Shown here one piece after another: positions 1 through 64,000 of a DNA stretch of 64,000 nucleotides. The stretch lies in contig JAPJBO010000034.1 in NCBI GenBank assembly GCA_030068145.1, forward strand, positions 495,452-559,451. Reading direction: 5' to 3'. The DNA comes from Diplonema papillatum (Eukaryota > Euglenozoa > Diplonemea > Diplonemida > Diplonemidae). The notes beneath the pieces are model-generated. The model saw only the letters and a program-made list of their open reading frames with translations, ran no database searches and was not told the DNA's origin. Position 1 is the first letter of the stretch; every line of letters starts with the position of its first letter. A program made the translations under genes and the position numbers.

Positions 1-27
1 AGCACCAGGCAGTCCCTCGAGTATTTT
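1..27 (+). repeat. Family A repeat, 3' tail only
   Basis: The window opens with the right end of family A (AGGCAGTCCCTCGAGTATTT), the same end seen near 2714, 6193, 20562 and 29901. The rest of this copy lies outside the window. Confidence 0.7.
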
Positions 28-42
28 CACTTTTTTTTTAAC

Positions 43-212
43 CATTGCATGTGTGTGAGGAAACTGAACCGCCCAAGTAGGACCTTCTGATCATGATCAT
101 TTGCAAAATTTGCCACCTGAAACCACGTCCAGGATTTGGGTTCAGGGTAGCGAAAACACTAGTTTTCCTTTCTACTTTCTCCTACTCTCGCGGTGTACGG
201 TTTTGCGGAAGA
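43..212 (+). repeat. Family C dispersed repeat, copy 1
   Basis: A segment containing GAACCGCCCAAGTAGGACC and the palindrome TGATCATGATCA recurs at 2718-2785, 18188-18295 and 39949-40092. The longest copies end near a GCGGTGTACGGTTTT block. It has no reading frame of its own and its class is unknown. Confidence 0.8.
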
Positions 213-522
213 AAAGTGGGCCGCGACACGGGAAAAAGAACGAAGTTTTATGGACGCGCAGATGAACCACCTGCATCAAAAGCTCGCACGAGCTGCCAAT
301 ATGCAGGAACCCGCGACCTGCGCAAAACGCGAAAAACGGGTGCGCGAAAAACGGGTTTGGAAAGTGCGAAATGCTGCTGGGAATAGTTTGGCGAGACCCC
401 TTGAGTGGAAATGCCCCACCATTTAGAACCCCCGAGATCGTGTGCCAACGTTGGCAATCGACCCGACTCTGAAGAATGAAACCGGTCAAATTATGACTTC
501 AACTCCGAAAGCACCGTCTTTT

Positions 523-695
523 TAGTACTAACAATCTTGCGGGTTGCCCTTCAATGTATTGTGCAGGCTAAAAAGACGTAGGCAGCGTGTTTTGGTGGTT
601 GATCAAAATTCCTTACCTGAATATACACAGGGTAAATACAAGTGGGAAAACGATCAACCGGTGCACAAACAAAACGAAGCGCCTGTCTTTTTATC
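523..695 (+). repeat. Family B dispersed repeat, copy 1
   Basis: A segment of about 170 bp starts near TAGTACTAACAATCTTG and ends near ACAAACAAAACGAAGCGCC. It recurs at 6308, 9090, 13287, 48690 and, in part, 49849. Internal GGTTGATC and GATCAACC form an inverted pair. It is noncoding and its class is unknown. Confidence 0.8.
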
Positions 696-747
696 GGTCT
701 GCCAAGGGCTCGACTCAGCTATCGCTTAGAAATCTTGCGCTCGAAAA

Positions 748-790
748 AGACCCGGAGCCTCAAGTGAACGTTTTAACCCTAAAAGGGGCA
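748..790 (+). repeat. Family D short repeat
   Basis: A degenerate unit of about 45-55 bp of the form CCGGAG...CTCAAGYGAAC...CTCTAAAA. It recurs near 1684, 1991, 2186, 12366, 18597, 32131, 52045 and 52108. It has no coding potential. Confidence 0.5.
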
Positions 791-797
791 ACCTCTG

Positions 798-945
798 ATC
801 CAATTCACCCCCTGTCTGGTCGAACGTTGTATATATATACAAATGTTGTATATATAATAGTGCGTTGCTCAGGGTAGTCGAAGGCCTGACAATCATACTA
901 ATGCAACAAATTTACACCCCCTGTCTGGTCGAACGTTGCCGAACG
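798..945 (+). repeat. Local duplication with AT-rich hairpin and family G piece
   Basis: CCCCTGTCTGGTCGAACGTT occurs twice, near 808 and 916. Between the copies lie a TATATATA-rich foldback and a piece (about 861-915, GCTCAGGGTAGTCGAAGG) that recurs at 6838-6898. Confidence 0.6.
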
Positions 946-957
946 TTGTAGTTTGGG

Positions 958-1440
958 TTAGAAAAGGCAAAGAATCCGTGACGAAAATCTGTGTATCGCC
1001 GTCTGCTTCAATGTTCTGCCGCTTCCGGGAGCGCCAGTTCCACGTTCTCTCGCTTCGCTGTGTTCGGTGCTGACGCGGGGCCTCTCCGGCTCCTCCTTCC
1101 TCGTCGTCTCTGTCGGTTCTTCTCCTCTCGCCGCGGCCGCCCGGCGATGCCTCTTCCTGCAGCAGTGCCCGGGCTTCTTGCAGCTGTCACACGTCTGCAT
1201 CTCATGTTCAAGACACCGGTAGTAATGGTTGCGACAGCATTCCGCTGTTGTCTTGCACGTGGCGCACTGTGTCACCCGGTGCTTGGCGCACATCTCTACC
1301 GCCAGGCCATCACGTTGCTTGTGATGGTTTTCGCAACCACGCCACCGTCTTGTGCCGGCGCCAACCGATCGTGCACTTCACCTTTTGGTGCTGGTGGCAT
1401 ACGCGCTCGCCTTTGCCTCGTACCTGGGGATCCTACCATG
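958..1440 (-). pseudogene. Decayed C-terminal tail of a retrotransposon ORF2 (Cys/His array)
   Basis: The minus strand encodes a Cys/His-rich tail. It includes CATCKTTAECCRNHYYRC, then LEHEMQTCDSCKKPGHCCR. This matches the order and spacing of the ORF2 tail in the elements at 46.0-46.3 kb and 62.2-62.5 kb, which have CGECKTAAACCRSGHH and CRTHGRGTCQEC. The match continues upstream on the minus strand to about 1440 (CHQHQKVKC against CATHHKGKC), but across at least one frame change. No endonuclease or reverse transcriptase remains, so only the 3' end survives. The basic segment after the array runs to a stop at 958. The protein differs clearly from elements A and B, so this is an older or different subfamily. 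Confidence 0.7.
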
Positions 1441-1683
1441 CATCACCCAGTATAATCGCCGCGTAATCGAGCGGGGGGCGCAATCGAGGGTTTGTTGAAT
1501 TGGCTCAGGGGACCCCCCGGAAGATGGGGTTGGAAAAAGAAAAAAAGAGAGTTCGAGAAGAACGTCTAGAATTATTCTACGACGGCCAGCGGCAAAATGA
1601 AAGAAGGAACGAAAGTCGACGAATGCACAGCGCAGGTCCCGCAGTTGCGGTTCCCTTGCAAAAGCAAGTATTCTGGGGGCAAA

Positions 1684-2240
1684 AAGCCCCGGAGTCACAA
1701 GCGAACAGTCAGTCTGAAAAGTGATGGCACTTCTTAGCGCCCGGCCGGGCTCGGCAAGAAAGGAAAAAGATAGGTAGAATGTGACGAGCTCTTGGCATAA
1801 CCTGCGACTTTTGTTGCAGACGCACGAGGATAATTGCCCGTCCTCCTCCAGCTGATGCTCATTATCTGTTTTGTACCGCATATCGTACAAGGACAGGGAA
1901 GCAAGCTTCACACAGAATGAAGCGGCTGGTTTGACGGGTGTTCACAAAGAGGTGAAGTATTGATGACCAAAAATAACCCGTTTGCTGAGGGTCACCCGGT
2001 GACGTTCAGGTCCCGGATTCTCAAACAAACGTTCACGCTGAGAAATAGCGAACCGTGCGGAGAGTCCGTGTATAATGGCCGAAAACAAGAACGAACTAGA
2101 ACACCGGTACAACCCGGAGATACTCTACGCGCGTACAGCATAAAGTAAAGCACAGGCTCTGTGCGCAAGAACATTACAACGCAAGTCATCCGGAGACTTT
2201 AAACCGGAGTTTCAAGCTACCTTCCACTCTAAAGAAATGC
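1684..2240 (+). repeat. Three family D units in a gene-free stretch
   Basis: Degenerate family D units lie near 1684-1722, 1991-2045 and 2186-2240. No convincing gene is seen between 1440 and 2490; the open frames there are short and cross the repeats. Confidence 0.5.
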
Positions 2241-2497
2241 AGCAGTCCTGAGCTCCCGTGTAAGTATGGATTCTTGTTTTCTGTCCCCGAGCTTTAATTT
2301 GAAGGAGAGAGAAAAGCGTCGTGACTACACAGAGATTTCGGACGATGTATTTGGGTTGTTTCACTCATTTTCTGTTAATGATAGCTGTAGGCGTCTTTCT
2401 TAGCGCATCAAGATACTCTTGAAAAGTCATCTGCGGGCGGCGGATGCACACCACACTTCACTTTCACGTACACTATTTCCTACATTTTTTTTTTTTT

Positions 2498-2714
2498 GTA
2501 TAAGCACCTGCTTTGTAGGAAATGCTTGAGGAGACTGCCAGTTGCGATAGATCAAAGGAGGTAAATGTGCTGTAGCCCACACGAAACACAGGTAACCCTG
2601 GGTTTAGTGGCGGGCGTAAGCGTTCAACAAAAAAGACCCACTTTGTAGTTGTATTGTTTTCTCCCCCTCTAGCCTCCTTCGAAATGAGCACAAGGCAGTC
2701 CCTCGAGTATTTTT
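2498..2714 (+). repeat. Family A MITE-like element, well-preserved copy
   Basis: From about 2518 the sequence begins GGAAATGCTTGAGGAGACTG and ends AAGGCAGTCCCTCGAGTATT. The reverse complement of the end (AAATACTCGAGGGACTGCC) matches the start imperfectly over about 20 bp, which gives terminal inverted repeats. The internal part is noncoding. The shared left flank (AAGCACCTGCTTTGTA) also repeats between copies. Confidence 0.75.
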
Positions 2715-2717
2715 AGC

Positions 2718-2785
2718 TGTGAGGAAACTGAACCGCCCAAGTAGGACCTTCTGATCATGATCATTTGCCAAATTTGCCACCGCAC
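2718..2785 (+). repeat. Family C repeat, partial copy
   Basis: The family C core with the TGATCATGATCA palindrome sits directly against the right end of a family A copy. Confidence 0.75.
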
Positions 2786-3309
2786 GCTACTTAACTTACA
2801 CTCATATTTCTACTTTACTTCGCCTGTGCGCGCTTGTTTTGGACCAGAACTAACGATTTTATGCGCATTTGGGCCACACTGAAGTCAACAGCTTCGTGTG
2901 AAGACTACCGTCGTGGACTGTATGGCGATTCGGTGGAAACCCCCGGAGAGATGGTCCCTGCACTCTAACTCGTCTCTCTCTCTCTCGCTCCAGCATACCC
3001 CGCGGGAAACACGCCCTCTGTAGGCTCCGGATCACCCACGGTTTAGATTCTCGATGACGCATCTTTGCACACTTGAGTAAACGTGAACGGTTGCTGTGGG
3101 CGCGCTCGGGTTTGTCCCAAGCGCCTGGGTGTCTTTATCTCATTATTTTTTGAACATCGTTTGCTTTTGAAGGGCATTGTGACAGAACTTAATGTTTAAG
3201 CCTTTCTAGCTTTTTCTCCCAGAATTGGTGACCAGTTGCATAGAAGATGCATAGGATGCATCCTCAAAATCCAAAGAACGACGGAACGGTTGGGCCCGAA
3301 AATAGCCAA

Positions 3310-3540
3310 TTCCTACTGCCAGTGTTCTTTTGTTTACATAGGCGCCAGCTTGGAAGGAAATGTTCGACGATGCTGCCAGACAAAGAACCGAAGGGATCCC
3401 AAGTGCTGTAAATACCAAACCACGTGTTGAACGGGCGTGTGAGGTCATGCGGGTCTACCCCTGCACGACAAGACACACAAACACAACAGGTCAAAGTGCT
3501 GAATGAGCAAACAACACACGGTGGTAAGCGAAGAACCGGA
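3310..3540 (+). repeat. Dispersed repeat, inverted partner of 63255-63505
   Basis: This stretch of about 230 bp matches the reverse complement of 63255-63505. Shared blocks include CACAACAGGTCAAAGTGCTG and ACAACACACGGTGGTAAGCG. Its central block (GGAAATGTTCGACGATGCTG) is a distant match to the family A end. Confidence 0.7.
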
Positions 3541-3749
3541 TTGTGTTTGTATTGGATTTGCCCCTCTTCCTCTGTATTTCCTTCCATTCGGAGTCAAAGC
3601 AGCCGCGCCATCTATTTTCCGCCCCCATGAGTCACCCAAGTGCGCGTCGCACACAACTATCAAACTGATTTTGCAAACATCCATGTTGTCGGGAACGGCC
3701 TGACACTTTCACAACGCACAAGCCGGATAACATTCTACACAACGACAGG

Positions 3750-3815
3750 CACAACTAAAACTAAGGTTTCCTCCCCCACATTAAACTAAGATTTTCCCCT
3801 GCCCCCCCAAATCTC
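3750..3815 (+). repeat. Two partial family H ends
   Basis: The motif AAACTAAGGTTT followed by a C-run, then TTAAACTAAGATTTTCCCC, resembles the C-rich right end of family H seen at 34.3, 36.3 and 52.0 kb. Confidence 0.4.
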
Positions 3816-4439
3816 GTACTATTTCGTATTGCCTTCGGAATGCGGCGGCCTAATGGCTCTCTCTCTGTATCAGTAGGGTAAACCCAGCTTACGTTGCCTT
3901 TTAGTGGATGAGCAATCCAACCCTTGGACAAAAATCCTTGTCTAGGTCAGCATCCACGGCCATCCCGTGTCTCTTAGCTCTCTAACTTCTATACCCCATA
4001 CTCTTCCTAACACCAATCCCCGGTCCAATCAAAGACACGGAGACAATCAGGTGTCTTTCCGGCCTCGTGTAGAGCCCGGAACGTCAAGAAAAGCAATGAA
4101 AGCCCCCGCAAACCCGTTGGTTGTGCTGTTCCAACCAGCTGTTCCAACCCAGGTCAAAGCTCCTGCCATTTCTTTCGATATCTTTTGCTTCTTTTTGTAT
4201 TGCTTCTTTTTTCTTGGCGCTCGGCGGACTCCAGCCAACCATTCAGTTGTAGCATCACGGCACTGTTCGAGCAATCGTAGACAACCTGGGGCCAAGACCA
4301 GGAATATCTCCCCTGTGATCCCGCATTGCTGCCGTGACCCAGGCTCATTGGATCGCCTTTTCTTTTTACTACCCTTTTACTACCCAGGTTCGAAGCACGT
4401 CTTCGAACGCCCCCGTATTTCCCGCAATTGTGGCGGTGT
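3816..4439. other. Gene-free stretch
   Basis: The plus strand has an open frame across part of this stretch. It runs on through the tandem array that follows and resembles no family I know, so I do not call a gene. Confidence 0.3.
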
Positions 4440-5240
4440 AGGAAGGTTTACACCCGCTCAACAAGCAACCTCTTGCTGGAAAAGTGGTACCTCGTTTTCG
4501 TTAGCGGCGGACGGTACAACCAACCCCGAACAGCCCAGCAGGTTGGTGCAGCATCGTCATCCCGAGATCAGTATCTATGCGCGTGTGCTTTGCGGACGCA
4601 CAGACCAGGGTGAACCCTACTGCCCTGTGCATACTTTCTCGGCTAATCTGCGCTGAGCCCCCTGTCGGGCGTGAGTTCGCTACTCTTACTCTCGGACTCC
4701 AGATATGACACGCAGCAACAAGCAACCGCTTTTGCCGGAGGCGAAAGATTCAATCAGGTCGCATGACTATCTGTGTGCGCATGCGCTGTGCAGCAGCGCA
4801 CATCAGGTGATCCCTGGTGCACAGTTTCCCGGGCACCGACTCCCCGTCCTCGGGGCTTAGGTTACACGCTCAACAAACAACCTCTTTGCCGGACAGCGGA
4901 ACCTCGTTTCTTGCTTGTGTGCTAAGCAGCAACGGACCAGGAAACCCCGATTCCGTCGCACCCGCGCACTTCAAAAGCTGCGCTACCCATGTCGGTGTGC
5001 CCGCTCGGACCTCGCCGTCGGGTTTTAGGTTTTACACTGAACAAACAACCCTTTGCCGGAGTGCGGAACCTCGTCTTCATTTCATGGTTGGCCGACCATG
5101 GTCCTCCGCTGTGTGGAGGACTATCAGGTACGCAAGCCGCGTAGATAGGGAACACTACCCTGTCGGCGACCTCGGTTTTTCGGTTTTACACGCTCAAACA
5201 ATCTTTTGCTGGACAGCTGAACCCCTCGTTGATGAAAACG
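4440..5240 (+). repeat. Degenerate tandem array, about 155-260 bp units
   Basis: The block TTACACGCTCAACAAACAAC...TTTGCCGGA...GGAACCTCGTT recurs near 4446, 4714 (partial), 4859, 5029 and 5184. The spacers differ but share GC-rich CTCGGCG-like pieces. No frame is kept between units, so this is an old minisatellite-like array. Confidence 0.7.
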
Positions 5241-5640
5241 TCCCGTATAGCTTGCGAATTATACGGAATGTGAAACTCCCTCCCGGAAGAAATATTTCCC
5301 CCCCCCCCCCTAAACATTTAACTTAGCCCCACCCCCTCTTATTTATTCTTACTGGGCAACTAACACAAGCTTGATGAGCACTGAGATTGCACGCGAACTT
5401 TTTCACAAATAAATTCCACTCCAAGAAATACTTTTAACTCTAAATTAAAAAAAGCACGTACGAAATACTCTCTCCTCCAGGTAAACTATATGTCCTCCCC
5501 TACCCCCCAAGTGGTGCTAGCACCACGCGCTTTTAATAAGTAAATTTAGCAATATTTCTCCGCGACCGACCCCGCGCCCGCACCCCGTCCCACAACAGGC
5601 ATCTGCCCAAGCGTCCCGCATGCACTTTTTTACACTTAGA
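5241..5640. other. AT/C-run spacer
   Basis: This stretch contains C-runs (5301-5310), A/T-rich stretches and no gene signal. Confidence 0.3.
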
Positions 5641-5712
5641 CTCGAAGGCGAGTGCTGGCAGCGTGCTTGGGAGGAGATTAGCCTAGCGATCAGGTTCACT
5701 CACTAGCTCGGC
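5640..5712 (+). repeat. Family F repeat
   Basis: GGCAGCGTGCTTGGGAGGAG followed by ATTAGCCTA and CACTCACTAGC matches the element nested at 31703-31846. Related GGCAGCG...ACTAC pieces occur at 7296, 9258, 9415 and 30393. Confidence 0.6.
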
Positions 5713-5931
5713 ACGAGCCAGAAAGAAGCTCCCCAACCGGACTTCTAACCGGAGCCGACAACAAGGCACCCCGGAAACCGTTCCTCCTCCCGACCTAACA
5801 TCATTATTTTCACACCAAGGATCCGCTCACTGTTAGAGAAGGCTGGGTGCCTCTCCCGGGCCCTGCTGGTTCAGGGTTTCCGAACCTCTTTGCAAGGATG
5901 CTGATGAGCATTCATCCATCTCTTCTTTTTT

Positions 5932-6193
5932 TGCATAAGCACCTGCTGTGTAGGAAATACTTGGAGGCTGCCAGTTGCGAACTATCAATGGTATAGTGTG
6001 GCACTCATCAGCATGTCGGTGACTCCCCTCTATCGCAACAGATCCCCAATACCAACGGAGGTAAATATGCTGCAGCCCACACGAAGCACACATAAATCCG
6101 GCGTTCAACAGAAAGGACCCACTGTGTGGTTGTATTGTTCTCCCCTATCTATCCTCTTCGAAGTAAGCACAAGGCAGCCCCTCGAGTATTTTG
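5932..6193 (+). repeat. Family A MITE-like element, long subfamily
   Basis: Both family A ends are present. An extra block of about 50 bp (GTGTGGCACTCATCAGCATG to CTATCGCAACA) also occurs in the copy at 12040-12290, which defines a longer subfamily. Confidence 0.75.
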
Positions 6194-6307
6194 TGGTAAC
6201 ATCGCATCTTACACGACTGAGGTTTTCCACTTAACCCCTTTCTGCAACGTGGAGATTGAAGGCGACGGCAATTACAGGAAACGCAACAAGGAGGAGAGGA
6301 TTGGGTA

Positions 6308-6460
6308 CTTAATCGGGTTGCCCTTCAAAAAGGTACTGGAAGGCGAATACGACGCCGCAGCGTGTTTTGACGGTTGATCAGAATTCCGCACCTGAATAAG
6401 AAACAGGGAAGTCGATCAAACGGCACGCACAAACAAAACGAAACGCCTGTCTTCTTTTCC
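6308..6460 (+). repeat. Family B repeat, diverged copy
   Basis: It keeps GGGTTGCCCTTCAA, CAGCGTGTTTTG, GGTTGATCAGAATTCC and ACGCACAAACAAAACGAAAC in family order, with divergence between them. Confidence 0.65.
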
Positions 6461-6837
6461 CTCCCGCCCCCACCTTTCTTTTTTGCAGGACATATGAGAA
6501 AGTCGCTGAGAAAAGAAACACAAACGGCTCGGATTTTTTTTGCAACGTTTTCTTTTTATTTTCGTTGTCTTCTTGTTTGTGGTTTTACTTGCGAGTGCTC
6601 CGTCTGGCATGCAACTGTTCCTGTCTCCCGAAAAAATACGTTAGGGCCCATGATTCTAGAAGCCGCTCTTGTTCGCTTTCCCAGCAATGTTGGAACCAAT
6701 GAGGACCAGAATCCCGCCGATGGGGCCGCGAGATGGCTTCCAAGCGACCCTCATCCACACGGCTGCCGGACCGCCATGCCCATGGCTGGGTCGAACTCCC
6801 CGTATCCGGATTTCGTCTGAGGCTGGATTCCACTGTG

Positions 6838-6898
6838 TTAGTGCGTTGCTCAGGGTAGTCGAAGGCCTGACGTTCACAATAATGCAACAAAATTTACA
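6838..6898 (+). repeat. Family G repeat
   Basis: TAGTGCGTTGCTCAGGGTAG...AATGCAACAAAATTTACAC matches 861-915. Confidence 0.65.
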
Positions 6899-6959
6899 CT
6901 GCGTGGTGGGGGGGAGCGCGCAAAAGGGCGCTGGTGTTTTCTGCTTTATTTAACTTTCT

Positions 6960-7020
6960 TCTACGTACAGAACTTCATGCACCAGTGTTCTGCCTGTACA
7001 TTAACCTGAGTATTTTTCCC
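6960..7020 (+). repeat. Family H-like fragment
   Basis: CTTCATGCACCAGTGTTCTG and CCTGTACATTAACCTGAG resemble the core of family H (GCATGAGAGGCAGTGTTCTG, CCTAAACATTAAACT). Confidence 0.4.
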
Positions 7021-7084
7021 CGAGGACGTCAGTTCAAAGGCAGGAACGTGTTTAATTTGTTTTTTCTTTTTATCTTTTCACCGT

Positions 7085-7278
7085 GCTCTACAGGAAATAC
7101 TCAAAAAGGCACCAGTTGCAAGCTAGTCTCAGCGTGATGATCTCACACGAACCCACAGACGAATCTGGGTGGAGTGCTGGGTGCAAGCGTTCAACCGCAA
7201 AGACCCATATTTGTGTTGTTTCTTCCCCCTTCAGCCTCCGTCGAAACAATCAACGCGTGGTGCTTCTGCGTATTTCTT
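7085..7278 (+). repeat. Family A element, highly diverged
   Basis: The order GGAAATACTC, CCAGTTGCAAG, CACACGAACC, GCAAGCGTTCAAC, AAAGACCCA, CCTCCGTCGAAA and GCGTATTTCTTG follows family A, with many substitutions. Confidence 0.5.
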
Positions 7279-7295
7279 GTATTCACAAAGCATGG

Positions 7296-7402
7296 TTGGT
7301 ACTAAAAAGTAGTGGCTGGCTGCGCACTACACGGAACTTACCAAAGCAGGCGAGTTCAGCTAGTGCGCGCAAAACAAAAGAAACCGCCATACCAATATTC
7401 TT
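7296..7402 (+). repeat. Family F repeat
   Basis: GGTACTAAAAAGTAGTGGCT...GCGCACTAC...CTTACC...AGTGCGCGCAAA matches 9258-9385 and 9415-9495. Confidence 0.6.
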
Positions 7403-8690
7403 GTTCCCGCACTTGGCGGCGCTTGTCCCGCCGCCGAGACGCCCTTCGCATTATGATTTTACAACAGGGTGGGTCCCTTCTTCTGTTTTGCAGAGAAATG
7501 TTTAGGCTCTGAGAAAAAGCAACTCGTCCGCGGGCGTAGGGAAATCAGCACCTTTCTCAGTGGGATACGGTTGGAAACCTGCGTTGGCGATTGAATACAT
7601 GTTGCGTGATTCAATCGAGTCAATCGCTATTGACGAGGATGGTTGAAATGACCAGATCGGGATGAGCGGATTGCCGTTACGCTGTCACATATCTGGTGTG
7701 TGGGTGTGTTAGAAGGACACTGTCTTGCAATTGGAATGCTACGTTAGTGTCCGGGGGCAGACGGGGTCTTTTTGCGCCACTCAACGAGGGACTCGTTGTG
7801 TCCCGGGGAGCCTGCGCGGACACAACCTGATGGGTTGCATGTATCGCGTTAGGCGAAGATGCAGTGCGGCATCTTGCGTGATCAGACCTGGGAGATTGTT
7901 CCGCCAGATCAAACCGATCGAAGGAGCAGAACCAAAAATTGTTGGCGGAAGTGGTTGTAGAATCCTTTGCCAGTACACTGCGGAGGGACGTGCACTGCTT
8001 CGCCATGACGTCTATGTCGGATTGTGTTCAGCAGTTCTTCACTGCGCTTGCCAGGAAAAATTGGATCTGCCGGGGAGTCGAGTCGTTTGCTACGTTTCGG
8101 CACCTTATCGGCAAAATCTAGTCATTCGTATTAACCGAAACAGATCTGTTGAGTGGTTCAGCACTCGCCGGATATGCTGCTTTTGATCGCATGTACTATT
8201 GATCAGCAGATCCCCTGTACGATCACCCCCAAAACGTTACTTTGTTCGCCCGACCACATTCGTGAAGGCTGTGCAGTTCTCTCATTGATGCAGATTATCG
8301 CCTCAGATTCTTTGCATACTAACCCAAACTCTCATCGACTTTCGTGGTGCATCAACTCCTTCAGTGAACTGTGATGAGGCAGTTGGACTATGGAAATCCC
8401 GCATGAAGGTCTTTGCAGATTCCTCGAGTGAATCAGATGCAGGTTTCGCTATTCGGAGTACACGCCGTGTTGATCGTAGAGCCCAAAGAGAAGCAACGCG
8501 TGCTCGCACAATTCCCCGTTATGCCCTGTGGACGTAGTTCTGCGAACGTGTCTCCCCCCCTCATGCTTTCTCCCTTCTCTAGGATAAATCTTGGCACCAC
8601 CGCGTACCGACCGAATTGACTCTTCGCTCTTTCCCTTCTGCTGCGTCAACATCATTGAGCACGGATCTTTTTTTTTTTTATCATCTTTTT
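7403..8690. other. Stretch without a confident gene
   Basis: A plus-strand frame of 153 codons (7725-8186) and several overlapping minus-strand frames are open here. None shows a recognisable motif. A decayed mobile-element ORF is possible, but I see no catalytic signature. The C- and T-runs near 8556 and 8665-8710 are simple sequence. Confidence 0.3.
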
Positions 8691-8712
8691 TCCTTTCTTT
8701 TTTTTCATTTTT

Positions 8713-8890
8713 CAAGAAGCACCCGCACTGTAGGCAATTCTCGAAGAGGCTGCCAACAGTGCAAAATCGCAAGGAGGTAAATGTGCTGCAGCCCACACAA
8801 AAACACAGGTAAATACGGATTTTAGTGCCGGGCGTAAGTGTTCGATAAAAGTGACCCGTTTGGAACCGCGTTGTTCCTCCCCCCCTCTAG
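8713..8890 (+). repeat. Family A element, right end missing
   Basis: Family A order is kept from AAGAAGCACCCGCACTGTAG to CTCCCCCCTCTAGCC, then diverges before the usual CTCGAGTATTT end. Confidence 0.6.
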
Positions 8891-9089
8891 CCGACGCCTA
8901 GCCAAAGCGCCGGGGGGCCCGGAGTGTTGGCAGATGCTACTGAGGCTTTGACCTAATCAGCTCGGTTGCAGTTTGAGCTGAACGGTGCTCTAATCGGAAG
9001 CGCCACAGTCGCGGCCCTTGCCGGTAGTTTGTTCTCGAGGAGCCCCCCTTGCTTACTTCGACGGAGGTTGAAGGGAGAATAACTTTTGA

Positions 9090-9245
9090 AGTACTAACTA
9101 TCTTGCAGGTAGCCCTTCAATGTATTGTGCAGACGAACAAGACGTAGGCAGCGTGTTGTGGGTTCATCAGAATTCCGAACCTGAAAATGACACAGGGTAA
9201 ATACATCAACCGGCACGCAGAAACAAAACGAAGCGCTTGTCGGTT
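9090..9245 (+). repeat. Family B repeat
   Basis: AGTACTAACTATCTTGCAGG...AGACGTAGGCAGCGTG...GCACGCAGAAACAAAACGAA follows the family B order. Confidence 0.75.
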
Positions 9246-9257
9246 TTTTTCTTCTTT

Positions 9258-9495
9258 TTTTTGTGTTAACAATGCATTGTTGGTACTAAAAATTAGTAGT
9301 TGGCAGCGTACTAAAAGCAACTCACCAAATCAGGTGAAAAGCCGCTAGTGCGCACAAACAAACGGAAGCGCCATACTAATTTTTTTGAATATTGGACCAA
9401 TTTTGTACTCATCACGAATCAGTATTGGCAGCGCACTACGTGAAACTTACCGAAACAGATGCTTTGCGCACAAACGAAACGGCACTTTGTTTTGT
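9258..9495 (+). repeat. Two adjacent family F repeats
   Basis: Related units lie at 9258-9385 (GGTACTAAAAATTAGTAG...AGTGCGCACAAACAAACGG) and 9415-9495 (CAGTATTGGCAGCGCACTAC...TGCGCACAAACGAAACGG). Confidence 0.6.
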
Positions 9496-9544
9496 GTGGG
9501 TTACAACACATTTTCTCTTCGAGATTTGGGCTCTTGTTGCGTCG

Positions 9545-10020
9545 TGGTATTGTCCTTTGACAGAGTGAGCGATGCCTCTCATCTCACCTTTAAGAAACAC
9601 GACTGAGTCACGCATGCTCTTGACAGACGCTAGCGTCCGGCATTTGCACGCGCGTCGCAGTCGTTGGGTGGTATTGACAAGGGGTTTCATCGGACACTCG
9701 GATGAGCTTCGTTACTTCACCGCCGCAGGTTCCCCCCTGCCCTGGAGGTCTGCTTGGCTGCCTTCGGGTTGCGCTTCCGTGGTGCTGTTGCTTCGCTTTT
9801 GGACTCCTTCTTCGGCTTGGTACGGTCCCAACGTCCTGGTCTGCCCTTGGTGCCCGTCTTGCGCTTGTCCTTTGACAGAGTGAGCCGGGCCACCTGGCAC
9901 CTTGAAGAAACGGCTGTGGCACGCGAAACGCTAGCGTCCGGCATTGTGCATGTGTGTCGCTGGTGTGAACAAGGGGCTTTCTCGGACACTCAAACGAGCT
10001 TCATCACTTCACCGCCGTAC
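9545..10020 (+). repeat. Diverged direct duplication with an inverted third block
   Basis: TTGTCCTTTGACAGAGTGAG...GCTAGCGTCCGGCATT...GACAAGGGG...CACTTCACCGCCG occurs at 9549-9725 and again at 9866-10015. The first block also occurs inverted at 10850-10880. Minus-strand frames across it carry a lysine-rich segment, but no family is recognised. Confidence 0.55.
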
Positions 10021-10350
10021 CCCTGCACGAGGGTGGCAGCTTTGCGGATTCTTGCCTGTGGCACGGCGTACCTTTTCGCCATCTCACCGTCTGCGATTTG
10101 GGGCCTTTTGTTTAGGCCGGCCAGCATTTTGCCTCCGAGCGACGTCAGGGCGTTCGCGTGCAATGCATTTCTATCGCCGGGTGAATCGGTGTCTGCACGA
10201 CGTTCGCCAGGCGGCGCGTCGCCCTTTTCATCGCGGACGACTAGTCGCGAAGTCACGCCGTTACTCCGCCGTTGCACGGTTTTGCACCTCATCCATCGCG
10301 CGGTTCGTCGGAGCGTCGGCGTCAACATTTTGCTGCGTCGCGATGAGGAT

Positions 10351-10470
10351 CGATGATTGCAATTACTCTCCTTGAATGAGGAATGCCTAGTAGGCGCAAG
10401 TCATCTGCTTGCACTGAATACGTCCCTGCCGTTAGTACACACCGCCCGTCGTTGCTAATGATTGACTGTC
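10351..10470 (+). rRNA. 18S rRNA 3'-region fragment (pseudogene)
   Basis: The conserved 3' domain of small-subunit rRNA is recognisable. It includes GATTGCAATTA, GAATGAGGAATGCCTAGTAG, GCGCAAGTCAT, TACGTCCCTGCC and the near-universal TACACACCGCCCGTCG. Similarity stops shortly after TGATTGACT, before helix 44 and the 3' terminus. Several universally conserved positions are changed (CTGCCGTTAGT where CTGCCCTTTGT is usual). This is therefore an isolated, decayed copy of about 120 nt rather than a working gene. Confidence 0.85.
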
Positions 10471-12039
10471 TGGCGCTCCTGTTCTGTTCGTGGGGCGGCT
10501 GTGGCTGCTGTTGCTGTACCCATGTTGCTGCTGTGGCGGTACCCAGCCTTTCGTCGTGCTTCCGGAAAGGATCCCTTTCGGAGTCACGGCGCGCTTTCGT
10601 CGTGACTGTTGCAATCGTTGTAGCCTTGTGCTTTCTTGCAACACAGGTTCTCCTCGTGTCTTTCCTATACGGCAGATGCTCATGCAGAAAAGAAATGCAC
10701 AAGCTATGTGGTGCAGTGACCTTCTTCGAGTGACGCCCCTCATAAGGATCAGCCAGCAGTCTGCGACACATATTGTTGAGTGCCGGGTGGCAGCCGTCGA
10801 AAGAAAGCATGCCGCAACTGTAGCTGAAAGAGCTGCTACCAGAGGGGGGGCCTGGTTCACTCTGTCGAAGGACAATACGTGACTACTGCGCAACAAGATC
10901 CCCGCATTCCGAAATTCAGCCGTGCACGCGTGTGTGGGCGCCAACCTGCGGGCTCCCCTTCCGCCCCCCCCCCGTGAAGATGAATCAACACCCGATTGAA
11001 CGAAAAGAAAACGCACGCGCTGCCGCTGCAAAGCTACTCTGGCAGACTTTGTCAGTCTGCCTTTGAAAACAAAAGCATATGCGCATGTAGTCCTACCCTG
11101 ACTGAACGACCCCCATTTCTCATTCAACCCGGATAAACACGATCGATGTTGATCCGCACGCCCATCGTAGGCTGATAGCTGCCTCAGACAGCGGCACCAG
11201 TCGGAAACAAAATCCTCTCGCGTTTACAGTCACGGATGGCCGAGTCGGGTCGGCACGTCATAGACCGTCAAATGCAGCTCCAGGCAATTCGAAGCAACTC
11301 CATGAGGATTCGGATAGACCTAATAGGCCAAGGTGCGCCGTGTTGAATAGCGGCAGGCAATTCGATGCAGTTCCAGGGGATACAGGGATGGACCGGCTTA
11401 AACTCCGTCAGCTCTGTCCCTTTGGGGTGGACGGCCTCGACGGGTTGTTCAGCACAAGGTGCCCGAATGTACGCCAATCCTTGGTGAACGCCCGCAACCA
11501 CAAGAAACAGTACACCGGCCCTCAGTTTATTTTACAAACGCGTCTGTCGTTGTTAAAAGGAGACAGTTGGTAGCATATTGCTGTCCCTATCAAACAGGGA
11601 CTACACGGTGCGCACAAACAAGGCCGGCTGTGCGGCTTTGCACTGTAGCCGCGTCTCCTGGCTGTGACGAGCTACGAACGGTCGCCTGACAAACAAGACT
11701 ACACACCGCTGTCCTGCCTGATGACGCTCAGGTTCCATGCCGCTGATGATGACCCGCCTGGTGTGCCGTGGCTTGTGTCCGTGGCAAAGGAAAAGGACCG
11801 GTGTTGGGCACAAAAGTCATTCCGAGCACGTTCTTGCGCCCCCCTTCCCCCAGAGGAACCTTTCTCTACACGGTGGATTCCAGCCGCAGAAGCTGGTAAA
11901 GCGGGTGTCACGCCCGCTTTTCGAGTGCACACGCTTTGTGGGTACGATACACCCGCTCTTCGAGTTTGTCATGGCAACGAAAGTACCATAACTCGAAAAT
12001 ACCGTACAAAGGATGCTGTGACTTTAACCTGATCGTTTC
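10471..12039. other. Long stretch without a confident gene
   Basis: It holds an inverted partner (10850-10880) of the duplication at 9.5-10.0 kb and short pieces shared with 18.1 kb and 54.2 kb, such as TTCGATGCAGTTCCAGGGGA near 11359. Open frames overlap on both strands without recognisable motifs. Confidence 0.3.
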
Positions 12040-12290
12040 TTTTTTTGTATATGCACCTGCCTGCTTTGTAGGAAATGCTTGAGGAGACTGCCAGTTGCGA
12101 AAGATCAAAGGAGGTAAATGTGCTGTAGCCTAGTGTGGTGCTCATCGACATGCCGGTGACTCCCCACTATCGCAACAATATTCCAAGATCAAAGGAGGTA
12201 AATGTGCTGGTGCTGTAGCCCACACGAAACACAGGTAAATCTGGTTTAGTGGCGGGCGTAAGCGTTCAACAAAAAAAGACCCAGTTGTCT
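12040..12290 (+). repeat. Family A element, long subfamily with internal duplication
   Basis: GATCAAAGGAGGTAAATGTG appears twice, separated by the 50-bp block (CATCGACATGCCGGTGACTC) also seen in the copy at 5932-6193. Confidence 0.75.
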
Positions 12291-12295
12291 TGTTT

Positions 12296-12622
12296 TGTAC
12301 TGACGGGAACATTTCCGGAACAACGGTGAGAACACGAAGCCAACGATCTTCCCATAGCGACGAAGGTCACCCGGAGACTTTTAAACCCCGGTGTTTCAAG
12401 CGAACTTTCACTCTGAAAAAGTGCTAATACAGGAAGCCCCCCAGAGAGGTTTATACCCTGTACACCTGAAGAACAACGTTTGCCTTATCATTTTCATCAC
12501 CTTTGGGCAGTTGATGCTGATCGTCCGTTGCTTTGTTTTATCAGCGCCAGACCCAACTCCGGAAATGTTCTCCCCCTCTAGCCTCCTTCGAAGAAAGCAC
12601 AAGGCAGCCCCTCGAGTATTTC
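12296..12622 (+). repeat. Family E repeat fused to a family A right end
   Basis: Family E (CATTTCCGGAACAACGG...GAGAGGTTTATACCCTGTAC...CAACTCCGGAAATGTTC) recurs at 31552-31900 and 34868-35003. A family D unit lies inside it (12366-12422). It runs directly into a family A right end (TAGCCTCCTTCGAAG...CCCCTCGAGTATTT, about 12572-12622), so the block is chimeric. Confidence 0.65.
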
Positions 12623-13286
12623 TGTCAGGTAGGCAACCACTGCAAGTAGTTGAAAAAGATCTCTTGGCTTCGTGCTGCTCATGAATACGATGAAGGAGAA
12701 CGAAAGAGAAAAGAACTGACCTCTCATTGCTCGCCCCGTCTCCCCACTCCACACGATCGATTACTAGGCTCGCCGAATTGACCTGGTCTGTACACCACTA
12801 CACTATTCACATCGCCTCTCTCCCCTCTCTCTTTCCCGGTCTCTACACAAGAGAAAACAAACCTTGTTGTTTGGGCACGACCTCATCCTCCCCGCCACCC
12901 CATTATCTTTGATGCACACTACCGTTTCTTGCACAAAGTTTCTTCGACCCCTCGCACATGAAAGAAGCATCGACAGAGGCTCCCAGGCTTTCAAGCCGGT
13001 GTGCCGGTTGGAGGCCGGTGAGCCCCCCCCTCAAATCAAACATCAGTACAGCTCGCGGTTGATGAAACTCACCTCCCCCCTCATGGTGTCGGTCGCATGA
13101 GTCGCGTGGCCAGCCAAAGAGAGAAATATGTGTAAGATATAGCTGCGGCCGTTTCCCGGACATCCTTCCACAAACCCGCTGAACTACAAACATATCCTCC
13201 GAGGAAGCTCCAGTGGTGCTTGCCCCACAGTGCACCACGTGCTCTTCAATACACACTTTCCCCCCGGTGACAACTTCCAGTTTTTT
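12623..13286. other. Gene-free stretch
   Basis: No supported gene is seen. The CT-rich tracts near 12810-12840 are simple sequence. Confidence 0.3.
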
Positions 13287-13442
13287 TAGTACTAACAATC
13301 TTGTGGGTTGCCCTTCAATGTATTGTGCAGGCTAAAAAGACGTAGGCAGCGTCTTTTGGTGGTTGATCAGAATTCCTTACCTGAATACACACAGGGTAAA
13401 TACAAGTGGGAAAACGATCAACCGGCACGCACAAACAAAATG
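13287..13442 (+). repeat. Family B repeat
   Basis: A near-complete family B copy that passes straight into a family A copy. Confidence 0.8.
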
Positions 13443-13443
13443 A

Positions 13444-13570
13444 ATATAGAAGCACCTGCTTTAGGAAATGCTTGAGGAGACTGCCAGTTGCGATAGATCG
13501 AAGGAGGTAAATGTGCTGTAGCCCACACGACACAGGTAAATCTGCGGGCGTAAGCGTTCAACAAAAAATA
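13444..13570 (+). repeat. Family A repeat, 5' part
   Basis: It matches family A from AAGCACCTGCTT to GCGTTCAACAAAAAATA and stops before the right end, about 40 bp before the hAT insertion. Confidence 0.75.
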
Positions 13571-13611
13571 GGGGGGCAATTCCAGGGGGGCACGTAGAAG
13601 GCCGCGAACCG

Positions 13612-13619
13612 TACTGTTG
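13612..13619 (+). repeat. hAT target-site duplication, left copy
   Basis: TACTGTTG stands immediately before the CAGGG element end and is repeated exactly after the other end at 17185-17192. Eight bp is the standard duplication length for hAT elements. Confidence 0.95.
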
Positions 13620-13737
13620 CAGGGATTTTCCCCTTTAGTGAAAAAAAAAAAATTCACTAAAAGAAAAAAAAATCCCAAAATGGGCTTGGTGAAAAAACTT
13701 TTTTCACTAAAGGGATTTTGCGTTGCTGGGTGTAGGT

Positions 13738-13935
13738 GGTCAGGGCGCGGGTTGTGGTGGACAGTGTGGGTGGGCGTGGGTGGTGGGCGCTGGTGGTGGA
13801 GTGGGTGCGTGTTGTGTGTGGTCGGGGCGTGGGTTGTGGGTGGTAAGGGCGCGGGTTGTGGTGGACAGTGTGGGTGGGCGTGGGTGGTGGGCTGGTGGTG
13901 AAGTGGGTGCGTGTTGTGTGTGGTCAGGGTGTGGT
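13738..13935 (+). repeat. GT-rich tandem repeat, 104-bp period, inside the hAT element
   Basis: GCGCGGGTTGTGGTGGACAG recurs at 13745 and 13849, giving a 104-bp period and almost two units. The strand is strongly G-rich (GGGTGGGCGTGGGTGGTGGG) and could form quadruplexes. It lies in the 5' leader of the transposase gene. Confidence 0.85.
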
Positions 13936-14195
13936 TTAAGCGGCCCAACAACAGGTCTGTATGATGCGGACCGTATCCAAGGCGGAAATCGAGTCAACCA
14001 GTGTCCGGATTTGACGACCGGATTCAACGACCGGATATCTGGCGTCCAATTTGACGAGATTTATGGCGGCAGCTCCATCACCTGGTGTCCACCGGAACAA
14101 GTTCTTGTCTCCTTTCAGGCATAGCGCCCACAAAATCACAAATCAATTCATCACATTACATCACACCAGAGCCGGGTTGAGACACAAAAAAGACT

Positions 14196-16847
14196 ATGTC
14201 ACTCACCGCCTTCGGCTTTGTTGGCCCATCACAAAGAGAACCCCCTAGTGATACCATCCAGTATGACTACAGCAACTGGAAGGGGCCCAAGCTTGAGAAG
14301 CAGGCGGGCCTCAGAGACATCGCTCAAGGCACAGGGACCAACCGTCTGAAGAAGGCCGCGCTGCTCAAGAAGATCAAGCAACACGATGCGCAGAAGAAGA
14401 TACAGGCTGCTGCGGAAGCTGTTCGAAGCCGTGCTGAAGGCCCATCCGAACAAGAAGTCACTTCTGCTGCAGCCCGGCCGGAAGAAGATGCAGAAGACAG
14501 CGATGCGGACGGTGCACCGGCTGCATTTTTCGGAGATGGGTACAACGTCACCTCGGAGTACGTACCGGATGATGAAGATGCCGAAGCCGCCTTCGCTTAC
14601 ATCGCGGCCTCGTTCATCGTTCTTGCCTGCGCGAATCATCATGTCACCGTGCCTGCTGTTGTCGTCGTTGAAGAAGACGAACCTGCGTCGACTGCTGGGG
14701 AAGCGGGAAAAGACACGCGTCGATTTGGAACGTCGACCATCTTGAGCGCCACAGTTAACAGGTGGATCTTTGAGTTTCCGTGGCTTGATGTGTCCGATGA
14801 CGGAGCTCAGTGCAAGGTGTGCAGCGAAAAGTATCCGAACCTCAAACAACTTATGGTCAACACGCGTTACTCGCTCCCTTCTCACATTCGCGTGAGGATT
14901 CAGACACACGAGCGCACCATGCAACACCAGTCTTCAGCGAACATCTTGACGCACATCCGGGCTTCTGCTTCGAGGGCAAGGGATCAGCTGCGGAAAATCA
15001 TCAAGACGATTTACAAAATCGCAAGGCTTGAGATCCCGCATTCCGAACACACCAATGACCTGATGTCGTTCTTCTCGCGGCTTCATGGCGACACCGACTT
15101 CACCACGTGGCTGGACCAAGACACAACATACACGTCGTCTTCTACAGTGACCGAAATTTTGGGATTGATTGGGGTCGTACTTGAGAAGCAACTGTACAAA
15201 GAAGTTAAAGAGTCGCGCTTCTGGTCCACCACAGCTGACGGAACAACAGATGTGAAAGGCAACCACCAGCTTGTTGTCACCATTCGCTACCTCCTGAACG
15301 GCACTCCTCGGGAACGTTTTCTCGACCTATCTGTGCTGCACGACCAGAGCTCTACGGGTTATGCAACGGCAATCCAGAACGCGTTGCGCCACCTCCCCAA
15401 GGCAGGCTTCGTCTCCTGTTCGTTTGATGGAGCTTCGTCCATGAGTGGAAGGTTCCAAGGCGCGGAGAAGAAAGTTCGCGGAGGCATCAATGCAACCGCA
15501 ATCTTTGTTTGGTGCTGCGCCCACGTGCTCAACCTTCTCGCGCAGGACGGAGTGAAGGCAGTCGGATTCCTGCAGGAGTTCTTCAGGACGGTGCGTTCGT
15601 TGTGGTTAATTTTTTCGGACTCTGACATCAACCAGCTCGTGTTGGACTCTGTCTTCGCTGACGAAGAATTCGCGGCAACGTGCGAATCTGTCAACCGTTC
15701 CCTTGCGGAGCCTTCAGAGACGCGTTGGCTGGCCCGGTGGAGAAGTGTGACAGTGATCCGCAAGCAGTACAGTGCCATTCGCGAGGCCCTGCATCGCATC
15801 TGGAAAGACCGAAACAGCACGCAGGCCGAATACCTGTACAAAGAGGTGAGTACTCCCCAGTTCTTCGCTTGTCTTATGCTCACTTGCGATGTTCTGCAAA
15901 AGATGCATGCTGTCTCCCTTGTGTTCCAGAACACTGGGACAACTGTCGCAGATGTGTGTCGTGAAGCAGACCTCCTCGAAGCAGAACTCGAACTGCTACA
16001 AACGGAAGACAGGGCAAAGAAGGTAACCAAGTATTACGGAACCTGGCGCAAGTCTTTCTACGCAGCAACGGGTGTGGCTCTCAGTCCGGGCGCTTTCACA
16101 ATCTTTCATTCCACTGTGGCGACCCCGTACATCAAAGCTCTGCTGAGTGCTACAAAGAAACGGTTTGAGTTCAAGGGTATCTTGCGTCACTTTGCTATCT
16201 TCGACCGGAAGGTCTGGCCTGCTAATGCCCATGTCACAGACTATGGTGACGAGTCCATCACCAAACTCCATGAGTTTTTGTGTCAGCCAGGAACTGTCAC
16301 TTACAGGGAATATGTTGTGGTGGAGGCCGCCACTGAGAAAATGCCAAGGCCAACATACAGTGACACCGAGTTCGAAACGAAAACGAAGGTCGGCACCCCT
16401 CTCTTGACTTCCACACGTGACGAGCTGATTGCTGACTGGACTTTGCTCAAAGAAGTACTTCGTCGCCGTAACACACCAGATGCTGTATTCCAGGCGTTTG
16501 CCCCCCAAGGTTGTGCAGGCACTCGGATGCCGGCCTTGCAAGTACTTGTTGAATTGGCGCAGACAGTTGTAACCTCGTCGGCAGAGAGCGAGCGTCAGTT
16601 CAGCACGTTGGCTCGGGTGAAGACTAGGCTACGAAACCGCTTGTTGAACACGACACTCTGGGCCATGTTCCGCATTGTTGATGCCGACAACAAGGAAATG
16701 AGCGACGAAACTGCCGAGGAAGTGATAGACCTGTTTGCTCAGGGATTGTCGGCCGTGACCCTGCGGACCATGTACCTTGCTGGCGATCTCGACAACGCCC
16801 CGGAAGGAGCTAAGCGCAAGAGGCGCAAAATTGGCCTTTCAGCATGA
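14196..16847 (+). CDS. hAT-family transposase (SAP-like, zinc finger, DDE, hAT dimerisation)
   Basis: This 883-residue protein is predicted to cut and insert the surrounding transposon. Residues about 32-66 look like a SAP-type DNA-binding helix pair (LEKQAGLRDIA...LKKAALLKKI). Residues about 190-245 form a TTF/BED-like zinc finger (CKVCSEKY...H...HERTMQH). The RNase H-like core follows. A candidate first Asp is in STTADGTTDV (about 344-352). The second is in SCSFDGASSMSG (about 408). The usual CAHVLNLL motif lies at about 441, and the candidate Glu is in SETRWLARW (about 505). The C-terminus (about 785-820) is the hAT dimerisation motif (SAESERQFSTL...KTRLRNRL). The ATG follows the element's own leader, and no introns or breaks are seen. 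It is probably active or only recently silenced. Confidence 0.95.
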   Translation: MSLTAFGFVGPSQREPPSDTIQYDYSNWKGPKLEKQAGLRDIAQGTGTNRLKKAALLKKIKQHDAQKKIQAAAEAVRSRAEGPSEQEVTSAAARPEEDAEDSDADGAPAAFFGDGYNVTSEYVPDDEDAEAAFAYIAASFIVLACANHHVTVPAVVVVEEDEPASTAGEAGKDTRRFGTSTILSATVNRWIFEFPWLDVSDDGAQCKVCSEKYPNLKQLMVNTRYSLPSHIRVRIQTHERTMQHQSSANILTHIRASASRARDQLRKIIKTIYKIARLEIPHSEHTNDLMSFFSRLHGDTDFTTWLDQDTTYTSSSTVTEILGLIGVVLEKQLYKEVKESRFWSTTADGTTDVKGNHQLVVTIRYLLNGTPRERFLDLSVLHDQSSTGYATAIQNALRHLPKAGFVSCSFDGASSMSGRFQGAEKKVRGGINATAIFVWCCAHVLNLLAQDGVKAVGFLQEFFRTVRSLWLIFSDSDINQLVLDSVFADEEFAATCESVNRSLAEPSETRWLARWRSVTVIRKQYSAIREALHRIWKDRNSTQAEYLYKEVSTPQFFACLMLTCDVLQKMHAVSLVFQNTGTTVADVCREADLLEAELELLQTEDRAKKVTKYYGTWRKSFYAATGVALSPGAFTIFHSTVATPYIKALLSATKKRFEFKGILRHFAIFDRKVWPANAHVTDYGDESITKLHEFLCQPGTVTYREYVVVEAATEKMPRPTYSDTEFETKTKVGTPLLTSTRDELIADWTLLKEVLRRRNTPDAVFQAFAPQGCAGTRMPALQVLVELAQTVVTSSAESERQFSTLARVKTRLRNRLLNTTLWAMFRIVDADNKEMSDETAEEVIDLFAQGLSAVTLRTMYLAGDLDNAPEGAKRKRRKIGLSA

Positions 16848-17184
16848 ACCCTTTGTGATTTCTACTTACATCTTCTACTTACATCGTTCACGGCATCATG
16901 TGTAGCTGTTCTGCATGTTCTCTGAATCCGTTTCCTGCTTGATCTGAAGAGGAGCAAGAGGGTAGGGAGTGAGCTAGCACCCCAAACTTGAGTGGGGTGA
17001 AGGGCCAGAGGGACCCCCGCTTATGGGGCTACGAGGTCAACGACGCGTACCACACACAGACAGACACAGGCACGTGTCGACTGGCACCCACACCACACCA
17101 CACCGGCAGAAAAACTTTTCTGCCGGAGTGAAATTTTTTTTCACCACGGGTTTGGCCCGAAACTGGTGAGTGGAAAAACCCCTG

Positions 17185-17192
17185 TACTGTTG
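17185..17192 (+). repeat. hAT target-site duplication, right copy
   Basis: An exact TACTGTTG copy directly after CCCCTG. An A-run follows from 17194. Confidence 0.95.
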
Positions 17193-17237
17193 CAAAAAAA
17201 AAAAAAAAAATGAGAAGTAGGGTAGGCGGAGTTTTTT

Positions 17238-17789
17238 TAGTCGTATAAGATCGAAGATCTTAGAAGATTAATACTATTCCGACGAGAACTAACACTTGTA
17301 CAAAGGTTATTACCCCGTCGCTCCCGAGAAAAACACCGTATTTTTACCCCTCGCTTGAAGTTCGTGGCATACACACGAGAATCTCTGCATGACCTTTCTA
17401 CGTTTGTTACGCACCATCAATCTGGCATCACGCAGCAGCAAGGACAAGAGCAGCGAGTACGGAGCAGCGAGACGGGCGAGGAGGAGAGTATTAGTCATAT
17501 AAGATCGAAGAACTTCGAAGATTAATACTATTCCGACGAGAACTAACATTTGTACAAAGGTTATTACCCCGTCGCTCCCGAGAAAAACACCGTAACTTTA
17601 CCCCTCGCCCACCCATTTTTTTCTGCAAGTCCAGTGTCCTGAGGCGTCACGAAGAAGCTCGTGGCATACACACGAGAATCTCTGCATGACCTTTCTACGT
17701 TTGTTACGCACCATCAATCTGGTATCACGCAGCAGCAAGGACGAGCAGCGAGTACGGAGCAGCGAGACGGGCGAGGAGGAGAGTATTAA
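17238..17789 (+). repeat. Direct tandem duplication, about 252 and 299 bp units
   Basis: Unit 1 (17238-17490) and unit 2 (17491-17789) share ATAAGATCGAAGA, TACTATTCCGACGAGAACTA, CCCGTCGCTCCCGAGAAAAA, GTGGCATACACACGAGAATC and GGAGCAGCGAGACGGGCGAG. Unit 2 has about 45 extra bp in the middle. No coding function is seen. Confidence 0.9.
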
Positions 17790-18187
17790 GTTGAAAACTA
17801 CAGTTCGTACCGGCAGGCAGTGGCAGGGGCTTAGCTTGGGTGGGGAGGTATCAAGTAGACTTGGTCAGCTGGCCAGGTCTCAAATGCAAGTGCCACAACA
17901 GTATTGACCGGTCAGGGCATTGATAGAGGGGTCCCGGGCGACACGATGCCCACCGAAGAAACGCGGCGTGCAGCAGTTGCTATCGGCGAGCGAAAAACTG
18001 CCCACCACGAGTGGGCTGAACTGCGCTGCTGCCAAACCGATGTTTGTCCGAGTCCGCAGGCAAAAATCCGGAAGCCTCTCCCCGAGCTGCACGGCTGAGT
18101 CGAGCCTCAGAAGCTGGAGCTAAAAAGGCGGGGGCCACACCCGCTTTGCAGGTGTGCGTTTACACGCGGTTTTGAGTCACACGCAAT
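17790..18187. other. Gene-free stretch
   Basis: Short open frames only. The piece near 18110-18180 (AGAAGCTGGAGC...CACACCCGCTTT) weakly resembles 11890-11950. Confidence 0.3.
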
Positions 18188-18295
18188 GTGTGAGGAAACT
18201 GAACCGCCCAAGTAGGACCTTCTGATCATGATCATTTGCCAAATTTGCCACCTGAAACCACGTCCAGGATTTGGGCTCAGGGTAGTGCGGTCAAC
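18188..18295 (+). repeat. Family C repeat
   Basis: Contains GAACCGCCCAAGTAGGACC, the TGATCATGATCA palindrome and CCACGTCCAGGATTTGGG. Confidence 0.85.
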
Positions 18296-18596
18296 GAAAG
18301 CGCACACGCATTTCGGGTGTGTCTCGGGCACACCCACTTACTCCAGCTTCTGAGGCTGGACTCCACCGTGTACGTGTGCATGAAAATGGGGTCCAACACA
18401 AAAGAGACCCCATTTAACAAAGGTCACACGGAGTCCTATTCGAGTGGTCCATTCAGCAGAAAGGCTGCAGAGAGCATTCCAAAAGCCTGAATCAGGTGTA
18501 CCATACCGTTCGCCGGGGGCGGACCCCCCTGCACCGGCCTACCAGAAAGTCCTGCTGTGGGGTCAAAAATTCCTTAGCAGATTATTATTAACAACG

Positions 18597-18653
18597 CTGA
18601 CGGAGACCCTAAACCCCCGGAATCTCAAGCGAACTGTAACTCTACAAAAAGAA
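18597..18653 (+). repeat. Family D unit
   Basis: CGGAGACCCTAAACCCCCGG followed by AATCTCAAGCGAACTGTAAC. Confidence 0.55.
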
Positions 18654-18755
18654 CTCTGCGTACCGTACATATCCGCCAGCACCTGCCCACGCGGGCGTCA
18701 TTCAACGCGGTGCCCATTTTCTCCGCTGAAGGACCCTGCTCAACGGAGTCGCGCG

Positions 18756-18780
18756 AAAAAAAAAAAAAAAAAAAAAAAAA
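18756..18780 (+). repeat. Poly-A tract (25 A)
   Basis: A pure A-run. It could be the fossil tail of a retroposed sequence, but no donor is recognisable to its left. Confidence 0.8.
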
Positions 18781-19739
18781 CCGCACGGTGCGTTGCGGGA
18801 TCGATGGATATACACAAAGCATGTTAAACACAAACGCAAACGAAAAAAAATCTTTGAAAGGTTTCTGTTGCTTCGTTCCCCCCTTGTGTGTGCGCGTGAG
18901 GCGCCTCTGTCGACGCGAAAGTGTGCCGCTTCTGGAAGCGGAGTGTGCAAGAACGTTGGGCATTTGTGGAAGAAGTGAGTTTCTCCCCCGACCTCAGTTT
19001 TAACCACGGCTGTGCTTCCTAAATGTGTCTTTGGTCGCAGAGTGTCTGGACCGGGTACATGACGCGTGGTCCGGGGTGGTGACGACGATAGAACGAGTCC
19101 AGCAGGCTGAAAAGCGACACTCCCCTGTGTTGTGTGGCGTCACAACATAGCCCCGGCCGGGACCCAGCCGCAGGAAGATATCAGCAATGCACGTGTTCGG
19201 CCTGCTACCGCGTTCGAGTTTGAGGAATGTGCTGCGAGACTTCTAAGCCGTTAGAAACGCAGGGTCGGTCCTGCTTTAGGCTGGGTTAGGTTCACCACGA
19301 CTCCCCAAGTCGTGGTAAGCACGAAACTCAAGATCTAGGCAACTATTCCCTGCATGATTGGCATACTTTCAAAAAAGAAGAAAGCGTCAGCAGTGCCTTC
19401 GTCAGCGCCTCTAAACGACGAGCATCAGCACCCTGAGGCTTTCCCCGGTACACTGTGTCCACCGCTGCCCGATCCGTCCTGAAGTGGCCTCGGCGAGATC
19501 CCAGCTGCCGCCCCTGTGTCTCCTTGCCACTCGAGCACTCGAGCGTTCACAAACAAAAAACGCAGGAAACGCCGCCCCGAAACACCACCCGCCCCCTCCC
19601 CCCCCACGGGGGGAGAAGGCATAGAGGGGAGGGGGAAGGGGGCGTAAGATTCTCACGCGGTGCTGGGTTATAAAGCCCCCCCCCCCCCTGTGCGAATAAG
19701 ACCCAAAGAAAGAAGAGAGAAGAGAAAGAGAAGAAGAAA
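18781..19739. other. Gene-free stretch
   Basis: No supported gene. C- and G-runs flank 19580-19690. The last 40 bp (AAAGAAAGAAGAGAGAAGAG) is a purine-rich leader of the next reading frame. Confidence 0.35.
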
Positions 19740-20078
19740 ATGCCGCCCAAGAAAAAGCCTTTCCAGTCCCCGGACATGGAAAGCCTCGAACAGCTCCTGC
19801 CGGCGGAGACGGCCGGCGAGCGCGGCAACGGGGCGCCGGCCCGCCGCCGACGGGGCCGCGATACGCCCGCGCCCTTCGCACTCGACTCGCCGGCCGCGAT
19901 GAGCGAGCAGGCCGACACCGACGACCGGATCGACGCGGCGCCGGCGCGGGGCCACCCCCGGGCCGAGAACCCCGGGCCGTGCCGGCTCGGCGCCGCCGCC
20001 GCCAGCAGCAGAGCCAAAAAGACGCACCGGAAGTGTCCGTCCTGCTCGTATGCCTCTTGCAGTTTACCGAGGGAATAG
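19740..20078 (+). CDS. Hypothetical protein or first exon, low-complexity basic N-terminus
   Basis: I do not recognise this 112-residue frame. It starts MPPKKKPFQSPDMESLEQLL after a purine-rich leader, and base composition jumps to very GC-rich exactly at the ATG, as in the other genes here. It is rich in Ala, Arg, Asp and Pro and ends with a small Cys cluster (CPSCSYASC). GC content falls after about 20047, where GTATGC could act as a splice donor, so the true product may continue into an exon I cannot place. The family A copy at 20372 and the RBR gene follow. It could be the 5' remnant of a larger gene. Confidence 0.4.
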   Translation: MPPKKKPFQSPDMESLEQLLPAETAGERGNGAPARRRRGRDTPAPFALDSPAAMSEQADTDDRIDAAPARGHPRAENPGPCRLGAAAASSRAKKTHRKCPSCSYASCSLPRE

Positions 20079-20371
20079 GAGCAAGACGCATGGCATAGAT
20101 GAGCACGACCACGTCGAATCGACACCAGGAGAATTCGGGTGGAGCTGGCTTCTACAACTAGTAATATTCCGGTAAAAGGTAGTACTCCTCAACTAGCCCG
20201 AACCAACAGGATCGAAGAATGTCGGTCACACCTGCCCGATTATTTTTGGGGCTGGTGGCGTGACGTAGTCCCGGCGGCAGTCATAGCCTCATGGTCGGTG
20301 TTCTTCCCAGAAGACGCCAGCTCCAATTCCCTGGGAAAGTGTTGGGGGCTGGCCCGGGGCTGGGGCCCACA

Positions 20372-20562
20372 CATGAGGAGGCTGCCAGCTGCAAAAGATC
20401 AAAGGAGGTAAATGTCCTGTAGCCCACACGAAACACACGTGCATCTGGGTTCAGTGGCGGGCGTAGGCGTTCAACAAAAAAGACCCACTTTGTAGTTGTA
20501 TTGTTTCTCCCCCTCTAGCCTCCTTCGAAGTAAGCACAAGGCAGCCCCTCGAGTATTTCTTG
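20372..20562 (+). repeat. Family A MITE-like element abutting the RBR gene
   Basis: A near-complete copy whose right end (AAGGCAGCCCCTCGAGTATT) lies about 48 bp before the likely ATG of the downstream gene. An in-frame ATG at 20496, inside the repeat, also reads into that gene. Confidence 0.8.
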
Positions 20563-20609
20563 AAGACCGCGCAAGGAGCAGGCGACTCAGTCGCAGGCTC
20601 ACACCCGCC

Positions 20610-23600
20610 ATGCACTTGCCTTCGCGAAAACTCCAAAAACAACGGCACCAAATCCACAGTTTTTCGAATCCTGCAACTGCAGCGGAGTGTTCGCGGTGCT
20701 CCCACGCGTTGTGCCACCAATGCAACTTGTGCATGGGTACTGTGGTGAGCCCGGACGTAGAATGCGCTTGGTGCAAGAGGAAGGAAGCAGGTGCTGACGA
20801 TGCCGTGCGTGAAATTGAGGTTGAGTCTGATTGGCCGTTGTTCAGTGAAGCGATGCAGTGGATCCGCGAGATCAACGGAGTCGAGTGCAGCGTCGATGCG
20901 AGCCAAGTAACCGGCCTCGACGGCGCAGCAGCGATCGACCTTTCACTGCCGTCAGGAAGCCTGTGGCCCTGGACCCGGCGGGACGAGAACCTGCAGACGG
21001 TGCAAGAAGGCGACACGGTGTGGGCCAAGCCCTACGACGAAAGAATGTCGCACCAGCGCTGCGGCTGGGGCAAGCACATGCTCCCGTTCTGCGGGCAGGA
21101 GGCCGTCGTCAAGCGCTTCCTGGTCAACGGGAACCGGGCGCAGGCCCTCCTGATGTTCAAGCACGTCAAACTCAACACGGCAACCGTCCAGGTCGCCGAG
21201 GACCGCCGCTCCCTCGGCTGGTTCGACCTTGAGTGGCTCCGGATCCCAGAAGGATACAAACTCCCGATTCCGTCGGGCGGTTGGTATGAGAAGCTGATGC
21301 GGTTCCCGCTTACTGTCGGCAGCATGGTCCGCGTGAAGCCGTTCGACCCCGCGATGAAAAGCATGAAGTGCGGCTGGGACGCGTGCATGGAAGAATATGC
21401 GGGCAGGGCCGGGTCCATCGTCCGGATCCTGGTGGCCGCCAACTTCGCGCAGGTTCAGCTCGCCTTCACGCACGCGACGAACATGTCTTGGTGGGACATC
21501 GAATGGCTCGACATCCCGCCCTACCTAGCGGACCACGTGAAGATCGGGGCCCCCATTTCTACGGGCCTCTGCGGCGGGAAGGTGACGCTGAGGGCCGAGA
21601 CGGTCCGGAAGTGCCCCCGCGGGCACAAGTGCGTGTGGCTCGCGAACCCGTACCAAGGCTTCGGCCTCGTCGCCTGCGAAGGCTGCCGGGCGGGCAGCAT
21701 ACGCGACGAGGAGGTGCTGCACTGCGGGCTGTGCAGCTTCGACCTGTGCTCCAAGTGCGCTTCTGGGCAGCGCGTGCTGGACAGGGCGCAAGGCGCCATG
21801 AAGACGCTGTCCACGTTCGTCCGTGTCGGGGCCATCCCCGAGGCGTATCTGGCGCCCATCGCCGAGAGGCTGCAGCAAAGCATGGAGTACGGTCGGGTCG
21901 TCCTGCGGAAGATCCAGCTGCTGGACGGCCGGCCCGCGGTGCTCGCGTGCGTCATGGGCGACGCGAACGGCGTCGCGACCATGCTCAACGGGAAGCTGCT
22001 GTGCAGGATCCACGACAACGGCCGCATCGTCAACGGCACGAGGGTGACCAACCCCATGCGGAAGATCGACGCCGGCATCCTCGAAGCCATCGAGCGCGCG
22101 TTCCACTGCTGCGTCGTGACGCCCCCCCCCGGCGAATCTGTCCATCCCGGTACGGTTGCTTTGCTGGGCCCGGAGGAGGAGAGGATCAAAGCCGCCGGCA
22201 AGCTGGTGTGGTACAGCGCATCCCGCCGCATCGTGATCCGCGTGCACCCTGCCGAGCGCGGCGTGGTCCAGCAGAAGGTGGCTGAGATCCGGGCGAGAGC
22301 GAAGTGTCACGTGTCGCTGTACCGGGGAACCATCGTGAAGTTGATAGGGCTGCCCAGTGCCATCAAAGCGGCGCGCGCTGCCATCAACAACCTGCTGCTT
22401 ACGCACCGGATGGAGATCCAGTCAGCGCGCGTTTCGAAGGCGATGGCGCTGGTGGTCTCCGAGCTCTGCGAGGTGCGGCTGGCCATCCGGATCGCGGACC
22501 CCCTCATCGCCGTCCTCTCGCAGCTCCACGAGCCGCAAGCCGGCAACGACACCGCGACGTCCGTCCGAGCGCAGCCGTCGAACAACACCTCGAACGAACA
22601 GCACAACCGGACCATCCGAAGCGTGCAGGCCGAGCTCAACGAAATCCACCGCGTCGCGGTCTCTGTCCTCGAAGCTCTTGACTTAGACGCGTCAGGGCTC
22701 TCCTTGCCTTCGAACATCGCCGGCCTCCGAGCGTATCAAGTGGGGGACACCGTCGTGCGCGGACCGGATTGGAAATGGGAGGATCAAGACGGGGGGGCCG
22801 GGCAGGTGGGGAGGGTGTTCGACTTCCCGATCCGGGAGCAGATGGAGGATGGTGGGCTGGTAGAGGGGTGGATCAGCGTCGAGTGGCCGAACCGGGGGCG
22901 GTTTAACTACAAGGTCGGGCACGAGCAGGACGTCGTGCATGCGGTCCAGGAGGGCGAGAACGAAGGCGAGGACGGGAACTACGAGGAAGAGCTGCCGCAG
23001 AGGTGCGCCCGGCACAAGCAGGTGTACATCAATTTAGTGAACGCCGTCGGCACCCTCGAAGCGCGGCACGTCCAGCTGCTGGCGACCCGCGAGGTCGAAC
23101 CAACCGACATCGGCTCGAAACGCGACACTCTGCAGCAGTTCCTGCACCAGACGACGCGCGACAAAGCCCGCGTGGAGCACCGGGTGTCGGCCACGGCGGC
23201 GTCCCTGTCCAGGGAAGAGGAGCGGGCGAAGAAGACGCTGCAGATGACCGCCCAGAAGAGAGGCTACCCCGGCATGACCGCGGCCCAGGTCCGCGGCGCG
23301 CACGACCTCCTCGTCCAGCACCTCGAGAACCTCCGGTCCCTCCGCGCCCGCATGCAGCGCCACGCTGACCACGCGACGATGCAGCTCATCGCCCGGTCCG
23401 CGAAGATCCGGCGCGAGCTTGCGGAGGTCATCAAGCGGCAGAAATTCTCCGGCTGGGACATCATCCTCTCGATCATGCAGGAGACCGGGGCCCTCATAGA
23501 ATACAGGTCGGGCGACAACAAGTTGGTGCTCACGGGAGGGGAGAGCGCGGTATACGCAGCCAGGCGCAAATTACGGTCGTTGACAGTCAGGGACTTGTAC

Positions 23601-25277
23601 GCGTGGTCGTGCGTGACGGCGCAGGTGCGGCTGCCCGTGAAGGCGTACAAGCAGGTCACGAAGCTGCAAGGCCTGCTCGCCCGGGTGGTGGAGCAAGTGT
23701 CGGGGGTCGAGGCGGTGCGACCTGTCGGGGACCTGACCGTCGCCATCAACGGCACGTTTCCGCAGATCGAGAACGCGGTCGACGTGCTGCGGTCGCGGCT
23801 GGATCTGTCGGAGGCGGAGTCGGTGTTCACGATCGTCGACGCGACCCCTGGACACTCGAGCCCCGACCAGTCCCTCGTGCTCGAGAACGTCACGGTCAAG
23901 CTCGACGCCGAGTGCGACGTGTGCGGGTGCCCCCTCGACTCGTCCAACACGCTCACGACCTTCTGCGGGCACGTGAGCACATGCACGACGTGCCTGCGGC
24001 TGTGGGTCGACTCGAAAATCTCGGAAAGGCAACCAGCGGTATGCCCGAGCAGGGATTGCGGCCACGTGCTGACCGCGGGGGAATACAGGAGCTTGGTCGC
24101 GAAAACGGGGGCCGAGGGAGCGGAGGGCGCGGTTTGCACGAACGCGTACGAGGTCGCGATGGCGAAGGAAAAGCTCAAGCCGCAGGTCCGGCAGTGCTAC
24201 GCGTGCGAGGACGGCTTCGCTGTGCGGTCCGAGGACACGGACATGCTCCCCATCTGCTGCGTCGAGTGCCGCGCCAACATCTGTGCGAACGCGACGTGCA
24301 GCGAACCGGCCCACTACTTCTTGGACTGCAACGAGGTCGTCCCGAAGAAGCGGGCCATGCTGCTCCGCCGGAAAGCGCACCTGTCCCGAAAAACCCCCGA
24401 CGCCGGCGCCGCCCCGGACGCCGCGCTGGCGCGCGAGCTCAGCGCCGTCGACACGACGCTGGACCGCCTCGAGGAGGCGAGCAAGACGCAGGAGGTCCTG
24501 CAAAAGGAGATGGCGGCCGGCGGCGAGACCCGGCCGTGCCCCGCGTGCGGGGCACTCGTGCACAAGACCGGCGGCTGCAACAGCATGACGTGTACGTGCG
24601 GGCAGAAGTTCTGCCACCAGTGCCTGCAGACGAACTGCGAGCTGGTCGAGATCACCGGCTCGCGCGTCCCTTGCGACCCCAACAGGCTGTGCGACCGCGT
24701 AGACAGCGCGTTGGCGGCGCACCGGGGGAACAGCGTTTACGAAGGGTGGGTGGCTTGCGACGTGTGTGACACGTACCCCATCCCGAAGGACAGCAAGGTG
24801 TACGCCTGCTCGAACTGCGCGAACTGGTACGTCTGCGAGGCGTGCGAGGCGGAGGGAAAGGCGGAGCAGCAGCATCCGCGGGACCACTTGCTCGTCGAAG
24901 TCGCTCAGGCGGAGGACTTGGAGGAGCCGCCCGAACCGCCGCCTGTCGTCGGCCCCGACTACGACATCGACTGGGAGGAAGCCCTCGCGGCCGCGGCCGC
25001 CGCCGACGAGGCGCCGGCGGGCGCGTGGAGCGAGCGGCCGGGCCGCGACCCTGCCGAGGACGAGGAGCTGACCACGATCCCGGCGGTGGCCATCGAGCCG
25101 ATCACCCCCGTCACGCGGAGCCTCGACTCCGCCAGCTTGGACGGCGAGCCGCCGGTGGCGGCCGACGACGGTTTCGACCGCGACGTGGGGGAGCTCGTCC
25201 ACTTCGACGGCGACGGGCACCTCATCCCCTTGGAAGCCCTCGTTCAAGCTTGGGCTCATTCCAATCTAATTATATAA
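20610..25277 (+). CDS. RBR-type E3 ubiquitin ligase with SH3-like/MIB, KH-like and ZZ domains
   Basis: This 1555-residue intronless protein is predicted to transfer ubiquitin through a catalytic Cys. From the ATG at 20610, two related SH3-like or Mind-bomb-type repeats lie at about 130-215 and 233-305 (GDTVWAKPYDE, GSMVRVKPFDP). A Cys-rich finger follows at about 333-390 (CPRGHKC...CGLCSFDLCSKC). A MIB/HERC2-type domain lies at about 705-775 (VVRGPDWKWEDQDGG...GRVFDF). Helical, KH-like segments run to about 1000. RING1 is at about 1100-1160 (CDVCGCPL...CGHVSTC), the IBR at about 1193-1240 and RING2 at about 1308-1340. The candidate catalytic Cys is in KTGGCNSMTC. A ZZ finger follows at about 1380-1430, then an acidic tail. 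RING-IBR-RING order and spacing are clear, whereas the SH3-like and KH-like calls are tentative. The ATG at 20610 is preferred because the earlier in-frame ATG lies in a family A repeat. The stop lies 2 bp before the 28S fragment, so the tail may have been remodelled. Confidence 0.88.
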   Translation: MHLPSRKLQKQRHQIHSFSNPATAAECSRCSHALCHQCNLCMGTVVSPDVECAWCKRKEAGADDAVREIEVESDWPLFSEAMQWIREINGVECSVDASQVTGLDGAAAIDLSLPSGSLWPWTRRDENLQTVQEGDTVWAKPYDERMSHQRCGWGKHMLPFCGQEAVVKRFLVNGNRAQALLMFKHVKLNTATVQVAEDRRSLGWFDLEWLRIPEGYKLPIPSGGWYEKLMRFPLTVGSMVRVKPFDPAMKSMKCGWDACMEEYAGRAGSIVRILVAANFAQVQLAFTHATNMSWWDIEWLDIPPYLADHVKIGAPISTGLCGGKVTLRAETVRKCPRGHKCVWLANPYQGFGLVACEGCRAGSIRDEEVLHCGLCSFDLCSKCASGQRVLDRAQGAMKTLSTFVRVGAIPEAYLAPIAERLQQSMEYGRVVLRKIQLLDGRPAVLACVMGDANGVATMLNGKLLCRIHDNGRIVNGTRVTNPMRKIDAGILEAIERAFHCCVVTPPPGESVHPGTVALLGPEEERIKAAGKLVWYSASRRIVIRVHPAERGVVQQKVAEIRARAKCHVSLYRGTIVKLIGLPSAIKAARAAINNLLLTHRMEIQSARVSKAMALVVSELCEVRLAIRIADPLIAVLSQLHEPQAGNDTATSVRAQPSNNTSNEQHNRTIRSVQAELNEIHRVAVSVLEALDLDASGLSLPSNIAGLRAYQVGDTVVRGPDWKWEDQDGGAGQVGRVFDFPIREQMEDGGLVEGWISVEWPNRGRFNYKVGHEQDVVHAVQEGENEGEDGNYEEELPQRCARHKQVYINLVNAVGTLEARHVQLLATREVEPTDIGSKRDTLQQFLHQTTRDKARVEHRVSATAASLSREEERAKKTLQMTAQKRGYPGMTAAQVRGAHDLLVQHLENLRSLRARMQRHADHATMQLIARSAKIRRELAEVIKRQKFSGWDIILSIMQETGALIEYRSGDNKLVLTGGESAVYAARRKLRSLTVRDLYAWSCVTAQVRLPVKAYKQVTKLQGLLARVVEQVSGVEAVRPVGDLTVAINGTFPQIENAVDVLRSRLDLSEAESVFTIVDATPGHSSPDQSLVLENVTVKLDAECDVCGCPLDSSNTLTTFCGHVSTCTTCLRLWVDSKISERQPAVCPSRDCGHVLTAGEYRSLVAKTGAEGAEGAVCTNAYEVAMAKEKLKPQVRQCYACEDGFAVRSEDTDMLPICCVECRANICANATCSEPAHYFLDCNEVVPKKRAMLLRRKAHLSRKTPDAGAAPDAALARELSAVDTTLDRLEEASKTQEVLQKEMAAGGETRPCPACGALVHKTGGCNSMTCTCGQKFCHQCLQTNCELVEITGSRVPCDPNRLCDRVDSALAAHRGNSVYEGWVACDVCDTYPIPKDSKVYACSNCANWYVCEACEAEGKAEQQHPRDHLLVEVAQAEDLEEPPEPPPVVGPDYDIDWEEALAAAAAADEAPAGAWSERPGRDPAEDEELTTIPAVAIEPITPVTRSLDSASLDGEPPVAADDGFDRDVGELVHFDGDGHLIPLEALVQAWAHSNLII

Positions 25278-25278
25278 T

Positions 25279-25410
25279 AGCTTGGAACTGTTACGAACAA
25301 GAGGAATCCAACTGGTTAATTAAACAACAGCATTTCGCTTCATCACAACGGTGGCGAGTGGAATGTGACATCTGCCCAGTGCCCTGATTGTCAACGCTGA
25401 GAGATCAGGT

Positions 25411-25470
<60 letters not shown>

Positions 25471-25556
25471 TTCTAATTAAAGACGCGCATGAATGGACCA
25501 ATGAGATTCCTTCTGTCCCTACCTACTATCTGGCGAAACAGCAGTCAAGGGAACGG
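25279..25556 (+). rRNA. 28S rRNA fragment spanning the R2 target region (pseudogene)
   Basis: The segment runs colinear with large-subunit rRNA from the CTTGGAACTG region through GTGACATCTGCCCAGTGC and GCGCGGGTAAACGGCGGGAG to GACTCTCTTAAGGTAGCC, CGCGCATGAATGGA and CAAGGGAACGG. Similarity ends near 25556. Several bases differ from the usual consensus in conserved stretches. This is a stranded fragment of about 278 nt outside rDNA. The R2 retrotransposon cleavage region (TTAAGG/TAGC near 25453) is present and uninterrupted. Confidence 0.93.
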
Positions 25557-26478
25557 CATCTGAACACCTATGTATACTTAGACGAGGTGTGGTACCCCAC
25601 GAATGCCCCAAGGCTCCGACGTAATTTCTGTCTGCACGTTTTCGAACCCATCTTCCCAAGCAAGGCCGCTACTACTGCGGCACCATGCGTACGACATCAA
25701 GAAGAGAGACCGTTACATACTACGGAACAATGCTGAAGAGGACCCGCCGCATCCAGGGTACGCAAGCAATGGCTGAAACTGCAGCGTACAATAACAAAAT
25801 CACTGCCTCCACGGCGAATGAAGAATAGACCGCACGGAAGACACCAAAACCCCGAGTGCGAATTTTTACTCTTAGTACCTGGTCAGGCCACAGGCGAAGG
25901 CAACGCCTGAACGGTGTCCTGACCACAGAGAGTTGAGCATGCATTGGCCCTTCAACCATAGACTGTAAAGGGAGAGTCAAAAAGGAATACGAGAAAGGCA
26001 GTGTCAAACGAGCCCTTAGCCAAAGATTCCCCGTCTTCGTCTGTCCCATCTCTGTCATTTGGAAAGGGCTTCCTTTCACCATGCAAAAAATGTTTGCACA
26101 AGAAAGATTCTCCATTCCGTCCTCTCCTCCTTCCATCTTTTGTGATTGATCACTGTTTCTTATTTGATTTAGCGGGTAGCATCTGCTGCATCTAACCTGT
26201 TGTTGAAACCGCGTTTGTTTCCCATTGCCCCATTCATCGACATAAGAACGATAATGAACAGAAGATAGAAATAGTATGAAGGAGAAAAGAAGCGGAGGAA
26301 GAAGAAATTAACCCCTGCAAAAACTATTAGAAAAGAGAGGAAATGACGCCCCCATCCATCCTTTCACGCGGAGCTTTTTGACTTCTTTCCCGCTTGACTT
26401 CACAATCTTGTGATGGGGTTGCGCAAATCTGATGGCCAACTTGATGCTGGTTCACAAATTATCCAGCCATCGCGGATT
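25557..26478. other. Gene-free stretch
   Basis: No recognisable gene, rRNA or dispersed family. Similarity to 28S stops at its left edge. Confidence 0.35.
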
Positions 26479-26643
26479 GTAAAGGAGGGGGGGTCGAATA
26501 ATAATAGATATTTGACACACGTCTGGTTGTCTAAAAATACTACCACTACTTGATCCTGCTACTGTTCGGCTACCCGGAACTTTTTTTAGTATTCGACAAA
26601 TCGAATAAGAACACAGGTGTTATTATTCGACCCCCCACTTTAC
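26479..26643 (+). mobile_element. Small MITE with terminal inverted repeats (165 bp)
   Basis: The left end GTAAAGGAGGGGGGGTCGAA and the reverse complement of the right end (GTAAAGTGGGGGGTCGAATA) match over about 25 bp. A second ATTCGAC/AATCGAAT foldback lies inside. There is no coding capacity. The flanks show no certain target duplication, so the class is open. It is unrelated to the hAT ends. Confidence 0.8.
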
Positions 26644-27159
26644 TGCGATCAGCCGATAGTTGGCGGTACTACTATCCTAGCACCGCCACATCTGCAATAC
26701 TTAGTACCCGGATCACCGCTACTGCTGCACGCATTTTGAAAGAGAGTGCACAAGAGATCCCCGATGTGGGTTTGGAAGCCTGCGAATCGGATGGGTCTGT
26801 AAGTTCTGCTGGCGAAATCGGCAGCATAAGTTGTTACATTACCGGAGCCAGCATTTGTGCGCCAAAGGTGTCTTGAAAACTTGCTTCCGAGCAGACCGAG
26901 GCCAAATCCGTATCGGCAAGCGGTTGCAATGCTTCTCCCTCCTCGCACTCGCCTCGGCTCGAGACGGGCGAAGACGAGGAAGGTGGGCTCCCCAACGCCT
27001 GCTACCGCTTCCGTCTCCTAATGCCAGTTCATACTCGAACTCGAACTCTCAGGTTAATCAGCAAGAAGCACGAAAGAAAGATAATCAACCACGTCTCGCG
27101 AAAAACGCTAAAAAAGAAACCCCCAACCGCGCGCACCCACAAAAAGGAGAAAGCAAGCG
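26644..27159. other. 5' region of the TauE-like gene
   Basis: No separate gene is supported. Composition turns GC-rich at the ATG at 27160, which an A/G-rich leader (AAAAAGGAGAAAGCAAGCG) precedes. Confidence 0.35.
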
Positions 27160-28383
27160 ATGCCTTTCGACCACATCACGTTCTTCGAGCACCCTTCCGG
27201 TGCGGAATGGTGGCTGCTGCTCGCGGTCATCGTGGGGCACATGCTCGGCGCGTTCTGCACCGGCTGCGTCGGGGTCGGCGGCGTCGTGTTCGTGCCGCTG
27301 CTGCTGCTGCTGCCGAACGTGCCGCTCGGCGTCGCTGTCGGCAGCGTGTTTTTCGCGATGCTCTGCGGCAACCTGGTCCTGTCCCTCCGCTGGCGCCTCG
27401 CGCCCCGGCTTCCGGCCGTCGGCAGCCCGCCGAGCGGCCGCGTGTCGATCGAGCTTGCCGCCCTCGGCTTCCCGATGGCCTTCGCCGGCTCGCTGCTCAT
27501 CCCCATCGCGCCGAAGGCGGTGCTTGGCGTCGCGGTCGCGTCCATCTGCCTGCTGTACGGCCTCAACCTCGGCCGGAAGACGTGGGCGGACCTCCGAGAC
27601 GGAGCCCGCAGCCGGCCTGCCCCGGATGCAGACTTTTGGCCGGTAGAGCTCCCGCCGTCGGCGGCCGGCGAAGAGGAGGGCGACGAGCGCTGGGCGTTGA
27701 ACCCGCTGGACCTCGTCTTCGTGCAGCGCGACGTTGCCGCCGCGTGCGCCGGGGGGTGCGCAGACTCCGAAGGGTCGACGCAGACGGTTTCTCTGGAGTT
27801 CTCGGAGGGGATCTCCATCACCGGCGCCGACGTCGACGCGGATCCCGGGCTGGTGAGGACGAGCCTCGACGTGAGAAGCCCTGGAAGCGGCTGCGACTAC
27901 CAGTCGGTGGCTGCAGAAGAGGCGGGGGAAGGCGGGCAGGTGGAAGCCGAAGGTGTGCGGGTGCCGGTGGAGGCGGGGAAGGCTGACTTCTTCAGCACCG
28001 CGGGCCGCGCCGCGTCGGTGAAGCGCGTCTTGGTCGGCGGGTTCACGGCGCTGGTGTCGGCGATGACCGGGACGGGCGGCGCGGTGGTGCTGTTCCCCGT
28101 CGTGAGCTGCCTGTTCCCCGGAACCGACTTCTGCAGGCTCATCGGCGAGTCGCGGCTGATGTCGTTCGCGATCTGCTTCGCGGCCGCGCTCGGGACGGTG
28201 CTCTTCGGGGCCGTCGACTTTGGCTTGGCCCTGCTGATGATCGCGAACGTGTGCATCGTCTCCTTCATCGGAGCTTCGGTGGCGGACCACATTCCGACCC
28301 ACCGCCTCAAGCTGCTCCTCGCTGTCGTTCTCGTCGCATCGGGCGTTGCTTCTTTAACGCAGATAGTGATTCGTCTCGTTTAG
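27160..28383 (+). CDS. TauE/SafE-family membrane transporter (sulfite exporter-like)
   Basis: A 407-residue, multi-pass membrane protein in one open frame. Family members move small anions such as sulfite or sulfonates across membranes; the substrate here is not shown by sequence. The N-terminal half (about 12-150) has hydrophobic helices with the glycine-rich segment CVGVGGVVFVPLLLLL and a second helix pair ending in GVAVASICLLYGLN. A long polar loop of about 120 residues (about 155-275), rich in acidic residues, separates the halves. The second half repeats the pattern (FTALVSAMTGTGGAVVLFPV, then several helices to the end). The duplicated glycine motif and two-half layout are typical of TauE/SafE. 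The start follows a purine-rich leader, and the product ends near the last helix without a tail. Confidence 0.85.
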   Translation: MPFDHITFFEHPSGAEWWLLLAVIVGHMLGAFCTGCVGVGGVVFVPLLLLLPNVPLGVAVGSVFFAMLCGNLVLSLRWRLAPRLPAVGSPPSGRVSIELAALGFPMAFAGSLLIPIAPKAVLGVAVASICLLYGLNLGRKTWADLRDGARSRPAPDADFWPVELPPSAAGEEEGDERWALNPLDLVFVQRDVAAACAGGCADSEGSTQTVSLEFSEGISITGADVDADPGLVRTSLDVRSPGSGCDYQSVAAEEAGEGGQVEAEGVRVPVEAGKADFFSTAGRAASVKRVLVGGFTALVSAMTGTGGAVVLFPVVSCLFPGTDFCRLIGESRLMSFAICFAAALGTVLFGAVDFGLALLMIANVCIVSFIGASVADHIPTHRLKLLLAVVLVASGVASLTQIVIRLV

Positions 28384-28415
28384 GATCGGGGCTGCTTGAC
28401 AAGCACAGCGGGAAG

Positions 28416-28832
28416 ATGCGCCTCCATTTCACCACCATCGTCGTGGTTGGAGATCATCAGACCGTTGCAGATGCGGAAGCTCTGACCAGTGAACCTGCCG
28501 AGAGCAAGCTAATCGGCGAGTCCGTTATCTACTGGGACTGGGCCGACGTCAGCGTTGCTTTGCGGATGGCAGCCCATCATGGCGGGGATGCCGCAGCATG
28601 TCACGTCCACAGGTTCACGGCCGGAGTTGACCGGTACCGTATCGATGCTCACACGCTACCTCGGATATGGAAAGAGCCAACGGAGATGAACAGTCTTGGC
28701 TGTCGCATTACATTCGCCGATTCGCATGCCCTCCCGCCATGGTTTTCGTCCACTCCACCCCTCCTGACGAACCGTGGTGAACCGGCCGAATCGAGGCTAT
28801 TTCGTCCGACGTGCGTGTCGCAACACGGCTAG
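28416..28832 (+). CDS. Possible short unrecognised ORF (139 residues)
   Basis: This open frame begins MRLHFTTIVVVGDHQ just after the transporter's stop. It has moderate GC content but no family resemblance, and could be 3' UTR that is open by chance. I list it only because it is the sole frame with even composition between the transporter and the repeat-rich region. Confidence 0.2.
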   Translation: MRLHFTTIVVVGDHQTVADAEALTSEPAESKLIGESVIYWDWADVSVALRMAAHHGGDAAACHVHRFTAGVDRYRIDAHTLPRIWKEPTEMNSLGCRITFADSHALPPWFSSTPPLLTNRGEPAESRLFRPTCVSQHG

Positions 28833-29180
28833 TCTTTTTGACTCCCACAGTCGCCAAGGCGTCACTGCCTCTTATTTATCAGTCGCGGGTGGAATGCTTG
28901 TCTTGAAGGGGTTGCCCTGCAGGGCGGTGCACGTTCGCCCATCAAAAGTGAACGGCGGCTGGTCACCACCACCGGCTTCGCGCCCCGATACACTGATCCG
29001 CTCTCCGGATGGCGGTTTAACGCGAAGCAGAAATGAACAGGAAAGGAAAAAAAGGAAAGGAATTCAACAACGCAATCGTCTACTTGCTCCAATCTACGAC
29101 AGCTCCGGTCCGTTTGCTAGGTCGGTGTGTGAATAAAGCAACCGAACGATCACACCGAAAGCATTCGCTTCGTCAAACCA
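28833..29180. other. Gene-free stretch
   Basis: No supported gene or repeat family. Confidence 0.3.
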
Positions 29181-29460
29181 CTCTCACTCTTCTGCTTACT
29201 TGCACGATCACTTTTACACTCTCGCTCTCCCTCAATTTTTCACTTTAACAGTGAGAGGGAGGGAGAGAGATATTGAAAGTACGAGTGCAACAGAGCTCGA
29301 AGTCGAGCGTGAGAGCCACCTCAGCGAGGTGGTACGTCACTCGAGAGTGAGAGTGAGAGGAGGTGAACGAGAACACATTCGAGATGGTGGGTGAATGCGA
29401 GAGTGTACATGATCGCACACTTTCATTTTTCTCTCTCTGGCTGTCTCTCACTCGCAGGGC
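29180..29460 (+). repeat. GA/CT-rich imperfect inverted repeat
   Basis: CT-rich CACTCTCGCTCTCCCTC is followed at once by GAGAGGGAGGGAGAGAG, forming a purine/pyrimidine foldback. GAGAGTGAGAG tracts continue to 29360, with a perfect CCACCTC/GAGGTGG hairpin near 29314. Confidence 0.65.
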
Positions 29461-29681
29461 ACAGGCGGAGATAGCAGGAGCACAGCGACCCAGCATCGGA
29501 CCATCTAGTAGCTGACTCATACCCGAAACAGGTTTCCCTCTCCCGGTGCACGGTCTTCCTTTTGCATTACCCAAGGACCGTCGTTTTGCCGCCGACCTCC
29601 GGCTGCTTTCATCTCAAACAACTGCCTTTTTTTCCTATCGGGGGTACTCTTGTCTCACCCATGCGGCGCGTGGTCTATCTG

Positions 29682-29901
29682 TTTTTTTGTACAAGCACCC
29701 GCTTTGTAGGAAATGCTTGACGAGACTGCCAGTTCCGATAGATCAAAGGAGGTAAATGTGCTGTAGCCCACACGAAACACAGGTAAATCTGGGTTTAGTG
29801 GCGGGCGTAAGCGTTCAACAAAAAAAGACCCACTTTGTAGTTGTATTGTTTTCTCCCCCTCTGGCCTCCTTCGAAATGAGGCAGTCCCTCGAGTATTTTG
29901 C
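29682..29901 (+). repeat. Family A MITE-like element
   Basis: Almost full length from TACAAGCACCCGCTTTGTAG to GGCAGTCCCTCGAGTATTTT, with a short deletion near the right end (GAAATGAGGCAGTCC). Confidence 0.8.
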
Positions 29902-30392
29902 TGGAGCCTGGCCCTGGACGCGCGCGCGGATTCTCTTCTTGCCGGCCTCTGCCCCTTGAGATGATCAAGCTTGCAACCAACCAAAGGGTGGCAGGAGATC
30001 TAGGAGAGCGAAGACGCAGAGTTCAAGGTGTCACGCAATCAGTTATCAAGTAGCAGAGAATGAGCAAGTGCCGGAAGAAGCGACTGCGTGGGTTTTACGT
30101 CTTTCTATGGGCAGCACCCGCTAGGAACCGAACGCCACGCGCCCGTATGGTGGTGGACTCACGACCAGTGAGCGCGAAAGAACAATCCGAAACCTTAATT
30201 AACCCCGACGCAACACTGGGGCGGCCGGCATCATTTCCTCCCGAAAAGAACTGCGGAATACTGCAAAAGATGGAATCGGCCTGCCGATGACATCGAATGG
30301 TCTGATAAGTACCCACCGGGCATGCCGATGGCTGGATGGAAACAACAGCCCGGAGACCTGTGGTTTCTTTGTGTTGAACGCATGGGCTGGTA
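29902..30392. other. Gene-free stretch
   Basis: Overlapping frames on both strands without recognisable motifs. Confidence 0.3.
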
Positions 30393-30470
30393 GAATTCGC
30401 AATTGGCGGCGTACTACGTGCAACTTGCCAATGCGGAGGCGAGTCTCGAGTCCCAGTGCGCGCAAAGCAG
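30393..30470 (+). repeat. Family F-like fragment
   Basis: GGCGGCGTACTACGTGCAAC and AGTGCGCGCAAAGCAG match family F order. Confidence 0.45.
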
Positions 30471-31551
30471 AAGAAAAAGATGATTGCCGCGCACCCCCGA
30501 ACACTTCCTCCCCGAAGCAAGGCCCCCCCGGGCCGCGCTGTGATCGGTTTGCCGCCCCGGGCTCCCGCTGCTTCCCTTCCCAAAAGAAGCCTTTCCGGCT
30601 TCGGATACCAATCATCTCGATGGCCCCGTTCACTTTCTTTCGCAACAAAACCTACGCTTTTTCCCCGTCAAAGACGCTTCCGCCGTCATAGGCGTCGACG
30701 ACGACGCCGAGACGTGAACACGACACAACGAGGTCGAGCGCCACAAGGTCTCGCGTCATCCAGCCAAACCCGGGGTAGCTACGGGCCGGGCGGGTAACGC
30801 CGCTTCCCTTGTGGAGTTATACGAAGACCTGTGCTTGGTGCCTTCTCTCTTCTTAGCGTGTTCGTTGTTGGCTGAAGCTCAGGCACCCCTTCATTGTCAA
30901 CGTTCGACAAGAACGTTCCTGCTTTTGTTCGGCGGCGGCTGTTTGGATTTCGCGTTGGATGGGGCCGGCTAGAAGGCTTCGCCAGTGGAAAAGAGTCGCC
31001 GCAGGCTTCAGTTGGTGCGGACGACAGGATGGAAAGAAGCACCGAAGCGTGCGGGGGGTCTTTTTTTCGGCGGCTAGCTTTGTTTTTCCAAACGATACAG
31101 CAGCCGCTGGCTTCCCACTCCTCCTTTCCTTTCCCGCCCGCGCCCAGCCCCGACGGAAGCTCAGACTACTTGCGGTCCCTCAACTGACGGAATCTGTGCA
31201 CAAGGCGCAGTCAACGACACCGCCGGCAACGTGTCACAGAGCGCAACCTCCCTTCCTTTGATTGCCACCTTCTTTCTTCATCATCAAGCCGAGCTGGTGG
31301 CCTTAAGGACCTCAACAACGTGTTTAGCTTTATTCCCTTCTTCGGCGTCCTGCGTCGTTTCTAACCCGTAGATCGCTTCGTTGGTTTCTCATACCTGCTC
31401 ATGAGGGCTCCTACCCTGGGGGGACAATCTTCCTCGGGCTGGGAAACCCCGGTTCCACTTACCGGTACGCCGCTTGGTCAGGTCCTCTGGTCCTCACTTG
31501 CCACCCTGCGCCCGTTCTCACTCTCTTGTTTTATATTATTATTATTAGTAC
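30471..31551. other. Stretch without a confident gene
   Basis: Moderately GC-rich with several overlapping frames of about 100 codons, none with a recognisable motif or a clear switch in composition. Confidence 0.3.
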
Positions 31552-31900
31552 GTTTGTACTGACGGGCAACATTTCCGGAACAACGGCGAAGCACATGAAG
31601 GAGAAAAACGAAGTCAATCAACAAAGTGCCAATACGTCCCCCAGAGAGGTTTATACCCTGTACGCGCGAAGAACAAGAAACTTTTGTCTTATCATTTTTT
31701 CCGTAGTAACAATGCATTGTAAACACGAAAGAGAACGCTGGCAGCGTGTTTGGGAGAAGATTAGCCTAACGAGCATATTCACTCACTATCATCCGCTAGC
31801 AGGCTAATCCTCCCCCGGCACGTACAAACACACGCCGGTTCTTCATCACCTTAGGTCAGTTGATGCTATCAGTGCACGCCCCAACTCCGGAAGTGTTCCT
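31552..31900 (+). repeat. Family E repeat interrupted by a family F element
   Basis: The family E left part (31552-31699, GGCAACATTTCCGGAACAAC...TTTATACCCTGTAC) and right part (31847-31900, CATCACCTTAGGTCAGTTGA...CAACTCCGGAAGTGTTC) are split by about 145 bp that are absent from the copy at 12296. Confidence 0.75.
31703..31846 (+). mobile_element. Nested family F element with internal foldback
   Basis: The insert carries GGCAGCGTGTTTGGGAGAAG, then ATTAGCCTAACGAG, and later GCTAGCAGGCTAATCCTCCC. The last is an inverted match to GGGAG.AGATTAGCCT. It matches 5640-5712 and, more loosely, 9258-9385 and 7296-7402. It is noncoding. Confidence 0.6.
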
Positions 31901-32130
31901 TCTTAAACGGTGGAGAACGCGGTTGGTAGTTACCTTACACGCACAAAAAAGAAACGCAACATGCGAGGAAACATTGCCTCGGTGTTGCACGATGGCAGCG
32001 AGCCAGCCAAACAGCGGCTGAGCAGAAACAACCCTGTATATCCGTTCAAAAGAATGATACGGGGGAAGCCTTCTCTCCCACACCTCCCCCCTTTATTCCT
32101 CCCGGGCCACCCATCCTGCAAAAACCTTAA

Positions 32131-32190
32131 CTCTAAGAAGGTCCGGAGCTCTAAAATCCCGGATTCTCAAGCGATTCTAAAAGAAAAAGA
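32131..32190 (+). repeat. Family D unit
   Basis: GGTCCGGAGCTCTAAAATCC followed by CGGATTCTCAAGCGATTCTA. Confidence 0.5.
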
Positions 32191-32589
32191 ACTTCTACTG
32201 CCGAAACACCGGGCCGGTCATTTACGACCGGTCAGTTTTCAGCAATGGATATTTTTGTCATACTTGACCGGTCTTTTTCTTAGCGCGAGCACTGCTGGTA
32301 TCATGAATAAATAGCTATTCTCTCCGGGAATAAGTCGCCATCACTCAAAAAAGTGGACTAGAACTCTAAAATTATCCAATTATCCCCCCGCACACGCCGC
32401 CTTGTACTGAGGGCAATTGTAGTGTAGGTACTCGGTTGGTCACATTTAAAAAGAAAAGAAAAAGCTTTGGAGAAAGGGTAGGAGCACCCCGGTGGCCGCC
32501 CGGGGCACTTGCATGCAGCAGCACTCCCGTTTTCTCTCTGAGATACACCCCAGGAGCTCTTCCCCGTTTCTCCCCTGCTGTCGATAAAC

Positions 32590-33060
32590 CACCGGTATCA
32601 GCGCTGTCCTCCGCGAAAAGGGCTCACCCCCGGTTCTCGCCCCGCGACCGAGCGCAGATTTGCGCTTGCCGGAACTAGCGCATCCGCTCCTGGGTGTGTG
32701 CTGCAGTGCTACGCACGCCCAGCTACGGCGCCCTTGTTGATGGGCACATCGCAGAAGTGCTCGGTCATCACCGGTCCCCCCCCGGTACCAGGGCTGTACT
32801 CTGTACACAGAGCTCGGCCCTCCTTCCTGCGTCCCCCTCCTCGCTAGCCGAGCGTAGATTTATGCTCGCCGGAACTAGTGCATCCTATCCTGAGAGTGTG
32901 CTGCAGTGCTGCGGCGTACACCAATTACGGCGTCCTAGCTGTCGAGCACAGCTTTGGAGAGCTCTGTCATCGCCACGAGGACTGTGTACGCAGCCCTCGG
33001 CTCCTGCATCCACTAAGAGCTGCCTGTGCTCTGCTGGCACCATCCTATAAGCAATACCTT
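32590..33060 (+). repeat. Diverged tandem array, 200-bp period
   Basis: GCCGGAACTAG.GCATCC...GTGTGCTGCAGTGCT recurs exactly 200 bp apart (AGATT at 32656 and 32856). A third, partial unit ends near 33060 (TGTGCTCTGCTGGCACC). Units are about 70% alike by eye, and no common frame is kept. Confidence 0.65.
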
Positions 33061-34245
33061 GCAGTACCTTCGGTGGACTCGGCGACGATGCAGAGCCAAA
33101 AGGACCCATCAGAAAGTCAAATAGCCCGAAGAAATGCGCTAGTCAGCAATCCTCAGTCCCATCAACCTCTCCTCCCCAGATCCCCTCCTTCTTACAGGGT
33201 TTGGATGAAACGCCCCTGAGAAGAGCTGTTCCACTCAGCGCCGATCGAACACGGACCAGTTTCTGAGCAGAATCGGTTCGACCCTTCTTCGACGTCTCGT
33301 GCAGCCAGCCTGGATCCGAAGCTGGGGGCGGAATAGCTCACCAAACAACGCAAGTCGCCACCCTCTCCCTGTGCATGAGAAGAAGATAACAAGGATTTCG
33401 GACCCTCAAAGGACGAGTCCTTGATTTATTCTGCAAGAAGGGCTCGCTCCGACACACCGGAGAGTTCGACGAGTGAATCACCGGGTGGAAGTGACCCCGT
33501 ACGTTCAGCCAAGCCTAGCTGATGCTGCGGCGAAGCTCTTCAGCAGGCTTCAGCAGATCTGGTGGTGAAGTTTAGCGTGAAGCTTGGGTAATGCCAGGCT
33601 CCACATTCACGATCCAGGTACTTCTGTACGCCAGGAAAGCAGCCAGCAGCCATACTGTCAGGATCGCACCTGATTGAAAGCCGACTGGCCGGAGTCTGAA
33701 GCTTCGCCAACTGAATAATGTGAGTGCTAGGCAACCAACAACCCATCTGTTTCTGACTGTACTCATGTTAAGAAAGCCTTTCCAAAATGTGCAGGCATTC
33801 GATCACCGTCGGCCTATGTCAAGAGGGTAGGCAAACCACCTTACGCACGGGGGGTGTAGGTACAGATAAAAGAGAGGACCATGCCGTCGCCTCCTCCGGA
33901 AGAAGCGGAACGCGAAAATCAGATGACGTCGAAAGACGGAAAAAAGGGATCATCGGGGACTGACGCACTCACCGCTGTACGTTCAGCTGTTGAATTTTTC
34001 GGGCCGTGAAATCGGCGACCCCGAGGGACGTGTCAACGTGAAAGAAGACGTGGTGCCCATCCAGTGGGTCTGTGCCCAATGGAGTCCGTTCCATCAGCTC
34101 GTCGCTGTTGTCCCTACTAACCTCTGGCGTTTTGAGCCGTTGAAAGCGTCGCGCATGTACCAACACATCCGCACGCATCTTTTTATACACAGGGTGCAGC
34201 TTCTCCTTTTTTCCTTTACTTCGAAGAATGATACGCGTCAAGCAC
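33061..34245. other. Gene-free stretch
   Basis: Short frames on both strands; no recognisable gene. Confidence 0.3.
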
Positions 34246-34302
34246 GCTTGAGAGGCAGTGTTCTGCCTGTACACGAAACTAAGGTTTTCCCCCTGCCCGT
34301 GT
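34246..34302 (+). repeat. Family H fragment
   Basis: TTGAGAGGCAGTGTTCTGCC followed by ACTAAGGTTTTCCCCCTGCC. Confidence 0.65.
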
Positions 34303-34867
34303 GAGGTTGAACGAGAATCGGTTTAGGTTAACTGTTCGGCAGGGGGGACCTCTCCTCCTTGCAATCGGCCATCGCTCGGTCCTTCGGGCGGGACTTGAAG
34401 AGGCAAGCCCCTTCGCTGGTCGCACCGAGGCACCCTCTCCCAGAATTGGACGAATTTTTGTTCGTTGCAAACTACCCGAGAGCACAGTCGCACTAAGGTG
34501 GCCACAAGGGTTAGTCGGGAAAAGGCAACCGTGCTTCGGGAGAAATTCTTGTCCCACAGTTTTCCGAGGGGAATTCGTTTGCCGTATTCACGTCGGCCCC
34601 CAAGGCAACTGCACAGTTGAAGCGGGTTTCTAGATTGGCCAGAGATTAGTCCCAACACTGCCCCCCTCCTCCTTTTTCACAACAGACCCTGTACATTTCT
34701 CCTACAATAGTCCATTGCAAGTACATTGTCATTCGACAAGTATAGTGAGGGAGTTTCACTTACAACCGACCACAGCCCGCAGCTGTGGATCATTCTTGTC
34801 GTCGAAATGTCATGCTCAAATAGCACTGACATGAGGCTTTCGAGAGTTGGTTTGCCAACTACGACGT
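34303..34867. other. Gene-free stretch
   Basis: No supported gene. Confidence 0.3.
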
Positions 34868-35003
34868 CTCCCCCCCCCCCTTCCGCAGAGTGGCTTATAC
34901 CCGGTACACGTGGAGAACAATATTAATATTTTTTGGTTTAATCGTCCGCCGATCGTCCGTTGCTTCGTTTATCAGTGCAACTCCGGAAATGTTCATTGCG
35001 TTC
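34868..35003 (+). repeat. Family E fragment
   Basis: GCAGAGTGGCTTATACCCGG, GATCGTCCGTTGCTTCG and CAACTCCGGAAATGTTC match the family E middle and right end. Confidence 0.65.
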
Positions 35004-36249
35004 GTAATTATTTTACCCTTTTTCCCCGCCGCAGCATCTTGCTTGCGCTACGAATCCTTTCGCTGGTCGTGTTGGTGGTTTCCCGTTTGTCAGTATGTAT
35101 CTCGAGTTGTCTGCTGGTTCGTGCGACAGCCGCATGAATTATCAGCTTCGGCGAAACTTCCAATTTCACATCCAGATCCCGTGTCTCCAACGGGGTCTAT
35201 ACGAGTTCGAATGGACCGGTGACTGAAGTGCCTTGTTGTTCCGAGGGTTTGTGCCTTATGGCCGGTACGGTTGTCTCCTGATTTGCTCCATTCGAACGAG
35301 TGGGGTTGGGTCGGGAGTTACCCGGATGTGGATGTAGAAAAACGATGACTCGACGAATCAAAATGGGTTTCTCGATGTCTTCTGAATGGAATGGAATCGG
35401 GTGCCGTGCATCAGATCCGGCTCGTCTTGACTTTAAGTCCTTTTCCGGGAATCCCTTTTTCCGTGGTAGTTGCCCAGGAGACGCTGTGCCGAGCAGGAAA
35501 TCTTTTGAGAAGATGTTCGATCCGAGGGCCGAACCACCTTCCTACCACCCTAGCTACTCCACAGTAGTGTTTTTTTTGGGGGGTTTGCATGAGTTTTCCA
35601 GCTGAAACGCGGTAAAAAAGCCCTCATACTCTTTGTCCCAAATTGCCCCATTGTAGCTTGCCTTGCTGGCCCCCCTAGCCTTATCCGGATATGCCCGGTC
35701 GCATTTCGGCTTCTCGTGTGCTGTGCATCCCGGTGTGCAGCAAGTTGATCGTGCGCCGACTAGAAGATTAACCTTTGGAAACCAGGATCCGCTCCCAGCG
35801 GTGGCCGCCGCAAAAAGGGGGGGCGGGGGATGCAGCATGACGAGGCCGGTGCAACGAGCATCTACGTGGCGACACTCGACGATTATGCGCTTCGGGTGGA
35901 CAAGGTGTGCCTTTTGCGTGAATATTTTGAAGTAACGTACTGTCGGGGCGCAGTACTCCAGAAGCCAGTACTCGGTACACACGCCGACCCTTGTCCTCTG
36001 AAATTGCACCGCGTGGTCTGCCGCCCTGTTTATCACGATACGCCACTCTTTTCGAATCGAATGAGTGCCAACGCCTGAAGAACTAAGTATTGAGTTCTGT
36101 AAAGTACAAGTGCCATCAAGGCAGGCGAGCACTGTAAGTTGAACTAAGCATGGCACAGTACGATCGGAAGGGCAGTCAGTAGGTCTGAACTGCAATAAGG
36201 TTATCCCTCCCCTTTACCTTGTGCTATTTTTGCATCCCTTTTCTAGACA
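35004..36249. other. Stretch without a confident gene; may hide an upstream exon
   Basis: The exon starting at 36349 appears to need an upstream partner. A 101-codon plus-strand frame (35300-35605) is open, but I cannot link it. No motif is recognised. Confidence 0.3.
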
Positions 36250-36340
36250 ATATCTTCATCGAAGAAGACTTGATGCTAGCATCAACCATGCATGAGAGGC
36301 AGTACTCTGCCTAAACATAAAACTGACGTTTCCCCCCCTC
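36250..36340 (+). repeat. Family H palindrome-rich repeat, running into a 3' splice site
   Basis: It contains the perfect 16-bp palindrome TTGATGCTAGCATCAA, the CATGCATG palindrome, the GGCAG/CTGCC hairpin and a C-rich right end (GACGTTTCCCCCCCTCGC). The next bases are GCACAG, the candidate acceptor of the following exon. Other copies are at 34246, 49672 (minus) and 51948. Confidence 0.75.
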
Positions 36341-36348
36341 GCGCACAG

Positions 36349-39300
36349 GTCGACCCGTCGACGATGACGGCGGGGCAGCTGAAGGCGAAGCTGGCGGAGG
36401 CCATGCAGCGGCAGCAGCCTTCGCGGGACTGCTCCGCGGGCAATTTGGTCGTCCTCGACGCCTTCATGCGGCTCGTCGGCGACGACCGCTCGCTGGCCGC
36501 GGCCGGGCTGCGGAGCTCGGCGGTCCTCGCGACGACCGAGCAGTACCACGCGTACCACGCACAGGCTCGCCGTCAGCCGCCGTCCGCTGGCCGGATCACG
36601 GTCGCGGTCAACGGGGAAGGCGAGGGCAACTCGTTCGTGCTGAAGGGCCTCGACGCCACCCGCCACACCTTCGGCAAGATAGCAGCGGTCCTCGAACCCC
36701 ACGTCCGGCCCCCCCGCCGCGGCCGGCTGGCGGTCAAGGCGGGCGGCGTGGTGCAGCCAGCAGCGACGACGCTGGCGGAGGCCCGCGTGCGGCACAAAGA
36801 CGTCCTCGAGCTCTCGTTTTCGCCCGCCTCCGACGGCCCCGCCGGGCGGGAGGATGCGCGGGTTCCGGTGCTCGTCAAGACGGCGGGGCACCCCCGTATC
36901 ACCCTCGACCCCGCCCAGGTACCAGTGCCCGCCAAGGCGGCGGGGCACCCCCGCATCACCCTCGACGCGGCCGGCGGAGCGGGAATAGAGGATTCGCGGG
37001 GACTGCCGGCGAACCCCGGCCGGGGGCAGGTGCCCGCCAAGCACCCCCGCATCACCCTCGACCCCGCCCAGGTACCAGTGCCCGCCAAGGCGGCGGGCGA
37101 TTCCCGCATCACCCTCGACGCGGCCGGGGGTGCGGGAATAGAGGATTCGCGGCGGCTTCCGGCGCACCCCGCCCAGGTACCAGTGCCCGCCAAGGCGGCG
37201 GGGCACCCCCGCATCACCCTCGACGCGGCCGGGGGTGCGGGAATAGAGGATTTGCGGCGGCTTCCGGCGCACCCCGCCCAGGTACCAGTGTCCGCCAAGG
37301 CGGCGGGCGATTCCCGCATCATCCCCGACGCGGCCGGGGGTGCGGGAGTTGGGCCGGACCCGCCGCACGATGCGCGCCGGGTCCGCGAAAAAGGGGAGAC
37401 GACTCCTTCGTCCTCCTCGCACGGCAGCGCCCCGCGGAACCCGGGCGCGCCGGCTGCCTCCGGGCAGGGGTTGCGCGGGGCGGTCGAGCCGCTGCCTTTC
37501 CCCCTCGCCGAGGCTGCGGGGGGGGCGGGGCGCGGCGGGCGGCCGGTCCCCCGGAGGTTCTCGGACGTCGCCATCAAGGCGCCGCCGCCGGCGAGCGGGT
37601 GGGTCGCGCCGCAGGTCGTGACCGGGTGGCCGAAGGCCGCGGCGGCTCCGCTTGGCCCTCCCGCCCCTGCCGCCCAGGGCCCCGTCAAGTCGGCACCGCC
37701 GCTCTCCAATGTGCCGAGCGCGTCTCGCGTGACGGTAAGTGACGAAGCTGAAAAACAGGCGACCGCTCGGTGCGATCATGGGGCAGCAGAAGGTCTGCTG
37801 CGGCCTGCTCTCCCCGCCCAGGGCCCCGTCAAGTCGGCCCCGCCGTCCTCCAGCGTGTCGGGCGCGTCTCGTGTGACGGCAAGTGACGAAGCTGAACAAC
37901 AGGCGACCGCTCGGTACGATCACGGGGCAGGAGAAGGTCTGCTGCGGCCTGCTTTTTCCGCCCAGGGCCCCGTCAAGTCGGCACCGCCGCTCTCGAGCGC
38001 GTCTCGCGTGACGGCAAGTGACGAAGCTGAACAACAGGCGACCGCTCGGTACGATCATGGGGCAGGAGAAGGTCTGCTGCGGCCTGCTTCTTCCGCCCGG
38101 GGCACCGTCAAATCGGCGACGCCGTCCTCCCACAAGCCGCCGGGAAGACTCGTAGCGGAGCAGCGCGTCGGCGTAGAGATAGTGGACGATCGCGGAGCCG
38201 AGCATCCGCTGCGGCCTGCTTCTTCCGCCCAGGGCCCCGTCAAGTCGGCACCGCCGCTCTCCAATGCGCCGAGCGCGTCTCGCGTGACGGCAAGTGACGA
38301 AGCTGAACAACAGGCGACCGCTCGGTGCGATCATGGGGCAGGAGAAGGTCTGCTGCGGCCTGCTCTTCCCGCCCAGGGCCCCGTCAAGTCGGCCCCGCCG
38401 TCCTCCAGCGTGCCGGGCGCGTCTCGCGTGGCGGAAAGCGACAAGGTTGAACAACGAGCAGGCGAGACAGACAGTCTGCTGCGGCCTGCCCTTTCCGCCC
38501 AGGGGCCCATCAAATCGGCGACGCCGTCCTCCCACAAGCCGCCGGGAAGACTCGTAGCGGAGCAGCGTGTCGGCGTAGAGATAGTGGACGATCGCGGAGC
38601 CGAGCATCCGCTGCGGCCTGCCCTTTCCGCCCAGGGGCCCATCAAGTCAGCACCGCCGCTCTCCAATGTGCTGAGCGTGTCACGCGTGACGGCAAGTGAC
38701 GAAGCTGAGCAACAGGTGACCGCTTGGTACGATCAAGGGGCAGAAGGTCTACTGCGGCCCGCCCTTTCCGCCCAGGGGTCCATCAAGTCGGCACCGCCGC
38801 CCGCCAACGTGCCGAGCGTGACGGCAAGTGACGAAGCTGAACAACAGGCATACGTTCGGCACGATCATGGGGCAGAAGGTCTACTGCGGCCTGCTTTTTC
38901 CGCCCAGGGGCCCATCAAATCGGCGACGCCGTCCTCCAACGCGCTGAGCACGCCTCACGCGACGGCAAGAGACGAAACTGAGCAACAAGAGGGCTTGCAG
39001 TGCGATCACCGGGCCAACGATGCACCGCGGCCTGCCCTTTCCGCCCAGGGGCCCATCAAATCGGCGCCACCGTCTTGCAACACGCCGAGTGTGTCCCACG
39101 TGACGGAAAGAGACGAAGCCGAACAACAGGCATACGTTCGGTATGATCATGGGGCAGAAGGTCTACTGCGGCCTGCTTTTTTTGCCGAGGGGCCCATCCA
39201 ATCGGCGCCACCGTCTTGCAACACGCCGAGTGTGTCCCACGTGACGGAAAGAGACGAAGCCGAACAACAGGCAGACGTTCGGTACGATCAGGTGGCGCTG

Positions 39301-39909
39301 CGGCCTGCGCTTTCCGCCCAGGGGCCCATCAAATCGGCACCGCCGTCCCCCAGCGTGCCCCGCGTGGCGGAAAGAGGCACGGCGGGGCCCCGCGCAGCCG
39401 CTCAGCACGAGCACACCGACACCGAACGCCCCCTGCGCCCTGCCCCCTCCCTTTCCGCCCACGGGCCCGTCAAATCGGCCACGGTGCCGGCCGGAGGCAC
39501 GACGAAGCGCGGCAAAAGGCCGGTGCGCTTGCCTCCCGCCTCCGCATCCCCCTCGGGCAACGCGCCGCCCGGGTCGCCGGCGGCCGCGAAGGGGGAGAGA
39601 TACCACTGCCCACAGGAGGGGGCAGAGCAAGCGCCTGTTGCTCCGCGCAAAAACGGAGATCCCGCCGCCCGCCCCGAAGCCGCGGCGCCGACGCCAGCCG
39701 GCTCCGCCGGCCCCGGCCCCGGACCGCGCTCCCCCGGCTCGCCGGCCACCGCGGCGGACGCGCTTACCGAGTCGGCACCCCCGTCGCCCGCCGCCCCGCC
39801 GCCAGCGCGCCGCCTGCCTTGCAAGGCGTCGGGCTCGGTGCCCGTCGTGGCGGCGGTCCACGGGGCTGCCGCTCCCTGGGCGCGCGCCCGCGCGCCCTCG
39901 GCTTCAAAG
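36349..39909 (+). CDS. Long exon: two ubiquitin-like segments and two internal repeat arrays
   Basis: I do not recognise this protein as a whole. The exon is open for 1187 codons and is very GC-rich. It begins after an acceptor-like TTTCCCCCCCTCGCGCACAG (AG at 36347-36348); an ATG at 36364 is an alternative start. Residues about 1-70 look ubiquitin-like (VDPSTMTAGQLKAKLAEAM...LVGDDRSLAAAGL). Residues about 85-170 look like a second such fold (ITVAVNGEGEG...VLELSF). Then come about five copies of a unit with PVPAKAAGHPRITLDAAGG, and about fourteen copies of a unit with LLRPALSAQGPVKSAPPSS plus a charged DEAEQQ stretch. The end is a Pro/Ala-rich tail with a donor-like AAG/GTGTGG at 39909, beside a family C repeat. 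The ubiquitin-like call is tentative. The unit structure suggests a disordered, expandable scaffold. Confidence 0.6.
36870..37345 (+). repeat. Coding tandem array 1 in the ubiquitin-like gene
   Basis: CAGGTACCAGTGCCCGCCAA and CCCCGCATCACCCTCGACGC recur about five times with spacings near 60-120 bp. All copies are in the same frame, so the array has grown within a reading frame. Confidence 0.85.
37660..39480 (+). repeat. Coding tandem array 2 in the ubiquitin-like gene
   Basis: About fourteen units share CTGCGGCCTGC...TCCGCCCAGGG.CC.TCAA and then GTGACGG.AAG.GACGAAGC. Units are mostly 110-150 bp. Some pairs (around 38100-38260 and 38510-38640) share a private 34-residue insert with LVAEQRVGVEIVDD, which suggests higher-order duplication. 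Confidence 0.85.
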
Positions 39910-39948
39910 GTGTGGGCAGTTCGTTTTTTTCTTTTTTGGCCGCATGCA

Positions 39949-40092
39949 ATGTGTGAGGAAACTGAACCGCCCAAGTAGGACCTTCTGATCATGATCATTT
40001 GCCAAATTTGCCACCTGAAACCACGTCCAGGATTTGGGCTCAGGGTAGTGCGGTCAACGAAAACTCTAGTTTCCCTTGCGGTGTACGGTTTT
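39949..40092 (+). repeat. Family C repeat
   Basis: A full-length copy from AATGTGTGAGGAAACTGAAC to GCGGTGTACGGTTTT, close to the candidate splice donor at 39910. Confidence 0.85.
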
Positions 40093-40509
40093 TTCAATTT
40101 CTGCTGTTTATCTTCAAGAGAGAACCCGTCAAAACTACGAGTTGTTGAGTACTGGATTTGACGTTGTTGACTGGACGGAGGAGCTGAGCAACTTGTGTGT
40201 GTGACATTGACATTCGACTTTAAACGAAAGGCTTTATCACGATTCCTGATTACGCACCTCGGACAGTCGAACCCTCATAAGAGTTAGGCGGAATGCAGAA
40301 ACCAGAATGTTGAACCGAAGATTCCAACAGTTGGTAGGGGGTTCGCACGGGCGTGCTGCGTGGCGACACGTCATGCGGTTTACAATCAGGACAACCACGT
40401 CGATACAGGAATCGGCGGAATTCACGCTAAGCAGGAGCAGAAGCTGCTTGCCTATTGGGGGTGCGATACGGGGATCCAAGGGCGACATCGTTGCAACCAT
40501 CTGGACCTT

Positions 40510-40567
40510 TCCTCCTTTACTTTGATCATAGGTGTCACAGCAAGTTTTGGCAGCCGCTGCTGAACAA
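40510..40567 (+). repeat. Family I repeat upstream of retroelement A
   Basis: TTTACTTTGATCATAGGTGT followed by CAC.GCAGTTTT.GCAGCCGCTGCT recurs at 63724-63775, in each case upstream of a copy of the retroelement flank sequence. Confidence 0.75.
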
Positions 40568-40650
40568 GCACCCTTTATCTCCCTTCAGCGATTGTTCGAC
40601 CTCACGATATCGCTCGACAGGTCAGCAAGGGTGCAAGAACTAGTCCAGCC

Positions 40651-40707
40651 CAGTGCATGCTAATCCATGTGGTTCATGTATTTACAAAAGAACTCAATGC
40701 TTAACAA
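40651..40707 (+). repeat. 5' flank repeat of retroelement A
   Basis: AATCCATGTGGTTCATGTA...AAAGAACTCAATGCTTAACAA is repeated directly after the element at 46833-46887. Both A copies read GCTTAACAA, whereas both B copies read GCTAAACAA. Confidence 0.85.
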
Positions 40708-40925
40708 TGCCTAAGCAGGCAGTCAAAAGCGACGCGCCGATGGACCCGAAGGAAGGCCACATACACGTGTGGCAGGAGCCGGAGCGGAACAAGGGCACGC
40801 AGGAATGCGAAGAGTGCGAAGCACTCCGGCAGAACGGGACGATGATGCGCACATGCTTCTGCGCTGCCCGCATCTGTGGTACGTGCTACACGGCCGCAAG
40901 CAAGAAAGTGCAGGAAGTCCGGTGA
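40707..40925 (+). CDS. Element A ORF1: short zinc-binding protein (72 residues)
   Basis: The ATG sits exactly at the end of the flank repeat (TTAACAATG). The product has an H-x-H pair (HIHVWQ) and a Cys cluster CEEC-x10-CFC-x4-CGTC. Element B's much longer ORF1 ends with the same arrangement (HVHAF, then CGVC-x11-CEGC-x4-CKTC). ORF1 products of non-LTR elements usually bind element RNA, and this one could do so through the zinc cluster, by inference. It ends at TGA (40923-40925), and ORF2 is open in the same frame directly after it. It may be a remnant that lost its N-terminal part, or a compact form. Confidence 0.6.
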   Translation: MPKQAVKSDAPMDPKEGHIHVWQEPERNKGTQECEECEALRQNGTMMRTCFCAARICGTCYTAASKKVQEVR

Positions 40926-43900
40926 CTCGTGAACTCGACGCTGGTGTCACATGGGGCTGGTGAAGGCCAGCTCCATGTTGACTTCGAGGCGGTCTGCTGG
41001 ACCAGCCACGACCTCTCCGGTGCCCCTGCAACCGCGCCACCTGACGCGTCACTTAACCACCACGACCCGAAGACCTCGGAACCAGCCGTCGCCTGCCTGG
41101 CGCCACTGCGATCTGCCCTGCCCTCGTTCGGGCTGCCGAGTCCTAGCACCCCTGCCAGGCAGTTCGATCACGCAGAGACGGAAAAAGAGAATTCCTGCTC
41201 CTCTTCTTTTCCCCTCCCTCTCTCTCACGGCGCGCCTGGCCTCAATCGCCCGGGAGCGATACCCCGAGGGACCGGTTTTGCGCACAAACAATCCCCCTAC
41301 AATAGCCAGTGTGCCCGGCCAACTTGCAACGAGGGCCCCCCCGCCAGGGTGGAGGGACCCATCCCGGGGCTAAGTTTCCAGGCGATCCCTCGGGATCTTC
41401 TGGATAGACTGAGCCGAGCACCCGAGCTCAACCCGGAAGCCCAATGGGGAAGGCTGGGGGGTGGACGCAGCAGGGAAACCCAGCAGTGGGGGCACGCCTA
41501 TCGACTAGGTGAACCCCCGATCAGACTGGAACGGGATATCCCCGAGGGGCCCCTGAAAGAAGCGGCGGATCTCATACGTGACCGCCTTGGGTGGGAACCG
41601 GACCAGTTGCTGGCCAACTGGTACCGGAGGGGAGTGGGGATCAACCCCCACAAAGACCAGAGAGAACTGGGTCCGAGGGTAGCGACCATATCGCTCTTGA
41701 GCGACACGGTCATGGAATGGGAGAGGGGGAGCCGGAAAGTGAGAACCCCTCTGCCGGTCGGCACACTGTGCCACATGGAAGGCGAGGCCAGGAACCTGTG
41801 GACACACGGGATTCGTCCCGATGATGTCGCACGCGACCGGGTCTCGCTGACCTACAGGGCCGTGCGCGAGGCCGCCTCCCAAAGTTTGCAAGGCCGGGAC
41901 ACCCCGCAAGAAACTCCCATACCCCCCCCGCCCAGCCCTCAGGCATCCACTGCACCCCCCCAACATCAGTCCAGCCCCGCGCCACGGACACTTTTGCTTC
42001 ATCACCAAAGAACTCTACAATCAATCAAAGAATCAGCAAGACAGCGGCTGATAACCGCGGGGGACGTCGAACAAAACCCTGGTCCCGGCCGCGCGGAGAT
42101 GAGGTTCGCGACGTTAAACGTAACCAACCTACTACAGTATCTCCCAGCGGCCGACGCGGTGGAAGCGGATCTTCTCTGCTGCCAGGAGGTGACACTCCTT
42201 CCGTGCAAACGGGTGCAGGCGGAGGAATACCTGCGGAAATGGTGCTGCCACTGGGGTCTGCCACCACCCGGAAGACTCTGTAGGAACTCCGGTAGTCGCT
42301 CGACGATGAACGCCGCGAACGGAGGGCTCTCCACTCTAGTACTGAGACCGATACCGGCGTACGATACGATGACGGCGCTCTCGCACGCAGCAATACGGTC
42401 CCCGGACCGAGTGAGCCATACAGTAGTAGCAACAGGGGCCGGCAACACGTTCGTGCACGTGTTCAATGTCTACTGCCCTTCCGGAAACGGGAGGGCGGAG
42501 AGCGAAGAGCGTGAGGACATGCTGGAGAAGATCCTCTTCGCAGCGGCGGATAGCCTCGGTGACGTCCCCATAATGGTGATGGGTGACCTGAACACAGAAG
42601 AAGACCGGTCCCCTGTACTGCGGAAGGCACTAAGGAATGGATGGTCCGACGCAGCGGAACTGCACCATGCACGTACCGACACACCACCGCCACCGACCTT
42701 TACCAGCGCCCGGACATCGGGCACGAGGATCGACCGCATACTCCTCAACCGAATAACGACGGGAGCTTTCCGCCAATGCGTCACCACCGCGGTGAACGTG
42801 CCGGGACACCGGCTCGTGACAATGACCCTGGACATTGCGGCGCTGCGCCAAATCGTGTGGCGATTTAAAGTACCGCGGGAAATCTCTACGGAGGGGGGAC
42901 CCAAGTGGGGCCTCTCGGACACAGAAGCTTACAGGGAAGCCGTACAGAGACTGGCCAACTCCGATTTCGCGGAACGGCTGGCAGCACAGCGAGCGGAAGA
43001 GGCCTGGCTCGAGTGGTCACGAGTCAGTGAGCAGTACTTGCAGGATGCCTTCGGAATCCCTGCGGAAGAAAGGGGAAGAAGTACGGGACGGGGGATAAAG
43101 ACGTCACCTAAAAGAGTCTGTATCACGGCAAGCACTGCGAGCGACGGGTCGGGGGCGGCGAACAGCAGACAGCTACGGCTCCGGAAGGCCATCCACAGGA
43201 TGGAACGCATCTGCAGCTACCTTGCGCAACGGCGCGGGCCGGAGCAGGCGGCTGGCACAGGCGTGCATGAAAGATGGCCAAGGGACAGAAGGATTCCCGG
43301 ATCATGAGGAGGCGAAGCAGCTTCTCACGGCATTGCGGGAAGAGACGAGCAGGCTCGGAAAGGAAGGATCGGCGGCCAGGTTTACGAAATACCGAGACAA
43401 GCTGAACGAGAGGGCCGATGCGAGCAGACGATGTCTGACAACCATCTGCGCCGGACGCGCTGAGCCGTCGGGGGTGTTGCGAAAGGGGGCGGGAGTGACT
43501 GCAAATGTTGACGAGATGGACGAGGTGCTGAACACTGCGTGGGACCCTATCCTGCGTAAGTACAAGGACGGGCCAGAGCCGGAGTACGAGCCGTTTCGGG
43601 ATCGGTTCCGGGATCACATCGGCCCACATAGGATGGAAGCCGGAACAATCACGGGGGAGGAGTTGCGAATTCTGCTGAGGAAGAAGCCGAAGAAAAGCGC
43701 GTCAGGGGTGGATGGCTGGCGTATGGCTGAACTGCGGGAGTTGCCGCTCCCCCTGCTGAATGCACTTGCAGACGTCATGAACCTGGTCGAAGCAACTGGA
43801 GACTGGCCGGCAAGCATGACAACTGCGCTGGTGTCGATGGTGCCGAAGGATGAGAGTCAAGACCCGCTGCACACAAGACCGATAACCGTCACATCCGCCG

Positions 43901-46818
43901 TGTACCGCTTATGGGCCTGCCGCAGGCTGGCGGACATAGTTCTGTGGCAAGAGGAATGGATCGAAGAAGGACAGAAAGGCTTTCGACCGGGTCACCGGAT
44001 CGAGGACGTCTTGATGGAAATTGGGCTCGAGATGGAGGACGCCTTGTTAGACGGGGAGCCGCTCTACGGTGTGGCGCTGGACTTCCGGAAATGCTTCGAC
44101 ATGGTCCCGCTAGAGATAGTACTGCGCTTAGCCGAGGACTTAGGATTGCACAATCGGGTTCTCAAGCCGCTGAGGGCTATCTACAGACTGCTCGCGAGAC
44201 GCTTCAAGCTACCATTAGGGGTCGGGATGGAGCTCCAGAAGACGGTCGCGTTCTCGACGAGACGTAGGCACCAGTCGACGCTCAAAATCCGCAGCGTGGA
44301 TGCGCTGCTGCGGTTTAGCAAATCCGTCAAGTGCCTCGGGGTCCTAGTCTCGACGGCGAAGAATAGGACGGAAAGGTCCGACTCGGAGAGGGTGGAGAAG
44401 GCGGCTGCCCTGGCGGAAGGCCTCCGCCATGCGCCGTTCCGGTACGAAAAGCGGGTCCGGATTGTGCAGTCGAATGTGCTACCGGCGGCGCTGTCAGACT
44501 GCTCTTTCGCGCCGGTATCGAAGGTGGCGATGAAACGTCTGACGACGTCGGTGATGGGACTGATCTGGGGTGGATCCAACCCGAAGCGCGCGAGGGCGAT
44601 GGTCCTAAACTTTCAGGAGAAGGGCCACCTGACGGATCCCGGTACATGCCTAGCATATAGGGTGACGACAGCGTTTTACGCGGCGTGCGAGAGGTTGCCA
44701 CGACTGCTGCCTCTGATGGAGAGCATCCGGGGAAGATACGCCGAGGGGGACCTACCCCTGGGGCCAGTTGGACTGGCGATGAGGAGCATGGAGGAGTGTG
44801 GACACGTATGGGGACCCGGGCCCCTGTCTCGCACGCTGAGGAATGGTGCAACATATGACCCGTTAACCTCGGCACCTTCGAAGAGGGGACATGAAGTTAG
44901 GGCGGACTTGAGGGCGAAGACGTGGTCCCGACTGGTGGCGAGGCGGCCGGGATTTGAGGGCATACAGAGAGCCGACCTGGAGCGGACGAACTCCTTCTGG
45001 AGGATGCGTGAATGTCCCGCGCACACCGCGAGGCTTATACGTGTAGCGTTGGCGGGGGGGGTGAACACGGCTGAGTACACGTCGCGGATGAGGCAGGCCG
45101 GAGCTGAGCCGCAGGCGCCCAGCTGCAAGCACTGTGGAAGCGGCGACACCGAGGACGAGAAACACGTATTCTGGGACTGCGGAGCGTACTCGCACATACG
45201 GCGACGAGAGGCACATGCCGAGCTGATGGCAGCCAACCGGGCCGACTGGCCCAGATGCACGCTGGAACACGGTGTGGTAGTACCCGAGAATGCCCAATTC
45301 TCGAGGCGGCTCCAGGAGATGATGGCTGAAATCCTTGCGGAACGGGCTGGGCTCGAAGCACGTGGCTGGGTGGCCAGGAACCCCACGACCCCCTGGTCGA
45401 GAGCGAATGCGATGCCTGCCGAGAAATTTGACCACCCCTTCGCGCGGATTGCCCCGGCATGGACGTGGGAGCGGAACAAGACCTGGGGACTACCGACGTT
45501 TTATGCGTTGGTAGCGTGGCTGTCGGACATGCAATGGACCGAGAACGGGCAGGCGTCAATGCTGGAGCTTGCGATCGACTTTGAACTCTTCTCGGGCCTC
45601 AGCATGCCGCTGCACGGGAATGCGCCGAAGGGGGTGAGAGAACGGGGAAACGTCCTGCGCTGCATGATGAGCGCGTTGGACAAGCTGGCGGCACAGCAAG
45701 GGCTGGGAAGCTGCATGAGAGGAGAGAGGGTGTGCCCGACGACGTCGCTGTCGTTCATGGGCATCACGGGGATATCGGGTATACGGCCCAGGCCACGCTT
45801 TCGCGAGGCACACACGGGGACGATACTTGAGGAACAAGTGAAAGGAAGCGATGTAGGGACGCAGTGCCCGACGTACCCTGACTGGACGATCGGGAGAGCG
45901 GCGAGGTGGGCCCTGCCTGCCCCACCACAACTGCACCCAGACCCCGTGCATATGCCGGGTGTCGGTATAGAGAAGGCACTCGTCACGTGCGCGACCCATC
46001 ACAAAGGGAAGTGTGAGGCGTGCAGAGCACTCGTCCGAAGGGACGTTCCCACGGTAGAGATGTGCTGCCGGCACCATCACCACGCGAACGATGGGCAGCC
46101 GATCGCGGTGTGCACAGAGCACAGCACGACGAAGTGCGGCGAGTGCAAGACGGCGGCGGCGTGTTGCCGCAGCGGGCATCATGCCTGCCGCACGCATGGC
46201 AGAGGAACCTGCCAAGAGTGCAAAAGGCTCCCTACGCTGACGCAGAGGCGACCGGCGGCATGTTGCAGCCGCGGCCACCACCAGTCCAACAAGCCGAACG
46301 TCCAGTCAACCCCCGGACGCAACAAGAAGAAGAGGCCCTCCTCACCCACCCAGGTGGGTGTACAGCGGGAGACGCCATTAGGAAAGCGAGCGGCGCGAGC
46401 GGCGCGAGCGGCGCGAGCGCCGCTCGCGGCAACGAAAAAGGAGACGGCGGCAACCGGACGGGCGACCAAGAGGCCGCCACCAACGCCAGGAACCAGCGAA
46501 CGACCAGCGCTGAAGAAGAGGGTGCTTGGCACCCCGAAGGAAGGCCCGATCGCCGGCCGCAAGCGGAAGAAGACGAAGGCGACCACCCCCGACTCAGGGG
46601 TGCATCGAAGGAAGAAGAAGGTACCGAGGGCAAGCAGCTCTCAGAAACGACCGGGGACCACGGGCACGCCAATGCCCTCGAAAGTGAAAAACGGGCACAC
46701 GTGCCCGCCCTCGTACTCGCCGACTCAGTCTCTGGAATCGCAAGAAAGCCAAACCCCGCTAGCTCCACAAATGCTCGACCTTGACGACGCAATGGCAGGT
46801 GACGACGTCATCCGATAA
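40926..46818 (+). pseudogene. Element A ORF2: AlkB-2A-endonuclease-RT polyprotein, two lesions
   Basis: The frame is open right after the ORF1 TGA. First comes an AlkB-like domain (41560-41870) with iron ligands in NPHKDQ and LWTHGI and the 2OG-binding Arg in RVSLTYR. The 2A peptide GDVEQNPGP follows (42060-42086). Then comes an APE-type endonuclease (ATLNVTNL, CCQEVTL, VMGDLNTEE, GTRIDRILLNR) and a reverse transcriptase with motif A (ALDFRKCFDMV). After that lie a knuckle (CKHCGSGDTEDEKHVFWDC), a Cys/His array (45990-46280) and a basic tail. Compared with B, 38 nt are missing near 43252, which shifts the frame. A further 213 nt near 44222 are missing in frame, which removes motif B and the YADD. 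The first in-frame ATG is at 41712, inside the AlkB core. Confidence 0.9.
42060..42086 (+). other. 2A ribosome-skipping peptide in element A
   Basis: GDVEQNPGP fits the 2A consensus D-V/I-E-x-N-P-G-P exactly. Skipping between Gly and the final Pro (42083/42084) would release the AlkB-like part from the endonuclease-RT part. 2A-like peptides are known from several non-LTR retrotransposons. Confidence 0.92.
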
Positions 46819-46832
46819 CCTGACTTTCAAGG

Positions 46833-46887
46833 CAGTGCATGCTAATCCATGTGGTTCATGTACTTAAAAGAACTCAATGCTTAACAA
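46833..46887 (+). repeat. 3' flank repeat of retroelement A
   Basis: CAGTGCATGCTAATCCATGT to ACTCAATGCTTAACAA, starting 15 bp after the ORF2 stop. It is followed by GACGTGGGC, which also follows the B copy (ACGTGGGC). Confidence 0.85.
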
Positions 46888-47041
46888 AATTTGACGTGGG
46901 CGGCTTTGGATTTACATCTGAACGACACCTCAATACAAAAAAAAGTTGTCGACAACTAACAAGTAAAAGAATAAAACAAAACTACGCATTTCTTAGGAGG
47001 GGCTCGCACACTCAAAATTCGACTAATGTGCAACCACCACC

Positions 47042-47963
47042 GCAGGCAATCGCAGCTGTAAGTGACGGAAGCCCTCGGCCTGTGCCGGCCGAAGCGCCGC
47101 GCCCGAAGGCGGCCGGCGGCGGCGCTGCGGCGGCGGCGGTCGCGGACCTGCGGAGCGAGCAGCGGCGCCTGTTCGACGTCGCCCACCAGCTGGCCGCCGC
47201 CGCCTTCGCCGCCGCCAACGGGCGGCTTCTGGTGGAGGGCCCGCCTGAGCGGGCGGCCGCCGGCCACCGCGCCCGCGCCGAGGAGCACCCGGAGCGCCGG
47301 ACCCGGCCCCACCGGGGAACTGTTGAGAGGACGAGGGGCCACCCCCCGGCCGACCAACCTTTTCGCCCGCGCGAGACGCCGCCCCCGCCCGGGTTCCACC
47401 CCGCGAACCGGCAGCTGGAAACGCAGCTCTGGCAGTCCCCGGGCCCGCCGCGGGATACCGAGCGCGTCGGTTTCCCGGCGGCGGCCGGCTCTCCCGCAGC
47501 CATCGCCGGTTCGCGCCCAGCCCAGCGCCTCTGGTCCCGAGGGCAGCTGGCGTCGCCTGTGCCGCCGGCGGCGCAGTCGCCTTCGCCGGCGCGCTTTGCG
47601 TGCCCGACGCAATGCGCGCAGATACTCCACTTCGAGCGGGTCGCGTGCGGCGCGGCGGCAGCCCAGCAGGGCTGCATGCAGTGCAGTCCGTGCAGAGCCC
47701 GGCTCGCGGCCGCGGCGGAGGACCGGCGGAGGAGGCGCGGCCTGCGGCGCAGGGAAGCGGAGCGCGCCGCCGAGCTGCGCACGGAGGAGCGGCGGGCGGT
47801 GCGGTGCGTCTTGCTCGAAAAGGATCGGATGCTGGACCGGCACTGGGACGAGGTTCTCGCCCCGTACCTGGGCGGCGACCGCCGAAGCGGCGCGCGAGAG
47901 AACGGGAGGTGGGAGAGCTTGTCGCCGATCCCCCTCCGGCACCTCAGTCCGCAGGCGCCCTGA
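47042..47963 (+). CDS. Unrecognised Ala/Arg-rich protein or exon with a Cys cluster
   Basis: Composition becomes very GC-rich just after an acceptor-like CACCACCGCAGGCAATCGCAG, and a frame of about 307 codons stays open. It is rich in Ala, Arg and Pro. Near the end a Cys cluster (CPTQCAQI...CGAAAAQQGCMQCSPC) precedes a highly charged helix (EDRRRRRGLRRREAERAAEL) and the segment MLDRHWDEVLAPYLGG. That last segment is repeated at DNA level downstream with broken frames, so the gene seems partly decayed or mid-expansion. Function is unknown. Confidence 0.4.
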
Positions 47964-48480
47964 ACCGCGGTCGGCTGCCCGTGCAACACCAGTCGTCTGC
48001 AACGCAAGAACAGGCAGCAGGACTCCAAGCTCCAGGAGCAAGCTGCGAGGATCGGATGCTGGAAAGGCACTTGGCGGCATCCTCATCCCTTACTTGGGCG
48101 GCGCGCGAGGTGAGACAGCTGGTCACCGATCCCCCTCCGGCACCTCAGTCCGCAGGTGCCCTGAACCGCGGTCGCCCGTGCAACACCAGTGCACAGGTTG
48201 TCTGCAACGCAAGAAGATGCAGTACTCCGTGCGGAGGCAAGGAGGATTGGACGCTGGAAAGGCACTGGGACGGCGTCCTCGCCCCTTACCTGGGTGGTGG
48301 TAGAACGGGTGGTGGTAGAACAAGTGGTGGTAGAACGTGCTGCCGGGGCCACTCAGTCCGCAGCCTGAACCGCGATCGGCTGCCCCGTACACAAGTTGTT
48401 CGCAACGCAAAGAGAGGCGGCAGTACTCCGAGCTCTGTGTCGGAGAAGCATGCTGCGAGGTTCGGATGCCGGGCCAATCC
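47825..48480 (+). repeat. Degenerate tandem repeat, three units of about 200 bp
   Basis: GATCGGATGCTGGA..GGCACT...CTTACCTGGG recurs near 47824, 48052 and 48246. The block CCCCTCCGGCACCTCAGTCC...TGAACCGCGGTCG recurs near 47930, 48131 and, in part, 48355. The reading frame changes between units. Confidence 0.75.
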
Positions 48481-48689
48481 AATCTCTAAACCCGGACGAG
48501 ACAAGACTGGCCCCGTACCGAAGCGCGCGCACAGTCACCTCAGTCCACCCTCGCCGTGGAGGGTAGTGCACGAGTGGACGAAAGGAACACGCGGTGGGAA
48601 GGTCTCTCGCCTCCGCCTCCAACACTGAGAGACTCGCAACTGCCAGCAGCGGCTTGGCACGCACGTACCAAATGTTGTCTATCCTTTCT

Positions 48690-48842
48690 TAGTGCCAACA
48701 ATCTCGTGGGGCCCTGCGATGTACTGTGCAGGCTGAAACGTACAGCGTGTTTTGGTGGTTGACCAGAATTGGTAACCTGAGATGAACCAGGTAAATACAA
48801 GTGGGAACCCGATCAACCGGCACGCACAAATAAAATGCCCTG
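48690..48842 (+). repeat. Family B repeat
   Basis: TAGTGCCAACAATCTCG...GTGTTTTGGTGGTTGACCAG...CCGATCAACCGGCACGCACA. Confidence 0.7.
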
Positions 48843-48887
48843 CGTTGTCCAGTTGCGAATTCAATGAGGAAGTATGGTGTATCGTGC

Positions 48888-49012
48888 GGAAAACATGGGG
48901 TTTTCCGGGTGCTCGCGTTCAACGAAAAAAAGACCCAAGTGGTAGCCATCTTGTTTTCACCCATGCCTCTTCGCCTCCGTCGAAAGCGGCGCGGTGTCGT
49001 CGAGTATATTGC
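48888..49012 (+). repeat. Family A right half, diverged
   Basis: GCGTTCAACGAAAAAAAGAC, TCACCCATGCCTCTTCGCCT and GTCGAGTATATT follow the family A right-half order. Confidence 0.5.
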
Positions 49013-49671
49013 AACTGTTGGCCTTGCCCCCAAGCTTTTTTGTCGGCGCGTGTTTTCACACGCCCGACAGCACTTAGACCGCGTGGTCTGTTTCTCGATT
49101 GAGCAGGATTGTAGAATACATGCGATGGCTGCATGCATGAAAGCCTCCCCCCTCCCCACAACGATCGGTGCGTTGCTCGCTGTACTAGATTGGGGCGGCA
49201 GTAGAAGAAAAGGAAATGCACAATACCAGCCGTTTGACCTCTTTCATTGTCGACAACGCGTGCAAGCACTGCAGAAAGTAGTCACGAACACGGGAGTTGA
49301 AGGTCATTCGCTACAAAAGGTGGCATGGGCACGCGAAACTTGAGCCCAGGTTGACCGTGCGAACGGCTTCTGTCATATATGATTGCCTGGGGACCAGGCT
49401 TCTCCCCTTTTTGCCTTATCAGCCGTGTCTCGTTGCCCTGGCTATGATCATACTCATGTTTGGCACAGCCTGCTCACATTCAGTCCCGTCTCGTGTGTCG
49501 GACACAAACACGAGCAGACGGGACAGTGGCTCACCGTCTCTCGAGTTTGTGTTCAGTCTCTCGGGGTCAGCGCAAATGCGAGACCCCGAGGTACGCGATT
49601 CCCGTGAATGTTCATACACGAACTAGGGCACCGGCGAGTCTCGCGTGCTCTACCCTCCAGGGGGAAAATCT
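49013..49671. other. Gene-free stretch
   Basis: No supported gene. A CTCGGGGTC/GACCCCGAG hairpin lies near 49560-49595. Confidence 0.3.
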
Positions 49672-49748
49672 TAGTTTAATGTTCAGGCAGAGCACTGCCT
49701 CTCATGCATGACTGATGCTAGCATCAAGTCTTCTTCGAGGAAGATGTT
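49672..49748 (-). repeat. Family H repeat, inverted copy
   Basis: GTTCAGGCAGAGCACTGCCT and CTGATGCTAGCATCAAGTC are the reverse complement of the 36250 copy. Confidence 0.75.
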
Positions 49749-49848
49749 GTGGGGGGTGTGGACTGAGCTGTGCGCTCGCTTCGGTGCGGGGCCCGTCTTG
49801 TCTACGTCCCGGATTAGAGATTGGTCCCACAGCCAATACCGTCGCCTT

Positions 49849-49926
49849 TCCTTTTCTTACCAACAATCTACTGCGCAGGCTGAACAGCCTGTTTTTGGGG
49901 GTCGACCAAAATTGGTAACCTGCAGA
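49849..49926 (+). repeat. Family B fragment
   Basis: TCTTACCAACAATCTACTG, GCGCAGGCTGAACAGC and GGTCGACCAAAATTGGTAAC match the left half of family B. Confidence 0.5.
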
Positions 49927-50146
49927 GCAGACGGAGCACCTGCACGTCCCCGCCAGCTAGTTCTCCCTGAAAATTCGCCCTGAGATTACCCCCCCCCCCC
50001 CGCCCCGGTGACACCACTGTGTCTTTAGCCATACTTCAACTCTCTAACAAACGCGCAGGACACGGGCGCCCCCCCTCCTTCCTCTCCGCCCTCAACACTT
50101 CTCCCTCGGTCAGTGACCGTACTCGACACTCCTGGGCCGGCAGAAT

Positions 50147-53100
50147 ATGGAAGAAGAAAACAGCCCGTTGGGGGGCTCTTTCGGCACCGACCCGACCCAT
50201 GCCTCCGGCAAGTCAGCGGCAAAACCGCGGTATGTGGGGGTGGCGAATCTGGGGTTCTTACTGGGTGCACGCCCAATTAAAATGGTTGCGTGAATCTACG
50301 TTTTTGCCCCAGTGTGGAAATTCAAGATTTTTCCCCGAAGCGGGCGGAAGGTGTTTTCTCACCATACTTCTCGGTTGCTGGAACCCCTGGATGAAGGTAA
50401 TGAAACCGAAGAGGTCGTACTCGCACCGGAACAGGGCAGAAAGGCCCCATCCGCCGCCGCTGATGAGCTCCAACTTTGAGATAGTGCTGTTCTCTGGCGA
50501 AGCCTGTCAGGCCAATGGGAGCAAGGACGTTGTCCGAAGACGCTGACACTTACCCTTCGCTGACGATGCCGCGGGTCACCTCCTCATCTCATCCTATCCT
50601 GGTCGATCTGAGCTAACTGAGGCAGCCGGCAAGCCGTCTCGCAACAGAAGCTTGGACGATCCGAATAGGTCCAGACGTCTCAGCCATAGACCCCTTTGAA
50701 GGAGCAATGATTAAGATTTGAACGCATCTCCATCTTTCCAACGTGCTCGCTATCGGCCTCTACGGGAGATATTCAGCCTTAGCAGAGGGATCCCTCCATG
50801 CCGATAAGCTCCGCATTCCCACTCGTGCCAGCAAAGGAGGTAACGAACATGGCTCGTCGAGGAAATACGGAGACAATGACCGAGGGTATTGGATATCCAA
50901 CGAGGGCCATATTTCTCAATGCACAATGCTCCATTCTAACTCCCTCTTTTATGAGGGGGAGTCTCTGTTGCGTTGCCTCCGGCAGCTTTTCACTCGAAAC
51001 CGCCAACCCCCTCCCCGCACAGGCCGAAAGGACGCGCGCAGGCACCCCCGAGTCTCGCCCACGCCAGCCGCCGCAGGAGCAGCGGCGGCAATTCGGACAC
51101 CGGATTCAGCGACTCGCGGCGCTTCGCCCCGTCGCTGCGAGAGTTCGACGACCTCGAGTCCCCCGGGCACGACCTCCACCGCAAGCCGAGCGCCGGGCTG
51201 CACTCTCGGTCCATCTCGCCCAACGCTTCTCCGCGCGTTTACCGCAGAAGCAGCGGTGCCGGCGTCGGCGGGCACGCCGTGGGACTGGGCGCGAACATCG
51301 CGTCGCCCTTGAACGCGGCCACGGAGACCTCGAACGTCCGTGTCATGGTCCGGGTGCGACCCTTCGGGCAGAAGGAAATCGACGAGGTCACGCAGGCCGG
51401 CGGGTACTTGCAGTCCGTCATCGACATGCCGAGAAAGGATCAGGTGTGTGCCGCCTCCTCCCTTCCCCCCCGCGAGTTCAATTCCCTTCAATCCAGACTC
51501 ACACCGTTTCCTATCTGCAGGCACTCAGGTTATGGCTGCCTTGTGTGTCCGTGGCTTAAATAATAAAGCCACAGCTACGAACAAACCGCGTCTCACGCTT
51601 CCAGTATTTTTGCATATGGCACCTGCTTTGTTTGTAGTTTGGAAATACTTGAGGGATACCTCAAATCTCAAATACAAATCTCAAAGAGGTGAATGTGCTG
51701 CGGCCTGCATGAAACATGGATCTGGAGGCGGCAGTTGTAGTGTTTCTCCCCCTCGCCTGCTTCAGAAATACTCGAGGGGCTGCCTTGTGCTTACTTTTGT
51801 TGAACGCTTACGCCCGCCACTAAACCCAGAGTCACCTGTGTTTCGGGTGGGCTACAGCACATTTACTAGTCCCTCAAGGTTTCATACCCTACCTGCGGAG
51901 TCTTACACTCCCTGCGACCATTTTCCCTTTCCCCTATTTTATTTTACACTTTCTTCGACGAAGACTCGATGCTAGTATCAAACATGCACGAGAGGCAGTG
52001 TTCTGCCTAAACATTAAACTAAGTTTTCCCCCCGCCTCACAAGTCAAACGGAGACTTCAAAACCCCGACCGCTTACTACAAGAAACAGTCTAGAATCCGT
52101 TCAGCTAAGGTCGCCCGGAGACCCTAAGATCCCGGAATCCCAAGCGAACTTTAACTCTAAAACCCCCTGGCTTTTCATGCCGAAGCAGAACGACCCCCTC
52201 CAGGACCCAATCTCACACCCCCTAAACGTTAGGGGACCTCTCACAAGGTTTCACAACGGAGAGATGCATCACCCGAAACGAGCAGCACCTTTTCACTTGT
52301 CAACTCCTTCTCTCAACAGCCTCTACGGTCAACAGGAGACTTTAAAATACCGACCTTCTAATCCACAAATAACGCTAAACACAGGTGCTTCTTCTGGACC
52401 ACGCAAACGAATACGCGGTGTTGCAAGGTTTCAACTTCGATGAGGTGTACTGGTCGTGCACGCAGCAGAAGTCGAACGTCGATTTCGGTGACCAGGTGAA
52501 GGTGTTCGAGTCCACGGGCATGCCGGCGCTGGCAGCCGCCTGGGAAGGCATAAATTCGTGCATTTTCGCGTACGGCCAGACCGGCTCCGGGAAGACCCAC
52601 ACCATGATGGGCGACCCGAGCCAAATCGCGAACCCGGAGGGCTGCGACGAGAAGGACCTCGGAGTTATCCCGCGCCTCTGCCGGGACATGTTCGCCCAGC
52701 TCGAGCAGAAAAGCTTGACGGCGGCGCAGCACGGGCTGCGGCGGACGGCGGACGTGAGGGTGCGATTCTACGAGATTTACAACGAAAAGGTCCGCGATTT
52801 GCTCGGGAAGGTGTGCGATGGACCCGAGCTGAGGTTCACGTACGCGGGGACGAAGGACGTCACGAAGCTGAACCCCGAGGATTTGAAGATCAGGGAGCAT
52901 CCGACCGAGGGGCCGTACGTCGAAGGCATCAGCATCCACCAGCCGAAGTCGTACGAGGACATCATCGCCCTCATCAACGCGGGAAACCAAGAGCGGTCTG
53001 TCGCGACTACGAACCTGAACGATAGGTCGTCGCGGTCGCACGCCATTTTCCGCGTTACGGTCACGCAGACCACGTTTTACGACCAAGAGCGGGTCGGTAT

Positions 53101-53940
53101 CGGCGGTCCTAAGACGACCACGCATCAAAGAAGGGCCAACATCAACTTGGTGGATCTTGCCGGGTCTGAGAACGTGAAGCGGAGCGGAGCGAGCGGATCG
53201 ACGCTCATCGAAGCGCAGAAGATCAACTTGTCGTTGACGACGTTGCGTCGGGTTATCGACGCGCTGATTGAAAACAAGTCGCAGAAGAACGTGCCGTACC
53301 GTGACTCGACGCTCACGTGGCTCCTGCGGGAGGACCTTGGCGGGAACTCGAAGACGTACATGCTCGCGACCGTCAGCCCTCACCACACGAACGCGCACGA
53401 ATCACACCGCACGCTGGAATACGCCATGCGAGCCCGCGCCATCGTCAACAGCGTCCGAGTCAACGAGGACGAGACCGCCAAGATGATCGCCGACCTCGAA
53501 AAGAAGATCTTTGAGTCCGCCCAGCAAATGAGCAAGGGAGTGTCCGAGGCTGAGCGGATTGACCTCGAACAGCAGATGGCCGAAGCGGAGAAGGCCCGGA
53601 CGGAGATCGAGAGCCGGCTTCTCGACGCCGCAAACGAAGCGAGCAAGTACAAAGAGCAGCTCGAGCAGGAGAAGGAGAAGAACATGGCGTTCGCTTTCCG
53701 GCACGCGCTGATGCTCCGTGCTGCAAAAGCGAGACTTACCAAGGCTGAAACGATGCATATGGGTGACTCGAAGGAACTTGCGTCAATCAGAGAGACGATG
53801 AAAGCCATCGGGCACCACAACATTGAAGAATTCGCGCAGATTCTAACGAGCGAGCGCAGCAAGGTCGAAACCCTCGTCCAGCAGAAGCTTGAACTGCAGA
53901 AGCAGAAGGACTCGCTCGAGCTTGAGCACAGAGCCCTGCA
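50147..53940 (+). CDS. Kinesin-3-like motor protein, three exons visible, tail missing
   Basis: Exons are 50147-50229, 51023-51443 and 52385-53940. The introns have GT-AG ends (CG/GTATGT...CCGCACAG and CAG/GTGTGT...AAACACAG), and the phases join without a break. The product, about 686 residues so far, is a microtubule motor. A Ser/Arg-rich N-terminus of about 125 residues precedes NVRVMVRVRPFGQKE. Exon 3 has the ATP-binding loop FAYGQTGSGKTHTM, switch I (NDRSSRSHAIF), switch II (LVDLAGSENVKRSG) and PYRDSTLTWLLREDLGG. The last, with the GMPALAAAWEGINSC stretch, resembles kinesin-3. A coiled coil follows (53500-53940). At 53941 GTATGC looks like a donor (GCCCTGCA/GTATGC), but I find no convincing next exon. 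No FHA or cargo domain is seen before retroelement B begins at 55.05 kb. Confidence 0.88.
51612..51870 (+). repeat. Family A foldback pair inside kinesin intron 2
   Basis: A diverged forward family A copy (about 51612-51775) runs into an inverted copy. The second half (AAATACTCGAGGGGCTGCCT, GAACGCTTACGCCCGCCACT, GGGCTACAGCACATTTAC) is the reverse complement of family A. The intron transcript could form a long hairpin. Confidence 0.75.
51948..52032 (+). repeat. Family H repeat inside kinesin intron 2
   Basis: TTCTTCGACGAAGACTCGAT, GCACGAGAGGCAGTGTTCTG and AAACTAAGTTTTCCCCCCGC. Confidence 0.8.
52045..52357 (+). repeat. Cluster of family D units near the 3' end of kinesin intron 2
   Basis: Units lie at 52045-52080, 52108-52165 (CCCGGAGACCCTAAGATCCC, AATCCCAAGCGAACTTTAAC) and, in part, 52334-52357. 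Confidence 0.55.
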
Positions 53941-54548
53941 GTATGCTATTCCTTGTATATCCTCACCAGTCGGGGAGGGTCGTAAGATCGTGTCTCCGGT
54001 CGTCTCCAGTAATTCCTCAAGACACGGGTCCAGGGGTAGAGGTCAAATCCTCCAGCTCTGGAAACACCCCACCAGATTCCAGGTACAATCCAGAGTAATT
54101 GTGCCTTGTTCGAGCAGTGCAGCTTCTGCATCTTTCTCTCCAGCTGAGTGACCCTGTCCTTGACTTCTCGCTTCTAGCGTCTGCCTCAGGGTTTGGGTGA
54201 CACTAGACTGCTGTGTCCGGCATTTCGATGCGGTTCTAGGAGATACGGCAGGCCGGTGGAGGGGAAAAGAGGGGTTGACAGAAGGATTCTCTGTCGATCG
54301 CATCGCTTCTAAACACATGATACTCGACGTAGCTGCTTTGACTTCGAATGGGAAGGGAGGAGATATAGAGGTAGAGGGGCAAATACAATACAAACACAAT
54401 CTGAGTTGTTCCCGCCTGCGAGACACCCAACTCTGTGTCTTCCAGATCACGGAAGCGGGTGATTACAAGTACAGCGAAGTAGGAAACGGCTCTAACCGCA
54501 ACTGCTTGGCCACATTGCCCAATGGCACTTCATACCAGTCAGGGCAAC

Positions 54549-54938
54549 ATGAACGATGACACAAAAACGCGGTTTATCACCCGGTCGTCGAACATGGGTC
54601 CCGTTCCCAATCCCACTGGGGACGGGTCAAGCTTCTTCAACGAAGTACTCGAAGGCCTATCGCAGTCGCAACCCGAGTCGCCACCTCGCAGAAAACGCCC
54701 ACGCATGCCAACAGCCAGTCCAACAGCCAGCCAGTCACCAAGCGGGAAACCGGAGACGAAGAAGACACAGTCCGACCAGAATGTTGATAAGACATCTCAA
54801 GGTAACGCTCAGCCACTGGAATGTTCCCACTGTGGGGCAACCGAAAAACTGAGCGGCGGATCTTTCGCCAACGCACGGGGTGTCGAAATCCACGAGCGCA
54901 CCTGTGCAAAAAACCCCGCATGCCACCAAAGTACCTAG
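54549..54938 (+). CDS. Small zinc-finger ORF (possible exon or ORF1 remnant)
   Basis: A 129-residue frame from the ATG at 54549. It is rich in Ser, Pro, Thr and basic residues (PPRRKRPRMP). It ends with a finger-like CSHCGATEKLSGGSFANARG-VEIHERTC, that is C-x2-C ... H-x3-C. That finger style (C-x2-C, then a GVEIH-type helix) recalls the N-terminal fingers of some site-specific non-LTR elements, although those more often end in His. It lies between the kinesin gene and element B, in the same orientation. It could be a distal exon of another gene or the stump of an older retroelement. It is not part of the kinesin frame. Confidence 0.4.
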   Translation: MNDDTKTRFITRSSNMGPVPNPTGDGSSFFNEVLEGLSQSQPESPPRRKRPRMPTASPTASQSPSGKPETKKTQSDQNVDKTSQGNAQPLECSHCGATEKLSGGSFANARGVEIHERTCAKNPACHQST

Positions 54939-55053
54939 CCCAGTCCTATCTGGAGCGCTGGCCCGGCGAGCTACGAGGGCACAAACCTTTTCCTTTTCCC
55001 CCGTCTCTTTTCCATTCTTGCATATCAGGCCTGCATGCCCCATCAAAAGCAAT

Positions 55054-55098
55054 TAATCCATGTGGTTCATGTACTTAAAAGAACTCAATGCTAAACAA
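55054..55098 (+). repeat. 5' flank repeat of retroelement B
   Basis: TAATCCATGTGGTTCATGTA to AACTCAATGCTAAACAA, identical to the 3' copy at 63071-63115 over this length. Confidence 0.88.
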
Positions 55099-55258
55099 CC
55101 AACGATTTAAAAGCTACAGTTTCTGTACTTTATTGGCTGCTCACGCGGCCGGTAAAGTGCGCCCGGACAACATCCAGGACAAACACCCCCTTAACACAAC
55201 AGCGGTACCCACCCGCTTAAAGAACACGAGCTGCCCGCTGCTCACCCAAACGGAAGCG

Positions 55259-55533
55259 ATGGACAGGATCAACGTCCTGATCCAGGAGGCGCGGGGGATG
55301 GCTGAGCACGCCGCCCTCGACGAGCTGGATGCCGTTTACGGCATCATCGACGTGGCAACGACGCTGCTCAGGCGTAGGATCGAAGCGCGGAGCGGCAAGC
55401 CGGCGCAGCAACCACCAAGGCAGCAGCAGCAGCAACTGAAGCAGCAACAGCAGCGACCGCAGCAGCAGCAGCAGCAGCAGCAGCCGAAACAGCAACAGCA
55501 GCAGCAGCAACCGAAGCAGCAACAGCAGCGACC

Positions 55534-55565
<32 letters not shown>

Positions 55566-57079
55566 GGCAACCGCAACAGCAACAGCAACACCAACAGCAA
55601 CAGCAGCAACACCAACAGCAGCCGCAGCAGCAGCAACCACAACGCCCCCGGCAAGGGAACGCGCCCACCTGGGCGGACGTGACCAGGCGGCCCCCGCCGC
55701 CCTGCGAGATCGACGCCGCCGACTGGGACGCGCCGGTCCTCCCAGAACCCAACTTCGAGGCGGTCGGGGCTGGGCTCTGGGTCGCCCCCAGCGCCGCCGC
55801 AGCAGAGGAAGCGAAGGGACCCGCTGCGGATGCGGTGGACGTCGCGGAGCGCGACGGGAAGCGGGTGCGCCTTGGCGTGCTGTGCCGTGAGACCTTCAGC
55901 GACGCGCGACGGGGCCCCGTGCTGATGGTGGGCGGAAGGGTACAAGAGATGTACCTGTGGACGGGCGGAGAACCGGTGCGCCAGCGGGGGCAGGTGACAG
56001 TGCAGAGAGTGCCCGTCGGCGCGGTGAAGCCGACCGCTGCCACGACGGTGCTGGCCTTCGTCGTGGCCCGCAAACACGCGTCGGAGGAGACGTGGTCTTG
56101 CGTGGAGAAGGACCCCCGCACGGCGCTGACACGCCTATGCCGAAGGGCCGTCAGGGCGGCCCTAAAGATGGACATACGTGTCCGCGACGACACCATGTGG
56201 GGCGTGTCGTCGCAGCAGGGGCGGCGCGAGCTGGTCGTGCGGGTGCCCCGCGCCCATGCCGACGAGATCCTGGCCAGCTCCGGTCGGGATGGCTGCTTCT
56301 GGCGGTCGACGGAGAAGGCGTGCCGGGACAGCATGCCGGTGGTCGCCCTGCAGAAGGGGGCCACGAGGGCGGTCGCCCTGGAAGTGGCGAAGCGGGCAGG
56401 CGGGGCGGCCGCCGGTCTCGTGCTCGCCGGCAAACGCCTCCTCGTACGCGCACGCAGCGACGCCGCGCTGGAAGAGGTGCGTGCGGCGGCCGGCGAACAC
56501 GCCGCTGCCCCCCTCGAGTCGAAGCCGCGTTTCCTGCTCATGGGCGCGGCGCCACGCGAGCACGAGGCGGACGTGGAGCACGTCCTGCGGCAGGCCGGCT
56601 GGCAGGCAGACGTCGTCTCGTCGTTCCTGCGAGGTGGGGTGCGGGTCTGCGTCGTGACGTCGGCCACCGACCCTCCGTTCCGCGGAGGAGGCACCCGATC
56701 TCCGGGTGAACCCCTTCGACGGAGGGGAGATGCCGAGGGAGCGGCGCAGGCGGCTCGCTGCCGGCCCCAGCGGGAAGCGGCGGGTGCGGCTGCCGGCGCC
56801 GGAGGAAGACGAGCCGCAGCCAGCAGCCCCGCCAGCGGCCCCGCCAGCGGACGCGGCAGCGCAGAAGAAGAGGAAGACGCCGGAGCCGGCAGGGGACGGG
56901 CCGGCTCCCGCGGGAAGCGACGTCCGGATGGACGAGAGCACGTCCACGCCTTCGGGGACCCGACGAAGGCCGCCGCCGGCTACACCTGCGGCGTGTGTAG
57001 GAAGAAGAAGGCGAAGGGTCAGCTTCGCCTGGAATGCGAGGGCTGCGACGTCAGCGCGTGCAAGACTTGCACGAGCTGA
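55259..57079 (+). CDS. Element B ORF1: polyQ protein with C-terminal zinc cluster
   Basis: The protein has 606 residues from the ATG at 55259; an in-frame ATG at 55088, inside the flank repeat, would add 57. A helical N-terminus (MDRINVLIQEARGMAEHAAL) is followed by a Gln-rich stretch of about 70 residues (55424-55650). A middle part of about 300 residues (GKRVRLGVLCRETFSD...ALKMDIRVRDDTMWG...VTSATDPPF) may hold RNA-binding folds, but I see no sure family. A Pro/Ala-rich linker leads to a zinc cluster HVHAF...CGVC-x11-CEGC-x4-CKTC at the very end. Element A's ORF1 is essentially that final cluster. The position just before ORF2 and the cluster suggest a nucleic-acid-binding ORF1 product, by inference. 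It ends at TGA 57077-57079. Confidence 0.7.
55424..55650 (+). repeat. CAG/CAA-rich repeat (polyglutamine) in element B ORF1
   Basis: Runs of CAGCAGCAGCAG and CAACAGCAA with imperfect 50-60 bp periodicity (CGACCGCAGCAGCAG recurs). The mixed CAG/CAA codons keep the frame while limiting pure repeat length. Confidence 0.95.
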
Positions 57080-57083
57080 CTAA

Positions 57084-60000
57084 CCCGCACCCGGCGCCAG
57101 TGGCCCCGCCAGACCATTACGGGTTGCCCTGCGCGCGAGGCCCTCGTTCGGGCTGCCGAGTCCTAGCACCCCTGCCAGGCAGTTCGATCACGCAGAGACG
57201 GAAAAAGAGAATTCCTGCTCCTCTTCTTTTCCCCTCCCTCTCTCTCACGGCGCGCCGGGCCTCAATCGCCCGGGAGTGATACCCCGAGGGCCCGGTTTTG
57301 CGCACAAACAGTTCCCCTACAATAGCCAGTGTGCCCGGCCAACTTGCAACGAGGGCCCCCCCGCCAGGGTGGAGGGACCCATCCCGGGGCTAAGTTTCCA
57401 GGCGATCCCTCGGGATCTTCTGGATAGACTGAGCCGAGCACCCGAGCTCAACCCGGAAGCCCCATGGGGAAGGCTGGGGGGTGGACACAGCAGGGAAACC
57501 CAGCAGTGGGGGCACGCCTATCGACTAGGTGAACCCCCGATCAGACTGGAACGGGGTATCCCCGAGGGGCCCCTGAAAGAAGCGGCGGATCTCATACGTG
57601 ACCGCCTTGGGTGGGAACCGGACCAGTTGCTGGCCAACTGGTACCGGAGGGGAGTGGGGATCAACCCCCACAAAGACCAGAGAGAACTGGGTCCGAGGGT
57701 AGCGACCATATCGCTCTTGAGCGACACGGTCATGGAATGGGAGAGGGGGAGCCGGAGAGTGAGAACCCCTCTGCCGGTCGGCACACTGTGCCACATGGAA
57801 GGCGAGGCCAGGAACCTGTGGACACACGGGATTCGTCCCGATGATGTCGCACGCGACCGGGTCTCGCTGACCTACAGGGCCGTGCGCGAGGCCGCCTCCC
57901 AAAGTTTGCAAGGCCGGGACACCCCGCAAGAAACTCCCATACCCCCCCCGCCCAGCCCTCAGGCATCCACTGCACCCCCCCAACATCAGTCCAGCCCCGC
58001 GCCACGGACACTTTTGCTTCATCACCAAAGAACTCTACAATCAATCAAAGAATCAGCAAGACAGCGGCTGATAACCGCGGGGGACGTCGAACAAAACCCT
58101 GGTCCCGGCCGCGCGGAGATGAGGTTCGCGACGTTAAACGTAACCAACCTACTACAGTATCTCCCAGCGGCCGACGCGGTGGAAGCGGATCTTCTCTGCT
58201 GCCAGGAGGTGACACTCCTTCCGTGCAAACGGGTGCAGGCGGAGGAATACCTGCGGAAATGGTGCTGCCACTGGGGTCTGCCACCACCCGGAAGACTCTG
58301 TAGGAACTCCGGTAGTCGCTCGACGATGAACGCCGCGAACGGAGGGCTCTCCACTCTAGTACTGAGACCGATACCGGCGTACGATACGATGACGGCGCTC
58401 TCGCACGCAGCAATACGGTCCCCGGACCGAGTGAGCCATACGGTAGTAGCAACAGGGGCCGGCAACACGTTCGTGCACGTGTTCAATGTCTACTGCCCTT
58501 CCGGAAACGGGAGGGCGGAGAGCGAGGAGCGTGAGGACATGCTGGAGAAGATCCTCTTCGCAGCGGCGGATAGCCTCGGTGACGTCCCCATAATGGTGAT
58601 GGGTGACCTGAACACAGAAGAAGACCGGTCCCCTGTACTGCGGAAGGCACTAAGGAATGGATGGTCCGACGCAGCGGAACTGCACCATGCGCGTACCGGT
58701 GACACACCACCACCACCGACCTTTACCAGCGCCCGGACATCGGGCACGAGGATCGACCGCATACTCCTCAACCGAATAACGACGGGAGCTTTCCGCCAAT
58801 GCGTCACCACCGCGGTGAACGTGCCGGGACACCGGCTCGTGACAATGACCCTGGACATTGCGGCGCTGCGCCAAATCGTGTGGCGATTTAAAGTACCGCG
58901 GGAAATCTCTACGGAGGGGGGACCCAAGTGGGGCCTCTCGGACACAGAAGCTTACAGGGAAGCCGTACAGAGACTGGCCAACTCCGATTTCGCAGAACGG
59001 CTGGCAGCACAGCGAGTGGAAGAGGCCTGGCTCGAGTGGTCACGAGTCAGTGAGCAGTACTTGCAGGATGCCTTCGGAATCCCTGCGGAAGAAAGGGGAA
59101 GAAGTACCGGCCGGGGGATAAAGACGTCGCCTAAAAGAGTCTGCATCACAGCAAGCACTGCGAGCGACGGGTCGGGGGCGGCGAACAGCAGACAGCTACG
59201 GCTCCGGAAAGCCATCCACAGGATGGAACGCATCTGCAGCTACCTTGCGCAACGACGCGGGCCGGAGGCAGTTCCGCATGAGGTATCCCGCTGCTGGCAG
59301 AACAGCAGGCGGCTGGCACAGGCGTGCATGAAAGATGGCCAAGGGACAGAAGGATTCCCGGATCATGAGGAGGCGAAGCAGCTTCTCACGGCATTGCGGG
59401 AAGAGACGAGCAGGCTCGGAAGGGAAGGATCGGCGGCCAGGTTTACGAAGTACCGAGACAAGCTGAACGAGAGGGCCGATGCGAGCAGACGATGTCTGAC
59501 AACCATCTGCGCCGGACGCGCTGAGCCGTCGGGGGTGTTGCGAAACGGGGGCGGGGGTGACTGCAAATGTTGACGAGATGGACGAGGCGCTGAACACTGC
59601 GTGGGACCCTATCCTGCGTAAGTACAAGGACGGGCCAGAGCCGGAGTACGAGCCGTTTCGGGATCGGTTCCAGGATCACATCGGCCCACATATGATGGAA
59701 GCCGGAACAATCACGGGGGAGGAGCTGCGAATTCTGCTGAGGAAGAAGCCGAAGAAAAGCGCGTCAGGGGTGGATGGCTGGCGTATGGCTGAACTGCGGG
59801 AGTTGCCGCTCCCCCTGCTGAATGCACTTGCAGACGTCATGAACCTGGTCGAAGCAACTGGAGACTGGCCGGCAAGCATGACAACTGCGCTGGTGTCGAT
59901 GGTGCCGAAAGACGAGAGTCAAGACCCGCTGCACACAAGACCGATAACCGTCACATCCGCCGTGTACCGCCTATGGGCCTGCCGCAGGCTGGCGGACATA

Positions 60001-63000
60001 GTTCTATGGCAAGAGGAATGGATCGAAGAAGGACAGAAAGGCTTTCGACCGGGTCACCGGATCGAGGACGTCTTGATGGAAATTGGGCAGACGGGGAGCC
60101 GCTCTACGGTGTGGCGCTGGACTTCCGGAAATGCTTCGACATGGTTCCGCGAGAGATAGTGCTGCGCTTAGCCGAGGACTTGGGATTGCACAATCGGGTT
60201 CTCAAGCCGCTGAGGGCTATCTACAGACTGCTCGCGAGACGCTTCAAGCTACCATTAGGGGTGGGCAGGGAGTTCAGTGTGACCAACGGTATCCTTCAAG
60301 GGTGCCCTGTATCCGTCATACTCATCAATGCCTTGCTAGTGATGAACGCGGTCAAGAAAGAAGCGGAGGGTGTGAGTCCAAAGTCATACGCGGACGACGC
60401 CACACTGCTGTCCAGGTTGTCGGAGGCCGCCCTGCAAAAGGGAGTGGATGTAGTAGACGAGTTCTGCACACTCACCGGGATGGAGCTAAACCTCCAGAAG
60501 ACGGTCGCGTTCTCGACGAGACGTAGGCACCAGTCGACGCTCAAACTCCGCAGCGTGGATGCGCTGCTGCGGTTTAGCAAATCCGTCAAGTGCCTCGGGG
60601 TCCTAGTCTCGACGGCGAAGAATAGGACGGAAAGGTCCGACTCGGAGAGGGTGGAGAAGGCGGCTGCCCTGGCGGAAGGCCTCCGCCATGCGCCGTTCCG
60701 GTACGAAAAGCGGGTCCGGATTGTGCAGTCGAATGTGCTACCGGCGGCGCTGTCAGGCTGCTCTTTCGCGCCGGTGTCGAAGGTGGCGATGAAACGGCTG
60801 ACGACGTCGGTGATGGGACTGATCTGGGGTGGATCCAACCCGAAGCGCGCGAGGGAGATGGTCCTAAACTTTCAGGAGAAGGGCCACCTGACGGATCCCG
60901 GTACATGCCTAGCATATAGGGTGACGACAGCGTTTTACGCGGCGTGCGAGAGGTTGCCACGACTGCTGCCTCTGATGGAGAGCATCCGGGGAAGATACGC
61001 CGAGGGGGACCTACCCCTGGGGCCAGTTGGACTGGCGATGAGGAGCATGGAGGAGTGTGGACACGTATGGGGACCCGGGCCCCTGTCTCGCACGCTGAGG
61101 AATGGTGCAACATATGACCCGTTAACCTCGGCACCTTCGAAGAGGGGACATGAAGTTAGGGCGGACTTGAGGGCGAAGACGTGGTCCCGACTGGTGGCGA
61201 GGCGGCCGGGATTTGAGGGCATACAGAGAGCCGACCTGGAGCGGACGAACTCCTTCTGGAGGATGCGTGAATGTCCCGCGCACACCGCGAGGCTTATACG
61301 TGTAGCGTTGGCGGGGGGGGTGAACACGGCTGAGTACACGTCGCGGATGAGGCAGGCCGCTGCAAGCACTGTGGAAGCGGCGACACCGAGGACGAGAAAC
61401 ACGTATTCTGGGACTGCGGAGCGTACTCGCACGTACGGCGACGAGAGGCACATGCCGAGCTGATGGCAGCCAACCGGGCCGACTGGCCCAGATGCACGCT
61501 GGAACACGGTGTGGTAGTACCCGAGAATGCCCAATTCTCGAGGCGGCTCCAGGAGATGATGGCTGAAATCCTTGCGGAACGGGCTGGGCTCGAAGCACGT
61601 GGCTGGGTAGCCAGGAACCCCACGACCCCCTGGTCGAGAGCGAATGCGATGCCTGCCGAGAAGCTCGACCACCCCTTCGCGCGGATTGCCCCGGCATGGA
61701 CGTGGGAGCGGAACAAGACCTGGGGACTACCGACGTTTTATGCGTTGGTAGCGTGGCTGTCGGACATGCAATGGACCGAGAACGGGCAGGCGTCAATGCT
61801 GGAGCTTGCGATCGACTTTGAACTCTTCTCGGGCCTCAGCATGCCGCTGCACGGGAATGCGCCGAAGGGGGTGAGAGAACGGGGAAACGTCCTGCGCTGC
61901 ATGATGAGCGCGTTGGACAAGCTGGCGGCACAGCAAGGGCTGGGAAGCTGCATGAGAGGAGAGAGGGTGTGCCCGACGACGTCGCTGTCGTTCATGGGCA
62001 TCACGGGGATATCGGGTGTACGGCCCAGGCCACGCTTTCGCGAGGCACACACGGGGACGATACTTGAGGAACAAGTGAAAGGAAGCGATGTAGGGACGCA
62101 GTGCCCGACGTACCCTGACTGGACGATCGGGAGAGCGGCGAGGTGGGCCCTGCCTGCACCACCACAACTGCACCCAGACCCCGTGCATATGCCGGGTGTC
62201 GGTATAGAGAAGGCACTCGTCACGTGCGCGACCCATCACAAAGGGAAGTGTGAGGCGTGCAGAGCACTCGTCCGAAGGGACGCTCCCACGGTAGAGATGT
62301 GCTGCCGGCACCATCACCACGCGAACGATGGGCAGCCGATCGCGGTGTGCTCAGAGCACAGCACGACGAAGTGCGGCGAGTGCAAGACGGCGGCGGCGTG
62401 TTGCCGCAGCGGGCATCATGCCTGCCGCACGCATGGCAGAGGAACCTGCCAAGAGTGCAAAAGGCTCCCTACGCTGACGCAGAGGCGACCGGCGGCATGT
62501 TGCAGCCGCGGCCACCACCAGTCCAACAAGCCGAACGTCGAGTCAACCCCCGGACGCAACAAGAAGAAGAGGCCCTCCTCACCCACCCAGGTGGGTGTAC
62601 AGCGGGAAACGCCAGTAGGAAAGCGAGCGGCGCGAGCGGCGCGAGCGCCGCTCGTGGCAACTAAAAAGGAGACGGCGACGACTGGACGGGCGACCAAGAG
62701 GCTGCCACCAACGCCAGGAACCAGCGAACGACCAGCGCTGAAGAAGAGGGTGCTCGGCACCCCGAAGGAAGGCCTGATCGCCGGCCGCAAGCGGAAGAAG
62801 ACGAAGGCGACCACACCCGACTCAGGGGTGCATCGAAGGAAGAAGAAGGTACCGAGGGCAAGCAGCTCTCAGAAACGACCGGGGACCACGGGCACACCAA
62901 TGCCCTCGAAAGTGGAAAACGGGCACTCCTGCCCGCCCTCGTACTCGCCGACTCAGTCTCTGGAATCGCAAGAAAGCCAAACCCCGCTAGCTCCACAAAT

Positions 63001-63046
63001 GCTCGACCTTGACGACGCAATGACAGGTGACGACGTCATCCGATAA
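57084..63046 (+). pseudogene. Element B ORF2: AlkB-2A-endonuclease-RT polyprotein, three frame breaks
   Basis: The frame opens just after a TGACTAA junction at the end of ORF1. The domain order matches A. The AlkB-like domain (about 57580-57890) keeps HKD, the distal His and the RVSLTYR Arg. The 2A peptide is at 58080-58106. The APE-type endonuclease follows (VMGDLNTEE, GTRIDRIL), then a reverse transcriptase with motif A (ALDFRKCFDMV), motif B (ILQGCPVSV) and the catalytic YADD. The Cys/His array (62220-62520) and a basic tail end it. Frame changes fall near 59548 (one extra base), 60090 (22 nt lost) and 61358 (22 nt lost, cutting into the zinc knuckle). No in-frame ATG precedes 57732. Confidence 0.9.
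58080..58106 (+). other. 2A ribosome-skipping peptide in element B
   Basis: GDVEQNPGP is identical to element A, including the preceding LITA. The skip point lies between Gly (58101-58103) and Pro (58104-58106). Confidence 0.92.
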
Positions 63047-63060
63047 CCTGGCTATCGAGG

Positions 63061-63115
63061 CAGTGCATGCTAATCCATGTGGTTCATGTACTTAAAAGAA
63101 CTCAATGCTAAACAA
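63061..63115 (+). repeat. 3' flank repeat of retroelement B
   Basis: CAGTGCATGCTAATCCATGT to ACTCAATGCTAAACAA, starting 14 bp after the ORF2 stop. Confidence 0.88.
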
Positions 63116-63131
63116 ACATAACGTGGGCTAC

Positions 63132-63154
63132 GCCGAAGCTTTACCAGCTTCGGC
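63132..63154 (+). other. Perfect hairpin downstream of element B
   Basis: GCCGAAGCT-TTACC-AGCTTCGGC, a 9-bp stem with a 5-nt loop. It lies just beyond the flank repeat. The stem is absent after element A, so it belongs to the locus rather than to the element. Confidence 0.7.
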
Positions 63155-63254
63155 TGACACCATTTGCGCACTTAACCATGGTTAAGAAGACGACTGAAAG
63201 CACAGACACAAAGATAGCTCAAAGCATTTGCAAAATAACACGAAAAGCCTCTAG
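63155..63254. other. Spacer
   Basis: No supported feature. Confidence 0.3.
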
Positions 63255-63505
63255 GCAAAAACCCGTTTTCACAGTTCTTCGCTTATACCACCGTGTGTTG
63301 TTTTCTCACTCAGGACTTTGACCTGTTGTGTTTGTGATTTGTCGTGTAGGGGTAGAACCGTATGACCTCACGTCCGTTCAAAATGTGGTTCGGTAGTTAC
63401 AGCACTTGGGATCTCTTCGGTTCTTTGGCAGCATCGTCGAGCATTTCCTTCCAAGCTCGCGCTTATGTAAAAGACACCCACACAAGCACACGTACTGCCA
63501 CTACC
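63255..63505 (-). repeat. Dispersed repeat, inverted partner of 3310-3540
   Basis: The reverse complement of 3310-3540, with shared blocks CGCTTATACCACCGTGTGTT and GACCTGTTGTGTTTGTG. Confidence 0.7.
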
Positions 63506-63723
63506 GCAGAACTCGTATGGCGAGCTTAGACGAGAATCTGATACGAGAATACGACTCGTATGCCACTGCATGCAGCACAGCAGGGGAGTCCCCCTCCGTA
63601 CAGAACATTCACTCTAAAAACACCGCAGGGACAAGCTGAAGCGCGAAGCGGAATGCGCTAACCAAGAAAAGTTGCTCGCCGACGAAGCAAGCAAAGACAT
63701 GGTTAGAAAGGTGCGCGGTTTTC

Positions 63724-63775
63724 CGTTTACTTTGATCATAGGTGTCACGGCAGTTTTAGCAGCCGCTGCTTAACA
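63724..63775 (+). repeat. Family I repeat
   Basis: Matches 40510-40567 (TTTACTTTGATCATAGGTGT, GCAGCCGCTGCTTAACAA). It again lies upstream of a flank-repeat copy. Confidence 0.75.
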
Positions 63776-63938
63776 ACGTGCTCGCCTGCCTCCATGGCAC
63801 TTGCACTTTGCTGCACTCAATGCAACTTGACGTGGAAATGTACAATTTGACCTCATCCTCATTATTGTTGACTCTCCCGACGGACGACGTCATAAAGTAA
63901 CACAAGCCCGTGAACAGTGCCCGCTTGCCTTGATGGCA

Positions 63939-63961
63939 CTCAATGCTTAGCAAGCATTGAG
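63939..63961 (+). other. Hairpin built from the flank-repeat end
   Basis: CTCAATGCTT-AGC-AAGCATTGAG, a 10-bp stem. Its left arm is the same CTCAATGCTT that ends the retroelement flank repeat. Confidence 0.65.
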
Positions 63962-63964
63962 CAA

Positions 63965-64000
63965 CAGTCCATGTGGTTCATGCACTTAAAAGAACTCAAT
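63965..64000 (+). repeat. Fifth, partial copy of the retroelement flank repeat
   Basis: CAGTCCATGTGGTTCATGCA to AAAAGAACTCAAT runs off the window end. It may be an empty target or the 5' edge of a third element. Confidence 0.7.

Follow-up and report, generated by a model that had tools for sequence, protein, structure and literature searches.

The window, by which is meant the whole stretch of 64,000 nucleotides analysed here from contig JAPJBO010000034.1 of the marine protist Diplonema papillatum, raises the question of why a retrotransposon should have an AlkB-like dioxygenase ahead of its endonuclease and reverse transcriptase (RT), and of how such a domain is translated. Two copies of the element lie on the plus strand about 8 kb apart, copy 1 at approximately 40708-46842 and copy 2 at approximately 55099-63070, with the following features.

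40651..40707, plus strand: 5' target-like repeat of copy 1, 94.7% identical to 46833-46887
40708..40925, plus strand: 3' end of ORF1 of the 5'-truncated copy 1, its stop TGA at 40923-40925 followed by CTC; identified by stop context and by the 99.5% identity of 40708-41113 with the AlkB-less family L042 over its ORF1 end and linker
40926..41351, plus strand: linker of copy 1 from the ORF1 stop to AlkB, in frame and without an in-frame AUG; mosaic joint at about 41113-41120
41352..41858, plus strand: AlkB (2OG-Fe(II) dioxygenase) domain of copy 1 (PF13532, 1.8e-12; fold match)
42060..42086, plus strand: 2A motif GDVEQNPGP of copy 1, predicted ribosome skipping (motif)
42099..42752, plus strand: APE-type endonuclease domain of copy 1 (PF03372, 8.8e-09)
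43099..46818, plus strand: broken RT of copy 1, its YADD stretch missing by comparison with copy 2 (partial RVT_1 match, 5e-05, under the cut-off), and a Cys/His-rich C-terminal region in another frame
46833..46887, plus strand: 3' target-like repeat of copy 1 (comparison with the 5' repeat)
55054..55098, plus strand: 5' 45-nt target repeat of copy 2, 100% identical to 63071-63115
55099..55135, plus strand: spliced-leader exon at the 5' end of copy 2 (sequence)
55259..57079, plus strand: ORF1 of copy 2, Gln-rich with a Cys-rich C-terminus, frame-shifted near its end relative to L011; stop TGA followed by CTA
57372..57878, plus strand: AlkB domain of copy 2 (PF13532, 2.8e-12)
58080..58106, plus strand: 2A motif GDVEQNPGP of copy 2 (motif)
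58119..58775, plus strand: APE-type endonuclease domain of copy 2 (PF03372, 3.8e-09)
60087..60602, plus strand: RT core of copy 2, with YADD at 60387-60398 (RVT_1, 6.5e-15)
61334..63046, plus strand: Cys/His-rich C-terminal region of copy 2, in another frame
63071..63115, plus strand: 3' 45-nt target repeat of copy 2, identical to the 5' repeat

Outside the two copies the window holds a single 28S rRNA fragment (25295-25511, by Rfam), which fits the thousands of scattered 28S pieces described for the D. papillatum genome in the part of PMC10161547 available. There is also a long plus-strand open frame at 36280-39978 with imperfect repeats spaced at about 105-555 nt, overlapped on the minus strand by an open frame of 796 codons.

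The initial annotation had read the ligand motifs of an AlkB domain, followed by a 2A motif, endonuclease and RT, in two copies and in one frame order. All of its motifs lie in copy 1 where it had placed them (HKD at 41649-41657, WTH at 41799-41807, RVSLTYR at 41838-41858 and GDVEQNPGP at 42060-42086), and the second copy carries the same set at 57669, 57819, 57858 and 58080. The order AlkB, 2A motif, APE endonuclease, RT likewise stood, whereas a single frame was found only in copies elsewhere in the genome, both window copies being broken. Pfam matches to PF13532 (48.3 bits in copy 1 and 47.7 bits in copy 2 against a cut-off of 31.2) and to PF03372 (35.9 and 37.1 bits against 24.5) were obtained in each copy. 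The RVT_1 match of copy 2 reached 55.8 bits, that of copy 1 being partial at 23.5 bits and under the cut-off of 29.6; about 220 nt are missing from copy 1, and the same stretch of copy 2 holds the YADD motif. The frame of copy 2 is broken at several points.

That the dioxygenase is an AlkB protein was examined by structure prediction, which the initial annotation had named as a check, with the lack of a fold match as the outcome against it; the fold was recovered. The AlphaFold model of the domain, built on a shallow alignment of four sequences, has a pLDDT of 76 and a pTM of 0.78, with four other models at pLDDT 60-72. It gave 142 fold matches in the PDB at E<=1e-3, and the 50 listed are all AlkB proteins, the best among those listed being ALKBH6 (5.7e-9). 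HxD, the distal H and both Arg of RVSLTYR are invariant across the element AlkBs and an ALKBH8-like protein. The AlkB fold is thus real as judged from the model, with all predicted metal and 2-oxoglutarate ligands kept. By sequence the closest PDB match is ALKBH8, at 3.4e-7 with a single sequence and 2.6e-10 by profile. ALKBH8 is known as a tRNA-modifying enzyme; this best sequence match does not point to m6A. The RRM and methyltransferase domains that stand beside AlkB in ALKBH8 were not found by Pfam in the element proteins scanned, in which only PF13532, PF03372 and RVT_1 exceeded their cut-offs.

The same order of AlkB, 2A, endonuclease and RT, which was to be sought across the assembly, proved to be widespread there. 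In the 271-Mb assembly 55 copies were scored out of 2065 candidates, window copy 2 included; 54 of the 55 scored matches are without an internal stop and 35 of the 55 copies have open frames of at least 1980 codons. The family is numerous and its copies are near-identical. Twenty-seven distinct loci were compared, made up of 20 fetched loci (8.4-9.9 kb), five further short loci and the two window copies, with L001, L002 and L005 left out as duplicates. The frame running from AlkB through 2A stays open for at least 1600 further codons in 17 of the 27; the other ten comprise five short pieces, three ended by the fetched stretch or contig, and the two broken window copies. A 2A motif of the D(V/I)ExNPGP type is present 5' of the endonuclease in L001-L028. 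The single open frame in many copies ruled out a host AlkB gene that merely adjoins a LINE. PF13532 was absent from all 55 annotated proteins examined, many of whose models begin 3' of the 2A. AlkB relatives were not found in viral contigs, where three stretches fitted a pattern and none was confirmed, and P0002 had no match among phage records. With an APE-type endonuclease 5' of a LINE-like RT, the element is, by its predicted domains, an APE-type non-LTR retrotransposon (LINE); the RT of the relative P0014 has human L1 ORF2p as its nearest match in the PDB (1.1e-20, with R2 at 5.5e-15). AlkB belongs to this young retrotransposon family as a module under constraint.

How AlkB is translated is less obvious. 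The initial annotation held that ORF2 starts with AlkB and is split by 2A from the endonuclease-RT. A 2A motif does lie between the two, but no AUG precedes AlkB, which follows ORF1 in the same frame after a single UGA-CUN stop, and therefore ORF2 does not simply start with AlkB. The stop after ORF1 is TGA CTA in 22 of the 27 distinct loci and TGA CTC in five. It is in frame with AlkB in 26, the exception being window copy 2, which is shifted directly 3' of the stop. This frame continues upstream without a stop for 480 codons or more in 16 of the 27 loci, and in the ten where it is shorter the copy is truncated, broken or ended by the fetched stretch. An in-frame AUG is first reached at codon 220 in the subfamily A1 and at codon 262 in the subfamily A2, within AlkB and past HxD. 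The chance of so long a stretch without AUG is 0.0025 (A1) or 0.0009 (A2) if judged by downstream Met usage, and 0.12 or 0.08 if judged by base composition; ATGs in any frame number one in A1 against 6.2 expected and four in A2 against 7.5 expected. Long open frames are common in the GC-rich DNA of the window, and the open linker is for this reason weak evidence. Stops read through at a high rate in human cells have UGA CUA as their consensus, according to the portion of PMC4359377 available. Folding of 121 nt at the stop gave z values against shuffles of -2.2 in A1, -2.2 in L042 and +0.9 in L043, the RNA structure after the stop being more stable than shuffles in two of the three families.

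Since AlkB is under selection (see below) it must be translated. The simplest route would be an ORF1-AlkB readthrough product ended by the 2A, with the endonuclease-RT made next. The position of AlkB in frame after ORF1 and UGA-CUN indicates that 2A probably frees ORF1-AlkB as one piece, and judged from these reading frames AlkB is probably made as an ORF1-AlkB readthrough fusion from which the endonuclease-RT is separated by 2A. This suggests two recoding signals in tandem, UGA and 2A, in one retrotransposon. The alternative that survives best, although we consider it somewhat unlikely, is that AlkB comes from a second trans-spliced mRNA by way of a non-AUG start, the ORF1 stop not being read through at all. 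The host does have spliced-leader RNA genes, as stated in the available part of PMC10161547, and a related AlkB of a second type (B type) has an ATG of its own where the domain begins; however, the corresponding position in the A type is not ATG, and a second mRNA would leave aside that ORF1 and AlkB stand in one frame behind UGA-CUN in those 26 loci, a layout found likewise in both related families examined.

Those two related families, both without AlkB, also bear on the origin of the readthrough layout. L042 has ORF1, an in-frame TGA CTC and 159 codons to the 2A, and L043 has ORF1, an in-frame TGA CTA and 106 codons to the 2A. From this AlkB is seen as an insertion into an older ORF1-UGA-2A-EN-RT layout, where EN is the endonuclease. 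The stretches read in L042 and L043 rule out that AlkB is common to all of the clade; the annotated proteins of P0022 and P0028 show none either, but may be incomplete. The AlkB family forms a single clade (100/100) in an RT tree of 30 rows, beside P0018 and P0021 (93/79), with P0022 outside (100/97). Within that clade AlkB was read in L011, L026 and an L010 copy (by eye like P0014), and not in P0019. Copy 1 of the window joins the two kinds of element, its first 406 nucleotides being near-identical to AlkB-less L042 and 41120-43247 being 98.8% identical to copy 2. Copy 1 accordingly belongs to a mosaic subfamily in which an AlkB-less ORF1 end and linker are joined to the AlkB family. The ORF1 proteins of A1 and A2 are themselves distant relatives only (34% identity over 64 residues).

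The ends of the element are informative about its template. A spliced-leader exon was found at the 5' end in full in eight of the 27 loci and in part in four, and complete copies with it include the one at window 55099-55135, L011, L013, L015, L016, L017, L023 and L026. The available parts of two papers list this 39-nt sequence as a euglenozoan leader (PMC3795323) and a length of 39 nt for the Diplonema spliced leader (PMC10161547). That complete copies start with the spliced leader implies that the copied template is a trans-spliced mRNA. Copy 1 is 5'-truncated; LTRs are absent and there are short flanking repeats only, of about 57 nt in copy 1 (94.7% identical) and 45 nt in copy 2 (identical). 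Among eight loci in which both ends were compared, six share 28-60 nt, L014 shares 17 and L026 shares 10. The flanking motif ends in AACTCAATGCT(T/A/C)AAC or near variants. It measures about 33-57 nt and is seen on both sides of copies and between tandem copies, in the window at 40651-40707, 46833-46887, 55054-55098, 63071-63115 and 63968-64000. Copies in L013, L016 and L027 are placed in the 3' target of another copy. The flanking motif looks like a preferred insertion target with long duplications; because the motif that both ends share is that of the target itself, it is weaker as proof of target-site duplication. A 3' poly(A) or simple-repeat tail is usual in LINEs and not universal; none was found here, the element running directly into the target motif.

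AlkB is not confined to this class of element. The B-type AlkB is 77.6% identical to the A type. It occurs at 15 genome places whose matches are 94-97% identical, and a further match reaches 79%; its 165-residue domain is identical in the 12 loci fetched. On contig C364 it lies in an open frame of 4088 codons, in which a stretch with an RT (L041; RVT_1, 5.6e-22) starts 3660 nt 3' of AlkB in the same frame, and the nearest PDB match of this RT is R2 (9.9e-8, against 0.0018 for L1). The protein P0013 joins AlkB, an OTU-like stretch (5.2e-4, 21.0 bits, below the cut-off of 23.3) and, by eye, the start of an R2-like RT. Cys-His and restriction-like endonuclease motifs, which we take to be present from inspection by eye, stand at the end of the B-type element. 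L029-L041, P0008, P0010, P0011 and P0013 belong to this R2-like element, which combines AlkB with an OTU-like stretch and whose open frame reaches 4088 codons. Two of its proteins, P0008 and P0013, are publicly annotated as 'tRNA (carboxymethyluridine(34)-5-O)-methyltransferase', with no methyltransferase domain by Pfam. For AlkB, the A and B types are separated by a dS of 0.46-0.54, and members of the A type by 0.41-0.43. If dS can be trusted as a distance, these values suggest that AlkB passed between the APE-type and R2-like classes well after their RTs had split.

What AlkB does for the element can be set out as a model. The trans-spliced element mRNA would yield ORF1, and some ribosomes would read through the UGA-CUA stop to give ORF1-AlkB. 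At the 2A the ORF1-AlkB chain would be released and the endonuclease-RT made separately. ORF1, which has a Cys-rich C-terminus and is presumed to bind nucleic acid, would tether AlkB to the element RNA. There the enzyme would strip methyl groups, either damage (m1A, m3C) or host marks (m6A), that would otherwise block reverse transcription or mark the element RNA for silencing. The arrangement suggests that AlkB protects or unmarks the RNA of its own element, and demethylation of element RNA is the most likely function. The model as a whole, with readthrough to ORF1-AlkB, release by 2A, demethylation of element RNA, insertion into an older layout and sharing with an R2-like class, is the account towards which we lean, if only by a little. 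A more speculative extension, possible in our view and rather doubtful, makes AlkB a counter-defence cassette that is mobile among diplonemid retrotransposons. It would have moved between the anciently separate APE-type/2A and R2-like/OTU-like classes, at a dS (given above) close to that between two branches of the APE-type family, because erasing host RNA methylation pays, and in the APE-type elements it would be dosed by UGA readthrough and then 2A as an ORF1-AlkB fusion riding on element RNA.

Two other substrates have to be weighed. AlkB might act on the DNA side: while target-primed reverse transcription is under way, it would repair alkylation in single-stranded cDNA or in the target DNA, in the manner of ALKBH2 or ALKBH3. 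The structural matches listed include DNA-bound ABH2 and ALKBH3, and the profile matches ALKBH3 over most of the domain, but the best sequence match is ALKBH8 and, because the 2A lies between them, AlkB is joined to ORF1 rather than to the endonuclease-RT; we hold this to be unlikely. It is less probable still that AlkB modifies host RNA, for example tRNA wobble uridines as in ALKBH8, and so favours translation or recoding of the element. ALKBH8 is indeed the top sequence match, both alone and by profile, and the element seems dependent on two recoding events, UGA and 2A, but the element proteins have by Pfam neither the RRM nor the methyltransferase of that enzyme. Demethylation of element RNA remains the preferred reading.

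Studies of selection on AlkB gave results that differ with depth. Values of dN/dS were calculated by the Nei-Gojobori method on single pairs, dS being no clock. For L011 against a more distant second copy in L010, dN/dS is 0.151 for AlkB, 0.155 for the endonuclease and 0.571 for the AlkB-2A linker. Between A-type and B-type AlkB it is 0.30, and over the deeper comparisons together 0.14-0.31. Between the young subfamilies A1 and A2 (L011 and L026), where counts are small, AlkB has six nonsynonymous changes and one synonymous, against one and eight for endonuclease plus RT (Fisher p 0.009); A1-A2 counts for AlkB range over 4-6 nonsynonymous and 0-1 synonymous. From these counts AlkB has recently not been conserved like the endonuclease and RT, and relaxed or positive selection on it is possible. 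Constraint on AlkB, on which the initial annotation had let its reading stand or fall, is therefore borne out in the deeper pair, with purifying selection equal to that on the endonuclease, and is not seen in the young one. A neutral passenger, or an artefact of annotation, as the A1-A2 counts might suggest, is very improbable and was ruled out by the dN/dS of the deeper comparisons, with the A1-A2 pair without constraint as a reservation; the ligands are retained, the copies are many, and AlkB occurs in two element classes.

A limited search of the open-licence PMC literature, mostly of titles and the starts of abstracts, found no described non-LTR family with AlkB, in agreement with the initial annotation, and apart from PMC9289625 no retrotransposon of any kind with it. 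The genome paper counts a dozen AlkB genes of D. papillatum as host demethylases, and some of these AlkB 'genes', so far as the available part of PMC10161547 describes them, may belong to mobile elements. The same part reports that Diplonema can be transformed by gene replacement, and the role of AlkB is thus testable.

Several known systems resemble the Diplonema elements in part. R2-like elements with a restriction-like endonuclease share their type of RT with the B-type element, which differs by an added AlkB and OTU-like stretch in one very long frame. A 2A is known in APE-type non-LTR elements, for example L1Tc of Trypanosoma cruzi (PMC4981915, in part, citing Heras 2006 and Odon 2013). 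The L1Tc type shares the 2A motif, APE endonuclease and RT, and its host is likewise euglenozoan; in the Diplonema element, however, ORF1, UGA-CUN and AlkB precede the 2A and complete copies start with the spliced leader. Pr77 is a 5'-end hallmark of the L1Tc/ingi clade. The available text of PMC4981915 makes no mention of AlkB, and that of PMC12278014, on trypanosomatid mobile elements, none of AlkB, dioxygenase or 2A peptide. AlkB domains occur in plant RNA viruses of the Alphaflexiviridae, Betaflexiviridae and Closteroviridae, where they are proposed to keep RNA intact (PMC9289625, in part). These too are selfish RNA-based elements carrying AlkB. To our knowledge the plant viruses differ in having no RT and no link to 2A. 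The closest parallel is among Ty3/Gypsy LTR elements of Phalaenopsis, which carry an AlkBH5-like ORF whose product has m6A demethylase activity and RNA binding in vitro, according to the part of PMC9289625 available. Integrase, a mark of the orchid elements, had no match in the Diplonema element proteins scanned. Both are retrotransposons with their own AlkB protein, but the orchid element is a plant LTR element whose AlkB is encoded by an extra ORF, nested in AlkBH5 (PMC9289625), whereas that of Diplonema is a protist non-LTR element of APE type with AlkB between a UGA-CUN stop and the 2A and closest in sequence to ALKBH8. If the present reading is true, retrotransposons would have captured AlkB a second time and independently, in another element class and a distant eukaryote, and this would support RNA methylation as a general battleground between hosts and retroelements.
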